A program made the translations under genes and the position numbers. The notes below the pieces were generated by a model. It did not search any database. It was not told the origin of the DNA and was given only the letters and a program-made list of their open reading frames with translations. From contig NZ_CP028858.1 of the NCBI RefSeq assembly GCF_003058365.1, positions 2,406,836 through 2,470,835 on the forward strand: a DNA stretch of 64,000 nucleotides. Direction: 5' to 3'. Of the stretch, positions 1-64,000 are shown piece by piece. This stretch comes from Halococcoides cellulosivorans (GTDB taxonomy: Archaea; Halobacteriota; Halobacteria; Halobacteriales; Haloarculaceae). Numbering within the stretch: position 1 is the stretch's first letter; the number at the start of each line of letters is the position of its first letter.

Positions 1-2
1 CC

Positions 3-266
3 CAGAGCGCGACGATCGACCGGTATCTCGGCGGCGGCGCGGTCAGCTCGAACCCGTGGACGCTCCGGCATCTCGCCGTCGTCCTGTTCGGCGGGACGAT
101 CCTCGCGCTCTCGCTGTTCGGCGTCCCCGGTTTCGACGCCATCCCCTCGAACTGGGCCGGCCTCGGCCTCCTTTTTTTGTACGTGACGTCGGCCGGGTCG
201 GGCTATTTCTTCCAGAAGCGACGAACCAATGAGATTCCGCTGGAGACCGACTACCCGAACAAGTAG
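3..266 (+). CDS. C-terminal part of a membrane protein (partial)
   Basis: The reading frame is open from the window edge to a TAG stop at 264-266, so only the last 87 residues are present. Two hydrophobic stretches are visible (around LAVVLFGGTILALSLFG and LGLLFLYVTSAGSGYFF), followed by a short basic and acidic tail ending TDYPNK. Codon choice is strongly GC3-rich, as in neighbouring real genes. It is an integral membrane protein of unknown family; its start and function lie outside the window. Confidence 0.6.
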   Translation, partial: QSATIDRYLGGGAVSSNPWTLRHLAVVLFGGTILALSLFGVPGFDAIPSNWAGLGLLFLYVTSAGSGYFFQKRRTNEIPLETDYPNK

Positions 267-272
267 GCCGAC

Positions 273-479
273 TCACCGACACTCGTCGAGGCGTTCGATG
301 GCGTCCGGATCCACGACGACGAACTCGGCGTCTGAACTGTGATCGTCCTCGCTGGGCAGGAAAATGTACTTCTCGCCGCCTTCCTCGACGTGGACGACGG
401 TCAGTGCGACTCCTTCGAACGGGGGGTCGGTTCGATCGGGCGTGGCCGATCCGGTCGTGTCGCTGTCGACACGACTCAT
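273..479 (-). CDS. Small conserved-type haloarchaeal protein
   Basis: This 68-residue acidic protein converges on the partial membrane gene with 6 bases between the stops. The N-terminal 20 residues are polar and probably disordered; the remainder (VALTVVHVEEGGEKYIFLP onward) looks like a compact beta-rich fold ending in a helix (DAIERLDECR). The layout of a beta core with a short C-terminal acidic helix recalls small DUF7511-type proteins, one of which lies about 1.3 kb downstream, but the similarity is weak. No function can be assigned. Confidence 0.6.
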   Translation of the reverse strand: MSRVDSDTTGSATPDRTDPPFEGVALTVVHVEEGGEKYIFLPSEDDHSSDAEFVVVDPDAIERLDECR

Positions 480-953
480 CGTCGGCGCTCCATCGTTCGA
501 CCCTGTCGCCAGCGTCGATGGTCGGTGCCGTCGGGGCGCGTATCCATAGCTAGTAGGGGGGGCTTACGAAAGATAACAGTTCGGACGAGATACAGTCCCG
601 ATCCGGACTGAAACGATCTGTGCTCCGTTCAGGTTCCGACGCGATCGGTCCGTTTCGCCATCAAATCGAGGGGGCCCCAGACGGAACGTCACGCACTGCC
701 TACCGACGAGAATGGGGTGCATACTGTGATCCCGACCGATCCAGTGGGACGCGAAACCGGCGTAAGATGTGAGTACAGCCGGTATCACCCGCATACCTGA
801 AAGGGCCGGACTCGAACACTGAGACAGCCTCGGTCGCGGGTCTCGACACACCCTGGCCGACGACACCACCCATGATCCATCTCCACACCCTCGATCCGTG
901 CTCGCCCACCCACCGCCCGCCGGCCGCCCGACAGCGGCCCACCGGAGGCGACG
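480..953. other. 474-bp stretch without a convincing gene
   Basis: Open frames here are short and use codons unlike the neighbours. The only signal I can support is a GGAGG Shine-Dalgarno motif about 6 bases before the ATG at 954, showing that the downstream gene has a leadered transcript. No RNA gene or repeat was recognised. Confidence 0.4.
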
Positions 954-1229
954 ATGACTGACGACTGGGAGACCGTCGGCCACGTCGTCAGCTCGACCTA
1001 TCGCGTCGACGCCCTGGAGCGACTCGCGGAGTCGCCGGCGCCGCCGTCGACGATCGCAGACGACACCGGGTCGGCCGTCTCGCACGTCTCACGGGCGCTG
1101 CAGGACCTCCGTGAGAAGGGGTTGGTCGACCTGCTCGTCCCGGAATCGCGGAAGAAAGGACGGATCTACGGCATCACTGACGCGGGCCGTGAGGTCTGGG
1201 AGACCATCGAGGCCGAGAACCTGGCCTGA
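954..1229 (+). CDS. Winged-helix transcriptional regulator (ArsR/MarR-like)
   Basis: A 91-residue single-domain protein. The order helix (YRVDALERLAESP), helix-turn-helix (STIADDTGSAVSHVSRALQDLREKGLV) and beta-wing (GRIYGITDAGREVWETIE) is that of small archaeal winged-helix DNA-binding proteins. The TDAGREVW ending is typical of haloarchaeal PadR/MarR-like regulators in which the wing leads into a C-terminal helix. The start is supported by GGAGG about 6 bases upstream. There is no sensor domain and no operon partner, so the target and signal are unknown. Confidence 0.85.
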   Translation: MTDDWETVGHVVSSTYRVDALERLAESPAPPSTIADDTGSAVSHVSRALQDLREKGLVDLLVPESRKKGRIYGITDAGREVWETIEAENLA

Positions 1230-1481
1230 GTGTGGGTGTGTCGGTGTCGTCGAGCGGTCCGCCGAGCCGAGCGCCCCCCGTCGAACTCCGCCGCCGAGCC
1301 GAACGGTCCCGTCCACAGCGATTGCTTTCGTCCGCGTCGAGTGCTCTGGGTGTTGAGTGCTCCTGAGTGGCGACCTGTTTCGTCGAATCCCGACCCACGA
1401 GCCCGTGGGCTCGATCAGATCGGTCACAGCGGAGTTCGACGAGCACCGACAGGGCGGTCCGTCGAAAAAAGTGGCCGTCAG

Positions 1482-1601
1482 CTACTCGTCGTTCAGCGTC
1501 TCTCCCTCGGGGAGGAGGATCTCGGGCGAGCGTTTGTACTTCGGCGTCGATGCGAACTCAGCGATGCGTTGCCGTTCGGTTTCGGACAGGGAACCGTCCA
1601 T
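1482..1601 (-). CDS. 39-residue small conserved-type protein
   Basis: A short minus-strand frame from ATG at 1601 to TAG at 1482 encodes 39 residues beginning MDGSLSETERQRIAEFA and continuing STPKYKRSPEILLP. It has haloarchaeal codon bias and acidic composition. The helix TERQRIAEFAS followed by the TPKYxRSPEILLP element is a pattern I associate with a widespread haloarchaeal microprotein type, but I cannot name the family. An AT-rich TATACTAATT (complement strand) lies about 25-30 bases upstream and could be its promoter. Function unknown. Confidence 0.65.
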   Translation of the reverse strand: MDGSLSETERQRIAEFASTPKYKRSPEILLPEGETLNDE

Positions 1602-1758
1602 ACACAGACCTCTGGAGACCCAACCGAATTAGTATACGTACCATACAGTTCCAGTGAGATCGGAACGAAGTCCCTACTCGCGGCGTTCGATGGTCTCGAA
1701 TGGTGTCGAACGGATCGCTACCGGTCGTTCGGAGGAACAGAGCTCGTCTCGGGACCGA

Positions 1759-1977
1759 TCACCGCATCGCTTCGGCGTCACAGTACGACCCCTCGCGGGC
1801 GGTGATCCACGCGGTCGTCTGTCGGGCTTCGTCCACCTCGCGTGGCGAGACCGTACACTCGTCTGGCGCGTGATCGTGACTGACGACGACGGCTTCGAGC
1901 TGACAGACCCGGGCAGGGCGACGGACGACGTCCATGGTTCGACCGACGACGGTCGAGGACTTCGTTACAACCTCCAT
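1759..1977 (-). CDS. DUF7511-like small protein
   Basis: This 72-residue protein (a second possible ATG at 1935 would give 58 residues) carries LEAVVVSHDHAPDEC, then SPREVDEARQTTAWITA and ends GSYCDAEAMR. That succession of a beta strand with HDxAPDEC, a TTAWITA strand and a short acidic end is characteristic of the haloarchaeal DUF7511 family as I know it. The family has no established role. It is transcribed divergently from glmM with about 80 bases between the starts, so the two may share a control region. Much longer frames on this strand are shadows of glmM. Confidence 0.7.
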   Translation of the reverse strand: MEVVTKSSTVVGRTMDVVRRPARVCQLEAVVVSHDHAPDECTVSPREVDEARQTTAWITAREGSYCDAEAMR

Positions 1978-2058
1978 ACCACCGGTCACCCGGGACGGAC
2001 CGGCCGCTCCCCCGGGTAGGCGACGCATTCCAAATGGACTACCGGGCCGATCGCGACC

Positions 2059-3375
2059 ATGTTCGGCACCAGCGGCATTCGCGGCCCAGTCGGAGACCAG
2101 GTCACGGGCGCGCTCGCGCTCGATCTCGGACGCGCGCTCGGGGCGACCAGCGATCGAGTCGTCGTCGGGCGCGACGTCCGCGAGAGCGGCGACGCGCTCG
2201 CCCGGGCGGCCATCGCGGGGATCCAGGAGGCCGGCAGCAACGTGATCGACGTCGGCGTCGAGTCCACCCCGACGATCGCCCGGTCGGTCCGCCCGCTCGA
2301 CGCCGACGCGGGCCTGGTCGTCACTGCCTCGCACAACCCACCCGCAGACAACGGCTTCAAATGCTGGTCCCGAGACGCCAGCGCGTTCGACGCCGACGAG
2401 ATCGAGGCCCTCGAAGCGGTGATGGCAGAGAGCCAGCGGGCGACGGTCCCGGCCGACGAGATGGGGACCGTCCGGACGGTCGAGCACGCCCGCGCGGACC
2501 ACCGCGACCGGCTTCCGACCGACGGCCTCGACGCGTCGGTCGTCGTCGACGTCGGCACGGGCACCGGCCAGGTGACCAGTGAGGCGCTCCGCGCGGGCGG
2601 GTGTGCGGTCCACACCCTCGACGCCGACCGCGACGGGCGCTTCCCCGCCCGGCCGAGCGAGCCGACCGCCGAGACCTGCGGGACGCTCGCCGCACTCGTC
2701 GGGGCCACCGACGCCGACCTGGGGGTCGCCCACGACGGCGACGCCGATCGAATGATGGCCGTCGACGAGACCGGTCGGTTCGTCTCCGGCGACGAGTTGC
2801 TCGGTGTGTTCGCGAGTGCGACGCCGCCCGGATCGTCGGTCGCCGCGCCGATCAACGCCAGCGCGCTCGTCGAGGACGTCACGGACGGCGCGGTCGTCCG
2901 GACCGCGGTCGGCGACGGAGCGGTGGCCGAGGCCACTCGCCAGCCCGAGGTGGCGTTCGGCGGCGAGCCCAGCGGCGCGTGGATCTGGCCCGCCGAGACC
3001 TACTGTCCCGACGGCCACCTCGCGGCCTGCCGACTCGTCCAGTTGGTCACCCAAGGCCCGTCGCTGGCCGAGCGCGTCGCCGCGCTCCCGAGTTACGCGA
3101 CGCGACGAGCCTCGATCGAGTGTGCGGACAAGCGCGCGGTCATGGACGCAGTCGAAGCGGGGGTGCGCGAGCGATTCGACGACGTGACCGACGTGGACGG
3201 CGTTCGGGTCGATCTGTCGGACGGATGGTTTTTGATCCGTGCGAGCGGGACTCAGCCGCTCGTGCGGGTGACCGCCGAGGCCGAGACCGACGCGCGCGCC
3301 GACGCGGTCTTCGACGAGGCGCGATCGATCGTCGAGGAGGCTGTCGAGCCGCCGGTCATCGACGGAGACGACTGA
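2059..3375 (+). CDS. glmM: Phosphoglucosamine mutase / phosphohexomutase
   Basis: A 438-residue alpha-D-phosphohexomutase, normal length for archaeal GlmM, converting glucosamine-6-phosphate to glucosamine-1-phosphate in UDP-GlcNAc synthesis. The N-terminus MFGTSGIRG is the family start. The phosphoserine loop TASHNP is at 89-94 (catalytic Ser91), the Mg-binding loop DGDADR at 226-231, the sugar-binding loop GGEPSG at 301-306 and the phosphate-binding loop RASGTQP at 394-400. All four active-site loops are intact. Archaeal members can also act on glucose or mannose phosphates, so exact specificity is inferred. glmU and glmS lie elsewhere in this window, not in an operon with it. Confidence 0.92.
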   Translation: MFGTSGIRGPVGDQVTGALALDLGRALGATSDRVVVGRDVRESGDALARAAIAGIQEAGSNVIDVGVESTPTIARSVRPLDADAGLVVTASHNPPADNGFKCWSRDASAFDADEIEALEAVMAESQRATVPADEMGTVRTVEHARADHRDRLPTDGLDASVVVDVGTGTGQVTSEALRAGGCAVHTLDADRDGRFPARPSEPTAETCGTLAALVGATDADLGVAHDGDADRMMAVDETGRFVSGDELLGVFASATPPGSSVAAPINASALVEDVTDGAVVRTAVGDGAVAEATRQPEVAFGGEPSGAWIWPAETYCPDGHLAACRLVQLVTQGPSLAERVAALPSYATRRASIECADKRAVMDAVEAGVRERFDDVTDVDGVRVDLSDGWFLIRASGTQPLVRVTAEAETDARADAVFDEARSIVEEAVEPPVIDGDD

Positions 3376-3504
3376 CGAGCGTGGGTCGCGTCGTGGCTGC
3401 CGTCGCGAGGTCGCTGACGGTTCGAGGTCGCCGACACGTCGCAACGCCTGCCGCTTCGAGAGTACCCGACAAACCTCGCCACCAGATCAGCACGAACGTT
3501 TTTC

Positions 3505-4887
3505 GTGTCAGTGCACGACTGTGAATCCGTGCCCGACCGTGCTCGACAGCCGTCGATGGAGTGTGACGCGCCCGTTCACGTGACGGCGATGCCGAACGGT
3601 CCAGCCTGCAATCTCGACTGTGCGTACTGCTATTATCTCGATACGGCGGCCCTGTATCCCGAGCGGTCATCGTCCAAGATGTCCCTGGAGACGCTCGAAG
3701 CGTTCACCGAACAGTACATCGAAGCGCATCCCGGTCCAGAGGTGACGTTCACCTGGCAGGGTGGTGAGCCCACCCTCCGCGGCCTGGAGTTCTATCGACG
3801 AGCCGTCGAGTTCCAACGACAGTACGCGCCAGCCACCACGCGAGTTGTGAACACGTTCCAGACCAACGGCACCCGACTCGACGACGACTGGTGTCGGTTT
3901 TTCGCCGCGAACGATTTCCTCGTCGGGATCAGCATCGACGGGCCGCCCGCCCTCCACGACCGGTATCGCAGGACCCCCGCGGGCGGCCCGACGTTCGAGG
4001 CGGTCGAAGCGGGCCTCTCGCGCCTCCAGAACCACGGTGTCGAACACAACGTGCTCTGTGTCGTCACCGCCCTCAACAGCCAGTACCCACGGCGGGTGTA
4101 CGAGTTCTTTGCGGAACTGGGCGTCGACTGGCTCCAGTTCATCCCCCTGGTCGAGCCCCGCGACGGGGCGGCAGGCCCGCCACCCGGGACGGGCCCGACC
4201 GATCGCGACGGAACGGCGGGCCCCGACCCGGAGCCCTCGTGGCCGGCCCACGACTGGGTCCGCGAGCGACACACGCCGGCCGCGGCGTCGGACGCTGACA
4301 GCGTGCTCGACCGGGCTCGCGAGGCTCCAGTCACGGACCGGAGCGTCGATCCCGCGGCCTACGGGGCGTTCATGCAGGCCATCTTCGAGCACTGGGTCCG
4401 CAACGACGTCGGAGAGCGGTCCGTCAGGTTGTTCGAGCACTGCGTTCAGGTCGCGCTCGGCGGGCCAGCCAGGTCTTGCGTCCTGAGTGAGACCTGCGGG
4501 ACCCAGGTCGCGCTCGAACACACCGGCGACGTCTACGCCTGCGATCACTACGTCGAGCCGGCGTTTCATCGAGGCAACATTCACGACGAGCATCTCGCAA
4601 CGATGGTCGACAGCGACACACAACGCGCGTTCGGCAGGGACAAACGCGAGGGTCTCCCGGAGCGCTGTCGACGATGCCCGGTCCGGGAGTTCTGTCACGG
4701 CGGCTGTCCGAAAGACCGCCACCTCAAGACCCCCCGCGAGTCGGGGCTCAACTATCTGTGTGCGGGGTATCGGCGGTTTTTCACCCACGTTCAGCCGTAT
4801 CTGGAGCTGTTCGAGCGGACGATCGACGCGGGCAAGCCCCCCGCGTTCGTCATGGATGCGGTGGCGGCCCTCGACGACCGGGGGTGA
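3505..4887 (+). CDS. Radical SAM enzyme of the anaerobic sulfatase-maturase type (SPASM)
   Basis: A 460-residue protein from GTG at 3505; an ATG at 3556 (MECDAPVHVTAMP) is an equally good start and nearer to the usual family N-terminus. It has the radical SAM cluster CNLDCAYC (Cys35, 39, 42), the GGEPT SAM-binding motif, and a C-terminal SPASM region with CVLSETCG, DVYACDHYV and CRRCPVREFCHGGCP cysteines for two auxiliary clusters. Known members oxidise a Cys or Ser to formylglycine in sulfatases. A Pro/Gly-rich insertion near residues 215-270 is unusual. No sulfatase gene is adjacent. The sulfatase-superfamily gene at 22027 lacks the classic C/S-x-P-S-R motif, so the substrate is unknown. 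Confidence 0.88.
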   Translation: MSVHDCESVPDRARQPSMECDAPVHVTAMPNGPACNLDCAYCYYLDTAALYPERSSSKMSLETLEAFTEQYIEAHPGPEVTFTWQGGEPTLRGLEFYRRAVEFQRQYAPATTRVVNTFQTNGTRLDDDWCRFFAANDFLVGISIDGPPALHDRYRRTPAGGPTFEAVEAGLSRLQNHGVEHNVLCVVTALNSQYPRRVYEFFAELGVDWLQFIPLVEPRDGAAGPPPGTGPTDRDGTAGPDPEPSWPAHDWVRERHTPAAASDADSVLDRAREAPVTDRSVDPAAYGAFMQAIFEHWVRNDVGERSVRLFEHCVQVALGGPARSCVLSETCGTQVALEHTGDVYACDHYVEPAFHRGNIHDEHLATMVDSDTQRAFGRDKREGLPERCRRCPVREFCHGGCPKDRHLKTPRESGLNYLCAGYRRFFTHVQPYLELFERTIDAGKPPAFVMDAVAALDDRG

Positions 4888-5023
4888 GGGAGATCACGAA
4901 TCGGTCAACGCGCTCGGTCTCGAATTCTTGTTCCGAAACGTCGTTCAGAAACGGTTGACAGTCGTTCTCGTGATGGCCTGAATTGTCCACGCGCACTGTC
5001 GGTATTAGAAACTTTGATTAGTG

Positions 5024-5030
5024 TTATATA
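5024..5030 (+). promoter_or_regulatory. TATA box of the 5049 gene
   Basis: TTATATA lies 19-25 bases before the ATG at 5049, in an abruptly AT-rich stretch. That spacing implies a leaderless or nearly leaderless transcript, common in haloarchaea. Confidence 0.5.
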
Positions 5031-5048
5031 CACAATTTAACTACAGAT

Positions 5049-5249
5049 ATGCCACTACTTAGCGAAAATACCGTTACCGAGATTATCGCCGGTATGGCGC
5101 TCGTTTGCTTGCTTTTGACCCTGATTGCAGTCGGCATCACAGTGCATGACATCATTTCTGGTGTCGCTATTGACCCGCTCTCTATCTCGTTACCTCTCCT
5201 CTCAACCGCAGCACTATTCGGAGCACTTTCCCAAAGGAACAGAAATTAG
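5049..5249 (+). CDS. Small two-helix membrane protein
   Basis: A 66-residue protein with two hydrophobic helices, approximately residues 9-35 and 42-60, a short polar N-terminus (MPLLSENTVTE) and a basic end (SQRNRN). Base composition is clearly lower in GC than in the genes to the left, and a TATA box sits 19-25 bases upstream. It is the first gene of the AT-rich island that runs to about 9.3 kb. I do not recognise a family. A second, still smaller membrane protein follows 24 bases downstream and may be co-transcribed. Confidence 0.65.
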   Translation: MPLLSENTVTEIIAGMALVCLLLTLIAVGITVHDIISGVAIDPLSISLPLLSTAALFGALSQRNRN

Positions 5250-5273
5250 TGATCAGCCCGATCTCGGATCGGT

Positions 5274-5366
5274 ATGGAATTCAAAGAGTACGCGATTTTA
5301 TTTGTACTTGACGTGATTGCCACCGTGGTTGGAATCTTTGTGTGGACCGCTTGGAGTTCGTTCTAA
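5274..5366 (+). CDS. 30-residue single-helix membrane peptide
   Basis: ATG at 5274 opens a 30-codon frame to TAA at 5364-5366. The peptide begins MEFKEYAIL, has one hydrophobic segment (LFVLDVIATVVGIFVWTAW) and ends SSF. The size, single helix and position right after another tiny membrane gene fit a small membrane peptide, but the coding call rests only on composition and context. Confidence 0.4.
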   Translation: MEFKEYAILFVLDVIATVVGIFVWTAWSSF

Positions 5367-5583
5367 TCAGCAGTGTCTTCCGACGCGAAGTGACTCGCCT
5401 GTATCCGGCCGATTCTCCGCCGAGGCTACGATCTCGCACTGCGGAATGCACGCCCTGAACCTGGACGGAATCTTGCTCTGGTTTGCGTCGAGGTTGCACC
5501 GATCTATGTGACGCGGCGGGCGTCGATCGAGTGTGGGGGGGGAGACAAAGCAGAATTGACTGGTCGGAACGTGTGCGAGTCGG

Positions 5584-5862
5584 TCAGTTCGGAGCCTTCG
5601 ATGGGATGGTGAACAGGGCCATGAGAGTGAGCGCAAGATAGAGCCCAGTGCCGTGAATGAGCGTTTCAGCGAGGAGTTCCTCTGGTGTGCTGATTTCGAT
5701 AATGTGAGTGACCCACATGTGACTGAGATTGATGAGCAAGGCGAGGATGGAAGCGGCCACCGCCCGGCGAACGCTGAGAAGAGGACTCGTCCGTAGCTGT
5801 TCGATCACACTGTCGAGTATTTCCCGAAGTGGGATAGTCTTACCCAGTGTCCGGCGATTCAA
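5584..5862 (-). CDS. Small membrane protein
   Basis: A 92-residue protein with a polar basic N-terminus (MNRRTLGKTIPLREILD), a helix around LRTSPLLSVRRAVAAS, and two hydrophobic segments (ILALLINLSHMWVTHII and TGLYLALTLMALFTIP). It converges on the tiny plus-strand membrane genes. Very AT-rich DNA lies upstream (5863-6037) and can supply a promoter. No family recognised; membrane location is inferred from hydrophobicity only. Confidence 0.55.
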   Translation of the reverse strand: MNRRTLGKTIPLREILDSVIEQLRTSPLLSVRRAVAASILALLINLSHMWVTHIIEISTPEELLAETLIHGTGLYLALTLMALFTIPSKAPN

Positions 5863-6037
5863 TCCCTTTCAGACAGTGAATTCAAAAGATCATAATTAGA
5901 TAATATTATTATTTGTCATTCCATGAGATGAGAGTTCAGTTATTACAAATATTCATTTTTAATTTTTTAATATGTTATATTCCATTTGCCTCTACTGCTC
6001 ATGGGGAAACCATCATAGTGGTAAGAAACACATCAAA

Positions 6038-6697
6038 TTAGACAACTTCAATGTCCAGGATAGTCATATCACCATTCAGAGCGTCTTCCATATAGACACG
6101 CTGATCAAGTACTCCGCTTGGTGACTTGTCCTTCGTGATTTCAAGAGGAAAATAGAAACTTGATGACTCAACATTATCGCAAACTATCACATTATTCTCC
6201 TCATCATAAACTGAGTTCCCCGGTGCGTACTGGGGCACAACACTCAATGAGCCAGTGGAATTAAACCGTAGCTTGTACTCCTCCGTTTCGTTATCAAAAA
6301 TTATGGTAACAAGCACTTTTGCGGTGGGCGCATCTCTATCTTCGCCTGTCTTTGGCACCACCGAATTTTTCCGTTTTAGACGATGGTCCGTTGAGTCAGG
6401 CTCAATAGGATTCCATTCAACAACAACGTGGAACGGACGGTTCTTCCACCAATAAACGCCTGCCGGAACAATGTAAGTCCCGATCGCAACAATAACCAAC
6501 AGATAATACACCCATGCTTCGGTCAAGAAAGGTAAAATATTTGGAAGAAGTTTGTTGCTTGAACTACTGCCGAAGAATACTGTAAAGAGCCAGAACACCG
6601 ACGAGATGGGCGAACTATAGGCAAACCAAACAGACTTATGATATTCCTTTAAAAACAACCATAGCCGCCTCGGAGCAGAGTTTTCCAAAGAAGGCAT
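6038..6697 (-). CDS. Two-helix membrane protein with a C-terminal soluble domain (gene D of the AT-rich operon)
   Basis: A 219-residue protein. Residues about 22-45 and 57-80 form two membrane helices, WFAYSSPISSVFWLFTVFFG and AWVYYLLVIVAIGTYIVPAG. The C-terminal 140 residues, from NRPFHVVVEWNPIEPDS, are polar and beta-rich. It is the last gene of a minus-strand operon, starting only 8 bases after the stop of the preceding gene. Codon use and GC content are low for this genome, indicating recent acquisition. No family recognised. In a putative defence or stress module the membrane-anchored last gene would be the obvious effector candidate, but that is inference from layout only. Confidence 0.75.
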   Translation of the reverse strand: MPSLENSAPRRLWLFLKEYHKSVWFAYSSPISSVFWLFTVFFGSSSSNKLLPNILPFLTEAWVYYLLVIVAIGTYIVPAGVYWWKNRPFHVVVEWNPIEPDSTDHRLKRKNSVVPKTGEDRDAPTAKVLVTIIFDNETEEYKLRFNSTGSLSVVPQYAPGNSVYDEENNVIVCDNVESSSFYFPLEITKDKSPSGVLDQRVYMEDALNGDMTILDIEVV

Positions 6698-6705
6698 TCA
6701 AAAAA

Positions 6706-7341
6706 TCATCTCTCCGCCATCACCGACTCAAAAATTTGGATTACATATTCGCGCTCCCTCCCGTCGCATGATTGTATTTCAAGCGAGTCATCATGGTAAC
6801 GCACGCGAATTGCTTCCCCATCCAACGTAAATTCGAGAACCGCAAGTTCAACCGGGTACTTGCCCTTCATATCGTCCCACTCGACATCTATCTCCATCGC
6901 AGATTTGATGCGGCCACTCGGGGTGATTACTTTGAGGTCTCGAAGATTCCCCCTCTCAATAAACTGCCAGACACGATTCTGATTGGGTACAAAATTCTTT
7001 TTGATTTCAGCGTCTCCATTTATAGCCTGATTGAGTGAACTGAATATCTTCTTTGGGCGAGGGCGGTCATTCTGCGTGTGAAGAATGGCCATTCCAGACC
7101 CAGTGCGCATCTGGAAGGACCCCTCGCCCGTTTCAGGATCACCGAAGCGTGGTGAGGATTCATAATAGTATTCCCCACGCACAATGGTCTGGTCAGGGAA
7201 TGGGTAGTCCGGAAGCTCATCGAACTCTAAAGGGTATTCCGGGTCCTCTTGGAGATCGATCCGAATTTCTTCCGATTCCGGAGACTGGGAAGTATCAAGA
7301 CCGCGCCCAACGCTCGCTTGACGGACGCTTTCAACCCCCAT
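6706..7341 (-). CDS. Unrecognised soluble protein (gene C of the AT-rich operon)
   Basis: A 211-residue acidic protein without signal peptide or membrane helices. An apparently disordered N-terminal 40 residues rich in Ser and Glu is followed by an ordered region beginning IVRGEYYYESSPRFGD. The middle of the protein (GSGMAILHTQNDRPRPKKIFSSLNQA) seems to follow the same plan as part of gene B: a short beta segment, then a helix containing a basic patch. The C-terminus is a beta region plus the helix REREYVIQIFESVM. It lies 64 bases after gene B and 8 bases before gene D. No catalytic motif visible. Confidence 0.75.
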   Translation of the reverse strand: MGVESVRQASVGRGLDTSQSPESEEIRIDLQEDPEYPLEFDELPDYPFPDQTIVRGEYYYESSPRFGDPETGEGSFQMRTGSGMAILHTQNDRPRPKKIFSSLNQAINGDAEIKKNFVPNQNRVWQFIERGNLRDLKVITPSGRIKSAMEIDVEWDDMKGKYPVELAVLEFTLDGEAIRVRYHDDSLEIQSCDGREREYVIQIFESVMAER

Positions 7342-7405
7342 AGTTTACCTTTGAATCTACGTGTGGGGTACTCATACTTGTTGTCCCTACTTTGTTCACC
7401 AGCCC

Positions 7406-8455
7406 CTAAAGATAGTTGAAATCGGTTGGGTCCGCCGTTACCCCCCGTTTTTCCTCATATTCATTGATGAGGTCGTCAACATCGAACGAAAACTCTGCAT
7501 TGTTCCTTGCAGCAGTCTCAGCAAGATCGTCAAAGAACGAGAGAGGCGGATATTTGTCCATTCGGTCCATATCATCTCTCCATTCTTGATAGAGACTTAC
7601 GAACTCCGAAACAAATCGCAGCGCGAGCAAAACACGTTTGAGTTTTGTTTCTGCGTCTTTGATCGCTCCCGCCACCTTTACGTGAATACGTCCTTCCGTC
7701 CGTATTTGTACCTTCAGTGAAGAACCATTCACAGCAAAAAACCCTTCCAACATACGGAACTGCATCTCCTGCAGGAGAGCTGCAATAATTGGTAAGGACT
7801 CAGCAATATTCGAAGAATCTTCAATTCTACCACGATGCCCGAACTGCTCAAGGTCACCGTAAACCTCCGAAGAACTCAGGTCCTCGACCGAAATCGGGCC
7901 AGGGATATACTCTCCCGGCTTGCTATGGCGATAAAGAAGCCAGAGGAAGAAGTCAGGGTCAAACTCAAGATTGTCTACATCAACATGATCACCCATAGCA
8001 GATCTGATGCGTCGTTCTGTGGGATCAACCTTACCCTGAGAACCTTGAATCAGAATGAAATTTGGGTACATCCAGTATACGTAGGCCTCTTCAGTGGACC
8101 TCACCCAGGCATTAGTTTGATCCCCTTCCTCGTCAACGAACTCGTAATCACCGGCGTATTTCTCCCAGATATACCTCCGATCAATCACTGAATTTGCAGT
8201 TTCCAGCAGTTCATCACCAATTACATTCGGTGAGTCTTGGTCAAGTGCAGTGTTCTGGTCCTCCGCAATATCGGCCAGATTAATTTGACTGAAACCTTCT
8301 TTTTTATTGCTAGGACTGCCCCGGGAAAATGGTGGCAAGTCATCAAGTAATTGAGAGCGTATTTCCGTCGGGTCTTCGGCATTCACACTTGCCTCTCGAA
8401 GACCATTAAACACCAGTCTACCATTATAATCAAACTCAGAGATCTCCTGTGACAT
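7406..8455 (-). CDS. Unrecognised soluble protein (gene B of the AT-rich operon)
   Basis: A 349-residue acidic protein with no membrane segment. Predicted layout by eye: a polar N-terminal third, a central mixed domain (AYVYWMYPNFILIQGSQG, then DFFLWLLYRHSKPGEYIPG), a beta region (SLKVQIRTEGRIHVKVAG) and a long helix (DAETKLKRVLLALRFVSEFV) before an acidic tail ending DPTDFNYL. No enzyme motif, zinc site or HTH is obvious. It is the second gene of the operon, 73 bases after gene A. The nature of the family is unknown; the only contextual clue is its place in an AT-rich island beside a dispersed repeat. Confidence 0.78.
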   Translation of the reverse strand: MSQEISEFDYNGRLVFNGLREASVNAEDPTEIRSQLLDDLPPFSRGSPSNKKEGFSQINLADIAEDQNTALDQDSPNVIGDELLETANSVIDRRYIWEKYAGDYEFVDEEGDQTNAWVRSTEEAYVYWMYPNFILIQGSQGKVDPTERRIRSAMGDHVDVDNLEFDPDFFLWLLYRHSKPGEYIPGPISVEDLSSSEVYGDLEQFGHRGRIEDSSNIAESLPIIAALLQEMQFRMLEGFFAVNGSSLKVQIRTEGRIHVKVAGAIKDAETKLKRVLLALRFVSEFVSLYQEWRDDMDRMDKYPPLSFFDDLAETAARNNAEFSFDVDDLINEYEEKRGVTADPTDFNYL

Positions 8456-8528
8456 CCTTACTTATCACTAACCACCATTGGTCACATAAATCTGGTTGTG
8501 TTATCAGTAGTTACGATATAACATGAAT

Positions 8529-9200
8529 CTATTTTAGATAGTGAATGACTTCATCAAGAATAAATTGGAGGTAGTCCTTCGATTCGTAATTGCTCGGTTG
8601 GTAGATCTCAAAGTACCCGCTTTCGGCCATATTAGCTTTTAACATCTGTCCATCGTAAGGATACTCAACTCCCAGCTGATTGAGGTTAGATTCGTGAAGA
8701 ACACCACTCAATTCGTCGTCGCTTAGGAGATCAGTGCCGTGAACAACTCCGTTTTCTGCGTTCCCCAAGTGACCGTAGAACCCAACCTTCCAGGGGTCAG
8801 AATCGTCCTCATGATCTGCCGCGAAGCCCGAGAGATTGATCTCAGCACGCTCAATATTGGTATTCGTCTGCGACCCAATCATTGAATATGCGAACGAACC
8901 AGCTCCACTATCTACAACAACCACTTCACCAGGAACCGTAAGAAACTCAGTATAAGAGGGGACTTTCTGGGGCTCCTCGTATATTGAAATTTCCCCGTTT
9001 TGAATCATTACCTGCTCCCTGTCTTTGACTTGCTCCATAGCCGCATGTCCATAGTAAGCTTCAATTCCGCTAGGCAGTGTGAATCCTCGCCTAACGTCTA
9101 TGCACCGCTTCAATTCGAAATCTCCTTGCTTAACAGTAGTTTCGAAAGACTCCAGTGCATCAAAATTCCCATCGACAGTCCCGATTACTCCGGCCTTCAT
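8529..9200 (-). CDS. Unrecognised soluble protein (gene A of the AT-rich operon)
   Basis: A 223-residue protein, first gene of the four-gene minus-strand operon. It starts MKAGVIGTVDGNFD, is moderately acidic and has no membrane helix. Features by eye are a beta-rich core (VPGEVVVVDSGAGSFAYSM), a charged central loop (FAADHEDDSDPWKVGFYGH) and a C-terminal segment with several aromatic residues (YFEIYQPSNYESKDYLQFIL). AT-rich sequence (TATAAATAC on the plus strand, 9206-9214) lies just upstream; it is very close to the ATG, so the promoter may instead be the TTTAGAG further out. Family unknown. Confidence 0.75.
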   Translation of the reverse strand: MKAGVIGTVDGNFDALESFETTVKQGDFELKRCIDVRRGFTLPSGIEAYYGHAAMEQVKDREQVMIQNGEISIYEEPQKVPSYTEFLTVPGEVVVVDSGAGSFAYSMIGSQTNTNIERAEINLSGFAADHEDDSDPWKVGFYGHLGNAENGVVHGTDLLSDDELSGVLHESNLNQLGVEYPYDGQMLKANMAESGYFEIYQPSNYESKDYLQFILDEVIHYLK

Positions 9201-9312
9201 AACTCTATAAATACATACTCCACTCTAAACACTAAGGTTTAGGGGATACACATCACAGCGGTGTTCAGATAACCGCCGTATAAGAGTTCCTCCATCCTGA
9301 CGGTTACGATCG

Positions 9313-9433
9313 TATCCTGGTGGATCGAAAGAGCGAGCCTGTTTCGAGAACCCCGATGAAGTAAGCACTACAGGGTGCAAAGCACCCGAAGCGCGCAGCG
9401 AGTCGCGGGACCGAAACTGGCGAGGGCTTTCAA
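9313..9433 (+). repeat. Dispersed repeat, copy A
   Basis: Begins TATCCTGGTGGATCGAAAG and ends GAGGGCTTTCAA. Between them are CCCCGATGAAGTAAGCACT and GAAGCGCGCAGCGAGT, both also found in copy B (29701-29940, opposite strand). It marks the right edge of the AT-rich island at 5.0-9.3 kb. Other copies are at 32275-32386 (minus) and 32472-32587 (plus). Confidence 0.75.
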
Positions 9434-9499
9434 AGAAGACCCAGCTATTTCGAACGCTTGTCTGAACGCAATCGAGACGCCTCACTGGCGTTCGGCGTC

Positions 9500-9730
9500 T
9501 CGCTTTGCTCCGCGGCTCTCGGTGGTCGCCGCTCCGCTTCGAGGTTGCTCCCGGCGGTCGTCGCCTCGCTTTGCTCCACGGCTCGCGATCGCTCACCGCT
9601 TCGATTCGAGGCGACTCCCGTCGGTCGTCGCCTCGCTCGTCTCCACGGCTCGCTCTGCTCCGCGGCTCCCGGTGGTCGCCGTTCCGGTTCGAGGTTGCTC
9701 CCTGCGGTCGCAACCTCGCTAGCCACCGGC
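9500..9730 (+). repeat. Three imperfect tandem repeats of about 65-90 bp
   Basis: The unit begins CCTCGCTTTGCTCC(A/G)CGGCTC and runs through a TTCGAGG element to GGTCGTCGCCTC. It occurs at about 9503, 9567 and 9633, the third copy being longer. Several frames are open on both strands across it, an artefact of its composition rather than coding. It lies just before the GTG start of glmU, so it must contain or precede that promoter. Confidence 0.55.
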
Positions 9731-9762
9731 TACTAACGAGTACTCCCACCGTCCACCCGAGC

Positions 9763-11004
9763 GTGCACGTCATCATCCTCGCCGCCGGACGCGGCACGCG
9801 CATGCGGCCGCTATCGGACGCGATGCCGAAACCACTCCTCCCGGTCGCGAACCGGCCGATCGTCACCCGCGTCGCCGACGCCGCCGTCGAAGCCGGGGCC
9901 GACCGGCTCTCGATCGTCGTCGGCTACCGCCACGAACTGATCGTCGACGCGCTGGGATCGAGCCATCGCGGCTGTCCGATCGAGTACGCGATCCAGGAAC
10001 GGCGCGACGGCACCGCCGCGGCCGTCGAGACCGCCATCGATCACGTCGAAGGGCCGTTCGCAGTGCTCAACGGCGACAACGTCTACGACCCCGCGAGTCT
10101 CGAAAAGCTGTTCGCGGCGGCCCCCGCCGTCGGGACGACCGAGGTCGAGAATCCCGAAAGCTACGGCGTCGTCTCGACGAACGGCGATCGGGTCACCGGC
10201 GTCGTCGAGAAGCCCGTCGATCCGCCCTCGAATCTCGTGACCACCGGCGCGTACGCCTTCCCAGCGGTCGCGAGTGCGCTGCTCGACGTCGGCCCGAGCG
10301 AGCGCGGCGAGCGCGAACTCACCGACGTCGTCCGCCGACTCGTCGACGACTGGCCGGTGACGACGGTGCCGATCGACCGCTGGGCCGACGTCGGCCATCC
10401 CTGGGACCTGCTCGCCGTCACCGAGACGCTGCTGGGCGACGTCGAGCGCCGAATCGACGGGACGGTCCACGACGACGCGACCGTCGAGGGACGCGTCGTC
10501 GTCGAAGCGGGGGCGGAAATCGGTCCTGGCGTCGCCATCGAGGGGCCCGTGATCGTCGGGCAAGACGCGGCCGTCGGGCCGAACGCCTACCTCCGGCCGG
10601 GGACGGTCCTCGGGACAGGCGCTTCGGTCGGGCACAGCGTCGAGGTGAAAAACAGCGTTCTGATGGCGGACGCAGCGGCCAACCACCTCGCGTACGTCGG
10701 TGACAGCGTCGTCGGGCCGGACGCGAACCTCGGCGCGGGGACGATCACCGCGAACCTGCGTCACGACGAACGCCCGGTGCTGGCCGGGGCCGACGCCGAG
10801 CCGACCGGCCGCCGAAAGTTCGGCGCGGTGATCGGCCCCGCGGCCAAGACCGGCATCGACACCTGCCTCGACCCGGGCGCGGTCGTCCCGGCCGACGGGC
10901 GGACCAGGCCCGGCCAGACGATCGCGCGCGACGCGTTCGAACTCGACCCCGTCGAGGTCGCGCCGCCGGTCGAGACACAGACCACGCCACGCGTCGATCG
11001 CTGA
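9763..11004 (+). CDS. glmU: Bifunctional sugar-1-phosphate nucleotidylyltransferase / acetyltransferase (GlmU type)
   Basis: A 413-residue protein from GTG at 9763; upstream open sequence is the tandem repeat and is not part of it. The N-terminal nucleotidyltransferase domain has LAAGRGTRMRPLS with Lys23 (MPKPLLP) and NGDN for metal binding. From about residue 225 there are left-handed beta-helix hexapeptide repeats (for example VEGRVVVEAGAEIGPGV), as in archaeal two-domain enzymes that acetylate glucosamine-1-phosphate and form UDP-GlcNAc. The normal archaeal length is about 400. With glmM and glmS in the same window it would complete UDP-GlcNAc synthesis. Glucose or dTDP-sugar specificity cannot be excluded. 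Confidence 0.88.
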   Translation: MHVIILAAGRGTRMRPLSDAMPKPLLPVANRPIVTRVADAAVEAGADRLSIVVGYRHELIVDALGSSHRGCPIEYAIQERRDGTAAAVETAIDHVEGPFAVLNGDNVYDPASLEKLFAAAPAVGTTEVENPESYGVVSTNGDRVTGVVEKPVDPPSNLVTTGAYAFPAVASALLDVGPSERGERELTDVVRRLVDDWPVTTVPIDRWADVGHPWDLLAVTETLLGDVERRIDGTVHDDATVEGRVVVEAGAEIGPGVAIEGPVIVGQDAAVGPNAYLRPGTVLGTGASVGHSVEVKNSVLMADAAANHLAYVGDSVVGPDANLGAGTITANLRHDERPVLAGADAEPTGRRKFGAVIGPAAKTGIDTCLDPGAVVPADGRTRPGQTIARDAFELDPVEVAPPVETQTTPRVDR

Positions 11005-11219
11005 AAAACGGAAGGGGAGGGAGTGACACCTGCCGGGGTTGCGGTGGCAGGAATCCGGAGTACGACTGCCGGCGACCGGCACCCGACTCCGGGCATTGCA
11101 CTCTGAGAGCGCCACACCCCTAAGGGGCGGACATTTTCACGCGGCAGATCGTTGTGATAAACAGGGTTACCGATCGGGGACGGCGATCGTCGCCCCATCC
11201 ACTCGACCAGTGGACAGTG

Positions 11220-11483
11220 TCAGCGATCGACGACGACGGTCCCGTCGGCCCGAACGGTAATCGTACAGTCGAGATACGAAAAGCGGACGACCGCCTCCGC
11301 GGATCGGTCCGCACTCGATCGAATCAGCCGATCGAGCGCGTCGGGATCGATCGCCTCGTAGAGCGGGTCGAGCGTCGTCGGATCGCGATCAGTCGCGTAC
11401 GCGACGGTCTCGACGACCGCCGTGCTCGGGGCCACGTCCTCGAAATCGAACGTCTCCCGACCGTCGGCCTGGTCGCTCGTCAC
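11220..11483 (-). CDS. HalOD1 output-domain protein
   Basis: An 87-residue stand-alone HalOD1 domain, a haloarchaeal signalling output module of unknown biochemical action. The diagnostic pattern is visible: VVETVAYATDRDPTTLDPLYEAIDPDALDRLI followed in two steps by a beta pair (VVRFSYLDCTITVRADG, VVVD). Two further stand-alone copies are at 37898 and 38327, which are closer to each other than to this one. No partner gene is adjacent; it sits between glmU and the beta-propeller gene. Confidence 0.85.
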   Translation of the reverse strand: MTSDQADGRETFDFEDVAPSTAVVETVAYATDRDPTTLDPLYEAIDPDALDRLIRSSADRSAEAVVRFSYLDCTITVRADGTVVVDR

Positions 11484-11620
11484 GATCCGTCCTCCGGGGA
11501 CCGATGTCCCGTGCCGTTCGAGCGTCGACTGGCCATAAATTAGCTACTGGCGAGAGCCACATTTGCCCCCTTCGGTTCGGCCAGACCACCCCCGATCGAT
11601 GAGGTGAGACCGGCCACGGC

Positions 11621-12640
11621 TCAGGCGGCCGGCGGGACCAGCGCCGCGAGCGCGTCGGGGTCGACGCGATAGGCCCGGATCGAATCGTCGTCGACGTGCG
11701 CGTAGATCACGCCGGTGTCTTCGAGTTCGCGAAAGGCGCTCGCGAACGTGATCGTGCGCGCCGCCGGATCGTCGATCAGCGGCCGATCGGAAACCCACTC
11801 GACGGTGCCCGTCTCGGTATTGTAGACCATCATCCCGACCGCGAAGGTGCCGAAGCGGTCGCGTCCGGCGACCCGCTCGGTGGCCGACCGGCCGTTGAGC
11901 AGGCCGACCCGCCGGTCGGGCCCCAGATCGACGAACGATCGGGGGAGCAGCGGCCCCGTCGAGAGGTGGCCCGCACACCAGTCGTGGGGCAGATCGTCCG
12001 GGTGGAGCGCGACGCCGCCGTAGCGCCAGGGCGTGCCGAGATCGGTCGCGGTCGCCGTCCGGAGCACCGAGTACGTCCGGCCGTCGCGGCGATCGCTCGA
12101 CTCGACGAGGTTGTGCCGGACGCCCGCCCGCGTCAGCGGCGCGACGGCGAGTTCTTTCGCACCCGCGTGGTCGGGTTCCGGCCCGAGCGTCGGGGCGGTC
12201 ATCGAGAGCGTGTCGATGTCGGGGCCTTCCGCGTGCCCGAGATACATCGAGAGCGTGTCGCTCGATCGGTCGAGCAGCGGGATCGTACAGTAGAGGTGGA
12301 CCGTCCCGTCTTCGCGCCAGAGGTTGGGGTCCTCGAAGCCCAGAAACGTCCGGTCCTCGGCCTCGGGCAGGCCCGCGACGACAGACTGCGCTCCGTCGAT
12401 TTCGATCGCGCCCTCGATCCGGGCGTCGTACGGCGAGTCCATCGCGACGGTGTACAGCCGACTCCGGTCGACGAACCCGGGTTCGTCGACGCGCCCGTCG
12501 CGGTCGACGATCGCCCGGACGACGCCACGGCTGGCCGACCCCTGGGGATCGAAATGCAGCGCCATGACGTGCTCGAAGCGGTCGCCCGACGTCAGCACCG
12601 GCTCGGAAACGCAGTCGACCGCGCCGGCGATCACGGACAT
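11621..12640 (-). CDS. Five-bladed beta-propeller protein, GH130/GH43-like
   Basis: A 339-residue cytosolic-looking protein with no signal peptide. Repeated blade-like motifs are visible, notably FEDPNLWREDGTVHLYCTI, which matches the metal-free E-D-P motif of GH130 mannoside phosphorylases and related GH43/GH32 clans, as well as YNTETGTVEWVSDRPLI near the end. The start is supported by GGAGGG about 7 bases upstream of ATG. Enzymatic activity is uncertain because I cannot confirm all catalytic residues. It stands at the edge of the glycan locus, so a role in oligosaccharide turnover or phosphorolysis is plausible. Confidence 0.7.
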   Translation of the reverse strand: MSVIAGAVDCVSEPVLTSGDRFEHVMALHFDPQGSASRGVVRAIVDRDGRVDEPGFVDRSRLYTVAMDSPYDARIEGAIEIDGAQSVVAGLPEAEDRTFLGFEDPNLWREDGTVHLYCTIPLLDRSSDTLSMYLGHAEGPDIDTLSMTAPTLGPEPDHAGAKELAVAPLTRAGVRHNLVESSDRRDGRTYSVLRTATATDLGTPWRYGGVALHPDDLPHDWCAGHLSTGPLLPRSFVDLGPDRRVGLLNGRSATERVAGRDRFGTFAVGMMVYNTETGTVEWVSDRPLIDDPAARTITFASAFRELEDTGVIYAHVDDDSIRAYRVDPDALAALVPPAA

Positions 12641-12932
12641 CGCGATTCCCTCCGGACGCGATATCGAGCCGTCTGGACCGCCGGTAGGCGCCGTTTACCC
12701 CGTCCCAGAGATCGTGATCGATTCATATACCGAGAGAAAGGCGAGTCTACTCAAAGAGGCTTCCTGCGGGATGCGATCCGGCTGTCGTCCGGTTGACGAC
12801 GGATCGTGACCAGGCGCAGAACAGTTGACGACCAGTGGTAGTGAGGAGCTACCAGCGGGCGGGTGAGTGTACAATACCGGCAGTAACAGGACTCTACCAG
12901 CACGATGGAGGGGGCCCCCACCGATGGCCCGC

Positions 12933-14162
12933 TCACCGAACGGTCGGGGGCTCGGCCGCGGCAGGGGCACTACAGGCCGCCCGTATCGGTTCGGCCGGAC
13001 GCTCGATCGTCGGGGCCGATTCGCCCGCGATCGCCTGCCGGTAGATTCGCCGGTGGTCGTCAGCGACGCGGTCGAAGCTGTGTGCGTGGGTGTACCGACG
13101 GCAGTTCTCGGCCAGCGCGGCCCGGCGGGCCGGCGAGTCGAGGAGGTCTCGGACCCGATCGGCCAGCGCGTCGTGATCGTCGATGGGCGCGGTCTCGACG
13201 GTGCCCCAGCGCCGCTCCATCCGCTCGAAGTACGCCACGTCGCTCCCGAGGATCGGCACGTGGTGAGCGACCGCCCAGTTGAACGTCCCGCTCTGGCTCA
13301 CGACCCGATATGGGAGGACGGCGAGGTCGGCGGCGGCGAGCGCGAGTGCGAACCGCTGTTCGGAGAGCACACCTGTCATCGTCAGGTTCGGGCCGGCCTG
13401 CTCGCGGACCGACGCCGCGAACGCTTCTTCCTCGCCCGCCGAGCGCGCGCCGCCGGCGATCAGAAACTCGACCTCGGGGCGGCGCTCGGCGACGGCAGCG
13501 AAGACGTCGTGGCCTTTCGGCCGGCGAACGAATCCCGGGATGACGACGACGTGGTCGTCGGGGTCGTACCCGAAGGCGGCTTTCGCGCTCGCGGCGTCGG
13601 CGTCCGAGGCCGCCTGGGTGTTGACGCCGTGAGGGAGGACCGTCGATCGCTCGACGGGGACGTGCGCCCGGAACTCCTCGGCACAGTCCGTCGAGAGGAA
13701 GATCAACTGGTCGGCCACGAGCGCGAACAGTTCGTGCATCACATAGAGGTGCGCGCGGACGCGTCGCGGGGCCTCGGTGGCCGACGGGACGAGCACCGAG
13801 TGCATCGTCACCACGACGCTCACGCCGCGAAGTCGCGCGAGCACGGCGAGCAGCGGGACGACGATCAGCCCCATCACGCCGGGATACGGCGATCCCGACC
13901 GGCGAAACAGGCCGTACTCGTGCTGGAGATGGACGACGTCGTCCGCGGAGCGGACCGAACGGACGGCCAGAGCGACCATCGCGGGCAGCGTGCGGCGGTC
14001 TTGATCGACGTGGACGGGCCGCGTCTCGACGCGGTCGAACCCCTCGCGGAGGTGTCGTGCGTACGTCCCGATGCCACAGGAGCCGTCCCCTGGCGTCGCC
14101 ACCATCGTCACGCTCAGGGCGTCGGCTCCCGACGCGCCGGAATCGGTGGTCGAATCTGTCAC
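12933..14162 (-). CDS. Glycosyltransferase family 4 (GT-B fold)
   Basis: A 409-residue GT-B glycosyltransferase. The N-terminal Rossmann half opens with VTMVATPGDGSCGIGTYARHL, the G-x-G-x-Y-A-R acceptor-side loop of GT4 enzymes. The second half has VLPHGVN, then VVIPGFVRRPKGHDVF and a donor-binding region (GVLSEQRFALALAAADLAVLPYR, SQSGTFNWAVAH). Ser-Gly-Thr replaces the more common E-x7-E acidic pair, as in some divergent GT4. It probably transfers a nucleotide sugar in the surface-glycan pathway. The last 40 residues are Ala/Pro/Glu-rich and disordered. Confidence 0.87.
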   Translation of the reverse strand: MTDSTTDSGASGADALSVTMVATPGDGSCGIGTYARHLREGFDRVETRPVHVDQDRRTLPAMVALAVRSVRSADDVVHLQHEYGLFRRSGSPYPGVMGLIVVPLLAVLARLRGVSVVVTMHSVLVPSATEAPRRVRAHLYVMHELFALVADQLIFLSTDCAEEFRAHVPVERSTVLPHGVNTQAASDADAASAKAAFGYDPDDHVVVIPGFVRRPKGHDVFAAVAERRPEVEFLIAGGARSAGEEEAFAASVREQAGPNLTMTGVLSEQRFALALAAADLAVLPYRVVSQSGTFNWAVAHHVPILGSDVAYFERMERRWGTVETAPIDDHDALADRVRDLLDSPARRAALAENCRRYTHAHSFDRVADDHRRIYRQAIAGESAPTIERPAEPIRAACSAPAAAEPPTVR

Positions 14163-14295
14163 GCCGGGAGGCGGGGGCGGGACAGTTTGGTAATAGAGCG
14201 CGTACCGCTACCGATCGCCCGCGGGAACGCGGATCCACGCCAGCGGCCCGGCGTAGGCGGTGTATACCCTTTGAACGACGGCGTCCCGACCTCGT

Positions 14296-15153
14296 ATGGA
14301 CGAGACGCACGGCCCGGTCACCCTCGAAGACGGCGACTGGCGGGAAGCGTTCGACCGACTCGATCGGCGTGGCGGCGGCGTCATCCGCGTGCCCGCCGGC
14401 CGGCACGACTGCGAGCCAGTCCGGATCGATCTGGCGGCGTACGACCTCTCGAACGACGTCGCGATCCGCGGGGCGGGCCTGGGCGCGAGCGTCCTGGAGT
14501 TCGGAGTGGGGCCCGGCGACGGCTTCTCGCTGGTCGATTCCAGCGGCGCGGACGTCTTCTACACCGAGATCACCGACGTCGGCTTTCGCGGTTCGCGCGA
14601 GGGCGTCCTCGTCCGGATCGGGCGTGACGACTTCGGTGACGCGTTCAACAGCTGTCGATTCCGGTTCGCGACGAACAACGGGGCGCCCGACGCGACCGCG
14701 GCCTGTCGGCTCAACTACGTGCTGAACAGCGACCACTACGGTGTCCACAACGCACAGAGCGGCGTCGCCCTCGACTGTGGGCACGTTCAGTTCGGCGGCC
14801 TCCGTGGGTCGGTCAGCAGTCGCGAGGGCACCTCGTTGCGCCTGCGATCGTACTCGTTTGCGAACGCCATCGACTACCTCGACGTCGAGGCGTGTGCCGA
14901 CGGCGTCCACATTACCGGCGCGGACTGTCAGTGCAACCGGTTCGGGACGCTCTACGGCGCGAACGTCCACGGAACGCTGTTCGAACAGGACGCCGCAGTT
15001 GCGACGCGCATCGAAACCGCGTTCGTGGGCGACGCGGTCGATCGGATCGCCACGACCACCGCCGGAACGGTCTCGGTCGGCCTCTCGAACGTGCCGCAGG
15101 GAACGTTCCAGCGACCGGCCAGTCCGGAGCAGGGCCTCGCCGATCGATCGTAA
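14296..15153 (+). CDS. Right-handed beta-helix (pectate-lyase-like) protein
   Basis: A 285-residue protein. The N-terminus (DWREAFDRLDRRGGGVIRVPAG) is the classic entry cap of pectate-lyase superfamily beta-helices, followed by repeating short strands such as VAIRGAGLGASVLEFGV, FYTEITDVGFRGSREGVLVRIG and FNSCRFRFATNNGAPD. No signal peptide is visible, so it may act inside the cell or be an unprocessed surface protein. Catalytic residues cannot be assigned. It lies alone on the plus strand, converging on the HAD gene with 26 bases between, inside the glycan locus. Confidence 0.72.
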   Translation: MDETHGPVTLEDGDWREAFDRLDRRGGGVIRVPAGRHDCEPVRIDLAAYDLSNDVAIRGAGLGASVLEFGVGPGDGFSLVDSSGADVFYTEITDVGFRGSREGVLVRIGRDDFGDAFNSCRFRFATNNGAPDATAACRLNYVLNSDHYGVHNAQSGVALDCGHVQFGGLRGSVSSREGTSLRLRSYSFANAIDYLDVEACADGVHITGADCQCNRFGTLYGANVHGTLFEQDAAVATRIETAFVGDAVDRIATTTAGTVSVGLSNVPQGTFQRPASPEQGLADRS

Positions 15154-15179
15154 CGGCAAAAATCAGTCGTCCGGATCGC

Positions 15180-15860
15180 TCACAGCACCGCCGGGAGGCG
15201 GTCGAGACTGTCGATTTCGTAATCTGGCGGGGCCGTATCGCCGGGGACCGCGAGGTCCTCGAACCGCCCGCGGCGCAGGCGAACGGTCGTCATACCCAAC
15301 TCGTTGGGCACGGGCACGTCGACCCGTGGATCGTCACCGACGAACACGACCCGATCCGGCGGGACGGCCAGATCCATCAGTGCGACCTCGAAGGGACGAG
15401 CGTCGCATTTGGTGGCGTCGATCGCCGGCGCGACGACGACCGATTCGAACGTGTCCGCCAGGCCGAGGCGGTGGAGTTTGCGATGGCCGCCGCGGCCGTC
15501 GGTCACCACGCCGAGACGGTAGTCCTCCGCGAGGTCGGCCAGCACCGACACGGTCTCGGGATACGGCGACAGCGCGGTGTCGGCGTCGTGGTAGGCCTCG
15601 ACACACTCGGAGAGGAGTTCGGGCGAGAGGTCGTGGTCGTCGAGCAGGCGGTCGAACGTCCCCGACGTGATCGACTCCTCGAAGTAGAGCCGTTCGAGTT
15701 CGTCGGCATAGTCCTCGCCGGTGAGTTCGGCCAGTCGGTCGGCAGCGGCGCGCAGGCCCGCCCGCGCGTAGGCGTGATAGTCGTACAGCGTGTCGTCCAG
15801 GTCGAAACAGACGGCCGTGACCGACGACTGGGTCGGCGACCGCGCCGATTTCACGCCCAT
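15180..15860 (-). CDS. HAD-superfamily hydrolase
   Basis: A 226-residue HAD phosphatase. Motif I is CFDLDDTLYDY (nucleophile and acid aspartates), motif II VVTDGRGG, motif III lysine in DATKCDARPF and motif IV VFVGDDPRVDVP, all intact. The helical cap (residues about 25-100) is the C1 type. ATG at 15860 overlaps the end of the ATP-grasp gene by 10 bases, indicating translational coupling, and it closes an eight-gene operon. Within a glycan pathway a sugar-phosphate phosphatase is likely, but substrate is not readable from sequence. A much longer frame upstream is the shadow of the ATP-grasp gene. Confidence 0.87.
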   Translation of the reverse strand: MGVKSARSPTQSSVTAVCFDLDDTLYDYHAYARAGLRAAADRLAELTGEDYADELERLYFEESITSGTFDRLLDDHDLSPELLSECVEAYHDADTALSPYPETVSVLADLAEDYRLGVVTDGRGGHRKLHRLGLADTFESVVVAPAIDATKCDARPFEVALMDLAVPPDRVVFVGDDPRVDVPVPNELGMTTVRLRRGRFEDLAVPGDTAPPDYEIDSLDRLPAVL

Positions 15861-16975
15861 TGTCGTGGCCCCGTCGGTTCGTCCTCGACGTGGTACGTCT
15901 CGCCGTCGGGCGTGCGGAACACCTCGTTCCAGTAGCGGTTCATCGTCGTCCCCCACTGGACGTCGATCTCGGGGATCGACTCGCCGAGGGCGTGTTTCAA
16001 GCCGAGATACGGCATGTTCGCGCCCGCACCGACACACATGATGATCGTCCCCGCGACGCGGGGGTTGATCTCGATGAGCTTCGGCGCGCCGCTCGCGTCG
16101 CGTTTGAACTGGAGGTTGATGTTGTAGCGCAAGCCGAGTTCCCGGCAGATCGCGCCAGCCTCCTCGATGAGCTGTTCGTCGCGTTCGACGGTGCCACGGA
16201 AGGAGATGCCCGCGCGCGTCTTCGCTCGCGTTCGCGGGACGACCGGGCCGGTTTCGGCGCCCATCGCGAGCGCGTCGACGCTGTACTCCTCGCCGGGGAG
16301 ATACTCCATGACGACGAGTTCGGGGAACTCCTCGGCCTCGGCCAGTACCGGCTGAATCTCTTCGAGGGTCGTCCGGGCCGCCCCCGGTTTCTCGTCGAGC
16401 AGTTGTGTCGCGCGATCGGCGTCCTCTTCGAGTATGCGCACGCCGCGCATCCCGCTGCCGACGACGGGTTTGAAACAGACCGGTCGGTCGGGATAGCCGA
16501 GCGCCTCGACGGCCGCCTCGAACGACGACACGTCGTCGACGCGATGGAAGGCGGGCGCGGAAGCGAACCCACGTTCGTCGAGGAAGCCGTACAGCGCGGC
16601 CTTGTCGTTCGCGATGGCGAGCGGCCCGGCCTCCGAGACCATCACCGTGGCGGGGATGTCCGCCCGCCGCGTCGCCAGCGGCTGGAGTTCGTCGGTCGTC
16701 AGCGGCAAGACCACGTCGGCGTCGACCTCGTTCACCAGTTCGGCGATCCGGTCGACGAACGCGTCGTCGGTGCCCGCCGGCACCTCGTAGTGTTCGTCGA
16801 GCAAGGCGAACCCGTAGGCCTCGGGGTCCATGTCGACGCCGACGATCTCGACGTCGCGTTCGGTCGTCGAGTGGAGGCTCCGGATCATCCCCCACGCGCC
16901 CGGCGCGCCGGCGCCGGTCATCAGGACGGTCACGGTGTCGCTGCCAGATCGGGTCTGTTTGGGTGTATCACTCAT
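15851..16975 (-). CDS. ATP-grasp enzyme (carbamoyl-phosphate-synthase large-subunit-like)
   Basis: A 374-residue ATP-grasp ligase. An N-terminal Rossmann-like domain (VTVLMTGAGAPGAWGMIRSL, IVGVDMDPEAYG) precedes the ATP-grasp core: CFKPVVGSGMRGVRIL (phosphate loop), LVVMEYLPGEEYSVDAL and the metal site NLQFKRDASGAPKLIEINPR. Family members join a carboxylate to an amine, using acyl-phosphate chemistry. It starts two bases downstream of the GT2 stop and overlaps the HAD gene by 10 bases. Placed with an aminotransferase, deacetylase and acyltransferase, it could attach an amino acid or carboxylate to an amino sugar; that is inference. Confidence 0.87.
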   Translation of the reverse strand: MSDTPKQTRSGSDTVTVLMTGAGAPGAWGMIRSLHSTTERDVEIVGVDMDPEAYGFALLDEHYEVPAGTDDAFVDRIAELVNEVDADVVLPLTTDELQPLATRRADIPATVMVSEAGPLAIANDKAALYGFLDERGFASAPAFHRVDDVSSFEAAVEALGYPDRPVCFKPVVGSGMRGVRILEEDADRATQLLDEKPGAARTTLEEIQPVLAEAEEFPELVVMEYLPGEEYSVDALAMGAETGPVVPRTRAKTRAGISFRGTVERDEQLIEEAGAICRELGLRYNINLQFKRDASGAPKLIEINPRVAGTIIMCVGAGANMPYLGLKHALGESIPEIDVQWGTTMNRYWNEVFRTPDGETYHVEDEPTGPRQWA

Positions 16976-16977
16976 AG

Positions 16978-18174
16978 TTACGAATCGCTCGGGTCCGCAG
17001 TGGTCAGTCGTCCGGTGCCGTTGCCGCTGGGTGGCGTCGTCGCGGCGCTGTCGTCCGTGTCGACGCCGTCACCGCGATCGGCCGCGTCGACGCCATCGTC
17101 GTCGCTCCGCTCGTCGATGGACTCGGCGTCGTCCGCCGTGTCCGCGTCTGGCGCATCGCCGGCCTCGGCGTCGGCCCCCGTCTCGATCGCGGGGTCCTCT
17201 GCGGCCGGATCCAGGTGAGCCTCCAGATCGCGGTTGTCGCGTCGGTCGCGTTCGCCCGCGTACAACACCGTGAGCGCGCCGGCGAACAGTCCGACCAGCC
17301 ACGAGCCGATCGACTTCCGGCGGCCGAGCGCGGCGAGTGTACCCAGCGTCCCGACGCCGAGTGCGAGTCCGCCCAGGGCATAGAGCGGGGCGAGCGGGTC
17401 GTACCGTTCGAGGAGGTACTTCTCTTTGAGTCGCCAGAGGAACGCCGAGAGCAGCATGGCGGACACCCGGGGGATGTACTCGCGGTAGTCGATGTGGCTC
17501 TTCCAGCCGTCCTGGTAGGCGAACGTCGACGATCGCGGGACGTCGGCGATCGTGACGCCCGCGACGTTGAGCCGAACGAGCAGGTCGTTGCAGTAGCCGT
17601 AGTACTCGTACATGCCCTCGATGTCGGTCGCGCGCAGGGCCGCGAGCGAGATGGCCGTGTAGCCGTTCTGGGAGTCCATCGACCCCCAGTAGCCGCTCGC
17701 GATCTTCGTGAGATAGGAGAGCACGACGTTGCCGATCAGGCGAAAGCGAGGCATCGCCGCGCGATCCTCCGGGCGGGCGAAGCGGTTGCCCTTGGTGTAG
17801 TCCGCGACGCCGTCGACGATCGGGTCGATATACCGGGTGAGTTCGGCCGGGTCCATCTGATCGTCGCCGCCGAGGACGACCGTCACGTCCATCTCGTCGT
17901 CGCGCGCCCGCTGGTAGCCCGTCTTGATCGCGCCGCCCACGCCGCGATTCTCGTCGTGGCGAATCCCCACGACCAACTCCTCGAAGTGGCCGTCGTGGGC
18001 CGCGTTTCGCTCGGCGGCGTGCGACTGGATCTCCGCCCAGGTGTCGTCGGTCGAGCCGTCGTCGATCACGTACGCCCGGTCGACGAACTCTGGGAGCCCG
18101 TCGATGACGTTGCCGACGAACCCCGACTCGTTGTACGCCGGGACGACCGCCGCGACGGTGTGGTCTCTATACAT
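16978..18174 (-). CDS. Glycosyltransferase family 2, DPM1-like, membrane-attached
   Basis: A 398-residue GT2. The GT-A core has VAAVVPAYNESGFVGNVI, IDDGS at about 37-41 and GGDDQMDP, the metal-binding acidic cluster. A hydrophobic pair follows around residues 270-320 (LYALGGLALGVGTLGTLAAL, SWLVGLFAGALTVLYAG), then an 80-residue Asp/Ala-rich disordered tail. Such enzymes transfer a sugar from a nucleotide to dolichyl phosphate. ATG at 18174 overlaps the preceding degenerate GT2 gene by 8 bases. The preceding gene aligns with its first 125 residues, so a duplication is likely. Confidence 0.87.
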   Translation of the reverse strand: MYRDHTVAAVVPAYNESGFVGNVIDGLPEFVDRAYVIDDGSTDDTWAEIQSHAAERNAAHDGHFEELVVGIRHDENRGVGGAIKTGYQRARDDEMDVTVVLGGDDQMDPAELTRYIDPIVDGVADYTKGNRFARPEDRAAMPRFRLIGNVVLSYLTKIASGYWGSMDSQNGYTAISLAALRATDIEGMYEYYGYCNDLLVRLNVAGVTIADVPRSSTFAYQDGWKSHIDYREYIPRVSAMLLSAFLWRLKEKYLLERYDPLAPLYALGGLALGVGTLGTLAALGRRKSIGSWLVGLFAGALTVLYAGERDRRDNRDLEAHLDPAAEDPAIETGADAEAGDAPDADTADDAESIDERSDDDGVDAADRGDGVDTDDSAATTPPSGNGTGRLTTADPSDS

Positions 18175-18766
18175 TGTCGATCTCCGCGGGCTCGGCCCGG
18201 CGCGACGACTCCGCCGTCGTCTCGTCGGACTGGGCCGCAGTGGAGTCTGCCTCGGGGCGGTGGGCCACCGATCCGGTCTCGGCGTGGGCCGGCGGCGTGT
18301 CGCCGGCGTCACGGGTCGTCGGAGCGTCGTCGCGCTCGACGGTCGTCGCCGGTGGGTCGTCGGCGCCCGGGTCCTCGGGGTCGATCGCGACCAGCGGCTG
18401 AAGCCCGTCGACGTCGTCGACGATCGACGCGATGTGCGGTGTGATCGCCGCCGGGTCGGCCCGGTCGCTGTCGAGGACGATCGTCATGTCGACGCCGTCG
18501 TCCAGGGCCCGAAGATACCCCGTCTCGATGCCCGTGCCAGTCTCGCGGGCGCGCGGCACGGCGACGACGCGATCGGTGCCCCGATCCGCCTGGCTCGCCT
18601 CCGCGACGAGCCGACAGATGGCCGTCCAGTCCGACTCCCGCGTCCCGTTGTCGACGACGTACGCACGATTCACCATCGCGGGCAGGCGCCGGATCGTCCT
18701 GGCGACGGCACTCGGATCGCTGGCGGGGATCACCGCAGCGATCGTCCGAGAGCTCTCCGTGCTCAC
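18167..18766 (-). CDS. Truncated, degenerate GT2-like protein with acidic tail
   Basis: A 199-residue protein from GTG at 18766, a start fixed by the GTGA overlap with the deacetylase gene. Residues 8-125 align by eye with the GT2 downstream: IAAVIPASDPSAVARTIRRLP matches VAAVVPAYNESGFVGNVIDGLP, and ETGTGIETGYLRALDDGVD matches RGVGGAIKTGYQRARDDEMD. The active-site DDGS is DNGT and GGDDQ is DSDRA, and the acceptor half of the domain is missing. A Thr/Ala/Asp-rich tail follows. It is probably not catalytic; it may be regulatory, a partner of the GT2 next door, or a decaying duplicate. It is in frame and keeps strong codon bias. Confidence 0.72.
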   Translation of the reverse strand: MSTESSRTIAAVIPASDPSAVARTIRRLPAMVNRAYVVDNGTRESDWTAICRLVAEASQADRGTDRVVAVPRARETGTGIETGYLRALDDGVDMTIVLDSDRADPAAITPHIASIVDDVDGLQPLVAIDPEDPGADDPPATTVERDDAPTTRDAGDTPPAHAETGSVAHRPEADSTAAQSDETTAESSRRAEPAEIDNV

Positions 18767-19500
18767 GTCTCGTAGGCCCCCTCGATGAACTCCAGCTCGG
18801 CCTTCCGTTTGCTGTGACGACACGAATCGTCGATGGCCCCCTCGATGCGGGCCTCGAAGTCGGCGTCGGCCTCGCCCCAGAGTCCGGGGTGGACGAGGAC
18901 CTGCGTGTCCGCCTCGACGGCGTCGACCGTCGGTGGCCCGTCTCGCCAGCGCTGTTTGGAGTCGGCGACGTAGTTCATCTCCGAGAAGAACTCCGGCGCG
19001 TAGGCGTTCCGGAACCCCTCGAACTCGCGGTCGAGCACCCACGACGGCGGGACGTGAAAGGAGACCGTCTCGGGGTGAGAGGCCGTGATCGAGTCGAGAA
19101 TCGCCTGTTCGGCCTCTACGCGCTCGACCAGGGTGTCGGTGTCGAGTCGTTCGTCCGGCCCCCAGTACTCGTGGGTGCTGAAGTGGAGGGCGATCTCGTG
19201 GCCGAGCGCCTCGATCGTCCGGATGCGGTCGCGGTGTTCGAGTTCCAGCGGGTTGTACAGTGCCGACGTGAGCAAGAAACAGTACGTGGACTGAATCCCG
19301 CGGTCGGCTTCGATACGCGCCATCGTCAGGGCCTTCTCGATCGAGAGGTCGACGTCGTGACGAAGCACGACGCCGTCGCCGTCGTCGGAGAGCCGACGAA
19401 CGGCGATCCCCTCCTCGTCGAGGTGATCCAGGAACCCCCGATACCAGTCGTACGTGAACGCGACGGTGTCGAGCGATCGGTCTGTCTGTCGATCCATCAC
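18763..19500 (-). CDS. Polysaccharide-deacetylase (NodB-like) family protein
   Basis: A 245-residue protein of the CE4/NodB superfamily. RHDVD (the D of the metal-binding H-x-x-H set) is near residue 48, followed by GHEIALHFSTHEYWG supplying His residues and a C-terminal LVHPGLWGEADADFE. No signal peptide or membrane segment is visible, so it would act on cytosolic, nucleotide- or lipid-linked sugars. It overlaps the degenerate GT2 gene by 4 bases. In this operon it may remove an acetyl group from an N-acetyl sugar before modification; the substrate is inferred. Confidence 0.82.
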   Translation of the reverse strand: MMDRQTDRSLDTVAFTYDWYRGFLDHLDEEGIAVRRLSDDGDGVVLRHDVDLSIEKALTMARIEADRGIQSTYCFLLTSALYNPLELEHRDRIRTIEALGHEIALHFSTHEYWGPDERLDTDTLVERVEAEQAILDSITASHPETVSFHVPPSWVLDREFEGFRNAYAPEFFSEMNYVADSKQRWRDGPPTVDAVEADTQVLVHPGLWGEADADFEARIEGAIDDSCRHSKRKAELEFIEGAYET

Positions 19501-19563
19501 ACGAGTCGAACACCCGAAATCTGCATTGTAATGGGGAGCCTACCGCCGTCGGACCGGGCGGGA

Positions 19564-20124
19564 TCACCGCCGATCGAGGCCGGCGAGTCGGGATCGAACG
19601 ACCGCCAGGCCAGGCGCGCCGTCGAGGACCCAGACGGCCAGCGTCGCCGCCCCCAGAACGGCGGGCACGCCGAGCGTTCCCACCGGCTCCGCGACGGCCG
19701 CCTCACCGAACCGCCGGAGGTAGACGATCCCGCGGGTCAGGCCGTACTCGGTCTCGTAGCCCGTCGGCGTGACCAGCGGCCAGCCCACACGCGTCGGGTC
19801 CGGGCCACGTCCGGTGCGAAAGGCGGCGACGTCGGCCAGCAGGTGCGACCAGAGGCCGACGACGGCCGCGACCGCGAGGCGACGCCGGAGGAGTGCGATC
19901 AGCGCGACTGTGGCGACGAGCGCGACGATCGCACCGTGGCCGACGGCGTAGCCGGTCGGAAACCAGCCCAGCCCCCAGGACAGTGGCTTGTCGATCAGAT
20001 CGGGAGCCTGGGTGGCGAGGATGGCGACGACGGCTTCACCGGCGGTCGGTGGCCGCCGACCGAGCGCACGGAGCGCCAGCGACCAGGCGAGATAGCCGAC
20101 GGCGGCGTGCTCCCAGGGCCACAT
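19564..20124 (-). CDS. Membrane-bound metal-dependent hydrolase family (YdjM/DUF457-like)
   Basis: A 186-residue membrane protein with four or five hydrophobic segments. Diagnostic motifs are WPWEHAAVGYLAWS near the start, ATQAPDLIDKP, GHGAIVAL and LWSHLLADV: a set of His and Asp residues within membrane helices, as in the YdjM/DUF457 family, annotated as metal-dependent hydrolases on structural grounds only. It lies 10 bases downstream of the DegT gene in the same orientation, so it is part of the same transcription unit. Its role in glycan assembly, if any, is unknown. Confidence 0.75.
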   Translation of the reverse strand: MWPWEHAAVGYLAWSLALRALGRRPPTAGEAVVAILATQAPDLIDKPLSWGLGWFPTGYAVGHGAIVALVATVALIALLRRRLAVAAVVGLWSHLLADVAAFRTGRGPDPTRVGWPLVTPTGYETEYGLTRGIVYLRRFGEAAVAEPVGTLGVPAVLGAATLAVWVLDGAPGLAVVRSRLAGLDRR

Positions 20125-20134
20125 CAGCGTCCAC

Positions 20135-21226
20135 TCACTGGAGTTGTGGCAGCGCCTCGCGAACGGTCGAGACGATCCGGTCGGCGTCGTCGGCGCTGAC
20201 CCCGGGGTGGACCGGCAGGCTGAGCACCTCCTCGGCCGCCCGCTCGGCCACCGGCACGTCCGCCGAATAGCCGTCGTAGGCCGCCAGATCGGGGATCGTC
20301 TGGGGGTAGTACACCGCCGAGCCGATGCCTGCCGCGTCGAGCTGGTCGGCCAGGCGGTCGCGGTCCTCGGTCCGGATCGTGTACTGGTGGTAGGCGTGGC
20401 GTCGGCCGTCGGGTTCGATCGGCGTCTGCACGCCCGCGTCGGCGAGCCCCGAACTGAGCCGGGCGGCCGTCTCGCGGCGCGCCGCGACCCAGTCGGGCAG
20501 GGCTTCGAGTTGGACCCGGCCGATCGCAGCGGCCATGCTCGTCAGGCGGAGGTTGTGGCCGACGCGCTCGTGACTGTACGGGGAGTCCTCGCTCGCGCGG
20601 CCGTGATTGATGAAACTCGCGGCCCGGTCGGCGACGCGCTCCCGGTCGGTCAACACGATGCCGCCCTCGCCGGTCGTCATGTTCTTCGTCGGGTAAAACG
20701 AGAAGGCCGCCGCGTCACCGAACGAGCCGACCGGTTGGCCGTCGACGCGTGCGCCGTGGGCCTGGGCAGCGTCCTCGACGAGTGCGACCCCCTCGCTCTC
20801 GGCGATATCGGACAGCGCCCGGACGTCGGCGGGGAGTCCGTACAGGTGCACCGCGAGGATGGCGTCGGCGTCGTGCTCGCGGACGGCCTGCCGGGTCGCC
20901 TCGGGATCGAGCGCGAACGTCTCGGGGTCGATGTCCGCGAAGATCGGTTCGGCACCGACCAGGCGGATCGCGTTCGCGCTCGCGACGAAACTGAACGGGG
21001 TGGTGACGACCCGGTCGCCTTCACCGATGTCGAGCGCTTCGAGCGCGGCGACCAGCGCGGCCGTCCCGTTGGCGGTCGCGACGCCGTGGTCGGCCCCGCT
21101 ATAGGCGGCGAACTCCTCTTCGAACCGCCGGACTTCGGGGCCGTCCGCGACCATCCCGCTCTCCATGATCTCGACGACGGCGTCGCGTTCGGCCGGCCCG
21201 AAGCGCGGATCGGCGATCGAGATCAC
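20135..21226 (-). CDS. DegT/DnrJ/EryC1/StrS sugar aminotransferase
   Basis: A 363-residue PLP-dependent aminotransferase. Motifs are [13 protein letters not shown] (cofactor phosphate), [10 protein letters not shown] (the Asp contacting the PLP nitrogen), and the Schiff-base lysine in [13 protein letters not shown]. Family members aminate keto-sugars bound to nucleotides. Its start overlaps the acyltransferase stop by 4 bases; an aminotransferase followed by or coupled to a hexapeptide acetyltransferase is the known arrangement for making N-acetylated amino sugars such as QuiNAc or Fuc3NAc. The exact sugar is not readable. Confidence 0.92.
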
Positions 21227-21804
21227 AGCTGATTCCCCCCGTCGAGCGGGCCGAACAGTTGCTCGTGGTCGGCGGGGACGCCGACCGCGAGGTGGTTCGG
21301 CGGCACGTCCTGGGTGACGACCGCGCCCGCCGCGACAAAGGAGCCCTCACCGACGGTGACGCCCGGGAGGATCGTCGCGTTCGCGCCGATCGAGACGTCG
21401 TCCTGGAGGGTGGGGCCCTCCAGATCGTCGTCGGTCCGCACCGGATAGTGGTCGTTGGTCAACACCGCGTGCGGACCCAGAAAGACACGATCGCCGATCG
21501 TCGACGCTTCCGGCACGTAGACGCCGGTCTGAATGCTCACGTCCGACCCGACGTCCACCCGCCCGTCGAGCACCGACTGTGAGCCGAGCAAGACGTCGTC
21601 ACCGATCGTGGTGTGCTCGCGGACGAGTGCGTCGTGACCGGTCGTAAAGTCCGCGCCGATCTCCGTGTCACAGTACACCGTCGTTCCCTCGCGGATCGTC
21701 GCGCCCGGCCCGATCACCGCTGGGTCGACGTCGGTGTCGTACTCGTAGCCGATGGTCGCGCCGGGATCGACCTGGACCTGCCCGTCGAGTTCGGCACTGG
21801 TCAT
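21223..21804 (-). CDS. Hexapeptide-repeat acyltransferase
   Basis: A 193-residue left-handed beta-helix acyltransferase. Many imperfect hexapeptide repeats are readable: [64 protein letters not shown], with a terminal NHLAVGVPA. This is the WbbJ/PglD/LpxA-like class that acetylates amino sugars using acetyl-CoA. It is the first gene of the eight-gene operon and is coupled (4-base overlap) to the DegT aminotransferase, its likely partner in forming an acetamido sugar. Confidence 0.9.
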
Positions 21805-22026
21805 TGCGTCCTCCGTCCGTCAATCGGGCGCGCGCTCGCACGCCCCGTGATTCGTTCGTTCATGGTCAACAGCACCGGCGACCGGCCAGAACGGCCGACA
21901 GCGCCAGTGTCGATCCAGGCTACGCCGAACGGAGGCATTGTTAGGCGGTGGTTTCGAGCGGGCCGAGACGGTCCCGGACCGATCCGGTCGACACCGCTCG
22001 CCACTCCGGGGCGATCGAGTCGCCAC

Positions 22027-23304
22027 TCACCACTCCGGGGCGATCGCCTGCGCCGCACTGGCGAGCGCGGCGGTCTCCCGTCTGGAGCCCTCGCGGTAGT
22101 CGAGTCGGCGGCGAGCGCGATCGCAGAGGTCGGGATGGGTGGGCGCGAGGTCGTCGCGCTCGTTGGGGTCGTGGGCCCACTCGAACAGCGATCGGCCCTC
22201 CTCGCGCTCGACGTAGGCGAACCGACGACCCCGGACGCACGCGTTCGTGCCACACTCGCTGGTCGCGGTCACGGCGGGTGCGGTGTGGGCACGCGGATCG
22301 GCGGAGTCGTCGGCGACCGACAGCGCCATCGCGGGGATCCGATCGAGCGAGATCGGCTCGGCCACGCGCTCGGCGGGGCCCGCGACCACCAGCGGCACGT
22401 GGACGTTCTCCGTGTAACACGCCCGGTGGTGGTGGCCGTAGTTGCCGTGCTCGCCGAACGATTCGCCGTGATCGGCGTGGAGGACGATCTGGGCGTCACC
22501 GTCGCGGAGGTGATCGACGAACGCGTCGACCGATCGGACGGTGTCGCGATAGCTGCGCTGGACGCTCGCCCGCGCCGCCGGTGTGAGCCCCTCGCTCGGC
22601 CCGCGCATGGCGGCCTCCGAGCGGATCGCACTCGTGAGGCTGCCGACCAACGTCTGCTCCTCGCGGTGGGCCTTCGAGGGCAAAAACGGGTAGTGCGTGT
22701 CCATCAGAAACACCCACAGGAAATAGGGCTCGGGCAGGTCCCGGCGCAGACGGTCGATCTCGTCGACGTAGTCGCCCCACGAGGAGAAAAACGATCCGCC
22801 GGTGAGGCCGTCGAGGGCGAGCTGGACGGGTTTGCTCGACGCGTCGATGCCGGGCGCGCGACGGGCGGCGCGATGCAGCCAGTCGTCCGACCGCTCGCCG
22901 ACGAGATCGACGAACGTCTCGAACCCGCGGTCGAACCCGCTCGCCGTCGAAGCCCACGGGTTCGGGCTCACGCCCGCCGTCGCGTACCCCCGCGCGGCGA
23001 ACCGCTCGGCGAGCGTCGGATACCGATCGAGGTGCGATTCGATCGCCGCCATCCGGCGCTCCCAGTGCTCCTCGCCCGGATACGCGTCGAGCGGGCCGGT
23101 CGGCCGGCGGTGGCCGGTGACGACCGCCGGCATCGACGAGAACGTCTGTGGCCCGGGCGCGATCGCGCGCTCGTAGACGGTCGATTCGGCGGCGAGCGCG
23201 TCCATCGCGGGCGTCAACCCGCGATCGTCGCCGAGAAACCCGCAGTGATCGGCCCGGAGGCTGTCGATCGAGACGCAGACGACGTTCGGGCGGGCGTCGC
23301 TCAC
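22027..23304 (-). CDS. Sulfatase / phospho-transferase of the alkaline phosphatase superfamily
   Basis: A 425-residue protein from GTG at 23304 (MSDARPNVVCVSID). The metal-binding Asp is in VSIDSLRADHCG and a distal site is in LHADHGESFGEHGNYGHHH. The nucleophile region is GPQTFSSMPAVVTG: Thr or Ser rather than the Cys/Ser-x-P-S-R of formylglycine sulfatases, closer to the phosphoglycerol/phosphoethanolamine transferase type. No signal peptide is seen. It may modify a glycan or lipid-linked intermediate. The last codons are duplicated just past the stop: a 14-base GCCCCGGAGTGG-type repeat. Confidence 0.8.
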   Translation of the reverse strand: MSDARPNVVCVSIDSLRADHCGFLGDDRGLTPAMDALAAESTVYERAIAPGPQTFSSMPAVVTGHRRPTGPLDAYPGEEHWERRMAAIESHLDRYPTLAERFAARGYATAGVSPNPWASTASGFDRGFETFVDLVGERSDDWLHRAARRAPGIDASSKPVQLALDGLTGGSFFSSWGDYVDEIDRLRRDLPEPYFLWVFLMDTHYPFLPSKAHREEQTLVGSLTSAIRSEAAMRGPSEGLTPAARASVQRSYRDTVRSVDAFVDHLRDGDAQIVLHADHGESFGEHGNYGHHHRACYTENVHVPLVVAGPAERVAEPISLDRIPAMALSVADDSADPRAHTAPAVTATSECGTNACVRGRRFAYVEREEGRSLFEWAHDPNERDDLAPTHPDLCDRARRRLDYREGSRRETAALASAAQAIAPEW

Positions 23305-23524
23305 GGGGACCGCCTCCCGAGCGCGACTGGGTGCGCCGAACCGCGTGAACAGAGTCTCATCCGTCTGGCCGACGGTCGCGCGTGGCTTGGTTACTGGCCG
23401 GCAACTCCGAGCGATGGGCGCTCGCCGTCGCGAGTGAATCGCCGCTGATCGGCGCTCAGAGCGCGACATCGGCGGTAGTCGTCGCGTAACGAAGCGTGTC
23501 GGCCGCCACAGACCGCCCACGTCG

Positions 23525-24439
23525 ATGCACGTCCTCAATCTGGTCACGAACGACGAGGCCCAGTTCTTCACGGGCCAGCGCGACGCGCTCGCCCGGCGTG
23601 GCGTCACGAGTGACACCGTCGCGGTCCCCGGCGAGCGAACGGGCAGCGACGGGCGATCGGTCCTCGATTACCTCCGCTTCTATCCGCGCGTCCTCCGGGC
23701 GAGCCGTAGGGAGTACGATCTCGTGCACGCGAACTACGGGCTGACCGGCCCAGCGGCGCTCGCTCAGCCGATCCGCCCGGTCGTGCTCAGCCTGTGGGGG
23801 TCGGACCTCCACGGGTGGGTGGGGCGGCTGAGTCGGGCGTGTGCCCGGCGGGCCGACGCGGTCGTCGTGATGAGCGACGCGATGGCCGCCGACGTCGGGA
23901 CCGACGCGTTCGTCGTCCCCCACGGCGTCGACCGGGCGACGTTCCGGCCCATGCCCCGTGAGCCAGCGCGACGCGCCGTGGGCTGGCCGGCCGACGCCGC
24001 GAACGTCCTCTTTCCCTATTCGCCGGAGCGGCCGGTCAAAGACTTCCCGCGCGCCCAGCGCATCGTCGAACGGGCCCGCCGCGAGGCCGACCGGCCGATC
24101 GACCTCCAGACGATCGACGGGGTCCCCCACGACCGCATGCCACTGTACTACAACGCCGCCGACGCCCTGTTGATCACCTCGACGCACGAGGGCTCGCCAA
24201 ACAGCGTCAAAGAGGCGCTGTCGTGTGCGCTCCCGGTCGTCGCGACCGACGTCGGTGACGTCCGCGAGCGGGTGGCGGGCGTGACGCCCTCGACGGTGGC
24301 GGATTCCGACGACGCGCTCGTCGCGGGCCTGCTCGAAGCGATCGACGCCGGGCGATCGAACGGTCGAGCGGCGATCGGGGACCTCGGACGCGACCGGATG
24401 GCCGCCGAGTTGGAAGCGATCTATCGTCGCGTCTGTTGA
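23525..24439 (+). CDS. Glycosyltransferase family 4 (GT-B fold)
   Basis: A 304-residue GT4, shorter than usual because the N-terminal half is compact. It starts MHVLNLVTNDEAQFFTGQRDALARRGV, has LVHANYGLTGPAAL and VVPHGVD in the linker, and STHEGSPNSVKEALSCALPVVATDVGD, the donor-binding E-x7-E motif with conserved Glu residues. It would transfer a sugar from a nucleotide donor to a growing glycan. It is divergent from the sulfatase-superfamily gene with 220 bases between the starts, where promoters for both should lie. Confidence 0.88.
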   Translation: MHVLNLVTNDEAQFFTGQRDALARRGVTSDTVAVPGERTGSDGRSVLDYLRFYPRVLRASRREYDLVHANYGLTGPAALAQPIRPVVLSLWGSDLHGWVGRLSRACARRADAVVVMSDAMAADVGTDAFVVPHGVDRATFRPMPREPARRAVGWPADAANVLFPYSPERPVKDFPRAQRIVERARREADRPIDLQTIDGVPHDRMPLYYNAADALLITSTHEGSPNSVKEALSCALPVVATDVGDVRERVAGVTPSTVADSDDALVAGLLEAIDAGRSNGRAAIGDLGRDRMAAELEAIYRRVC

Positions 24440-24653
24440 GCGACGGGCCGGTCCGTCCAGAGACGATCGGTCCAGGGACGCACGGCTGGGCCGGATCGCG
24501 GGACGCCGGCGGGATCGCTGATCGAGCGCGCGGCAGTACGCGAGCCATAACAATTCCGGGCGTCCCCGTAGCCCGGACCAGTGACACCGAACTGCCCCAC
24601 GCACACGTCTCGAACGCTGCATCGCCGCCGAACCGCACGCGATCGGTCGGCCC

Positions 24654-26612
24654 ATGAGTGACTCGAACCGGTCGGTCTGGTCGGGCGTCCGCCTCGATCG
24701 GTCGGTCGCGTGGATCGCGATCGTCGCCGCGATCGCGCTGCTCGGACTGCGAATGCTCGCCGCGCAGGTCCTGCTCGTCGTCATCCCGGTGGCGGCCGCC
24801 GGCGGGAGCCTACTCTATCTCGCGACCCGCTCCGGCCACGCGTCGGCGGTCGAGTGGCGCTCGCTCGCGGAGCGCCCCGCACTCACGATCCCGACACTCC
24901 CGGCGTCGATCACCGGCTTTCTACCCGCCGTGGCCGCCCTCGCGCTGACGGGGTTCGTCCTCTCGACACATCTGGCCGGCGTTCGGACGGATCTGAGCAC
25001 GCTGCTCGTCGCCGCGGCCGGAACGGTCGTCCTGGTGCAGATCCTGTTCACCGACCGGATCGCCCCGGGCGTGATCCTCGTCGAGATCCTCGCGGTCGCG
25101 CTCGTCGTCCGCCTGGTGACGCTGGCCGTGACGCCCGGCTACATCGGCGTCGACATCTGGACGCACGCGACGGTCTATATCGCCGGCATCGCCGAGTCGG
25201 GGTCGCTCGCCCCGCTCGCAGAGAGCAAGTACCTCCTCGCGCCCGTCTACCACGGGCTGGGCGCCGTCGGCGCGCTCGCCGTCGACAGTCCGCGCGCGGG
25301 GATCTACCTCACCGTCGGACTGGTCGTCCCGCTGTCGCTCGTTTTCGTCTACGGGACCGCGACCCACCTGGTCGCGACGCGGTGGGCGCTGCTCGCGACC
25401 GCGCTGGTCGCCTTCGCGGATCAGTTCGTCCGGTGGGGGCTGCATCTCATCCCGACGAGTCTCGGCCTGGTCGGCGTCCTCGCCGTCTTGTACGCGCTCA
25501 CGCGCGTCATCGACGACGGGCCCGCTCCCTGGGCGGTCGGGCTGGCGCTGGTGGCCGCGCTCGCCGTCGTCTTCGTCCACCAGGTGTCGACGGCGGTCGT
25601 GCTCGTGATCCTCGCGGTCGCGGCCGGCGTCGTCACGCTGACGTGGGCGACCGGGCAGAGTGACGGGAAGACGGCACTCGCGCTCCTGGGGGTGTTCCTC
25701 GTGACCAGCGCGACGACGCTGGTCGCGTGGGCGCAAGCCCCGTTCGGCGGCGAGACGTTTCTCTGGCGCGAACTCGCGGTCCTCGAATCGGTCCTGATCG
25801 ATCAGGCCGGCTTTCTCGCGCTCGCCAGCACCCAGGAGGCGGTCCTCGGCGGCGCCACGTCGGGCGAGACGACGATCGCCGCGCTCGTCCCGTACGTCGA
25901 ACAGTTCGGGTTCGCACTGTTGCTCGCCGGCGCAGTCACCGGCGGGTTGGCGCTGCTGGAGGGCGATCGGCCGACCGATCTCGCGCTGACGCATCTGTCG
26001 ATCGGCGGGGCCCTCTTCGTGATCGTCTTCGGGCTCTCCTTGTTCGGCGTGCGCGCACTGCTGCCCGGGCGGTGGCTGGCCCCGCTGTATGCCGCGCTCG
26101 CCGTCCTCGCCGTGATCGGCGTCGGCGCGATCGCCCGGTCTCGGTCGCGGCGGGTCGTCCTCGCCGCGCTCGTCGTGCTCGCGGTCGGCTATCCCGCGTC
26201 GATGGCCGTCGCCGAGAAGGCCACCATGGAGAACCCGACCTTCGAGGACACCCACAAGCGGTTCGCCTACACGCACGCCGAGATCGCCGCCGTGGATTCG
26301 ATTTCGGCCGCCCACCCGCCCGGCGATCGAGCGATCGCGACCGACCACCCCTACGCGTCGCTGTTCAGACGCTACGGCGGCTACGAGACCGACGCCCGGA
26401 TCGTCGGGTTGGGTGCGGGCGGGCCCGACGCCGACTGGGTGGTCTACCGCACCGAGCAGTCGACCGGCCCGGTCACGTTCGATCGGTCCGCGACGGCCCC
26501 GCTCGACACGCTGCCCCCGAACGTCGAGGGGACGGTCTGTCCGCCGTCGTACAACACCGGCTACGCCAACGACGAAGTCCGTCTCTGTACGGCGTCGGGA
26601 GGTGACCGATGA
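24654..26612 (+). CDS. Polytopic membrane protein, likely GT-C-type glycosyltransferase
   Basis: A 652-residue integral membrane protein with about 12-13 hydrophobic segments in the first 520 residues and a soluble C-terminal domain of about 120 residues (from NPTFEDTHKRFAYTHAE). An acidic residue in the first outside loop (GYIGVDIWTHATVYIAG) sits where GT-C enzymes keep a catalytic Asp. It could add sugars from polyprenyl-phosphate donors outside the membrane; haloarchaeal relatives are annotated only as membrane proteins. It overlaps the next gene by 4 bases and begins a three-gene operon. Confidence 0.72.
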   Translation: MSDSNRSVWSGVRLDRSVAWIAIVAAIALLGLRMLAAQVLLVVIPVAAAGGSLLYLATRSGHASAVEWRSLAERPALTIPTLPASITGFLPAVAALALTGFVLSTHLAGVRTDLSTLLVAAAGTVVLVQILFTDRIAPGVILVEILAVALVVRLVTLAVTPGYIGVDIWTHATVYIAGIAESGSLAPLAESKYLLAPVYHGLGAVGALAVDSPRAGIYLTVGLVVPLSLVFVYGTATHLVATRWALLATALVAFADQFVRWGLHLIPTSLGLVGVLAVLYALTRVIDDGPAPWAVGLALVAALAVVFVHQVSTAVVLVILAVAAGVVTLTWATGQSDGKTALALLGVFLVTSATTLVAWAQAPFGGETFLWRELAVLESVLIDQAGFLALASTQEAVLGGATSGETTIAALVPYVEQFGFALLLAGAVTGGLALLEGDRPTDLALTHLSIGGALFVIVFGLSLFGVRALLPGRWLAPLYAALAVLAVIGVGAIARSRSRRVVLAALVVLAVGYPASMAVAEKATMENPTFEDTHKRFAYTHAEIAAVDSISAAHPPGDRAIATDHPYASLFRRYGGYETDARIVGLGAGGPDADWVVYRTEQSTGPVTFDRSATAPLDTLPPNVEGTVCPPSYNTGYANDEVRLCTASGGDR

Positions 26613-27490
26613 CCGATCGGAGCGGCGGGCGGCCGTGGGGCCTGCTCGTCGTCCTCGTCGGCACGCTGCTCGCGAGCGCGGCACTGCTCGCGCCGGGCGT
26701 CCCCCGACCGATCGAGTGGGTGGCGGCGGTGGGACTGCTGGTGGTCTTCCCCGGCGCGGCGCTGGTCGCCGCGTTCGTGCCGGCACGCGGACCCGACGAC
26801 CAGCCGGGGACGGCGCTGCGCGTCGGCCTGACGGTCGGCGGGAGCGCGCTCGTCGTCGGCGTCGTCGGGGCGGGCCTGGCCGCCGTCGAGGTGCTCACGC
26901 TGACGACCGCCGTCGTCGCGCTGGCGGCGATCGTCACCCTCGGGACGCTCGTCGGGGCCGTCCGCTGGCGTCGATCGGGGCTCGCTATCCTCGACTGGCC
27001 GGCCTCGCGCGCCGACGTCCACGATCGGCTCGGCCTGTCGACACTCCAGACCGTCGTGCTCGCCGTTGCGGCGCTCGCGCTCCTCGGAACGCTCGGCGTC
27101 GCCGCGATGCCCGCGTCCGGTGGGTCGTACTCGGAGGTCTCGCTGCTCGACACCGACGAGCGCCTGCTCGGCCCGGGCGCGCTCGCCGTCGACGGATCGA
27201 CGACGCTCCTCGTCCGGATCGACAACCACGAGGGCCACACCGTCACCTACCACGTCGTCGGGCAGCGCCAGCGCGTCGGCCCGGACGGTGCGGTGGGTGA
27301 CCCCCAGGAGATCGATCGCTTCGAGGTCTCGATCGACGACGACACGGTCGCGCTCGCGGAGCGGCCGATCGACGCACCCGCCGAGCGCTCGCAGTTGCGC
27401 TACCTGGTCTACGAGGGATCGGTCCCCGCAGAGCCCGACGCGTCGAATGCCGACCTGGTCGTCCGCCAGACCCTGGAGGGAGCGGCGTGA
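26609..27490 (+). CDS. DUF1616-like membrane protein
   Basis: A 293-residue protein. Four hydrophobic helices cover residues about 8-155 (LLVVLVGTLLASAALLAPG, WVAAVGLLVVFPGAALVAAF, GSALVVGVVGAGLAAVEVL, VVLAVAALALLGTLGVAAMP). A beta-rich outside domain of about 130 residues follows (YSEVSLLDTDERLLGPGAL to the end). The FPGAALVAAFVP motif is typical of DUF1616 proteins, which accompany glycan and S-layer glycosylation genes in haloarchaea but have no known activity. It is coupled on both sides by ATGA-type overlaps. Confidence 0.75.
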   Translation: MTDRSGGRPWGLLVVLVGTLLASAALLAPGVPRPIEWVAAVGLLVVFPGAALVAAFVPARGPDDQPGTALRVGLTVGGSALVVGVVGAGLAAVEVLTLTTAVVALAAIVTLGTLVGAVRWRRSGLAILDWPASRADVHDRLGLSTLQTVVLAVAALALLGTLGVAAMPASGGSYSEVSLLDTDERLLGPGALAVDGSTTLLVRIDNHEGHTVTYHVVGQRQRVGPDGAVGDPQEIDRFEVSIDDDTVALAERPIDAPAERSQLRYLVYEGSVPAEPDASNADLVVRQTLEGAA

Positions 27491-28476
27491 GCGATCACTC
27501 GCCGGCGGCCGATCGGCACGCGCTCGCGACCGACGACGACCCGATCGACGGAAGCGACATCGGGCGCGCGCTGGTGACCGGCGGCGCGGGCTTCGTCGGC
27601 CACCACCTCGTCGACGCGCTCGACGCTGTCACCGACGTGTGCGTGCTCGACGATCTCTCCACGGGATCGCTCGCGCGTGTCCCGGACGGCGTCGAGACCC
27701 ACGTCGGTGACGTCCGCGATCCCGACACGCTCGGGGCGGCGACCGCCGACGTCGACGTGATCTTCCATCAGGCGGCCCGGATCAGCGTCGAGCGGTCGAT
27801 CGAAGAGCCCATCGACACCGAGAGCGTCAACGTCGAAGGCACGCTCGCCGTCCTCGACGCGGCCCGGCGGGCCGACGCCCGCGTCGTGTTCGCCTCCAGC
27901 GCGGCGATCTACGGCGACCCCGAGACCGTCCCCGTCCCCGAGTCCGCCCCCCAGCGGCCCGCCTCACCCTACGGCGTCAGCAAATCGGCGGCCGATCGGT
28001 ACGTCCGGCTGTACGAGGAGCTCTACGGGCTCCCGACGGTGTCACTCCGCTATTTCAACGCCTACGGGCCCGGCGCGTCGGCGGGCGTCGTCCGGGCGTT
28101 TCAGGAGCGCGTGCGGCGTGGCGAACCGTTGATCGTCGAGGGCGACGGCGGCCAGACCCGCGATTTCGTCCACGTGCGCGACGTCGTCCGGGCGAATTTG
28201 CAGGCCGCGACGACCGACGCGGTCGGCGCGGCGTTCAACGTCGGGACCGGAGAGCGCGTGACGATCGAAGCACTCGCCGAGCGCGTCCAGGCGGCCAACG
28301 GCGTCGATCGGCCGGTGGAGTTCGTCGAGGCCCGCGACGGCGACGTGCGACACAGTTGTGCGGACGTCAGTGCTGCGCGCGAAGCGTTGGGCTTCGAGGC
28401 CCAGATCGAGCTCGACGAGGGGTTGCGGCGGCTTGCCGGTGCGGAGCGGCCGGCGGCAGAGTCGCGACAGGACTGA
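27487..28476 (+). CDS. NAD-dependent nucleotide-sugar epimerase/dehydratase
   Basis: A 329-residue extended short-chain dehydrogenase. It has the NAD-binding GGAGFVG loop after an N-terminal extension of about 30 polar residues, FHQAARISVERSIEEP, the catalytic triad Ser in FASSAAIYG and YGVSK (Tyr-x3-Lys), and FNAYGPGA before the C-terminal substrate domain. UDP-glucose 4-epimerase-like enzymes have this pattern; dehydratases or decarboxylases of the same fold cannot be excluded. It ends the operon that begins with the polytopic membrane protein (GTGA overlap, 4 bases). Confidence 0.88.
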   Translation: MSDHSPAADRHALATDDDPIDGSDIGRALVTGGAGFVGHHLVDALDAVTDVCVLDDLSTGSLARVPDGVETHVGDVRDPDTLGAATADVDVIFHQAARISVERSIEEPIDTESVNVEGTLAVLDAARRADARVVFASSAAIYGDPETVPVPESAPQRPASPYGVSKSAADRYVRLYEELYGLPTVSLRYFNAYGPGASAGVVRAFQERVRRGEPLIVEGDGGQTRDFVHVRDVVRANLQAATTDAVGAAFNVGTGERVTIEALAERVQAANGVDRPVEFVEARDGDVRHSCADVSAAREALGFEAQIELDEGLRRLAGAERPAAESRQD

Positions 28477-28689
28477 CGTCCGTCTCGGCATCTCCTCGAC
28501 ACCCTCCCACACTGTGACGATTTGGGTGGTGTCCCACACACAGGTCTGCCGATCGTCGATTGAGTTGAGTAATGGGCCAAGCGACGCCCCAGTAATCAAT
28601 TCGATCTGGGACAGATTGACTGACTCGGGTGTATCGCGGCCAGTATTCAATCCCGACTCACGAGTCCGTCTCTGTTATGTGTATACCTG

Positions 28690-28773
28690 CTATTCTTTCA
28701 TCAGGATATAGATGGAAATTCCCAGACCAAAAATCTGGAGAAGAATTGAGACAAGTTCGATAAGCAGAATCAT
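28690..28773 (-). CDS. 27-residue hydrophobic peptide (tentative)
   Basis: ATG at 28773 gives MILLIELVSILLQIFG and a short end, IYILMKE. It is almost entirely hydrophobic, in AT-rich DNA with typical low-GC island codons. A longer frame (start upstream at about 28855 or beyond) is also open but looks non-coding. This is a possible membrane peptide at the left edge of the second AT-rich island; support is weak. Confidence 0.3.
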   Translation of the reverse strand: MILLIELVSILLQIFGLGISIYILMKE

Positions 28774-29117
28774 ATTTTGTTCTTTCGTTCTATTCGTACA
28801 TTTATGGATTGGCTCATGAGTGTTCGAGCCAGAGCCATATTGTTTTACCATATCAGAAACCGCAGTAATAAATGGTAGAGCACTTCCTGCGGGTCTTTCC
28901 CGCATATCACAAATTAGAATATTGGCGCGATTTTGTGATACACTCATATAACACATTAATATACCCAGACATAAAAAAGTTTCGATATACACATTGTTTT
29001 GAGTTATTGAGTCTATCTGTGGAGAAATAGAAACAAGAACGTATTTAAATATTTGATTTCGGAGCGTAGACGGTCGAAAGCGTGAGCGGGTAAAACGCCC
29101 CGTATTCTCCCCCAACG
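28774..29117. other. AT-rich intergenic stretch
   Basis: Low-GC sequence between the tentative small peptide and the TFS-like gene. It contains a short hairpin TGCGGGTCTTTCCCGCA (about 28889-28905) and many A/T runs. No gene with credible codon use was found. Confidence 0.4.
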
Positions 29118-29435
29118 TCAGGATGCGCGCCACTTGTGACCACACTCGACGCAGGTGAACAGCCGCACCTCGTACGCGCCGCCCGGTTTGGGCATCATCG
29201 CGGAGGTGGCCCGCTCGCTGTCACAGTCCGGGGCCGGGCAGGACGCTTCGACCGTCTCGCTGGTCTCCTCGGTCGTGTCGGCCACATCGGGCGCTCCGTC
29301 GTCGGTCTGTCCCTCCCGGGTCGCCATCTCGGCCTCGGCCTCAGAGTCCCGCGGCGTCTCGTGCTCACAGGACCGACACACCCACGTGTCCTCCTCTGTG
29401 TGCATGATCGACCCGCACTCGTCACAGAACTGCAT
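29118..29435 (-). CDS. Transcription factor S / RPB9-RPA12-like zinc-ribbon protein with altered acidic loop
   Basis: A 105-residue protein. The N-terminal zinc ribbon has Cys4, 7, 20 and 23 (CDECG, CRSCEH), joined by an acidic disordered linker to a C-terminal ribbon with Cys66, Cys71, Cys95 and Cys98 (VECGHKW). In transcript-cleavage factor S the C-terminal ribbon carries an Asp-Glu pair in RSADEPETR; here the matching positions are Gly86-Ala87 in MPKPGGAYEVRLF. The first pair of C-terminal cysteines is spaced by four residues, not two. It may therefore bind RNA polymerase without promoting cleavage, or be a polymerase-independent ribbon. Confidence 0.82.
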   Translation of the reverse strand: MQFCDECGSIMHTEEDTWVCRSCEHETPRDSEAEAEMATREGQTDDGAPDVADTTEETSETVEASCPAPDCDSERATSAMMPKPGGAYEVRLFTCVECGHKWRAS

Positions 29436-29700
29436 GTGCTGTCCGCATACTGGATTGTCGGGTTTATGTGTTCATGTCCAGTGCGTCGTGGCCCTGGCCC
29501 CTGTCGTGCGTGAGTCCGCGTCATCGACTGGTCCACCGGCACCGTTCGATCGGGGCCACGGCAGGTCCACCACGGGCGTACGGTCAAGCCGAACGGCGCG
29601 GTCACTGAACGCCAGAACGACCGCTGGATGGCTCTCGCGTTCGACTCGCCCGGTTCGTACGGTAGTGTTCAGATGCGAACCTGACTCTGGTGAGACGACC
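29436..29700. other. GC-rich intergenic stretch, no gene seen
   Basis: Region between the TFS-like gene start and copy B of the dispersed repeat. Open frames occur on both strands but none has gene-like context. With copy B and the 107 bases after it, it makes a 612-base interval without a gene. Confidence 0.35.
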
Positions 29701-29940
29701 TTGAAAGCCCTCGTCAGTTCCTGTCCCGCGACTCTCACGGGTCGCTCCGCTCGCGGTTTCACCGCTCGCAATCGAGACGCTCACTCCGTTCGCGTCTCGC
29801 AACGCTCCCCGTTCGAGCGGACGTGGCCTCGCTTTGCTCGGCCACGCACTCGCTGCGCGCTTCGGGCGCTACGCGCCCTGCAGTGCTTGCTTCGTCGGGG
29901 TTTCCGGAACTGACTCGCCCTTTCGGTCCACCAGGATATA
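29701..29940 (-). repeat. Dispersed repeat, copy B (longest copy)
   Basis: On the minus strand it runs from TATATCCTGGTGGACCGAAAG to ACGAGGGCTTTCAA. Relative to copy A it carries about 120 extra bases made of palindromes, for instance GTGGCC/GGCCAC around 29823-29846, GAGACG/CGTCTC around 29775-29798 and GGGCGCTACGCGCCC around 29864-29878. The conserved ends and the internal GCGCGCAGCGAGT block match copy A. Confidence 0.75.
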
Positions 29941-30047
29941 GCTCATTTGCCGCGTGAAGGAGTTCTTTGGACGGTACTTGTCTGAAAAGCGCCCGAAAAT
30001 GACAGAGACAGAGGTTTATGGATGAGGACGCCTGATACTGTACCATA

Positions 30048-30530
30048 ATGCCGTGGAATGCTCTAACAGACAGGATTCTCACTGGAAGTAAGCGTAAGAA
30101 AATATTGGAGGTTGAGAATCAATCCGAGTACGACCAGTGGGTTTCCGAACTCTTCTCCGAAATAGGGGTATTCGTAAAGCGAGTAAATGACCTTGATCTG
30201 AGCCAGGCAGAAGACCGGGCCCAATTCGACAATTTTGCTGAAAAGTTTTCTGACCGGCTCCTTGAATTGCGGAAGCGTAGTGAATCGTCATCTGCTCCTA
30301 CTGAGACGTTGATACAGTTGGAAGAGTTGGTCGAAAAGATTGACGAAACTTCTTCGCAGATGGCATTCACGAGCGTGTATTGCGGCGATGACCCATTTGA
30401 GAAGGCGAGGCTGGAGAAGAAAAGGAAAGAGCGCGAAGGGGAGAATACGGAGAGGGCGCGCGAGAAACGTGATGCGCTTGCAGATGAGATTCAAGAACTT
30501 ATTACGACCTTTGAAGGCACCGGATCTTGA
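30048..30530 (+). CDS. Coiled-coil protein of unknown function
   Basis: A 160-residue highly charged, mostly helical protein. Heptad-like patterns run through residues 20-120 (DQWVSELFSEIGVFVKRVND, FSDRLLELRKRSES, TLIQLEELVEKIDETS) and a Lys/Glu/Arg-rich helix (EKARLEKKRKEREG onward) closes it. No signal peptide or membrane helix. DNA is lower in GC than the chromosome average. It is the first gene inside the island framed by repeat copies B and D/C. Function unknown; structural or partner-binding roles are typical of such proteins. Confidence 0.7.
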   Translation: MPWNALTDRILTGSKRKKILEVENQSEYDQWVSELFSEIGVFVKRVNDLDLSQAEDRAQFDNFAEKFSDRLLELRKRSESSSAPTETLIQLEELVEKIDETSSQMAFTSVYCGDDPFEKARLEKKRKEREGENTERAREKRDALADEIQELITTFEGTGS

Positions 30531-30694
30531 GACGTAGGTAATTTTTGTATGGTCTGGAGCAACCGGTGATTGTTCGGATAGTACCGATGTTGGGTGTCAA
30601 GACTAACAATGGAAAGCGGAGAGATCGTATTTCTTCTATCAAGTCACCGCGGCCAAGTAGTTATATAAATTATTTCTGATGTTTATAAAATACT

Positions 30695-31297
30695 CTAATT
30701 GACACTACTTAAAACGAAACGATACATATGACGAATAGTTGGCCACCCGATATCGTCGTTTTCTACCAGTAGTGACGTCTTGAGAGCAGTATAGAAAATA
30801 ACCGCGAACAGTCCAATAGCAAGTGTCGGCATTGCCCATGGACTTAGCGACACTTCGAAAATTCCATCAGTCATCTCAAGCGTGCTCATCCAATCAAGAA
30901 TATAGAAAGCGATGAAAGATCCCCCAACAAAGACCGCGAATGTAGTCAACCGATTTATTTCAATCACAGTTTCCTTCCTTGAATGGGTTTTTCCTGATAT
31001 TTCACTTGCTAAAGCGTCCGTGACAGGCCACCTTGACTCAGGGCGATTCAGCCAGTAGATCTTTGTCTGTTTTCCCGCCTTTGTATCCAATAGCGCTCCT
31101 ATTTCAACAAGTTCATTGAGTCGTTGACGGGCTGCTTCATCGCTAAGGTCAGTTATATCGGCCACAGCTGATTTGCTCAGAAACGGTTTGTTTGCCTGCA
31201 CGAAGCACCGGAGTATTGCTTCATCTAGTACAGTTACCTCGGAAGGATCGTTTAGGATATCCCGATCAATGAAATCCGGAAGTTCAGATCCAGTCAT
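30695..31297 (-). CDS. Winged-helix protein with two C-terminal membrane helices
   Basis: A 200-residue protein. Residues about 20-90 form a winged helix (VLDEAILRCFVQANKPFLS, SDEAARQRLNELVEIGALLD, then KQTKIYWLNRP as the wing). Two hydrophobic helices follow near 110-130 (TTFAVFVGGSFIAFYILDW) and 150-172 (PWAMPTLAIGLFAVIFYTAL), and the end is soluble. A DNA-binding domain anchored in the membrane is a recurring haloarchaeal design for regulators that read membrane or surface events. AT-rich, island-type codon use. It converges on the coiled-coil gene and diverges from the 31672 membrane gene, which may be its target. Confidence 0.78.
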   Translation of the reverse strand: MTGSELPDFIDRDILNDPSEVTVLDEAILRCFVQANKPFLSKSAVADITDLSDEAARQRLNELVEIGALLDTKAGKQTKIYWLNRPESRWPVTDALASEISGKTHSRKETVIEINRLTTFAVFVGGSFIAFYILDWMSTLEMTDGIFEVSLSPWAMPTLAIGLFAVIFYTALKTSLLVENDDIGWPTIRHMYRFVLSSVN

Positions 31298-31671
31298 GGC
31301 TCGTTGGATGGTTTAGTCCAGGGTTCCCTTGAATATCGCCATGATTTATCGGATGGCAACTAGCAATTGGTGGTCGCCAACTGGCCATTCAACAGGTCGT
31401 ATAATATCCGTAAGCAGGAATGATAGCCCGTGTTCCGAGAAATCAGCGATCGGGCCAAATACATCCTACCTGGGGCAGGAGAAGCATCGATATCCAGTAA
31501 CCAATTCAGAAAGTACAATGACCTAAAGACACTGCTGGAAGCAACATCGATAGGATCCTTTTCTCCGAAAAGCCCGGCTACTCCATCAAGTCAGGTCAGG
31601 ATCTGCCCTTGTGAGACCCTGTATGGTGCCAGTCATGAAGCAAACAATCCCGTCGATACCCACACAGATAC
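31298..31671. other. 374-bp region between divergent island genes
   Basis: Moderately AT-rich. A frame at 31430-31681 is open for 83 codons but runs into the start of the next gene and has no family look, so I treat it as non-coding. Promoters for the two divergent genes should lie here; I see no clear paired operator. Confidence 0.35.
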
Positions 31672-32187
31672 ATGGCACTAATCGAGATCCACCATCGTCT
31701 TGAAGCGAGTGGCTACAAACCGTGGCAGATGTATTTTCTGGGAATATCTATCCTGGCCGCTGGTAGCCTCTTCTTCGATATCGGAGTGGTTCACTCATTG
31801 CTTCAGGATATCGAATCCCATCTCTCACCGTGGGACTGGCTAGTGATTTTGGGGATTCAAGGTATTCTAATCGGATTCGTCGCAGATCTGTTTTACGAGC
31901 AAGGCAATGGGTATGTCAAGATCGCCAGCGATCTGTTCGGGTCAAAAGATCGAACGCTTCTATTCCGAGTCGGGATAATGACCGTGGTGTCTGGTATTAT
32001 AACAATAGTCGTTCCGACCGTACTCAGAGCAGTAACTGAATTGCTCGTTATTCAGACAACAGGAGCAGTAATCCTGCTTGGGATTGTACTAATTCACATG
32101 GAGATCCGTGATTGGAATGCGAGGACCGAATGGCCCGCAATCGTGGCAGGAGGAGTACTTGCAATCGCACCAAGTCTATTTCTCTGA
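31672..32187 (+). CDS. Five-helix integral membrane protein
   Basis: A 171-residue protein with hydrophobic segments at about 18-38 (MYFLGISILAAGSLFFDIG), 52-72 (WLVILGIQGILIGFVADLF), 95-118 (FRVGIMTVVSGIITIVVP), 122-142 and 153-170. Loops are short and the first cytoplasmic stretch is basic and polar. No transporter or enzyme signature is visible. It is divergent from the winged-helix membrane protein, so the two may be functionally paired. Low GC places it with the island genes. Confidence 0.68.
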   Translation: MALIEIHHRLEASGYKPWQMYFLGISILAAGSLFFDIGVVHSLLQDIESHLSPWDWLVILGIQGILIGFVADLFYEQGNGYVKIASDLFGSKDRTLLFRVGIMTVVSGIITIVVPTVLRAVTELLVIQTTGAVILLGIVLIHMEIRDWNARTEWPAIVAGGVLAIAPSLFL

Positions 32188-32274
32188 TTTTGGTCTACTT
32201 CCCTTCGGCCAGGTCTTGTTTAGACGCTAGAAAACAGCTGTTCCAACTCCTCTACGCCGATCGAAGAAAGAAGA

Positions 32275-32386
32275 TTGAAAGCCCTCGGCACGCTTGCGCA
32301 CACTCAGCCGGATATCCTCGCTGGCGCTCGGATAGTGACGGCTGAGACGCACGCGAGGCGACCGAGCCCTTTCAGTTTACCAGAAA
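32275..32386 (-). repeat. Dispersed repeat, copy D (diverged)
   Basis: Read on the minus strand it has TTCTGGTAAACTGAAAGGGC at one end and CGAGGGCTTTCAA at the other, with a different interior including TATCCGAGCGCCAGCGAGGATA, a palindrome-like block (shown here in part). It faces copy C, 85 bases away. Confidence 0.55.
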
Positions 32387-32471
32387 ACTTCGTATTCTGG
32401 TCGCCCGAAAATCTTCGATTTTCGCAGGCCGCCAGGAATTCGGTCGTATCGCCAGTCTATGGGCATCACTG

Positions 32472-32587
32472 TCCTGGTGGATCGAAAGGGTGAACCCGTC
32501 TCGCGTGTCGCTCTGTGACCGCTATCCGAGTGAGCAACGCGAGCGAGGATATGTCACAGAGCGGCCGCGAGCGGGTGAGGGCTTTCA
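32472..32587 (+). repeat. Dispersed repeat, copy C
   Basis: Starts TCCTGGTGGATCGAAAGGG and ends GGTGAGGGCTTTCA. The interior contains an imperfect palindrome: GTCGCTCTGTGAC near 32506-32520 pairs with GTCACAGAGCGGC near 32553-32565. The interior differs from copies A and B while the ends are conserved. It marks the right edge of the second AT-rich island. Confidence 0.65.
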
Positions 32588-32719
32588 CCCTCACCTCGAA
32601 AAAAGCGATGAACGTGGTGAATTTGGGCGTCTAAACAGGACTGAACCGAAGAAAAGAACCTATCAAAAACATATCCCATACATACCCAGAGTGAAATACG
32701 AGCCACACCCGAAACCCCC

Positions 32720-34507
32720 TCACTCCACCGTCACGCTTTTCGCCAGATTCCGCGGCTTGTCGATCGACCGCCCGAGCGACGAGGCGGCGTGATAGGCGAG
32801 CAACTGCAGTTGCACGTTCGTCAGGATCGGCGTCAGATCGGGGTGGACAGCGGGGACGGTCAACGCGTCGTCGGCCACCTCGACGATGTCGGTCATCGTC
32901 CGGGGCGCGATCGCGACGACCGGGGCGCCACGCGTCTGGACCTCGCGGATCGCGCTCTCGATCTTGCCCGCGTCGCGGCCGGTACAGACCGCGAACACGG
33001 GGGTCTTCTCGGTGACGAGCGCGAGCGGGCCGTGTTTGAGTTCGCCAGCGGGGAAGCCCTCCGCGTGTTCGTAGGTGATCTCTTTGAACTTGAGTGCGCC
33101 CTCCATCGCGACCGGGACGCCGTTGCCCCGACCGAGGAAGAAGTGGCCGTCCTCACCGAGATACTCGTCGGCCAGGCGGGCGGCCCGCGACCCGTCGAGC
33201 ACCGTCTCGACCGCGTCGGGCAGTTCGTCCATCCCGTCGAGGGCCGCGGCCGCGGGCGGGTCGGTGACGACCGACGCGACCTCGCGAGCGAGGAGATAGA
33301 GTGTGACGACCTGTGAGGAGAACGTCTTCGTCGCCGCGACGCCGATCTCCGGGCCGGCGCGGATGAACACCGTGTCGTCGCTCTCGCGGGCGGCCGTCGA
33401 GCCCACGACGTTGGTCACCGCGAGGCGGGTCGCGCCGCGGTCGCCCGCGACCGAGAGCGCGTCGAGCGTGTCGGCGGTCTCGCCGCTCTGGGTGACGCCG
33501 ACGACGAGCGCGTCTTCCATCGGCGGCGGGTAGACCGAATACTCGCTGGCGAGGGAGGCCGTCGCCTCGACGCCCCACGAGCGGAGCTGGTGAGCGCCGT
33601 AGAGCGCCGCGTGGTAGGAGGTGCCACAGGCGACGAACTGGACGCTGTCGACGCCGGCGAGCGTCTCGGGCGAGAGGTCGAGGCCGTCCTCGACGCGGCC
33701 CTCGATGGTCTGGGCGAGCGAGACCGGCTGTTCCTGGATCTCCTTGAACATGTAGTGGTCGTAGCCACCCTTCTCGGCGGCCTCGGGGGCCCAGTCGATG
33801 GTCTCGACCGGGCGGTCGACCGGCGCGCCCGACCGATCGGTGATCGCGTAGTCGTCGGGCCGGACGACCGCGACGTCACCGTCGTCGAGGTAGACGACCT
33901 GCTCGGTGAACTCGACGAACGCGGGGACGTCGCTCGCGAGGTAGTTCGCGCCCGTCCCGACGCCGAGTACGAGCGGCGAGCCCTCGCGGGTCGCGAACAC
34001 GCCGTCGACGCCGTCGACGACCATCGCGACGGCGTAACTCCCCTCCAGATGGGAGATGGCCTCGCGGAACGCCGTCTCGGGGTCCGCGCCTGCGTCGAGG
34101 GCCTCGCTGACGAGATGCGGGACGACCTCGGTGTCGGTCTCGCTGGCGAAAGTGTGCCCGCGCTCGCGCAGGGCGGCCCGAAGCGCGTCGTGGTTGTCGA
34201 TGATGCCGTTGTGGACGACCGCGACCCGGCCCGTACAGTCGGTGTGGGGGTGGGCGTTCGCGTCGGAGGGCGCGCCGTGCGTGCTCCAGCGGGTGTGCCC
34301 GATGCCCACGCGACCGCTTGGACCGCCGTCGGCCAGCGCCGCCCGGAGGTCCGCGACCTCGCCCGCGCGCTTCGTGACGGAGATGCCGTCGCCGTTCGAC
34401 AGCGCGATGCCCGCCGAGTCGTACCCGCGGTATTCGAGGTTTTCGAGACAGTCGATGAGCGTCTGGGCGGCGTCGCCGTCGCCCGCGCTGGCGGTGATCC
34501 CACACAT
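32720..34507 (-). CDS. glmS: Glutamine--fructose-6-phosphate aminotransferase (isomerising)
   Basis: A 595-residue enzyme making glucosamine-6-phosphate from fructose-6-phosphate and glutamine, the entry to UDP-GlcNAc synthesis. Cys2 (MCGITAS) is the N-terminal glutamine-hydrolysing nucleophile; GHTRWSTHGAPSDANAHPH is the glutaminase signature. Two SIS sugar-isomerase domains follow (VACGTSYHAALYG, VTQSGETADTLDAL; FLGRGNGVPVAMEGALKFKE with EHAEGFPAGELKHGPLAL). It ends with the family signature KPRNLAKSVTVE. Full length and intact. It is monocistronic, next to the second repeat-framed island. Confidence 0.96.
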   Translation of the reverse strand: MCGITASAGDGDAAQTLIDCLENLEYRGYDSAGIALSNGDGISVTKRAGEVADLRAALADGGPSGRVGIGHTRWSTHGAPSDANAHPHTDCTGRVAVVHNGIIDNHDALRAALRERGHTFASETDTEVVPHLVSEALDAGADPETAFREAISHLEGSYAVAMVVDGVDGVFATREGSPLVLGVGTGANYLASDVPAFVEFTEQVVYLDDGDVAVVRPDDYAITDRSGAPVDRPVETIDWAPEAAEKGGYDHYMFKEIQEQPVSLAQTIEGRVEDGLDLSPETLAGVDSVQFVACGTSYHAALYGAHQLRSWGVEATASLASEYSVYPPPMEDALVVGVTQSGETADTLDALSVAGDRGATRLAVTNVVGSTAARESDDTVFIRAGPEIGVAATKTFSSQVVTLYLLAREVASVVTDPPAAAALDGMDELPDAVETVLDGSRAARLADEYLGEDGHFFLGRGNGVPVAMEGALKFKEITYEHAEGFPAGELKHGPLALVTEKTPVFAVCTGRDAGKIESAIREVQTRGAPVVAIAPRTMTDIVEVADDALTVPAVHPDLTPILTNVQLQLLAYHAASSLGRSIDKPRNLAKSVTVE

Positions 34508-34953
34508 TACAGCTCACCAGCCGCGAGCGGCGAACGATCGGTGCGGTGGGCCACGAGACCGTCTGCGGGCCGACAGTGTCCGATCGATCGCTCCGACCGG
34601 GCGAGCGCGACCTCCGTGGCTCTCCGTTGGTTCGACATGAGTGTCCAGACAACGCCGCCGATCGGGCTTTGTTATGGATCCATTGGCGATGCATCACGAC
34701 AGTAATCGACGCATACCCCGCACGACCCGGCGAGCACCGACCGACCGACAGCGGCCACGAGACGTCGATCTGTGGGCGAAAGGGGGTCGAGTCGGACAAC
34801 CCACAGGCGATTCACTCGATAGAGGGTGACACTTGTCGATTGTTAAAATATGCCCCCTTCATCAACGAGGCGCCCATTGTTCGAATCAAGAGGATCGGCG
34901 TCGGTCGGTCTCCATCGTGGACAAACGCACGGTGACCGATCGCTCCCCAGCCA
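34508..34953. other. 446-bp intergenic region upstream of the first DUF7344-like gene
   Basis: Between divergent glmS and the 34954 gene. TTAAAATAT at about 34843-34851 resembles the TATA region of the second paralogue (35833-35841), and in both cases it lies about 103-111 bases before the ATG, suggesting a conserved promoter and a leader of about 80 bases. No gene seen. Confidence 0.45.
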
Positions 34954-35577
34954 ATGATTTCCACCATTCAATCACTCCTCCGGACTGACACCGGCGGTCC
35001 ACCTTCCCCCGAACCAGTCGCATCGACGGACGAAAACGACCACCCTGCGGACGGACGCGAATCGGACGCCGACCCCGGGGAGCGACCGTTCGAGATCGAC
35101 CAGGTGTTCGAGATCCTGAAAAACGAGCGGCGCCGGCGCGTCCTGGATCACATACAGGAGGCCGACGGCCAACTCACGCTCGGTGACCTGGCCGAACGCA
35201 TCGCCGCCGAGGAGTGTGAGAAGCCGATCAGCCAGATCAACTCCCAGGAGCGCAAGCGCGTCTACGTCGGCCTGTACCAGTGTCACCTCCCGAAGATGGA
35301 CGACATCGACGCGATCGAATACGACAAAGCGCGCGGGACGATCGCGTTGGGCGAGGCGTTCGCGCACTTCGAACGGTATCTCCCGGACGAGCGCCCGGCC
35401 GATCCGGACTGGCACACCTATCTCCACGGCGTCTCGGTGCTCGGACTCGTCACGATTCCGCTGGTCGCCGTGCTCGGGGCGACGACGACGGGCGCGATCT
35501 GGCAGCCAGTGGTGGCGCTCACGGTCGCGACCGCGTTCGCGGTCGGGGCCGCGCTCGCCGTTCTCGCGACCTACTGA
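34954..35577 (+). CDS. DUF7344-like winged-helix protein with C-terminal membrane helices (paralogue 1)
   Basis: A 207-residue protein. After a disordered acidic N-terminus of 48 residues comes a winged-helix domain of the DUF7344 type: FEIDQVFEILKNERRRRVLD, LTLGDLAERIAAEECEKP, ERKRVYVGLYQCHLPKMD and AIEYDKARGTIALGEA. Two hydrophobic helices end the protein (HGVSVLGLVTIPLVAVLGAT, WQPVVALTVATAFAVGAALA). Such proteins are widespread, multi-copy and unassigned in haloarchaea; membrane-tethered regulation is the likely mode. It forms a tandem pair with 35944. Confidence 0.85.
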   Translation: MISTIQSLLRTDTGGPPSPEPVASTDENDHPADGRESDADPGERPFEIDQVFEILKNERRRRVLDHIQEADGQLTLGDLAERIAAEECEKPISQINSQERKRVYVGLYQCHLPKMDDIDAIEYDKARGTIALGEAFAHFERYLPDERPADPDWHTYLHGVSVLGLVTIPLVAVLGATTTGAIWQPVVALTVATAFAVGAALAVLATY

Positions 35578-35804
35578 TGCCCGCACGTTTCGTGACGGGG
35601 ACCGCCGTCGCTCACGGGTAGAGATTCCAGCGTGGATTGGCGACCGCCGTCGATCGGGGAGTGGGGTGGAACCGTTCGCGACCCCCGGACGGTAATCGAC
35701 GCGTACTCCGGGCCGCCCCGACGGTCGTCTCTGCCGGAAGACGCCACGAAACACGCTCTCCTGGCCGATACCGGATTCGATATCGGGCAGACCAGAGGAG
35801 TGTT

Positions 35805-35851
35805 ACTCGTTTAATGAGTACACCACATTAGGGTTAAAATATACCACATTA
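35805..35851 (+). promoter_or_regulatory. Putative operator: palindrome plus two direct repeats around a TATA box
   Basis: ACTC-GTTTAAT-GAGT at 35805-35819 is a short palindrome. ACCACATTA occurs twice, at 35822-35830 and 35843-35851, exactly 21 bases (two helical turns) apart, and the TATA-like TTAAAATAT lies between them. This arrangement suits repression or activation by a dimer at the promoter of the 35944 gene. The first paralogue lacks the repeats. Confidence 0.5.
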
Positions 35852-35943
35852 ATCCGGAGTGACACCAATTGGCGTACCACGCGGATTCGACGCGATCGAT
35901 CACGACCCCGTGACTCCAGACGCCCTCGACCGCGAGACATCGT

Positions 35944-36606
35944 ATGATCACCCGACTCACCACACTCCTTCGATCGGACGGCGGCGGCCCGCGAGGGCCC
36001 GAGAGTGCAGTCTCTGCAGCCGACAGCGACGATCGAACAGCCACACAGAGACCAGACGCGGACCCGTCGGCAATCGAGGGAGACGGATCGAGCGTCGAGG
36101 CCGAACAGCCACCGTTCGAGGTCGACCAGGTGTTCGAGATCCTGAAAAACGAGCGGCGCCGGCGCGTCCTGGACCACCTGCGCGAGTCGGAGGAAGGCCA
36201 ACTCACGCTCGGTGACCTGGCCGAACAGATCGCCGCCGAGGAGTGTGAGAAACCCGTCAGTCAGATCAACTCCCAGGAGCGCAAGCGCGTCTACGTCGGC
36301 CTGTATCAGTGTCACCTCCCGAAGATGGACGACATCGACGCGATCGAATACGACAAGTCCCGCGGGACGATCGCACTGGGCGATGCATTCGCGCACTTCG
36401 AACGGTATCTCCCGGAGGATCGAGCGGCCGACGAGGACTGGCGCAGCTATCTCCACGGAATCTCGGTGCTCGGACTCGTCACGATTCCACTGGTCGCCTT
36501 TCTCGGAGCCATGACGACGGGATCGATCTGGCAGCCGATACTGGCGCTCACCATCGCGAGTTCCTTCGCGATCGGAGCCGGTCTCGCCGTGCTCGCGACC
36601 CGCTAG
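35944..36606 (+). CDS. DUF7344-like winged-helix protein with C-terminal membrane helices (paralogue 2)
   Basis: A 220-residue paralogue of the gene 366 bases upstream. The winged-helix core and the membrane helices are nearly identical even at DNA level (for example FEILKNERRRRVLDHL, then SQINSQERKRVYVGLY and LHGISVLGLVTIPLVAFLG), while the first 60 residues, rich in Ser, Asp and Thr, are unrelated apart from the initial MITRLTTLLR/MISTIQSLLR. That contrast suggests duplication with gene conversion in the core, or diversifying N-termini. A repeat-containing operator lies about 95-140 bases upstream, unlike the first copy. Confidence 0.85.
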   Translation: MITRLTTLLRSDGGGPRGPESAVSAADSDDRTATQRPDADPSAIEGDGSSVEAEQPPFEVDQVFEILKNERRRRVLDHLRESEEGQLTLGDLAEQIAAEECEKPVSQINSQERKRVYVGLYQCHLPKMDDIDAIEYDKSRGTIALGDAFAHFERYLPEDRAADEDWRSYLHGISVLGLVTIPLVAFLGAMTTGSIWQPILALTIASSFAIGAGLAVLATR

Positions 36607-37021
36607 GGTCGCGTGGATCACACCCGCACCCGGATCATTTCGGTCGACCTTTCTCGTCGAAGCGGAGATTCACGAGGTCGAAGCCGGTCACAGAGTGACC
36701 GGAAGGCACGCAGTAGCAAGGTGGTTGGGACACAGTACTGAACTGCGCGCCCGGGTGTTCATCGCATTCCACCCGGTATAGCTCTTTTGTGATTAACAGG
36801 GTGACTCACTTCGCTGTCTGCGATTTTTGCCGTTTCCCGTGCGCGACGGACCCGACGCGCCAGCTCCCCGGCCGAGGCCAGGGCCCCACCCGAGACCGTC
36901 GGCGGGCCGTCACCGACACCCCCACAAATTACGACTCCGGATATTGTTTTAGTAGCAATACCTATCTGCCCAGGGGGAGAAGGGCCGGCCATACCCCGGA
37001 GCCGCCGGGAGGTTGGGACAC
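36607..37021. other. 415-bp intergenic region before the TrmB-like regulator
   Basis: A perfect hairpin CCGGTCAC-AGA-GTGACCGG at 36684-36702 may be a terminator or processing site for the upstream gene. GGATATTG and CAATACC flank a TTTTAGTAG core at about 36938-36962, an imperfect inverted repeat that could be a TrmB-type operator. GGAGG at about 37008-37012 is the ribosome-binding site for the ATG at 37022. Confidence 0.45.
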
Positions 37022-37834
37022 ATGGACACATCGAATCAACTGAACGAAGCCGTCGACATCCTCCAGCAGTTAGGACTCAAAGAGTACGAGGCCCGGTGTT
37101 TCGTCGGGCTCACGCGCCTGGAGACCGGCACGGCAAAGAAGCTGAGCGAAATGACCGAAGTCCCGCGCACGCGGGTCTACGACGCGATTCGCGTCCTCGA
37201 AGCCCAGGGGCTCGTCGAGATCCAACATTCGAGTCCCCAGCAGTTTCGGGCCGTCCCGCTGGACGAAGCGACCAAGACACTCCAGGGCCAGTACGAAGAC
37301 CGCGTCGAACGCCTCGAAGACGCGCTCGCGACGATCGAGACCATCGAGACCGCCGACGCCTCGACCGCTCAGCAGGTGTGGGCGATGTCCGGGCGCGAAG
37401 CCATCGAGAACCGGGCCAACGACCACATCGAGACGGCGACCGAGGAGGTCGTCCTCGTGATCGGTGACGACTCCTTGCTGACCGAGAGTCTCCTCACAGC
37501 ACTCACCGAGATGGACCCCGAGGTCGATCTGCTGATCGGGACGCTCAGCGAGTCACTCGAAGACGAGATCGAGGCGCAAGTCCCGAACGCGACGACCTTT
37601 ACGACCGGGCTGGAGTTTCTCCACCCGAACACCGGCCCGGAGGAGGAGGAGGAGGAGGAGGTCGCGATCGGGCGCCTCCTCCTGATCGACCGCTCGACGA
37701 TCCTCGTGAGTTCGATCATCCCGTCGACGGGCAAAGAACAGGCCATCTTCGGTGAAGGGTTCGGGAACGGCCTCGTCGTGATCGCCCGGCGGATCATCTC
37801 CCAGGGACTCATCCCCCAGCGCGATCCGGCCTGA
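37022..37834 (+). CDS. TrmB-family transcriptional regulator
   Basis: A 270-residue protein with the TrmB N-terminal winged helix: LGLKEYEARCFVGLTRLETG, KLSEMTEVPRTRVYDAIRVL and EAQGLVEIQHSSPQQFRAV. A coiled region (DRVERLEDALATIETIET) leads to a phospholipase-D-like effector domain (VLVIGDDSLLTESL to the end). TrmB proteins bind promoter palindromes and sense sugars or metabolites. A run of seven GAG codons encodes poly-Glu in a loop near residue 210, a simple-sequence tract. The start is supported by GGAGG 10 bases upstream. The regulon is not visible. Confidence 0.87.
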   Translation: MDTSNQLNEAVDILQQLGLKEYEARCFVGLTRLETGTAKKLSEMTEVPRTRVYDAIRVLEAQGLVEIQHSSPQQFRAVPLDEATKTLQGQYEDRVERLEDALATIETIETADASTAQQVWAMSGREAIENRANDHIETATEEVVLVIGDDSLLTESLLTALTEMDPEVDLLIGTLSESLEDEIEAQVPNATTFTTGLEFLHPNTGPEEEEEEEVAIGRLLLIDRSTILVSSIIPSTGKEQAIFGEGFGNGLVVIARRIISQGLIPQRDPA

Positions 37835-37897
37835 CTGCGGTGGCCGCCGATCCCGTCGGTCCGAAGACGACCGGCGGCCGATCACCGACGACACGGG

Positions 37898-38152
37898 TCA
37901 GTTCTCGCGGAGTTCGACCGTCAGATACTCGCCGTTCTGCACGGTGACCGTCGAATCGCTGTACTCGAAGGTCAAGCGTCCACCTGTCCGGGGCGACCCG
38001 TCGGCCCGATCGGCGAACAGCGCGTTCAGGGCATCCATATCGAGGACGTCCCTCAGCGGTCGCATGATCGTCGGATCGCGACCCTCCACCGCACTCACCG
38101 CACGGACCACGGCGGTACTGACCTGTTCGTCGGGATCGATCTCTGTGTCCAT
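37898..38152 (-). CDS. HalOD1 output-domain protein (tandem copy 1)
   Basis: An 84-residue stand-alone HalOD1 domain, starting MDTEIDPDEQ at 38152; a longer frame exists but the sister gene begins at the equivalent Met. Pattern: VSTAVVRAVSAVEGRDPTIM, PLRDVLDMDALNALF, then the beta hairpin GRLTFEYSDSTVTVQNGEYL. Nearly identical to the gene at 38327. A promoter box shared by both lies exactly 38 bases before the start. Function of stand-alone HalOD1 domains is unknown; they are thought to be output modules of signalling systems. Confidence 0.85.
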   Translation of the reverse strand: MDTEIDPDEQVSTAVVRAVSAVEGRDPTIMRPLRDVLDMDALNALFADRADGSPRTGGRLTFEYSDSTVTVQNGEYLTVELREN

Positions 38153-38189
38153 ACCTGACCCAGGAGCCTCATCCAGATAACCCCCCACC

Positions 38190-38214
38190 TATTTCACTCG
38201 GAAAATCAAAACAC
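38190..38214 (-). promoter_or_regulatory. Duplicated promoter box of HalOD1 copy 1
   Basis: Plus-strand 38190-38214 begins TATTTCACTCGGA and ends ATCAAAACAC. It matches 38616-38640 at 24 of 25 positions, at the same distance of 38 bases upstream of the start codon. Confidence 0.6.
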
Positions 38215-38326
38215 GAATCGTCCCGGACGCCGATCACGGTGACGAATCGCTCGCCGAAACCGGCGTTCGTCACCGACACTTTCGCTGATCGAGATCGAGA
38301 GTCGGTTCGGCCCGGCCCCAGATCCG

Positions 38327-38578
38327 TCAGTTCTCGCGGCGTTCGACCGTCAGATACTCACCTTCGACGGTGACCCGAGAGTCGCTGTACTCGAAGGTCA
38401 GTCGCCCGCCCGTGCGTGGCGACCCGTCGGCCCGGTCTCCGAACAGTCCATCCAGGGCGTCCGGATCGAGGACGTCCATCAGTGGTCGCATGGTCATCGG
38501 ATCGCGGCCCTCGACGGCGCTCACCGCACGGACCACGCTCGTACTGACCTGTTCGTCGGATTCGATCTCGGTGTCCAT
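38327..38578 (-). CDS. HalOD1 output-domain protein (tandem copy 2)
   Basis: An 83-residue stand-alone HalOD1 domain, starting MDTEIESDEQVSTSVVRAVS. It differs from the copy at 37898 by few substitutions (for instance VLDPDALDGLFGDRADG) and one missing residue in the hairpin. Same orientation, 174 bases apart, with the same promoter box at 38 bases upstream, so it is a recent tandem duplication including the regulatory region. The two could form homo- or heterodimers; that is speculation. Confidence 0.85.
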   Translation of the reverse strand: MDTEIESDEQVSTSVVRAVSAVEGRDPMTMRPLMDVLDPDALDGLFGDRADGSPRTGGRLTFEYSDSRVTVEGEYLTVERREN

Positions 38579-38615
38579 ACTGTCTCAATGGCCTCCACCC
38601 TGATAATCACCTGAG

Positions 38616-38640
38616 TATTTCACTCGGAATATCAAAACAC
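38616..38640 (-). promoter_or_regulatory. Duplicated promoter box of HalOD1 copy 2
   Basis: Same box as 38190-38214 (TATTTCACTCGGA to ATCAAAACAC on the plus strand; one mismatch), 38 bases upstream of the 38578 start. Conservation beyond the coding region suggests a real promoter or operator. Confidence 0.6.
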
Positions 38641-38699
38641 TCCTGTTCTCGGGATCGGATCACGCTGGCAAGTCTCACCCCGAGCCGAGAGGTCTTGAG

Positions 38700-39200
38700 A
38701 TGCGCCCCCGAAATCGAGACGTGGCCGAACACACGCGCGACCCGTCGGTCGATCCGCCCGCGAGTGGCACGCCGACGGGCTACGATCCCGAATCGGGGTG
38801 GGCCCACCCGACCTGTCGGCGCGCGGTCGTCCACGGCGTCGCGCTGTTCAACGACGCGGCCTACCACGATTCCCACGACTGTTTCGAGGCGGAGTGGTAC
38901 GGCTACGGAAAGGGGACGACCGAATCGGCGTTTTTGCAGGGCCTGGTCCAGGTCGCCGCCGGCGCGTACAAACAGACCCTCGACCAGCCAGAGGGGCGAC
39001 GAAGCCTGCTCACGACTGCGCTGGGCTATCTGGAGGACGTGCCCGACGACTACTACGGCGTCGACGTGGCGGCGCTCCGCCGTGACGCCGCACGCGCGAA
39101 GGTGGACGGAACGGCGGTCGACGACTGGACGATCACACTCGACGGGAACGTTCCGACCGCCGCGGACAGCGACTACGCGTTCGCCGCCGAAATCGACTGA
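38700..39200 (+). CDS. DUF309-family protein
   Basis: A 166-residue protein; a GTG at 38721 (MAEHTRDPSVDPPASG) is closer to the start seen in relatives and would give 159 residues. DUF309 signature: ALFNDAAYHDSHDCFEAEWY, then TTESAFLQGLVQVAAGAYK and YLEDVPDDYYGVDVAALR. The family folds as a small helical bundle with a conserved H-x3-E/D-x2-W motif and has no assigned activity. It diverges from the HalOD1 copy 2 gene with about 120 bases between starts. Confidence 0.85.
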   Translation: MRPRNRDVAEHTRDPSVDPPASGTPTGYDPESGWAHPTCRRAVVHGVALFNDAAYHDSHDCFEAEWYGYGKGTTESAFLQGLVQVAAGAYKQTLDQPEGRRSLLTTALGYLEDVPDDYYGVDVAALRRDAARAKVDGTAVDDWTITLDGNVPTAADSDYAFAAEID

Positions 39201-39244
39201 CTGCAGTTGTTTCGATCCCGGTGACACCGGATCTGACACCAGCA

Positions 39245-39250
39245 TTTATA
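39245..39250 (+). promoter_or_regulatory. TATA box of the alcohol dehydrogenase gene
   Basis: TTTATA lies 28-33 bases before the ATG at 39278, consistent with a leaderless transcript. Confidence 0.5.
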
Positions 39251-39277
39251 GAGTGGCCCGCCGACAGTCCGCCTGGC

Positions 39278-40327
39278 ATGAAAGCATTCGTGATGCGGGA
39301 GGTCGGCGAGACGGCGATCATCGAGAAAGATCGGCCCGAGGCGGGGCCGATGGACGCGATCATCCGCCCGACCGAGGGGCTGATCTGCACGTCAGACTGT
39401 CACACCGTCCACGGCGCGATCGGTGAGCGCGAGGATCTGACGCTGGGCCACGAAGTCGTCGGCGTCGTCGAGGAAGTCGGCGAGGCCGTCGAGGAGTTCG
39501 AACCGGGCGATCGGGTCGCCGTCGGCGCGATCACGCCGGACTGGAACTCCGCAGCGGCCCAGCGTGGCCACCCCTCCCAGTCGAACGAGGCGCTCGGTGG
39601 CTGGAAGTTCGCGAACGTCAAAGACGGGACGTTCGCCGAATACGTCCACATCAACGACGCCGACGGCAACCTCGCGCACATCCCCGACGGCGTCACCGAC
39701 CACGAGGCGGCCTATACCGCCGATATGCTCTCGACGGGCTTCGCCGGCGCGGAAAACGCCGACATCCCGATGGGCGGGACCGTCGCCGTGTTCGCCCAGG
39801 GCCCGGTCGGATTGATGGCCACCAAGGGCGCGGAACTGCTCGGTGCCGGTGAGATCATCGCCGTCGAGACCGTCCCCGAACGCCAGGAGTTGGCCCGGCA
39901 CTATGGCGCGACCCACGTCGTCGACTTCGCCGAGGTCGACCCCGCCGAGGCGATCATGGAGTACACCGACGACGAGGGCGTCGACGCCGCCATCGAGGCG
40001 CTCGGGGCCGACGAGACCCTTCAGGACTGCATTCGCGTGGTCAAGCCCGGCGGGACGGTCTCGAACGTGGGCTACCACGGCGATGGCGAGTTCCGCCACA
40101 TTCCGCGCGCGGAGTGGGGTGTCGGGATGAGCGAAATCGACATCGTCAACGACCTCTGTCCCGGTGGGCGCGTGCGCATCAGTCGCCTGCTGAAACTCCT
40201 GGATGAAGGCCGGGTGGACCCGACGAAGATGACGACCCACGAGTTCGAGTTCGACGAGATCCAGGAGGCATTCGAGATGATGGAGACGAAAGACGACGGG
40301 ATGATCAAGCCGCTGATTCACTTCTAG
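39278..40327 (+). CDS. Zinc-dependent NAD(P) alcohol dehydrogenase
   Basis: A 349-residue medium-chain dehydrogenase, start MKAFVMREVG chosen because of the upstream TATA box and family alignment; a GTG further upstream is also open. Catalytic zinc ligands are Cys37 (ICTSDCHTVHG), His58 with Glu59 (LTLGHEVVG) and Asp149 (TADMLSTG), the C/H/D set of the bacterial and archaeal secondary-alcohol dehydrogenases such as isopropanol dehydrogenase. The structural zinc lobe is absent. The Rossmann motif VFAQGPVGLMATKGA is present. It would interconvert a secondary alcohol and ketone or aldehyde; the natural substrate is not readable. Confidence 0.9.
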   Translation: MKAFVMREVGETAIIEKDRPEAGPMDAIIRPTEGLICTSDCHTVHGAIGEREDLTLGHEVVGVVEEVGEAVEEFEPGDRVAVGAITPDWNSAAAQRGHPSQSNEALGGWKFANVKDGTFAEYVHINDADGNLAHIPDGVTDHEAAYTADMLSTGFAGAENADIPMGGTVAVFAQGPVGLMATKGAELLGAGEIIAVETVPERQELARHYGATHVVDFAEVDPAEAIMEYTDDEGVDAAIEALGADETLQDCIRVVKPGGTVSNVGYHGDGEFRHIPRAEWGVGMSEIDIVNDLCPGGRVRISRLLKLLDEGRVDPTKMTTHEFEFDEIQEAFEMMETKDDGMIKPLIHF

Positions 40328-40328
40328 C

Positions 40329-40576
40329 GAGATCCCGAAGGGATCTCGGGCGGTCGCTCCGCGACCTCTTACGGCCGTTTACGGTCTCCGGAGATCGCTT
40401 CGCAATCTCCGAAGACTACTCTGTGATCTCCTGAGATTCCGAAGGAATCTCGTGTGGTCGCGGAGCGACCTCCTGCGGATCCCGCAGGGATCTCCAACGA
40501 ATTCCGCAGGAATCGCGAACGATCGCATCGCGAACGCCGGCGGTCTCCCGTGTCCGCATCGCGATCTCCAGAGATC
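40329..40576. repeat. Cluster of at least eight mini-hairpins
   Basis: Perfect or near-perfect short inverted repeats follow one another: GAGATCCC/GGGATCTC (40329-40347), GGTCGC/GCGACC (40352-40366), GAGAT/ATCTC (40391-40409), GAGATTCC/GGAATCTC (40433-40451), GGTCGC/GCGACC (40456-40470), CCTGCGG/CCGCAGG (40472-40488), ATTCC/GGAAT (40501-40513) and GATCTC/GAGATC (40563-40576). The stems use overlapping sequence words and tiny loops. It starts right after the dehydrogenase stop. Confidence 0.8.
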
Positions 40577-40673
40577 ACCCTGTAACCCAGTCGCCGAAAA
40601 CCATCCAGTCAACCACGACCGGAACCCTAACTTGGGAGACCACGTCACACTCGAAGCCGACAGTCAACAACTA

Positions 40674-40699
40674 TTTGTATCGCTGTCGAGACGTTCCGC
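40674..40699 (+). promoter_or_regulatory. Conserved leader box of the first four-helix membrane gene
   Basis: TTTGTATCGCTGTCGAGACG and the following TTCCGC are repeated with two substitutions at 41662-41687. Both boxes lie exactly 44 bases before their start codons. TTTGTAT may serve as the TATA element. Confidence 0.55.
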
Positions 40700-40717
40700 G
40701 CACCACTCGGAACGACC

Positions 40718-41194
40718 ATGTCTCTGTTTTCCAATGGAGTCGAAGACGACGACCGGACGATGCTAGCGCTGTCGGTTGCCGCCCTCATGACACTCGGAGC
40801 AACCCTCTTTCTTGGTGATTACATCTTCAATACCCGCCCCGGGACGACCGAACCGGCACTGGCCATGCTCTTCAGCGTCACTCTCATCGCCACGGGAGTG
40901 ATCGGTATGGGAGTATGGGCCGTGTCACCGATCCCCGGAAAGACGCTACCGCTGTTTGCCATCGAGGCCGAAGACAACCAGTGGAGGGTGCCTGTGGTCT
41001 TACTGGCGATGGCCGCCCTCGTGATGTTCGGAACGGCAGCGTATGGCATCAATAGTCAGTTTGTTGCTCGACCCGGGCCAACAGATACGCTGTCGCTCGT
41101 TAACATCGGTCTTCAACTCAGTGGCGGCACAGTAATCGGCGCGAGAGTTCTGATAACATTGTACTATCGTAGCCGACAGAGGGGGAGAGAATAG
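40718..41194 (+). CDS. Four-helix membrane protein (tandem copy 1)
   Basis: A 158-residue protein with four hydrophobic segments at about 15-35, 47-70, 90-110 and 125-148 (MLALSVAALMTLGATLFLGD, LAMLFSVTLIATGVIGMGV, VVLLAMAALVMFGTAAYGI, GLQLSGGTVIGARVLITLYY). A conserved loop VWAVSPIPGKTLPLFAIEAE joins helices 2 and 3. No family recognised. A paralogue about 500 bases downstream shares this architecture, the WAVSP(I/L)PGKT loop and the 5-prime leader box, so the gene and its promoter were duplicated together. The second copy is more GC-rich and diverged. Confidence 0.7.
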   Translation: MSLFSNGVEDDDRTMLALSVAALMTLGATLFLGDYIFNTRPGTTEPALAMLFSVTLIATGVIGMGVWAVSPIPGKTLPLFAIEAEDNQWRVPVVLLAMAALVMFGTAAYGINSQFVARPGPTDTLSLVNIGLQLSGGTVIGARVLITLYYRSRQRGRE

Positions 41195-41661
41195 ATATTC
41201 GCACGGGTGCCAGGCGGTGAGTCGATCCAAAAACCGGTCGACCTGGGCCAGTATTTTTCGTCCCGCTGTTCGCCGATCACGCGCCGGACGACCTCGGCGG
41301 CGATCGGTCGAAAATCTCCGCGAACACGGCGTCGGGACTGCCCAGGAGGACGGCGAGGCCGATCGTATCAGTCGCTGCCGACCCAGCACCCGTGAGACCA
41401 GACCCGACGCAGCGATGATGCTCGAAGACGTCGTGCCGGAATCCGACGATACTGTCGGTGGGCGGATTATCGTGGAAAGATGGCCAGCACGCCACAGTCT
41501 CCATCGACGATGATCTCGACTATCTGAAGCCGTCCACTCACCGACGAACGACAGCGAGACGCTGGTCCTCTCGGGGATACCAGAACCGACAGACAGCCCC
41601 GACTCATCTCGTCGGGCAAGACCAGGGAATGCCGACTGACGCCACCGACCTGCAACGTCTT
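41195..41661. other. 467-bp region between the tandem membrane genes
   Basis: No frame looks like a gene: several are open but their translations are arginine/serine-rich shadows. A minus-strand stretch near 41290-41400 has gene-like GC3 and might be a fragment of something decayed, but it is not strong enough to call. Confidence 0.35.
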
Positions 41662-41687
41662 TTTGTATCGCTGCCGAGACGTTTCGC
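41662..41687 (+). promoter_or_regulatory. Conserved leader box of the second four-helix membrane gene
   Basis: TTTGTATCGCTGCCGAGACG and the following TTTCGC match 40674-40699 with two substitutions, at the same 44-base distance from the ATG at 41706. Confidence 0.55.
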
Positions 41688-41705
41688 ACACGCATCAAAT
41701 CGACC

Positions 41706-42167
41706 ATGTCACTGCTACCGGGCGGACCCGACGACGATGGGTGGACGACGTTCGTGATGGCGCTGTCGGTCGTCGCTCTCGCGATGCTCGGAGTGACTGT
41801 CGGTCTCGGACACGCCGTGATCGATGGCCCCGCGGAGACGACCGCCCCGGGAGTGGCGGTGCTCTTCGGGGTCGGGCTGGCCGCCACCGGAGTGCTCGGT
41901 GCAGAACTGTGGGCCGTGTCCCCACTCCCCGGAAAGACACACCCGCTGTATGCCGACGAGGCCGAGGGTGAGAACTGGACGGTGTACGTGGTGGGGCTCT
42001 CAGTGGCCGCGCTCCTGATGTTCGGGACGGCCGCGATATCTGGCTCTGGACAGTTCGTGGCTCGAATCGGGTCACCCGATACGCTATCGTTCGTTACCAT
42101 CGGCGTCTCACTCTCTGCCGGCACGGTCCTCGGCGCGCGAGTGCTGAATGTGCTGTATCGTTCGTAG
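41706..42167 (+). CDS. Four-helix membrane protein (tandem copy 2)
   Basis: A 153-residue paralogue of the gene at 40718: same MSL start, same four hydrophobic segments, same loop (LWAVSPLPGKTHPLYADEAE) and same C-terminal GARVLNVLY. It is more GC-rich than copy 1 in third positions, so the pair is not very recent or copy 1 has drifted. The gene converges on the 48-residue small-protein gene at 42193. Function unknown. Confidence 0.72.
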   Translation: MSLLPGGPDDDGWTTFVMALSVVALAMLGVTVGLGHAVIDGPAETTAPGVAVLFGVGLAATGVLGAELWAVSPLPGKTHPLYADEAEGENWTVYVVGLSVAALLMFGTAAISGSGQFVARIGSPDTLSFVTIGVSLSAGTVLGARVLNVLYRS

Positions 42168-42192
42168 ACCACACCGCGAGCGTCGAACCGAC

Positions 42193-42339
42193 CTATAGCT
42201 CGCCCACGAGACGCGCCTGCGTCAGAATGCGTTCGGCGTTCTGTTCGACGAACTCGTCGCCGCGATGCTCGCGCATCTCGTCGAGAATCTGTGCTTCCGC
42301 GGGCGTTCTGTCTGGCGACGTGTCGTTCGGTCCGTTCAT
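42193..42339 (-). CDS. 48-residue conserved-type haloarchaeal microprotein
   Basis: ATG at 42339 opens a 48-codon frame (MNGPNDTSPDRTPAEAQILDEM and so on) that ends ARLVGEL. The core TPAEAQILDEMREHRGDEFV then EQNAERILTQARLVG is a single amphipathic helix pair with strongly biased codons, in a style I associate with a conserved small protein in many haloarchaea, though the family is not named. Below 50 codons, so easily missed by gene callers. Function unknown. Confidence 0.6.
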   Translation of the reverse strand: MNGPNDTSPDRTPAEAQILDEMREHRGDEFVEQNAERILTQARLVGEL

Positions 42340-42393
42340 GGTGGCGAGCGACGCTCATCCCAAAGACGGTGTCAAAGGCGATAAGAGGCCGGT

Positions 42394-42549
42394 CTATTCC
42401 ACCTGTTCGAATTCGATGCCGGAGACTTCACCGTCGCCGGGCGAGTCCGACGCTGTCCGACGAACTTCCCAGAGCGGACGGGGATCCACTCTGAGTTCGG
42501 CCGGGCCGGCGTCACCGATCGGAGCTGCGGGCGACCGTCGCGAGCGCAT
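42394..42549 (-). CDS. 51-residue small protein overlapping the membrane gene end
   Basis: ATG at 42549 to TAG at 42394. It overlaps the last 38 bases of the 128-residue membrane gene in another frame. The part outside the overlap reads AELRVDPRPLWEVRRTASDS and ends GEVSGIEFEQVE, acidic with clean GC3 codon use, so it looks like a real coding segment, but the true start may differ (no clear ribosome-binding site seen). Possibly translationally coupled to the membrane gene upstream. Unknown function. Confidence 0.45.
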   Translation of the reverse strand: MRSRRSPAAPIGDAGPAELRVDPRPLWEVRRTASDSPGDGEVSGIEFEQVE

Positions 42550-42898
42550 ACGCGACGGCGCTCGTCACGACGAAGCCCACACCGGCGGCCGCCGTCGGAG
42601 CAAGAGCCAGACGGGCGACCCACTCGACTGCGAGGAAGACGCCCCCGACGATGACTGCCGCGGCGACCGTCCACGCGACAGCCGCGAGGCCGGTATAGCT
42701 GGTCGGCCAGACGCGATCGTGGATCTCGGGGATGACGAGCGCGAGCACCATCGCGAGGGTGAAGCCACCGACGGTCGACCCGATCGCCCAGCCGTAGCCC
42801 AGGAGGGCGGCGACTGCCACACAGATCGCCGTGAGACTCACCGCGAGGTCACGCGTCAGTTCGTCGACGAATCGGTCGCGGAGCGATGGATTCGGCAT
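42512..42898 (-). CDS. Four-helix membrane protein
   Basis: A 128-residue integral membrane protein. The N-terminus (MPNPSLRDRFVDELTRDL) is soluble and charged, then four hydrophobic segments fill the remainder (AVSLTAICVAVAALLGYGW, TVGGFTLAMVLALVIPEI, LAAVAWTVAAAVIVGGVFLA, AAAGVGFVVTSAVAYALATV). There is no motif to assign a role. It lies upstream of, and overlaps, the 51-residue gene; both are on the minus strand. Confidence 0.65.
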   Translation of the reverse strand: MPNPSLRDRFVDELTRDLAVSLTAICVAVAALLGYGWAIGSTVGGFTLAMVLALVIPEIHDRVWPTSYTGLAAVAWTVAAAVIVGGVFLAVEWVARLALAPTAAAGVGFVVTSAVAYALATVARSSDR

Positions 42899-43028
42899 TC
42901 CCGATAGTCAATGCGCCGCGGGCAAAAGGAGCGCCGATCGGCCGAGGGAGATCGCACTCTGGGACGTAAGAACCACGACACCGTCGGCTGATCGGGCGAG
43001 TCGGGAGAAACGGAAAGAACGATCCGCG

Positions 43029-43250
43029 TTATTCGAGGCCGAGGTCCGCCAGCGAGTGGGTGTGCTGCCACGCGCCCGACACCTCGTCGATGTCGAAGGT
43101 CAGCACGCCGTCGGTCAGTTCGAGTCGGACCGTCTCGTCGTCGATCTGCGTGTCGTGAAGGTGGAGTTCCAGCGGCTGATCGAACTCCGCGACCGCGACC
43201 ATCAGTTCACCGTTCGCTTCGAGTTGTTCGCGCAGGTCGGCAGCGTCCAT
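43029..43250 (-). CDS. Small acidic protein
   Basis: A 73-residue acidic protein, start MDAADLREQLEANGELMVAV at 43250; a longer frame of 83 codons exists, but the AT-rich ACTTAAAAGG of the promoter lies within 30 bases of the shorter start. It is beta-rich, with an alternating pattern (ELHLHDTQIDDETVRLEL), and ends HSLADLGLE. Unknown function; size and composition fit the common class of haloarchaeal small proteins. Confidence 0.6.
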   Translation of the reverse strand: MDAADLREQLEANGELMVAVAEFDQPLELHLHDTQIDDETVRLELTDGVLTFDIDEVSGAWQHTHSLADLGLE

Positions 43251-43395
43251 AGTGCAAACGGCGCTTGGACGGGTTCGCACTTAAAAGGTCGCCCGCCATC
43301 CGAGTTCCCGAGAACTGGTTTTGGCCGACCTAAAGTAGGGGCGAAACCTGCCCGTACTCCAAGACGCTTGTGTTATCCGACCGTGGAGTCAAGGG

Positions 43396-43500
43396 ATGTC
43401 AATGAACGTCGAGCGCTACACGGAGTGTCGAGAGTGTGGGTGTGAGCTGGAATCAGCGACCTCGTACCGACGCCACGCCGTCTGTCAGGACTGCGAGTGA
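43396..43500 (+). CDS. 34-residue zinc-ribbon microprotein
   Basis: ATG at 43396 encodes 34 residues: MSMNVERYTECRECGCELES and a second half with TSYRRHAVCQDCE. Two C-x2-C pairs (CREC, CQDC) spaced 20 residues apart make a single zinc ribbon, a common haloarchaeal microprotein format. It is too short for most gene callers. It could bind nucleic acid or a protein partner; no target is visible. The next gene on this strand is GH3. Confidence 0.6.
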   Translation: MSMNVERYTECRECGCELESATSYRRHAVCQDCE

Positions 43501-43633
43501 GTGGGCTCCGGGCGCGGTGACCGAGCCGACCACCAGGGTCGACCGTCGACAGCATCGCTTTTGGCCGTCCCGACGGTAGATGGGGTATTCCGAGCGCCGT
43601 CGCGACGGCGACGGTCGCCACGGAGGCACGCCC

Positions 43634-45805
43634 ATGTCGAACACTAATCTTCCTTCCGACAGCATCGAAACGCTGCTCGATCGGCTCACGATCGACGAGA
43701 AACTCCGCCTGATCCGTGGTGGGGTCGATCCAGACGCACGCGCGACGGGCTACGTCCCGGGGATCGACCGGCTGGAGATTCCCGCACTCGCGCTGGTCGA
43801 CGGCCCGATGGGCGTCCGCGCGGGGACCGCGACGGGGTTTCCGGCCTCGATCGCGCTCGCGGCCAGTTGGGACCCCGATCTCGCTCGCGAGTTGGGCCGG
43901 GCGCTGGGCATCGAGGCCCGCGAGAAAGGCCAGGACGTCGTGCTCGCGCCCGGGATGAACCTCCTCCGGGCCCCCCAGTGTGGGCGCGCGTTCGAATACT
44001 ACAGCGAGGATCCCACTCTTACGAGTCGCCTCGCGGTCGGGACGATCGAGGGCATCCAGTCCGCGGGCGCGATCGCGACCGCGAAGCACTTCGTCGCGAA
44101 CAGCCAGGAAGAACGCCGTTTCCAGGTCGATCACCGCATCGACGAGCGCCCGCTGCGCGAACTGTATCTCCGGGCGTTCGAGGCGTCGGTCCGCGAGGCC
44201 GACGCGGGGATGGTGATGGCGGCGTACAACGGCGTCAACGGCGATCCGATGACCGCCAACGAACGGCTGTTGACCGACGTGCTGCGCGAAGAGTGGGGCT
44301 TCGAAGGTGTCGTCGTCTCCGACTGGTGGGCCGTGACCGACGGGCCCCGCGCGATCACGGCCGGCCTCGATCTGGAGATGCCGGGCGTCCCCGTCAACGA
44401 GTGGCACCTCGCTGAATCGAACTCGATCACGCGGCTGATCGACGCCATCCCTGACCACGATCGGGTGCCCCGCCAGCGACTCGCCCGATTGCTGATGACG
44501 CCCTGGCTGCCCGATCACGCCAACCCGAACCTCTTCGACGCGGGCCACTTCGACGGGCCGCTCAGGGAGGCGCTGGACGCTGGCCGCCTGGACGAACGAG
44601 TGATCGACCGGTCGGTGCAGCGACTCCTCGAAACGATGGACCGGTTCGGCGTCCTCGACGGCGACCGGCCCGATCCAGAGGCGGGCGATCACGACGCGCT
44701 CGCCCGACGGATCGCCCGCCGCGGGACCGTCCTGCTAGAGAACGACGAGGTGCTCCCGCTGGACGATCCCGACTCGATCGTGATGATCGGCCCGAACGTC
44801 GACCGCGCGAAAGTCGGCGGCGGGGGCTCCTCGGCGGTCGAGGCGGGCGCGACGACCGACCCCGTGCGCGGCGTGCGCGACCGGGTCGGCGCGGGGACGC
44901 GCGTCCACGTCGAACGGGGTCACGAGCCGTTCGAGACGGCGACGATGGGCGCCTCGCCGTTCGAGGGGCTGGAGTTCGGCAGCGAAGACAGCGACGGGCG
45001 CATCGACGACGCCGTCGCCGCCGCGGGTGACGCCGACGTCGCCGTGGTCGTCGTCCAGGACAACGCGACCGAGGGCGAGGATCGCCCGCTCTGGCTGCCC
45101 GGCGAGCAAGACCAGTTGGTCAGCCGGGTCGCGACCGCCGCCGAACAATGCGTCGTCGTCGTGCGGTCGGCGGGCCCGATCGCGATGCCGTGGGCAACGA
45201 GCGTCGACGCGATCCTGGCGCAGTGGTACCCCGGTCAGGCCGACGGCCGCGCGCTCGCGGACGTCCTCTTTGGCGACCACGATCCCGGCGGGCGCCTGCC
45301 CGCGACGTTCGGGCGCCGGCCCGACGACTATCCGGCGACAGATCCCGCGGCCTACCCCGGGATCGACGACGTCGTCAGCCACGAGGAGGGGCTCTCGATC
45401 GGCTATCGCTATTTCGAGGCCGAGGATGTCCAGCCGCTCTACCCGTTCGGCCACGGCGAGTCGTACGCCGAGTTCGCGTACGGCGCGGTGAGCGTCGACG
45501 GCGGGACGGTCGAGGTTTCGATCGAGAACACCAGCGAGCGGGCGGGTCGAGAAGTCGTCCAGGTGTATCTCGATCCCGTGGAGCCGTCGGTCGAGCGTCC
45601 GCCGCGTGAACTCGCGGGCTTCGCGGCGATCGAACTCGCGGCCGGCGAGTCACGTACCGTCGAAGTCGACCTGCCAGAGCGCGCGGGCGCAGTCTACGAT
45701 CCCGCGGCTGGCGCGTGGGCCTGGCCCGATACGGACTTCGAGGCGGTCGTCGGGCGATCGGTCACCGACGAGCGTGGACGGACCGCCGTCTCGCTCGGGG
45801 AGTGA
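43634..45805 (+). CDS. GH3-family beta-glucosidase / glycosidase
   Basis: A 723-residue glycoside hydrolase family 3 enzyme, start MSNTNLPSDSIETLLDRLT. The N-terminal (alpha/beta)8 domain contains KHFVANSQEERRFQVDH (substrate binding, 151-167) and the catalytic nucleophile Asp230 in GFEGVVVSDWWAV. The second alpha/beta domain includes GPNVDRAKVGGGGSSAVE, and a fibronectin-III-like domain closes it (EGLSIGYRYFEAEDVQPLYPFGHG to the end), as in thermophilic beta-glucosidases. No signal peptide, so it probably acts on imported oligosaccharides. With the secreted GH5 at 56125 it suggests glucan use. Confidence 0.93.
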   Translation: MSNTNLPSDSIETLLDRLTIDEKLRLIRGGVDPDARATGYVPGIDRLEIPALALVDGPMGVRAGTATGFPASIALAASWDPDLARELGRALGIEAREKGQDVVLAPGMNLLRAPQCGRAFEYYSEDPTLTSRLAVGTIEGIQSAGAIATAKHFVANSQEERRFQVDHRIDERPLRELYLRAFEASVREADAGMVMAAYNGVNGDPMTANERLLTDVLREEWGFEGVVVSDWWAVTDGPRAITAGLDLEMPGVPVNEWHLAESNSITRLIDAIPDHDRVPRQRLARLLMTPWLPDHANPNLFDAGHFDGPLREALDAGRLDERVIDRSVQRLLETMDRFGVLDGDRPDPEAGDHDALARRIARRGTVLLENDEVLPLDDPDSIVMIGPNVDRAKVGGGGSSAVEAGATTDPVRGVRDRVGAGTRVHVERGHEPFETATMGASPFEGLEFGSEDSDGRIDDAVAAAGDADVAVVVVQDNATEGEDRPLWLPGEQDQLVSRVATAAEQCVVVVRSAGPIAMPWATSVDAILAQWYPGQADGRALADVLFGDHDPGGRLPATFGRRPDDYPATDPAAYPGIDDVVSHEEGLSIGYRYFEAEDVQPLYPFGHGESYAEFAYGAVSVDGGTVEVSIENTSERAGREVVQVYLDPVEPSVERPPRELAGFAAIELAAGESRTVEVDLPERAGAVYDPAAGAWAWPDTDFEAVVGRSVTDERGRTAVSLGE

Positions 45806-45806
45806 C

Positions 45807-46472
45807 TCACGCCATCGGGCCGACGAACCTCGACACCAGCGCGATCAGCGAGAGGAGGATCCAGGGCACCGCGACGATCACCGCCTGGCGGCGCTCGATG
45901 CCGTGCACGTTCTCGACGCCGACTGTCCAGAGATACGCACCCCAGAGGAGCGTCACCAGGCCGACGACGGTGATGACCAGATTGACCGGGTCGGTCGGCG
46001 CACCGGTGATCTGGCCCGACAGCGCCTGGATCTCCTGTTGGGTCATGTCCTCGGTGACCGCGGGCAGCTCCGTCTGGACGTATCGGAGGTAGCTCCCGGC
46101 CACGGCGACGGCCGTGCCGACGATGTGTGGGACGAAGCCCCACGCGACGGCCTGGGTCGTGGTCGAGAAGTCGGCGTCGCCGTCGAACCACGCGCCGACG
46201 CCGTACGCCGTCCCCGCCACTCCCAGCCAGTACAGCGGCGTCGTGACGAGGAACCAGCCAGCCGAGAACGCGACGGAGACGAGTGCGAACCCCGACCCTC
46301 CGCTCACCTCGCTGAACAGCTGTTGGGTCATCTGATAGGTGGGATAGAGCGACAACAGCTGGACGGCGAGGAGAACGCCGACGACAGCGGCGGGACTCGC
46401 CCAGCCACCCCACCCCTCGCGGTCGAAAAACGATTCCGGGTCGAACAGCAGTACGTCGATCGGTGGCACCAT
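45807..46472 (-). CDS. Yip1-family membrane protein
   Basis: A 221-residue protein starting MVPPIDVLLFDPESFFDREG; the FFDREGWGGWASPAAVVGVL segment is typical of the Yip1 domain family, with five hydrophobic segments following. Archaeal and bacterial members are membrane proteins of unknown function. It converges on the GH3 gene with one base between the stops and is divergent from the toxin-antitoxin pair. Confidence 0.78.
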   Translation of the reverse strand: MVPPIDVLLFDPESFFDREGWGGWASPAAVVGVLLAVQLLSLYPTYQMTQQLFSEVSGGSGFALVSVAFSAGWFLVTTPLYWLGVAGTAYGVGAWFDGDADFSTTTQAVAWGFVPHIVGTAVAVAGSYLRYVQTELPAVTEDMTQQEIQALSGQITGAPTDPVNLVITVVGLVTLLWGAYLWTVGVENVHGIERRQAVIVAVPWILLSLIALVSRFVGPMA

Positions 46473-46614
46473 ACGCGGACTCGCTCGCCCGGTGGTCGTA
46501 GTCCTTGTGGACCGGAATCGCCGGTACCGCAATTGCGGCCGTGGCGGTCACAGACGCCACGCGGTCACCACTACGCTTAACCACGAGGATCTCGAAGTAA
46601 TACGTAGAGATAGT

Positions 46615-46908
46615 ATGAGTTCAGTCGAATCTGAGACCGTCGTCTCTGTGTCCTCACGAGGGCAGGCGACGATCCCCAAGGAGTTTCGCGACGAGTTGGG
46701 CATCGAGACGCCCGGCCGGGTGAAGTTCGCCCGAACCGACGACGGCGAGATCGTCGTCCGTCCGATCACGTCGATCACCGACCTCCGGGGTGTGCTCGCG
46801 GGAGCGACCGACGAGGACGGGCGAACGGCGACCGAACGACTGCGCGAGGAGCGCGAACGGGACGCCGCCCACGAGGCCGCGCTCCGGAACCGCGACGACC
46901 AGCGATGA
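46615..46908 (+). CDS. vapB: AbrB/SpoVT-type antitoxin (VapB)
   Basis: A 97-residue protein. The N-terminal swapped-hairpin AbrB domain VVSVSSRGQATIPKEFRDEL is diagnostic for prokaryotic antitoxins and transition regulators; a helical arm follows (TDLRGVLAGATDEDGRTATE and beyond) that binds the toxin. It overlaps the PIN-domain gene by 4 bases (ATGA), the usual VapBC layout, and as antitoxin should autoregulate the operon. A purine-rich TACGTAGAGATAGT stretch sits before the ATG. Confidence 0.9.
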   Translation: MSSVESETVVSVSSRGQATIPKEFRDELGIETPGRVKFARTDDGEIVVRPITSITDLRGVLAGATDEDGRTATERLREERERDAAHEAALRNRDDQR

Positions 46909-47324
46909 CCGGCCAGCCCGATACGGTCGTGTTCGACGCCGAACCGCTTGTGGCGTACTTCTGTGACGAGCCGGGAAGCGACACCGTCGAGCGGTACGTC
47001 ACGGCGGTCGAGGGGGCCGTCGACGGCTACATCTCCGCGGTCACCCTCGCGGAGGTCCACTACGTCGTTCGGGCGATCGACGGAGCGGACCGAGCGGACG
47101 CCGTCGTCGACGTCCTCGAAGAGAGTGGCATTCGGCGCGTCGACACCGCCGACGTCTGGCGACACGCTGCCGAGTTCAAGTTTCATCACGCCCCCTCGCT
47201 CGGTGACGCGTTCGCGCTCGGGACCGCCGCTCAGATCGACGGGACGCTCCTCGTGGGTGCAGACGACGACTTCGACGATATCGAATCGGTGCCCGTCGTC
47301 CGGTGTCGAGAGGAGTCCGCCTGA
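46905..47324 (+). CDS. vapC: PIN-domain ribonuclease toxin (VapC)
   Basis: A 139-residue PIN domain. The four acidic metal ligands are in place: Asp11 (VVFDAEPLVAYF), Glu50 (VTLAEVHYV), Asp101 (LGDAFALG) and Asp120 (VGADDDFDD). The enzyme would cut RNA when released from its antitoxin. It is translationally coupled to vapB by a 4-base overlap and ends 6 bases before the convergent geranylgeranyl-reductase gene. Confidence 0.9.
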   Translation: MTGQPDTVVFDAEPLVAYFCDEPGSDTVERYVTAVEGAVDGYISAVTLAEVHYVVRAIDGADRADAVVDVLEESGIRRVDTADVWRHAAEFKFHHAPSLGDAFALGTAAQIDGTLLVGADDDFDDIESVPVVRCREESA

Positions 47325-47330
47325 CCCATC

Positions 47331-48410
47331 CTACCTGACGAACGCCCGGAGTTGATCGAACGAGAAGATCGTCGAGGGGCGATCCATGTGGACGCCAACC
47401 CGCCCGCTGGTGAGTCGCAAGCCCACACGTTGGACCGCGTTGGGGAGATCGTACGCCCGACGGATCCACGCGCCCATCGCGATCTCCCGGCCGAGGTCCT
47501 CGCGCCACGCACGCTCGTAGTCCGCGAGCGTCGCGGGATCACTCGGATCGACGGTGCGAGCGGCGTGATCGGCGGCGGTCATGCCGTAGTTGATCCCGCC
47601 GCCGGTGAACGGCTTGGTCTGGGCGGCGGCGTCACCGAGCAACAGCGTTCGATCCGCCGTGACCCGATCGGGCGGACCGATCGGGATCAGTCCCGAGCAC
47701 CGACGGGCGGTCTCGACGCCATACGCGTCGGTCATGGCCTCGAAGCGCTCGACGGGGTCGGCCTCGGGGCGAGCGGCCAGGCCGTACTCGACGCCCGCCT
47801 CCCCTCGGGGGATGCGCCAGGCGAAAAAGCCCGGCACGTCGAGGTGGACGTCGACGCGGTCGCCGTTGTCGGCCGACGTATCGAAGCCCAACACGCCGTG
47901 GAGCAGTTCGTCTGGCTCCGGAAGGCCGATCGACTGTCGGACGCGCGAGCGTGGCCCGTCGGCCCCGACGAGGATCTTCGCCCGGAACTCCGCGCGACCC
48001 TCGGGCGTGCGGGCCGTGACCGTCACGCCAGTCGCGTCTTCGGTGGCGTCGACGACGGTGTGCTCGACCCGGAGGTCCGCGCCGGCGTCCTCGGCCGCAC
48101 TCGCGAGATGGCGATCCAGCGCGACCCGATCGATCACCTCCGAGATGGTCTCGTCGCGATAGAACGCGTGGGCGGGGCTGTCGGGCCCGCCGACGTGAAA
48201 GCGAGCGCCGGAGATCTGGTTCTGGACGATCGCCTCGCGCGTCCCCTCGGGCGTGCGCTCCCAGATGTCGCGGCTGACGTGGCCCGAACACGCCAGCGGT
48301 TCGCCCACGGGGCCGCGTTCGAGGACGAGCACGCTCTGGCCCGACGCGGCCGCCTGCCGGGCGTACCGACTGCCCGCCGGTCCGGCCCCCACGACGATCA
48401 CGTCGTGCAT
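47331..48410 (-). CDS. Geranylgeranyl reductase-family FAD protein
   Basis: A 359-residue FAD-dependent oxidoreductase, start MHDVIVVGAGPAGSRYARQA. The N-terminal GxGxxG dinucleotide fold, VLVLERGPVGEPLACSGH with the family CSG motif, ILVGADGPRSRVRQ and LLLGDAAAQTKPFTGGGINYG are all present. Family members reduce double bonds of isoprenoid chains of archaeal membrane lipids and related compounds; the exact substrate cannot be told. It diverges from the GpgS-like gene with about 88 bases between starts. Confidence 0.88.
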   Translation of the reverse strand: MHDVIVVGAGPAGSRYARQAAASGQSVLVLERGPVGEPLACSGHVSRDIWERTPEGTREAIVQNQISGARFHVGGPDSPAHAFYRDETISEVIDRVALDRHLASAAEDAGADLRVEHTVVDATEDATGVTVTARTPEGRAEFRAKILVGADGPRSRVRQSIGLPEPDELLHGVLGFDTSADNGDRVDVHLDVPGFFAWRIPRGEAGVEYGLAARPEADPVERFEAMTDAYGVETARRCSGLIPIGPPDRVTADRTLLLGDAAAQTKPFTGGGINYGMTAADHAARTVDPSDPATLADYERAWREDLGREIAMGAWIRRAYDLPNAVQRVGLRLTSGRVGVHMDRPSTIFSFDQLRAFVR

Positions 48411-48498
48411 GGACGCCGACTGGATCGCCGCCCGCATAGCTCTCTCGAAAGCGGCACCGGCCGAACGACTATGTCTGCGGCCGGCGAACGAGGGCGCG

Positions 48499-49599
48499 AT
48501 GGAGTACGTCCAACGGGCGATCGCGACCTGCCACGACTTCGGCGGGGCCGACCCGCCGACCGACCTGTCGCGGGTCGCCGTGGTCGTGCCGGTGACCGAG
48601 CGCGCGGCCCGCACACCGACCGCGTCGGACGTGCTCGCGTCCGTCGCGGCCCGGAATCCCGCTCGCATCGTCGTCCCCGTCCAGGCCGATGCCGACGCGA
48701 TCGGGCCGATCGCAGACTGGCTCGCAGAGGTCGACGCGCCGACCGACTGTCTGTGGTGTTCGGCCCCCGCGCTGGCCGATCGACTCGCCGCCGCGGGCAT
48801 CGACACGCCCCCTGGCAAGGGCCGCGATGTCTGGCTCGCGTTGGGCGTCGCCGCGAGCGCCGCCGACCGGGTCGCCGTCCACGACGCCGACGTCCAGACC
48901 TATGCCCCCGAAACACTCGCGCGACTCTGCTTTCCGCTCGATCACGACTACAGGTTCGTCAAAGGCTACGCCGCCCGCGTCGAGAGCGACGGGCTCTACG
49001 GCCGCCTGTTCAGGCTGTTCGTGAGCCCACTGCTCGACGCGCTGTCGGATCGTCACGACGCCGGGATCGTCCGCTATCTGCAGGCCTTCCGCTACACGCT
49101 CTCGGGGTCGATCGCGACGACCGCACAGATCGCCCGATCGATGCGTCCGCCGCCGGGGTGGGGCCTCGAAATCGCCACGCTCGGGACGGCGTTCGAACGG
49201 GCCGGGTTCGAGGCGACCGCACAGGTCGATCTCGGTCGGCACGTCCACGATCACCGCCCCGTCGCCGGTGCGGACGGCCTCGAACGGATGGCCCGGGAGG
49301 TCTGGACGACGCTCGTCGACGTGTGCGCGACCCACGGCGTCGGCGTCGATCCCGGAGCGCTCCGCACGGCCTACCGAACCGCCGCGGATCGACTGGTCGA
49401 TCGGTACGCCCTCGACGCCCGCTTCAACGGCCTCCCCGCCGATCCACAGGGTGAGCGCGACCAAATCGAGCGGTACGCCGACGCGATCGATCAGGTGGAC
49501 CAGATCGACCGCCTTCCCGCGTGGGACGCGATCGATCTCGATCCGGGCACGGTCCGGGCCACGGCGACCCGCGCCGTCCGGGCGGAACTCCACCGTTGA
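48499..49599 (+). CDS. Glucosyl-3-phosphoglycerate synthase-like glycosyltransferase (GT81/GT2 type)
   Basis: A 366-residue glycosyltransferase, start MEYVQRAIATCHDFGG as in haloarchaeal relatives. Features include GKGRDVWLALGVAASAADRVAVHDADVQTY with the metal-binding DxD-like HDADV, FVKGYAARVESDGLYGRLFRL, and GWGLEIATLGTAFERAGF. This pattern is that of glucosyl- and mannosyl-3-phosphoglycerate synthases, which make the compatible-solute precursor from a nucleotide sugar and 3-phosphoglycerate; in a salt-in haloarchaeon the product may have another role. A Nudix gene follows 25 bases downstream. Confidence 0.8.
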   Translation: MEYVQRAIATCHDFGGADPPTDLSRVAVVVPVTERAARTPTASDVLASVAARNPARIVVPVQADADAIGPIADWLAEVDAPTDCLWCSAPALADRLAAAGIDTPPGKGRDVWLALGVAASAADRVAVHDADVQTYAPETLARLCFPLDHDYRFVKGYAARVESDGLYGRLFRLFVSPLLDALSDRHDAGIVRYLQAFRYTLSGSIATTAQIARSMRPPPGWGLEIATLGTAFERAGFEATAQVDLGRHVHDHRPVAGADGLERMAREVWTTLVDVCATHGVGVDPGALRTAYRTAADRLVDRYALDARFNGLPADPQGERDQIERYADAIDQVDQIDRLPAWDAIDLDPGTVRATATRAVRAELHR

Positions 49600-49624
49600 A
49601 GGGGATGGGTTGCGTCGATCACAC

Positions 49625-50182
49625 ATGGACCTGGGGCGGGTCGGTGACCGTGAGGCCACGACCGTCGACGACACAGCGCGAGCGGCGAGTGTGCTCGTGC
49701 CGGTGCTCGTCGATCGCGAGGCGCTGATCGTCATCCGACGGGCCGATCACCTCGACGACCACGCCGGGGAAGTGTCCTTTCCGGGCGGGAAACGAGAGCC
49801 CGAGGACGCAGATCGTGAGGCCACGGCACTGCGAGAGGCCCACGAGGAGATCGGCCTCGATCCGCACACAGCGTCCGTCTACGGCAGACTCGACGACATC
49901 CGGACGGTCACCGACTACTCGGTCCGGCCCTTCGTCGCGCGCGTACCCGATCGCGAGTACGTCCCCTGCGACCACGAGGAAGTCGCGAGCGTCGAGCGCG
50001 TCTCGATCGACGCGGTGACCGACCGCACGAACTACGAGTCCGAGACCCGCGAGCACCCCGAGTACGGCGAGATCGAGGTTCACTACTTCCACGTCGGCAG
50101 CGTGACCGTCTGGGGGGCGACCGCGCGCATTTTGATCGACTTTCTCGAAACGGTCACCGACTGGCGCGTTCCTCGATCCTGA
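49625..50182 (+). CDS. Nudix hydrolase (CoA pyrophosphatase-like)
   Basis: A 185-residue Nudix protein. The Nudix box runs from GGKREPEDADREATALREAH to EEIGLDPHT; the preceding FPGG and GEVSFPGGKREP match the NudL/CoAse signature that hydrolyses coenzyme A or ADP-linked derivatives. It starts 25 bases after the glycosyltransferase and may be in the same operon. Which pyrophosphate it attacks is not determined. Confidence 0.87.
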   Translation: MDLGRVGDREATTVDDTARAASVLVPVLVDREALIVIRRADHLDDHAGEVSFPGGKREPEDADREATALREAHEEIGLDPHTASVYGRLDDIRTVTDYSVRPFVARVPDREYVPCDHEEVASVERVSIDAVTDRTNYESETREHPEYGEIEVHYFHVGSVTVWGATARILIDFLETVTDWRVPRS

Positions 50183-50392
50183 CCGACCAGCACCGACAGA
50201 GTCAGCGCTGTGGCGACCGCCGCGCCCACCGAGCGGGAGATCGGAGTCCTCGCGACACGACGAGCCACGGGCGACCGCACCGCCTGAGAGCGCCGGGCAC
50301 GTTCGACGTGGGGGCCGAGCGTCGGGATCACCGGACTGACGCACTGGAGTCACACCGGCAGAGTACCGAGTGGGCCGTCGCCAGTAAATTCT

Positions 50393-50747
50393 ATATAGCG
50401 ACATTGGATTTAACATATATTCGTTTGGGTGCCGGGCCACGCGGATTGGTGGGCTGGAGTGGGCGTCCAAGCACACTGCTCGAACTGTCGGGAGACCACA
50501 GCCCCGAGAGACGGACCCGATCGGCCCGCTACGAACCCAGATCGGATCGCCAGGGCCTGAGCGACGACTGAGCGTGGAGTGACGGTATCGATCGGGGACA
50601 GCCCCCCGCTGGCGAGTTCGAACGTCCACCGTGTTCCAGTTGAGCGAAGTCGGGCGTTCGATCGGCTGAACGGCCGGATTTCCGGCGCTGGACGGGTGCG
50701 GTCGGTGTAACCCCAAGAGACATATAGTAAATCGCATGTCGCTATAT
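50393..50747. repeat. Inverted-repeat-bounded unit 1 (355 bp)
   Basis: The left end ATATAGCGACATTGGATTTA (50393-50412) is the reverse complement of a near copy of the right end TAAATCGCATGTCGCTATAT (50728-50747), 18 of 20 matching. AATTC occurs just outside both ends (50387-50391 and 50749-50753). The interior is GC-rich and holds no gene. Possibly a MITE-like element, a pair of outward promoters or a protein-binding site pair. Confidence 0.65.
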
Positions 50748-50939
50748 TAATTCGGTTCGGGGCGGGCCAGCAGTCGACTCTCCGAACGCCGTCGACTCGG
50801 CGGGCCGAAAGGGGTTCGAGCGACGAATCGGCCAAGTCGGGACGGTCACCATGCCCAGGATCCAGTCACGTCGACACCGAGTCGTCGATTCGGGGCAGGC
50901 GCGCCGAGAGACGAACTCGACACCCGACCCAGTTGCAAT

Positions 50940-50978
50940 GTTGATCTCGTGCGCGCGTGCGCGCGCATGAGAATCAAC
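50940..50978. repeat. Long palindrome with alternating purine-pyrimidine core
   Basis: GTTGATCTCGTGCGCGCG and its near-perfect inverse (CGCGCGCATGAGAATCAAC) form an 18-bp stem with one bulge and one mismatch; the loop is only a few bases. The core GTGCGCGCGTGCGCGCGCAT can adopt Z-DNA or extrude as a cruciform. It lies between the two inverted-repeat units. Confidence 0.7.
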
Positions 50979-51250
50979 TCACAGAGACAGAGCCAGACTC
51001 CGATGATCGAAGATCGCCCCGTGGCCACACGACCTCCGAACCGCGTTCTGCAGAGCCGACTCACGCGGCCCGGTAGGAGGAACGAACCGCCAGCTCGTCG
51101 AGGCGCACCTGGCCGGACGGCCAGATCTGGGGCGAACGAGCCCCGATCACGACCAGCCCCCCAAATTATCGTCTCACAGACATTGAGGACGAGACCAGCG
51201 CCGTGAAGTACCGATCGATGGAGCCGGTGTCCCGACCAGGACGCGATTCG

Positions 51251-51618
51251 ATATAGTGGTATACGATATACGTGGTATAGCTATTGGTACCCGGGGTACT
51301 CCGGTGGAGCGAGCCACATATGCAGTAGGAGGGGTTCACCGGTTCAGCATCGCGGCTTCGCGCCGCGAGCAGCCACGACGCGCGCACAGCGAGAGCGGGA
51401 GAGGGAGGGCGATATCAGTTCCCAAACCCCCATCTGAACGGGTCCGTGACCCCCCGGTGAAGACTCGGGTGCGGACGGACAGCGCCCTGATCCCAGTCAC
51501 CCCGGGCCCCATCGAGCTGTGTCGAACGACGCATGGACCGGCCGCGAGATCCAGAACGGAGAGTCGGCAGCAGCCTCGACTCCCAAAATACTATATAATA
51601 TACCGCATGCCACTATAT
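51251..51618. repeat. Inverted-repeat-bounded unit 2 (368 bp)
   Basis: Left end ATATAGTGGTATACGATATA (51251-51270) and right end TATACCGCATGCCACTATAT (51599-51618) form the same kind of inverted pair as unit 1; all four ends fit TAWAYCNNATRYCRCTATAT. The interior shares no obvious sequence with unit 1 and has no gene. ATTC again lies outside both ends. Confidence 0.65.
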
Positions 51619-52068
51619 ACAATTCCCAGACTGACCGCGCTGCGTTTTCATGAACTGCCGAGTCACGACGGTCACAGGGGTTAGAGCACCGCAGACGTGG
51701 TCGAATGACTCCTGACCCGTATCGTCCCCAGCAAATTGAGTGACCGCCCGAATACGCCGGTCTCGGCCGACGAGACGCCGCTATCCACTCGGATTCGGCG
51801 CACTCCAGAGCCGTCACAGGACGCTCTCACGGCATCGCACGCAGTGTACCCATCTCGTGAGTCGCCGCCAGGAGTTCCTGGACGCGACCACCCTGGGGCC
51901 ACGGCCGGCGTGAGCCACCGACAGCTCGTCCCCACGCTGTACGGTGACGGCGGGTCGGACCACCTCGTGCTGGCCACGGCACCATGCCTCGAAGAGGTCG
52001 TCGAGCGTGTCAGCGAGCGGTGCGGGCCCATCTGGTCCGGCGAGTCTGAGGGCCGGACCGACGAGCCG

Positions 52069-54225
52069 TCAGAAGACGATCCGTTCGAGGACCCGTCCGA
52101 GGAGTCCGGGGCGGTCACCCGGGTGGATGACGAGCAGGTTGTCGCCAGCCCCCCGGTCGTGTCGGTCACGCACCAGCCCGGGGCGACTGGCGACGATCAC
52201 CAGGTCGGCGTCCGTACTCGCGCGTTCGAGTTCGACCGTGAGGTCCTCGCTGTCGACGATCGCAGAGACGGTCTGCACGGTACAGAGGTCCGCGAGTTCA
52301 CCGTGGTATTCGATCGCAGAGGCGCGTTGCTCGTCGGTCGCACGCGGATCGATGCCGTGAACGAACTCGACGGTCGCATCGCGAGCCTGCGCCAGCGAGT
52401 TCGCGATGCGTACCTTCACCGGGTCGAACGGCCCGCCGTCGTCGACCAGCGCGATGCGATCGAGACCGTCGAGACTCGCCGCACCGACCTCCAGGACGTC
52501 GAACGAGCGTTGCGAGCGGATCCGATCGAAGATTCCCGGCGTGGTGTGTGGGCCGCCCTCGTCGACGACGACCAGATCGTAGCCGTAGTGACCGGCGACG
52601 TTCGAGACCGCGCGGTCGACGTCGTGGCTGACGACTTCGCCGTACTCCACGGGGACGACCGCCGCCTCAGCGAGTGCGGCAGTGCGATCCTCGAACACCT
52701 GATCGGCCTCGGTCAGCGTCGCTTCGGCGTAATTCAGCGGCGTCTGATCGGGCACCCGATCGAACTGGACGACCGTCACCACCCCGTCTCGTGCGCGCGC
52801 GATCGGGAGCGCGACGTCGAGCAAGCGTTCCTCGGCCGCGGCCGAAGTCTCCTCGGTGAGCGCGACGAGGACGTCACTCGTTTCGGCGTCGTGACAGACC
52901 GACCGCGTCCGTTCGACGGCCCGCCGATCGATCCCGCGCCGGATCGCGTCGGTGAGCGCACCCTCGCGATCGACGGCCTGGGCGTACGCGAAGTACCACA
53001 CGACGCTGACGACGACGATGGCGATCGCGCCCACGAACGGGATCAGCCCCATCTGCGTGAGGAGGACGAGGCCACCGAGGACGCCGAACGCCTGGAGCCA
53101 GGGGTACAGCGGCGACGTGTAGCTGGGCTCGTAGGTGATCTCGCTCTCGCGAAAGGCGACGAGCGCGACGTTGATCAACACAAAGACGAGGATCTGGAAC
53201 GCGCTCGCGAGTTTGGCGATCTCGGTCACGTCGACGAAGGCGATCAGCGCGAGCATCACCAACCCCGTCAGCGCGATCGCGGTGACGGGCGTCCCGAACC
53301 GGTCGCTGACGGTCGCGAACGTCGGCGGCGCCAGATCGTCGCGGCTCATCGCGAACGGGTAGCGCGACGAGGAGAGCAACCCCGCGTTCGCGGTGCTGAT
53401 CAGCGCGAGCATCGCCGCGACGATCACCGCGAACACGCCGATCGGTGACATCGTCGCCCGAGCCACCTCAGCGACGGGGGTGTTCGACCCGACGATCCCC
53501 GAGGGGTCGACGCCGACGATCACCGCGACGACCATGACGTACAACACGGTCGTGAACCCGAGCGACCAGATCATCCCCCGCGGGATCACCCGGTCGGGGT
53601 CTTCGATCTCTTCAGCGACGCTCGCGATCTTCGTCACGCCCGCATACGAGACGAACACGAACCCGGTCGCTTCGAGGATGCCCCCCACGCCGGAGCCGAG
53701 AAAGCCGTCGAACGCCGCCCGTTCGATCGAGCCCGTCGACCCGCCGACGAACCATGCCATCGCCGCGAGCATCACCGCGACGATGACGACCTGGAGCCGA
53801 CCGGTCTGTTTGGCCCCCAGGAGGTTGACGAGGATGAGGACGACCGCGAGCGCGAGCGCGACCGGCTTGACGGGCACCTCGAAATACCAGAGGAGGTAGG
53901 GCACCCCGCCGACGAGCGCGAGCGCGCCCTTAAACGAGAGTGCGAACCAGGTCCCGATCCCCGCGATGGTGCCGAGCAGCGGGCCCATCCCCCGCTCGAT
54001 GTACAGATAGGTGCCGCCGGCCTCGGGCATCGCGGTCGCCATCTCGGCTTTGCTGAGCGCCGCCGGAAGGACGACCAGCGCGGCCAGCCCGTACGCCAGC
54101 ACGACCGCGGGCCCGGCCATCTCCAGGGCGAGCGCCGGGAGGATGAAGATGCCACTCCCGACCATCGCGCCGATGCTGATCGCCAGCACCGAGAACAGCC
54201 CCAGGTCGCGTTCGAGTTCTTTCAT
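52069..54225 (-). CDS. APC-family amino-acid/cation permease with universal-stress (USP) domains
   Basis: A 718-residue protein. Residues 1-430 form 12 hydrophobic segments of an APC transporter (start LGLFSVLAISIGAMVGSGIF, the family GSGIF motif; SYAGVTKIASVAEEIEDPDR, the amino-acid-permease signature). After a linker two USP-like halves follow (SVCHDAETSDVLVALTEETS; YGYDLVVVDEGG; ALVDDGGPFDPVKVRIANSL; ADLVIVASRPGLVRDRH), an arrangement common in haloarchaeal permeases where the soluble part binds ATP or a nucleotide and gates transport. Substrate unknown. The frame continues open beyond its TGA stop. Confidence 0.9.
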   Translation of the reverse strand: MKELERDLGLFSVLAISIGAMVGSGIFILPALALEMAGPAVVLAYGLAALVVLPAALSKAEMATAMPEAGGTYLYIERGMGPLLGTIAGIGTWFALSFKGALALVGGVPYLLWYFEVPVKPVALALAVVLILVNLLGAKQTGRLQVVIVAVMLAAMAWFVGGSTGSIERAAFDGFLGSGVGGILEATGFVFVSYAGVTKIASVAEEIEDPDRVIPRGMIWSLGFTTVLYVMVVAVIVGVDPSGIVGSNTPVAEVARATMSPIGVFAVIVAAMLALISTANAGLLSSSRYPFAMSRDDLAPPTFATVSDRFGTPVTAIALTGLVMLALIAFVDVTEIAKLASAFQILVFVLINVALVAFRESEITYEPSYTSPLYPWLQAFGVLGGLVLLTQMGLIPFVGAIAIVVVSVVWYFAYAQAVDREGALTDAIRRGIDRRAVERTRSVCHDAETSDVLVALTEETSAAAEERLLDVALPIARARDGVVTVVQFDRVPDQTPLNYAEATLTEADQVFEDRTAALAEAAVVPVEYGEVVSHDVDRAVSNVAGHYGYDLVVVDEGGPHTTPGIFDRIRSQRSFDVLEVGAASLDGLDRIALVDDGGPFDPVKVRIANSLAQARDATVEFVHGIDPRATDEQRASAIEYHGELADLCTVQTVSAIVDSEDLTVELERASTDADLVIVASRPGLVRDRHDRGAGDNLLVIHPGDRPGLLGRVLERIVF

Positions 54226-54471
54226 CGTGGCAAGGTCACCTCCGGCGGTCGACCGCTGTCGGGGCCGGGGCGGCCCAGGACAGACCGGAGAGCGATCAGT
54301 CGGTAGTGACTCGGGGTGAGAAGATACACGCGTCTACCCGCGGTTCGTGACGGGAGCAAATAAATGACGTGGTCCGGTTGACGACACGTCGAAATACCCC
54401 ACCCCTATTTCCCGATCCGTCAGAGACGGCGCACGGGAAGACCTAAGTCTGTCGATCGACCCACAACTCGC

Positions 54472-54945
54472 ATGGCAGAGATCAGTCTCGACCGGATCGA
54501 CGAACACATTCTCTACCGGCTCCAGGAAGACGCCCGTCGGACCTCCTCGAACGACATCGCTGACGAACTCGGCCTGTCAGCGAGCACCGTCCGGACGCGA
54601 CTCAACAAACTCGAAGAGAGCGGCATCGTGCGGGGGTATCACGTCGACATCGACTACGACCTGGCGGGCTACCCGCTGTACACGAAGATCATCTGTACGG
54701 CCCCGATCCCCCAGCGATCGGCGCTCGCGGACGCCGCCCGCGACGTCGAGGGCGTGACCGCGGTCAGAGAGATCATGACCGGCGAGCGTAACGTCTACGT
54801 GAACGCGATCGGCACCGACCACGACGACCTCAACCGGATCAGCGAGGCGCTCGACGACCGCGGCCTCGACATCGCAGACGAACAGCTCATTCGCGACGAG
54901 TGCGTCTGTCCGTACAGCGGATTCCGCGACCACGGCGACGACTGA
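54472..54945 (+). CDS. Lrp/AsnC-family transcriptional regulator
   Basis: A 157-residue protein with the AsnC-type helix-turn-helix (LDRIDEHILYRLQEDARRTS, IADELGLSASTVRTRLNKLE, SGIVRGYHVDIDYDLAGYPL) and a C-terminal ligand-binding RAM-like half (LADAARDVEGVTAVREIMTG, ERNVYVNAIGTDHDDLNRIS). Family members sense amino acids or nucleotides. It converges on the TrmB-like gene with 27 bases between the stops and faces away from the permease gene, so the permease is a plausible target. Confidence 0.87.
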   Translation: MAEISLDRIDEHILYRLQEDARRTSSNDIADELGLSASTVRTRLNKLEESGIVRGYHVDIDYDLAGYPLYTKIICTAPIPQRSALADAARDVEGVTAVREIMTGERNVYVNAIGTDHDDLNRISEALDDRGLDIADEQLIRDECVCPYSGFRDHGDD

Positions 54946-54972
54946 CGGGCCCACGCGACGATCGGACGGGAC

Positions 54973-56022
54973 TCACTCCTCGCTGAACAGCGTCACCGAG
55001 TCGGCGGCGTAGTCTTCGAGCGTGGCCGGCGGCCCCCCGACGGTGACACGCCCGTCGTCGGTTTCGAGGACGAGCGTTCGCTCACCGAGAAACGACTGAT
55101 TGAACGGTTCGATCAGGCCCTGGCGCACCTCCACGACACGCCCTTCGATCGGATGACGACGACCGGTGGAGAGCGATCGGCCCTCGACGCGCGCGAAGAG
55201 GGGGGTTCCCTCGCGGCGATGGAGCGCAGCGTGCAGCGTGGCCTCACGAAAGGAGTCCGGCGTCGCCGGGAGCGCGGCGGGGTCGGGCACGTGAAACTCC
55301 TCACTGAGACGGTACTCGATACCGAACAGCGAGTCGTTCGTCCGGACCGCGATGGTGTCGTCGTTGACGTACAGCGCGGGCGAGTGGCGGTGGCCGTCAC
55401 CCATGTCGGCCGAGGAGACCATCAGCGAGCGCACCTTGTCGGCCCCGATACCGAACTCCTGGAAGCCGTGCGGGCCCTCTCGGATCCGAACGATCGTCGC
55501 GAGATCGTCGAGAGGCTCGTCGGTCGCCGGGGCGTCGGTGACGAGCATCACCAGCACGCCACGCTCGATCGCCGCCCGCATGTCCTCGGCAAACCGATCG
55601 ACCAGATCGGGCGGGAGGACGACGATCGCCCAGGTCTCGGCCGCCGCGAGGATGTCCGCCGCTCGCGCCATGACCGTCGGCTGGCGCTTGAGCACCTCGA
55701 TCTCCGGGGTCTGATCGGGCGTCCCGGCGTATTTCGACGCGATCTGTTCGCTCATCGTCGACGCACTGCGTTCGATCACGTCCTCGACGACGCTCGGGGG
55801 GCGTGCGCGAATCCGTGTCGGCTGGACGTGCTCGTCGACGTCGACCAGGCCGCGCTCTTCGAGGCGTTCACACACCCGATAGACGTGCCGTGCCGACACG
55901 TCGGCGGCCTCACCGATCTCTGAGGCCAACCCCTCACCCACATCGAGGACCGCGAGATAGACGTCGATCTCCCCCTCGGAGAACCCCCAGCGTTCGAGTT
56001 CGCGACGCAACGAATCGGCCAT
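54973..56022 (-). CDS. TrmB-family transcriptional regulator
   Basis: A 349-residue protein, start MADSLRRELERWGFSEGEID. The TrmB winged helix is ERWGFSEGEIDVYLAVLDVG, ASEIGEAADVSARHVYRVCE and RLEERGLVDVDEHVQPTRIR, followed by an effector domain of about 120 residues (ADILAAAETWAIVVLPPDLV) and a C-terminal beta domain (EGRSLSTGRRHPIEGRVVEV) typical of the TrmB-like sugar-binding half. It lies 102 bases downstream of the GH5 gene on the same strand and may control it and sugar uptake. A longer upstream frame is a shadow. Confidence 0.88.
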   Translation of the reverse strand: MADSLRRELERWGFSEGEIDVYLAVLDVGEGLASEIGEAADVSARHVYRVCERLEERGLVDVDEHVQPTRIRARPPSVVEDVIERSASTMSEQIASKYAGTPDQTPEIEVLKRQPTVMARAADILAAAETWAIVVLPPDLVDRFAEDMRAAIERGVLVMLVTDAPATDEPLDDLATIVRIREGPHGFQEFGIGADKVRSLMVSSADMGDGHRHSPALYVNDDTIAVRTNDSLFGIEYRLSEEFHVPDPAALPATPDSFREATLHAALHRREGTPLFARVEGRSLSTGRRHPIEGRVVEVRQGLIEPFNQSFLGERTLVLETDDGRVTVGGPPATLEDYAADSVTLFSEE

Positions 56023-56124
56023 AGCGGGTGTAAGCGGTCGAGAGGCAAATTGCTGTTCACCGAGGGGGAGCGGTTGGAGGCCGGGAGCGACGACCACGGT
56101 GCGATTCACCGGCCGATCACGGCC

Positions 56125-57543
56125 TCAGACCGTCTCGAACAGGGCCAACACGTCCTGTAAGTCGACGTCTCCGTCACCGTCGAAATCGTAGAACGCGGCG
56201 TTGGCCTGGGCCTGCTGGCTGTCGGTGTTCTGGAACAGGGTGTTCACGTCCGGGAAGTCGAGGTCGTCGTTCCCGGAGAGGTCCTCGTACAACCCGTCGC
56301 CGTCCGGATCGGTCGCCCCGTCCGGCCACGAGGGCGTCTCGGTGGTGTCGGGTGGCGTGGTCGACGGCGTCCCCTCACCAGGACGGTTGACGTCCGTCTT
56401 GGATTCGAGGAAACTCTGGGTCCATTCTCCGAACCCGGTCAGTTGCTCGTAGTTACTGGCCCCGTCCTGTTCGACGTACATCGGCGGGCTCCAGAAGTGC
56501 GACATGATCCAGGCCGTCGAAGAGACGTGATCGTACTCCTCGAAGAACGTCTGGAACTGCTGGCCTTCGACGTCGACGGTCCCGTTGATGAAATCGTCAC
56601 TCGACCCGGTCGTGTCGAAGCCGAACTCGCTCATGAACACGGGTACCTCGTCGGCGGGGGTGCCGAAGTACTCGCCCAGCGGCCGGTAGCCCGCGTGTGC
56701 GTACACGTGGCCGGCGTACATCAGATTGTCACCGTCGAACTCGTAGTCCGGCGCGAGGTAGGTGTACTGGTCCCAACTGGGCGTGCCGACGAGGACCGGC
56801 CGTGCGGGGGCGTTGTCCTGGACGATATCGAGCCACGGCTGAGCCGTCTCCCGCCAGCGCTGCATGCACTGTTCGGCCTGCTGGTTCCCCCACGAACCAC
56901 GGTTCGCGCCGACCGGTTCGTTGTACAGCTCGTAGATGACGTGCTCGGCCTCGGCGTACTCCGGCGCGACCGTCTCCCAGAACATCCGGACCTCGTCGTC
57001 GAGTTCGGGCGTCGTGAAGTCGGTCGTACGATGGCGGTGATAATCGACCATCGCGTAGACGCCGCGGTCTTTACACGCCTGCACGGCCGGGTCGAGATGG
57101 TTCTCGACGTACGAGTCGAGTTCGGCCTGGGTGAACTCACCCGGGTCGAGTTCACCGTAGTCGTCCGCCGGGTCGTGAACGTCGATGGGGTGGACGGGAA
57201 TCCGGATCACCTGCGCGTTCCAGCCCTCCTCGGGGTCGGTCGCGAGCGTGATCAGATCCTCGATGGATTTCGTCCACGGCGCGAGTTCGTTGGCACGCCG
57301 CGGATCGATCACGTTCAGTCCGTGCAGCGCGACCGTGTTGTCACTCGGGTCGCGCATCACGTTGCCGTCGCGGTGCAAGGCTGGCGTCGGATCACCGACG
57401 AGCCCCGCAGCCGATCCCAGCGCGCCGGTGCCGAGTGCGCCAGTCATCGCACCCGCACCGGCAAGTTTGAGGAACTGCCGTCGATTCGTCGTCCGCGCTG
57501 CCGCTCGATGCGTCGCTGTCTCGGTTCGATCTGTATGTGTCAT
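56125..57543 (-). CDS. Tat-secreted GH5 endoglucanase with C-terminal dockerin-like repeat
   Basis: A 472-residue enzyme. The N-terminus has a twin-arginine signal (RRQFLKLAGAGAMTGAL, Arg21-Arg22). The GH5 domain has the acid Glu209 in YELYNEP and the nucleophile Glu306 in VFMSEFGFD, hydrolysing beta-1,4-glucan or mannan. A Pro/Thr linker (385-410) leads to a duplicated calcium-binding dockerin-like motif with DPDGDG near 412 and DFDGDGDVDLQD near 453. In haloarchaea this tail is common in secreted cellulases without a cohesin partner known. It is the best indicator of a polysaccharide-degrading lifestyle here. Confidence 0.92.
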   Translation of the reverse strand: MTHTDRTETATHRAAARTTNRRQFLKLAGAGAMTGALGTGALGSAAGLVGDPTPALHRDGNVMRDPSDNTVALHGLNVIDPRRANELAPWTKSIEDLITLATDPEEGWNAQVIRIPVHPIDVHDPADDYGELDPGEFTQAELDSYVENHLDPAVQACKDRGVYAMVDYHRHRTTDFTTPELDDEVRMFWETVAPEYAEAEHVIYELYNEPVGANRGSWGNQQAEQCMQRWRETAQPWLDIVQDNAPARPVLVGTPSWDQYTYLAPDYEFDGDNLMYAGHVYAHAGYRPLGEYFGTPADEVPVFMSEFGFDTTGSSDDFINGTVDVEGQQFQTFFEEYDHVSSTAWIMSHFWSPPMYVEQDGASNYEQLTGFGEWTQSFLESKTDVNRPGEGTPSTTPPDTTETPSWPDGATDPDGDGLYEDLSGNDDLDFPDVNTLFQNTDSQQAQANAAFYDFDGDGDVDLQDVLALFETV

Positions 57544-57909
57544 ATGTTAGCCAGGCCGCACCCGATGGAACGGCGTCCCGGGCCGGTCGACTCACGGGCC
57601 GTCCGGGACGTCACGGCTGTGTATGGTTGATCTCGACGGACGCAGTCGGTCAGCCGGAACCGACTGTCCCCTCGTCCGCCGACGGTACAGCCACGACCGG
57701 CGTCACCCCGATCGTACCACGGGTCGTCCCGTCGTCCGGTCCGCCGCCACACATTCGTAGGCCAGCGATGTACGTAATTTTTTGCTACCAACCGGTGCGA
57801 ACAATGTCGTCGCACTCGCCAGTGTGGCCCGTCACCGAGGAGACCACCGGCCTGGCCCCACTACTTTTGACGATCGCGTGGGACAGGTGGCTATGGCCGG
57901 AGGGATCGC
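57544..57909. other. 366-bp region between divergent GH5 and photolyase-like genes
   Basis: GC-rich overall with an AT-rich patch TACGTAATTTTTTGCTACCAAC near 57771 (given here in part), the only good promoter-like signal. No gene. A TrmB or Lrp operator for the GH5 gene would be expected here, but I do not see a clear palindrome. Confidence 0.4.
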
Positions 57910-59388
57910 GTGACCGTCTGGGTGCTGGGCGACCAGTTGACCGATCGATCGGGGCCGGTCGCCGGGAGTGACTCGGCTCTCATGATCGAGGCGACGGCGT
58001 TCGGGCGGCGACTGCCCTATCACCCTCACAAACTCACCCTGGTCGTCGCCGCGATGCGATCGTTCCGTGACCGTCTGCGGGCCGACGGTCGAACGGTCCA
58101 CTACTACCAGTGCGAGACGTTCGCGGACGGCCTGGCCGCCCACGCCGCCGCCCACCCGGACGACCACCTCCGGGCGATGACCCCACCGACCCACGGGGCG
58201 CGCGACCGAATGGCCGCGATGGCCGACGAGGCGGGCCTCACGATCGATTTCGAGCCCGATCCACGCTTTCTGTGTGCCCCCGCCGCGTTCGACGAGTGGG
58301 CGGGCGATCGCGACGAGTACCGCCACGAGGCGTTCTATCGGTGGCAGCGCGACCGGACGGGCATTCTGATCGACGACGGCGAGCCAGTGGGCGGCGAGTA
58401 CAACTACGACGCCCAGAACCGCGAGACGCCGCCGGCGGACTGGTCGCCACCGGCGGTCCCCACGGTCGACACCGGTGTGCACACCGACGCGGCGGCGGAG
58501 TGGGCCGCCGAGATCGGTGAGGACTGGGCCGATCCCGCGACGTTTCAGTGGCCGACGACCCGCGAGGGGGCGCTCGACGTCCTCGACGCGTTCGTTTCGG
58601 ATCGACTGGAGGAGTTCGGACCCTATCAGGATGCCATGCGATCGGACTCGTGGGCGATGGCCCACTCGCTGCTCTCGCCGGCACTGAACCTCGGCCTGCT
58701 CGGGCCACGTGAGGTGATCGATCGGGTGGTCGCGGCCGAGGACGCCCCGCTCGCGAGCGTCGAGGGGTTCGTCCGGCAGGTGCTCGGCTGGCGGGAGTTC
58801 CTGCGCCACGTCTACCGTCGTGAGATGCCAGCGCTGGCCGCGGCGAACCAGTTAGATGCCACGCTCGATCTGCCGCCGGCGTACTGGACTGGCGAGACGC
58901 GACTGGCCTGTCTGGCCGACGTCGTCGACGGCGTCCGCGAACGGGGCTACGCCCACCACATCGAGCGATTGATGGTGCTCTCGAACATCGCGACGCTGCT
59001 CGGCGTCCGCCCCCAGGCGCTGAATCGCTGGTTTCACGCCGCGTTCGTCGACGCCTTCCACTGGGTGACGACGCCGAACGTGATCGGCATGGGCACGTTC
59101 GGGACCGACCAACTCTCGACGAAACCGTACGTGACGAGTGCGAACTACATCGACGAGATGAGTGATTACTGTTCGGGGTGTGCGTACGATCGGTCCGCGA
59201 CGCTCGGCGCGGACGCCTGCCCGCTGAACACGCTCTACTGGGACTTTCTGGACCGCCACGAGGACCGTCTTCGCGCGAACCACCGGATGGGCCTGGTCTA
59301 CTCGCATCTGGACGACCGCGACGACCGCGAGGAGATCCGGACGCGGGCCGACCGCCTGCGGAGCGATGCCCTCGACGGTACGATCTGA
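57910..59388 (+). CDS. Cryptochrome/photolyase-related protein of the iron-sulfur type
   Basis: A 492-residue protein from GTG at 57910. The N-terminal alpha/beta domain ([20 protein letters not shown]) and the helical FAD domain ([40 protein letters not shown]) match the FeS-BCP/CryPro group of prokaryotic 6-4 photolyases. Cysteines for a 4Fe-4S cluster are in [20 protein letters not shown]. It would bind FAD and an antenna pigment and repair UV lesions or sense light; which of the two is not determined. Lies alone with a divergent GH5 gene. Confidence 0.9.
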
Positions 59389-59482
59389 GTCTGCCGACGG
59401 CAGCACCCGATCGCAGGAAACCCATATCAGGCCTGATAACCGCAGGGGCAGCCTTAATCGCCGCCCAGACCCGTTTTATGGT

Positions 59483-60361
59483 ATGGACACGGAGTCGGAC
59501 AGCCTCGCCACAGACGGCGGGGTGACGACCGCCGAACTGGAGGGCGCGATTCGAGATCTGCTGGAGACCTCCGAGAACGTCACCCGGAGTTCCGACCAGA
59601 TCACCGGCCTCGCGGAAGAACAGTCCGAAAACATGCAAGAGGTCGCCGGCGAGGTGTCGAACCTCTCGGCAACCGTCGAGGAGGTCGCCTCCAGCGCCAA
59701 CGAGGTCAAGTCGATCAGCCAGGAGGCCAAGTCGCTGGCCGACGAGGGGCGCGCGGTCGCTGACGACGCCATCGGGGCGATGGAGCGCGTCGATGCGGCG
59801 AACGACGACGTCTCCGCAGACGTCACGAGCCTCCGCGACCGCATCGACGAGATCGACGACATCGTCGACGTGATCGACGACATCGCGGACCAGACCAACA
59901 TGCTCGCGCTGAACGCCTCGATCGAGGCCGCGCGAGCGGGCGAAGCGGGCGAAGGCTTCGCCGTCGTCGCCAACGAGGTGAAATCGCTGGCCGAGCAGTC
60001 CCAGGAGAACGCCAACGAGATCGAAGCGATGGTCCGGGACATCAAATCGGACACCGACAACACCGTCGACTCGATCGACGAGGCCACCGATCAGGTCGAG
60101 GCGGGCATCGAACAGGTCGAAGCAGCCGTCGACATCCTCAAAGAGATCGACCAGGCCGTCTCGGAGGCCACCCGTGGGGCCGAAGAGGTCGCTGAAGCCA
60201 CCGACGACCAGGCCGCCTCGACCGAAGAGGTCGCCTCGATGGTCGACCGGACCGCCGAGACCGCCGAAGAGGTCGCAGACGAAATCGAGGCCGTCGCCGC
60301 CGCGAACCAGCAGATGGCCGCGAAGGTCGACGAGATCAAGCGGATGATCGACGCCCGCTGA
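59483..60361 (+). CDS. Soluble methyl-accepting chemotaxis-type transducer
   Basis: A 292-residue protein, start [20 protein letters not shown]. It is essentially the signalling part of a chemotaxis transducer: the hairpin tip [31 protein letters not shown] binds CheA/CheW (read here in parts), and the flanking coiled-coil heptads contain possible methylation sites ([17 protein letters not shown]). There is no transmembrane segment, HAMP or recognisable sensor domain, so it is one of the soluble haloarchaeal Htr proteins lacking an input module. Its signal must come from a partner or from the short N-terminus. Confidence 0.88.
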
Positions 60362-60484
60362 CGGCCGGGATCGGCGCGCGGATCCTGAGTCACCTCGATG
60401 CCACCCGACCGCGCCACCCAGACAGCGACCCCCAGCGGTACCGACGGACGCGAGACTTTTCCGGACGGATCGCGTGATCGCGAC

Positions 60485-61162
60485 ATGGACTTCGAGTCGT
60501 TCGTTCTCACGGCGAGTACGGCGTCGCTGGATCGCGAGTTCGGCCCGGCCGACGCCGTCGAGTTTCGGATGGATCGGACCGAGTCCCCGCTCGACGCGCT
60601 CAATGCCTACGACGGGAATCTCCCGATCATCGCGACCGATCGCGTGACCAGCGAGGGCGGGGAATCACCCGCTGGCCCCGACCGCCAGAAGCGCCTGATC
60701 GCGGCCGCGCGAAATCCCAGCGTCGGCGCGATCGACGTGGAACTCGATCGGGCCGAAGCGTGCGAGGACGTCCTCGCGGCCGCCCAGGCGACCGACACGC
60801 GCGTGATCGTCTCGGCACACGACTTCGAGGGGACACCCGGGCCAGAGGCGATGGTCGAGCGCCTGGCACGCGCGGCCTCGATCGGTGACGTCGGCAAGTT
60901 CGCGGTCACGGCGACCGACCGCGAGGACACCCTCGATCTCCTCGTCGCGACCCGGGCCGCGACGGTCCGGGGCCACCGCGTCGCGACGATGGCGATGGGC
61001 GAACCCGGTCGGCACACCCGTGTGGTCGCCCCGCTCTACGGCTCAAAGATTGGCTACGCGCCACCCGACGGGGCGCCGGCGACCGCGCCCGGGCAGTACG
61101 GCCTCGCGCGACTGGCGGAACTGATCGACGCGCTCGACGAACCGCCAGTGCACAACGAGTGA
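60485..61162 (+). CDS. aroD: Type I 3-dehydroquinate dehydratase
   Basis: A 225-residue enzyme of the shikimate pathway, converting 3-dehydroquinate to 3-dehydroshikimate. Start MDFESFVLTASTASL at 60485 (a longer frame begins at 60398). Class I residues are Glu26 and Arg28 (VEFRMD), the general base His112 (VSAHDFEG) and the Schiff-base Lys138 (VGKFAVTA). Length is normal for archaeal AroD. Its stop codon is only a few bases from the right end of an IS200/IS605 element, so the mobile element has inserted directly downstream without breaking it. Confidence 0.92.
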   Translation: MDFESFVLTASTASLDREFGPADAVEFRMDRTESPLDALNAYDGNLPIIATDRVTSEGGESPAGPDRQKRLIAAARNPSVGAIDVELDRAEACEDVLAAAQATDTRVIVSAHDFEGTPGPEAMVERLARAASIGDVGKFAVTATDREDTLDLLVATRAATVRGHRVATMAMGEPGRHTRVVAPLYGSKIGYAPPDGAPATAPGQYGLARLAELIDALDEPPVHNE

Positions 61163-61166
61163 ACTA

Positions 61167-61214
61167 CCCCTGCCTACTTCGCTCGTCTGACGGCTCGCTT
61201 CGTTGAGGCAGGGG
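61167..61214 (-). repeat. Right-end hairpin of the IS element
   Basis: CCCCTGCCT (61167-61175) pairs with AGGCAGGGG (61206-61214), enclosing a loop of about 30 bases. It overlaps the last codons of tnpB and probably forms the guide-RNA scaffold end and the TnpA recognition hairpin. Confidence 0.7.
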
Positions 61215-62327
61215 CTTCCAAGTCGGCTCGCAAGCGTACCGTGGCAGAGGCTTGGTCAACACCGCTCGGTTCGAGCGCAGGTTCACAAACTGCGCCGAGA
61301 CTGGATAGTGGGCACGCAATGTCCTTACCCAGTCCTTTCTTTGCGATATTCGTCGCACCGTTTTTGTCCGCGTTGTCGTCCAAACCGCACTCGTGACACA
61401 GGTGTTGGCCCTGTTCCTTGCGAGTGGTCGCTTCCTGCTCGCCACACCGCCAGCACGTCTGACTCGTCATATACTCGTTCACGGACTTCACCGCAATACC
61501 CGCGAACGTCGCCTTATACTCGATGTAGTTCTTGAGCGTATGGTGTGGCATCGAATGGAGCCGACGGTTCATCTCCGCTCCGAGGTCTCGATTCTGAATA
61601 CCTTCGAGGTTTCCGACCACGATGAGCGCGTTGCGCTCTTTGGCTTCCTCCACGATAGCGCGAGAAATCTTGTGGAGACGGTCATTCACTCGACGGTATT
61701 CCTTCGCCTTGACCGACTGGAGTGTGTCGTAGGCTCCCTTCTCTTGCAAGCGAGTGCGAAGCTCATGATGGTGACGGCGGATACGGCGAATCTCTCTCCC
61801 GTAGAACTCGGTGTTGCGGGACGGCAACGCCACCGACGTTGCCACCCATCGAACACCGAAGTCCACGCCGATAACACCGTCGTACTCCTCGCTGATTTCC
61901 ACCTCTTGCCGAACCGTCAGATGTGCGTAGTAGTCGCCGTTCTCCCGAACGATTTTCGAGTCCTTCACGTCGGCCCCGTCAGGTATCTCGTCGTGCGGTT
62001 GAATCGGGACGTTCACGCCACCCCAGACCTGCGAGACAGGAAGTTTCAGCCACCAGTCCGTCAGGTCAGTGTCGTGCTGTTCCACGTTCACGCCGACGTC
62101 GAACACGTCGTTGCGGATGAACCACGGGTAGTCGTGATCGTCGTGGAGGTTGTCGGTGTCCACGTAGGCGTCGGCGCATTGCTTCGTGGCCGAGTAGAGG
62201 TCAGCGTCCTCGTCACCTCGAATATATCGCTGGAACGCCTCGTACTCGTGGATGATAGCGTCGAGTTTCGACTGCGTAAGGTCGTCGGTGAGGATTTTCG
62301 CCACGACCGTCTTCTCGGCAGTCCGTT

Positions 62328-62331
<4 letters not shown>
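61174..62331 (-). CDS. tnpB: TnpB RNA-guided nuclease of the IS200/IS605 element
   Basis: A 385-residue TnpB. The RuvC catalytic residues are Asp147 (IGVDFGVRW), Glu233 (VVGNLEGI) and Asp312 (LDDNADKNG), and the zinc ribbon CWRCG and CHECG (Cys283, 286, 302, 305) lies between the last two. All are present, so the nuclease looks functional. Known TnpB proteins use an RNA made from the element's right end to cut target DNA and maintain the element. The C-terminal 50 residues extend into the right-end hairpin. It overlaps tnpA by 4 bases. Confidence 0.92.
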
Positions 62332-62759
<428 letters not shown>

Positions 62760-62835
62760 TATCGGGCTACCGCCAAATGATTCTTTGGTTTGGGTGTTTG
62801 ATTTTGAATATACCCTAATCTCGTGTCGGCTGTAT

Positions 62836-62922
62836 CCCCGCCCTACTGCGTCCTCAGAACGCGGAGCGTTCTGATGTGCGAACGAGAGCTTCGCTCTCTC
62901 GAACGACTCCTTAACGGCGGGG
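62836..62922 (-). repeat. Left-end structured region of the IS element
   Basis: CCCCGCC (62836-62842) pairs with GGCGGGG (62916-62922). Inside are CAGAACGC/GCGTTCTG (62855-62873) and GAGAGC/GCTCTC (62884-62898), making a branched hairpin. TnpA binding to left-end hairpins is known for this family. Confidence 0.6.
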
Positions 62923-62970
62923 ACTTAGCCTCGCAAAAGTTAACGGCCCCGCCCCGCTATCCCGACCGAC

Positions 62971-63366
62971 GTGACTCCCGATTCAGGCCGCTTTCGAACG
63001 CTGGTGGCAGTCCTTTTGACCCTGTTTATTCCAGGGCTCGGTCACCTCTACGTCCGCGCGTACTACCGGGCGATCCCCTGGTTCGTGCTCGTCGTCGCCG
63101 TCACGGCCTGGATCGCGACCGTCGTGCCCGCCCCGGAGACCGTGTCGGTCGCGTCGCTGGTCGAGATGAGTCAGGCCATCCCGATCGAGGCCCAGGTCGT
63201 GAGCACCTCGATGACGCTCGTCGCCGCGCTCGACGTCTACCTCATCGTGCAGATGGAAGAGGGGTCGGTGGGCGAGGACGCGACGCGGTGTCCGTCCTGC
63301 GGGAAAGACATCGAGGAGTTCGAGGACCTGGATTTCTGTCCGTGGTGTACCGAGCGGCTGGAGTGA
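62971..63366 (+). CDS. Membrane protein with a C-terminal zinc ribbon
   Basis: A 131-residue protein from GTG at 62971. Three hydrophobic segments (LVAVLLTLFIPGLGHLYV, IPWFVLVVAVTAWIATVVP, VVSTSMTLVAALDVYLIV) are followed by a zinc ribbon (CPSCGKDIEEFEDLDFCPWC). The early LFIPGLGHLYVRAYYRAIPW motif is typical of small prokaryotic membrane proteins of the TM2-like class. It is the first gene beyond the IS element. Function unknown. Confidence 0.72.
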   Translation: MTPDSGRFRTLVAVLLTLFIPGLGHLYVRAYYRAIPWFVLVVAVTAWIATVVPAPETVSVASLVEMSQAIPIEAQVVSTSMTLVAALDVYLIVQMEEGSVGEDATRCPSCGKDIEEFEDLDFCPWCTERLE

Positions 63367-63538
63367 GTACGACATCGCTACTTCCGATGCCCGGAGCGCA
63401 TCGCTGTTGCCCGATATCCGTAGGATATCGCTATTTCTCGATAATCGACTCCTCGATGGCCTCGCCGAAGTGCCGCGGGGTATCCCCGTGATGAGCCACT
63501 GCCGCCGTCACCCGAACAGTGACATCGAGTTGCGGCGG

Positions 63539-63898
63539 TCAATCTTCGACGATCGACACCTCGTACACCGAGCCGTTATACCTCACATATGGGGTATCCT
63601 GCTGATACCAGAGATTGTGGTCGACATCGTCCGGCACGTACGTCAGACCAGATTGGGTTCGAGCCTCGTCGAACAGTTCCTGTTGTCCCTGCGTCATTTC
63701 GTCGTACTCGACGACCTCGTCCGACGTCCAATCGTCCGACATCTCGTTGTCGACCGTTATCGCGACGCCCCGGCCCGGCGGTTCCACGAGGACAAACGAG
63801 AGGAAAAACGGGTGGAAGTACACGACGATGGCGAGGCCCACCGCGAGGAGACCAGCCAGCGCGACCCGTTTTCGGGAGAGGGGTTGATTCCAGTCCAT
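63539..63898 (-). CDS. Membrane-anchored protein, DUF7979-like
   Basis: A 119-residue protein. One hydrophobic segment (residues about 10-35, RVALAGLLAVGLAIVVYFH) anchors an outer domain of about 80 residues ending TPYVRYNGSVYEVSIVED. The segment EYDEMTQGQQELFDEARTQS followed by YVPDD and a final YVRYNGSVYEVS strand resembles the haloarchaeal DUF7979 domain as I recall it; this is tentative. The frame continues open after its stop for 30 codons (see findings). Confidence 0.62.
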   Translation of the reverse strand: MDWNQPLSRKRVALAGLLAVGLAIVVYFHPFFLSFVLVEPPGRGVAITVDNEMSDDWTSDEVVEYDEMTQGQQELFDEARTQSGLTYVPDDVDHNLWYQQDTPYVRYNGSVYEVSIVED

Positions 63899-63910
63899 GA
63901 ATTCGACGAG

Positions 63911-64000
63911 CTAGATCAGGTTTGAATCGATATACTCACGAATGCGTTCACGAGCACAGTGCATGAATCGGAATTGGCGATAGAGGTTCGGATCGTTGTC
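63911..64000 (-). CDS. C-terminal end of a gene (partial)
   Basis: The frame is open from the window edge to TAG at 63911-63913. The last 29 residues, containing DPNLYRQFRFMHCARERIRE and YIDSNLI, are visible. The helix-rich, mildly basic end is not enough to name a family. It lies 12 bases upstream of the DUF7979-like gene and in the same direction, so the two may share an operon. Confidence 0.4.
   Translation of the reverse strand, partial: DNDPNLYRQFRFMHCARERIREYIDSNLI

Follow-up and report, generated by a model that had tools for sequence, protein, structure and literature searches.

The DNA analyzed here, referred to as the window, is a stretch of 64,000 nucleotides that corresponds to positions 2406836-2470835 of the single 2.72 Mb chromosome of the haloarchaeon Halococcoides cellulosivorans. 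Between its convergent epimerase and glmS genes the window carries a composite insertion (28477..32719), which includes three ORFs located where a preliminary description of this DNA had placed them: a 160-aa gene on the forward strand (30048..30530), a 200-aa gene on the reverse strand (30695..31297), and a 171-aa gene on the forward strand (31672..32187). The region had been described as an AT-rich island, and indeed its GC content is 0.447 and 0.482 per kb, compared with about 0.65-0.72 across most of the window; for GC3, the island genes have 0.41-0.53 and the epimerase and glmS genes on either side 0.89-0.92. The interval between epimerase and glmS is ~4.2 kb here and about 80 bp in G066, where the two genes are convergent neighbours, and in G073 the neighbour of glmS is the orthologue of the gene at 26609-27490 of the window; therefore, positions 28477-32719 are extra DNA in this genome. 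The insertion also includes a stand-alone zinc-ribbon protein (29118-29435) related to transcription factor S/RPB9 (Pfam Zn_ribbon_RPB9, 3.9e-9; NCBIfam TFS, below its cut-off). Another AT-rich island, the first in the window (6038-9200), contains four unnamed ORFs with GC3 values of about 0.46-0.53. The three genes had also been considered unrecognised; this holds for the family libraries but not for sequence relatives, given that the divergent pair and, separately, the 160-aa gene have close ones, and the earlier observation as a whole is partly confirmed.

The reverse-strand gene is predicted to encode a membrane-anchored winged-helix regulator (wHTH-2TM), with the wHTH at about residues 25-84 and the transmembrane (TM) segments at residues 117-135 and 160-178. 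A winged-helix membrane protein had been proposed, in agreement with the two C-terminal hydrophobic segments and with sub-threshold Pfam matches to TBPIP (2.8e-4; 21.2 bits vs a cut-off of 22.8) and HTH_24 (0.011; 15.7 vs 21.9). By hydropathy, two C-terminal TM segments are found in the regulator of the window, two in that of locus L046, and one above threshold in that of L049. The C-terminal tail is conserved (TSLLVENdDxGWPTIRRVYR). The divergent gene encodes a 171-aa protein with five hydrophobic segments (5-TM), as had been noticed before, and a conserved loop, FGSKDRTL. This membrane protein has no match over a cut-off in Pfam, NCBIfam or PHROGs, and the regulator receives no family name from the same libraries. 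Both genes are under purifying selection, with dN/dS values of 0.17-0.26 for the regulator and 0.18-0.28 for the membrane gene among the window and G073 copies. AlphaFold2 models built from three-row alignments reached a mean pLDDT of 46 and 40, too poor to use. Regarding a phage or virus origin, no relative was found in the phage collection or in viral contigs.

The extent of the pair as a unit was established by DNA homology. When positions 28000-34600 of the window were compared by BLASTN with the two loci of G073 that carry relatives of these genes (L045 and L046), each gave a single match spanning both genes (30697-32189 with L045 and 30719-32200 with L046), and the flanks gave nothing save one 48-bp repeat piece. 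In a three-way alignment the identity is 73-90% inside the genes and falls to 33-41% outside; the similarity to either G073 copy ends with the stop codons of the two genes. These limits define a mobile two-gene cassette of ~1.5 kb (30697..32200). A family search with the regulator gave three strong relatives outside this genome, at 73% and 67% in G073 and at 62% in G065, Halorarius halobius (Haloarculaceae). The membrane protein has a relative at each of these three sites, and this genome holds a second copy of it (53%). Of 392 sampled genomes of the order, 14 contain the membrane gene (E<=1e-4) and six the regulator (E<=1e-15); a family search in a further 125 genomes added one weak regulator. 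The eight strong regulator copies belong to seven genomes, namely this genome (G000), G073 (twice), G065, G288 (Halorubrum lacusprofundi), G297 (Natronobiforma cellulositropha), G352 and G231, and in all eight the regulator is divergent from the membrane gene. The membrane gene does not always need the regulator, since it is found without it at four of 12 close loci (the second copy of this genome, G026, G324 and G064) and at more distant ones; it is carried on plasmids by strain DL31, by Halorarius and by Halorubrum lacusprofundi, where the cassette resides on pHLAC01. The H. lacusprofundi strain ACAM34_UNSW no longer has pHLAC01 and is susceptible to virus HRTV-DL1 (PMC10544981); the time points published for infection, 32 h and 56 h, are late ones. 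The distribution of the cassette is patchy and non-syntenic: a conserved position in many relatives, which would have spoken against movement, was not observed, given that no two of the compared genomes carry the cassette at the same place. As judged from these comparisons, the wHTH-2TM/5-TM pair is a discrete mobile divergent cassette.

Across the eight cassettes the intergenic region measures 133 to 377 bp, and its alignment leaves a single conserved block. In the window this block is a putative operator of 32 bp (31356..31387), with two CCAAC-type half-sites 21 bp apart, that is, about two helical turns. Of its 32 columns, 17 are invariant; among the other 98 columns of the 130 bp preceding the regulator, 14 are. 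The site lies just upstream of the TATA-like element of the regulator gene (31329..31337, reverse strand), which all eight copies conserve; on the other side, the TATA-like element of the membrane gene (31399..31405, forward strand) follows after about 11 bp. Both elements are putative and were assigned by eye, the former from conservation and spacing. The distance from the operator to the start of the regulator is 57-58 bp in all eight copies, and to the start of the membrane gene 44-288 bp; in the window the length-variable leader of the latter occupies 31406..31671 (forward strand). Allowing up to 3 mismatches, the operator pattern occurs eight times in 10 genomes, once in each cassette, and a reversed control pattern has no match. 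Since the pattern was built from the same eight copies, the independent evidence is its absence elsewhere: the site was not found in G026, G064 and G324, nor at the second membrane-gene copy of this genome, all of which lack the regulator partner. The idea of a regulator-target pair, put forward in the preliminary description, is strengthened by the divergent order in the eight copies and by a conserved site, unique to the cassette, between the two promoters. The presence of one site per cassette and its absence where there is no wHTH partner support a dedicated, self-regulating regulator-target pair in which binding of the regulator to the operator is predicted, and conservation of this kind would be expected if a regulator acts on the divergent promoter of its own gene.

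A hidden gene of 83 aa in the intergenic region (31430-31681), open in all three aligned copies, was rejected because its dN/dS is 0.58-0.81 and it shows no codon-position bias, and a search for non-coding RNA gave no Rfam match up to E 0.5. The 374-bp intergenic regions of the window and of the two G073 copies align without a gap. Between the genes the two G073 copies are 93% identical (130/130 in the middle), above the 81% and 90% observed in the genes, which suggests a recent exchange between them.

The history of the pair was approached by comparing identities between and within families. The copies of Halorarius (family f1) and G231 (family f12) are 82% and 76% identical, and those of Halorarius and the window, both of f1, 61% and 64%. 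For glmS, the identity of Halorarius with G288, G297 and G352 is only 55-63%, while that of the regulator between them is 70-73%; G231 gave no glmS match in this comparison. In addition, the distances of the partner proteins are correlated over the eight copies (r = 0.65, permutation p = 0.0016). The fact that identity across families exceeds that within a family, together with the correlated distances, points to horizontal transfer of the two genes as a pair.

The genes around the cassette copies were then considered. Neighbouring ORFs of 120-1500 aa were scanned with PADLOC, and a match with E<=1e-20 was taken as a defence hit; the count covers the 12 close membrane-gene loci, and leaves aside six distant relatives of the membrane gene (E 1e-16 to 1e-24) as well as the copy on the DL31 plasmid (L051, 31% identity). 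A defence hit is present at at least seven of the 12 loci; the regulator is present at four of these (L045, L046, L083 and L050) and absent at three (L048, L085 and L088). In G073, L045 includes McrC (Pfam, 2.8e-59), an McrB-like AAA protein and a DrmD/BrxHII-like helicase (6.6e-119), and L046 includes BrxA (6.6e-147), BrxC and SoFic (1.4e-99); one cassette copy lies about 0.3 kb from mcrC and the other 0.4 kb from brxA, and G073 has no further McrC or BrxC-family hit. The other loci carry a GmrSD-like gene (L083; HEC-05, 7.3e-200), a PD-(D/E)XK nuclease (L050; PDC-S26, 4.8e-28), the methylase HmaB (L085; 1.1e-49) and PDC-S54 (L088; 1.4e-93). At L048, where the second membrane-gene copy of this genome resides, BrxC, a helicase fragment (5.4e-30) and, ~2.6 kb away, brxA were found. 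At L049 a ResIII helicase adjoins the copy, with a best PADLOC match of just 2.9e-15, and at L086 an AAA_21/AAA_15 ATPase lies about 5.4 kb away. The neighbourhoods of the window, L089 and L098 were scanned once, and among the matches listed, which correspond to 25 of 48 families, no defence gene was recognised beside the cassette of the window.

As a whole, the 105 ORFs of the cassette neighbourhoods matched 48 PADLOC families, including BrxA, BrxC, DrmD, HEC-05 and SoFic. At the same threshold, 106 control ORFs from 12 regions of the same contigs, chosen by fixed position and unmatched for island location, matched 20 families, represented only by Cas12f/Cas12u, Csx1 and PD-T4-6 models. Cas12f/Cas12u models match transposon TnpB proteins as well, and PD-T4-6 is kinase-like. 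Variable islands collect defence genes anyway, and the neighbourhood may therefore reflect hitch-hiking. Two side observations were made at these loci. In the BREX locus of this genome (L048:8893-12908), the second membrane gene (53%) stands without a regulator and brxA is preceded by a rhomboid gene (Pfam, 1.7e-13). A protein of ~285 aa recurs by eye near cassette copies (L083:10585-11439, L045:1180-2037 and L089:9889-10749); the C-terminal part of its L083 member matches RPA-type single-stranded DNA-binding models, and it is probably part of a plasmid backbone.

The reading that we favor, with a probability of roughly 0.6, is that of a self-contained mobile cassette, formed by a regulator with a private operator and a 5-TM protein, that most likely serves antiviral islands as an accessory. 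The structure of the cassette and its conserved site follow from comparison of the copies; we infer the binding, what is sensed, in which direction control works and the defence role. The tethered wHTH would bind the private operator between the genes and control its own gene and the five-TM gene; as the operator is close to both TATA-like elements, one bound regulator could govern both promoters. The membrane domain of the regulator, or its conserved cytoplasmic tail, would receive a signal at the membrane, which the five-TM partner might provide, so that a tethered regulator sensing a change at the membrane would switch on the five-TM protein, which would then act in the membrane. A role in defence is plausible.

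The strongest competitor, possible although clearly behind, is that the five-TM protein is an ordinary accessory transporter or a stress-response membrane protein with its own regulator, and that its closeness to defence genes comes from a common location in plasmid-derived variable islands. The plasmid-type genes found near several copies (TFB, the RPA-like gene, a primase and coupling-protein-like genes) would fit this explanation, as would the window and Natronobiforma copies, which have no recognised defence neighbour, and the fact that wHTH proteins with two C-terminal TM segments are common in haloarchaea. It accounts less well for the position of both G073 copies, which abut the single McrC and the single BrxC-family hits of the genome, and for the PADLOC hits (E<=1e-20) at at least seven of the 12 close loci.

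A bolder extension of the favored reading, which we regard as doubtful, is that the cassette is an undescribed archaeal antiviral module: the wHTH protein would be the sensor of a viral membrane event and would induce, through its private operator, a five-TM effector, adding a second, membrane-based line of defence to islands of the BREX, McrBC and GmrSD types. According to it, a regulator/rhomboid-like pair at L123 would be a second version, in which intramembrane proteolysis releases the regulator. In this pair (L123:529-2046, G460) 112 bp separate a distant wHTH-2TM regulator from a divergent gene for a seven-TM, rhomboid-like protein (Pfam Rhomboid 6.9e-4, below the cut-off), and a function in regulated intramembrane proteolysis is possible. 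Since this regulator has the same build, tethered wHTH proteins may be combined with divergent membrane partners more widely.

It is unlikely that the two genes form an addiction pair of the toxin-antitoxin kind, with the five-TM protein as a membrane toxin and the tethered wHTH as its repressor and antidote. The cassette resembles such systems in being a small, divergent and mobile pair that may occur more than once per genome and has an autoregulatory-looking operator; against this, the membrane gene stands without the regulator at the four close loci mentioned above, one of them in this genome, and the usual order of toxin-antitoxin genes is co-directional with the antitoxin linked.

The remaining gene of the island (30048..30530, forward strand) encodes a soluble, charged protein of coiled-coil type and lies outside the cassette. 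It appeared to be an orphan when found in one of 58 genomes, its own, a view overturned by relatives with 72-73% identity on Haloarcula marismortui pNG600 and on a Halobacterium salinarum plasmid. The DNA homology with these plasmids is limited to that gene (30039-30514), and on them the relative overlaps the end of a ~407-aa gene that is absent here; the gene travels separately from the wHTH/5-TM pair. Given that its relatives are found elsewhere, on plasmids, the island is best described as a mosaic, and the three genes are not one unit. On the left side, a dispersed repeat (29701..29938, forward strand; copy B of the preliminary description) is a genuine element with 22 pieces in the genome; other pieces are found at 9313-9603, at the first AT-rich island. 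The island had been reported to be flanked by inverted copies of this repeat, which does not hold: the counterpart on the right (copy C/D) shares just 22 nt with the end of copy B (32472..32493, reverse strand; 91%). The repeat does not accompany the cassette copies of G073, Halorarius, Halorubrum, G231, G352 or Natronobiforma, the nearest exception being the 48-bp piece, 8.4 kb from the cassette in L045. It is therefore highly improbable that the three genes (30048-32187) are a single transposable unit bounded by an inverted repeat, as had been suggested: the repeat is present on the left and its pieces adjoin AT-rich stretches in places (L003, L004 and L005), but the right end matches over those 22 nt only, the other cassette copies lack the repeat, the coiled-coil gene has its relatives elsewhere with another partner, and the three aligned copies share no sequence outside the two stop codons of the kind sought for an IS, a MITE or a composite transposon. 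The earlier interpretation is, in consequence, partly supported.

Several known regulators can be compared with that of the cassette; ArnR and, with regard to the defence setting, BrxR come closest, but it lacks a feature of each, as detailed below. CadC/LysP, in which LysP is the membrane partner of CadC, and ToxR/ToxS likewise join a membrane-anchored winged-helix regulator to a membrane partner; these systems differ in being bacterial, with a single TM helix and a periplasmic sensing domain. The haloarchaeal DUF7342 and DUF7344 proteins of Pfam have a wHTH, as predicted for the regulator, which scores 19.1 bits against DUF7342 (cut-off 31.6) and has no match to DUF7344. Tandem duplicate DUF7344-type wHTH genes occur in the window (34954-36606), with repeat blocks 91% and 82% identical located about 1.03 kb apart; by eye, they share C-terminal hydrophobic segments with the regulator.

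BrxR has a DNA-binding region of the wHTH type. It is a WYL-domain repressor of defence islands, a transcription regulator located beside diverse defence systems (PMC9122601). A similar co-location is seen here, with defence genes at at least seven of the 12 close partner-gene loci and the regulator at four of them. Unlike BrxR, the regulator of the cassette is predicted to be membrane-tethered, has no Pfam hit to a WYL domain at E<=1, and its predicted operator would control its own divergent gene and, as far as seen, not the neighbouring system. ArnR and ArnR1 of Sulfolobus are membrane-bound one-component regulators. Like the cassette regulator, ArnR is archaeal and has two C-terminal TM segments; it has an N-terminal HTH, to which the putative wHTH of the cassette regulator, with its matches below the cut-offs, would correspond, and it binds promoters while tethered (PMC6396743). 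ArnR carries HAMP and sensor domains between the HTH and the membrane and its targets are archaellum and pilus promoters (PMC6396743); in contrast, the cassette regulator has a ~30-residue linker, no HAMP or sensor-domain Pfam hit at E<=1, and a site private to one divergent partner.

A limited literature search found no published description of the cassette, which on sequence grounds is real, unnamed, mobile and predicted to be self-regulating. The control of defence islands in haloarchaea is little understood, and few membrane-tethered regulators have been studied in archaea, ArnR being the example. The regulatory claim is testable: the predicted operator has 32 bp, only one target is predicted, and the cassette occurs naturally in Halorubrum lacusprofundi, Halorarius halobius and Natronobiforma. 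If the link with defence is true, a membrane arm would be added to archaeal immunity; the pair is a testable candidate accessory of that immunity, scattered among salt-loving archaea.
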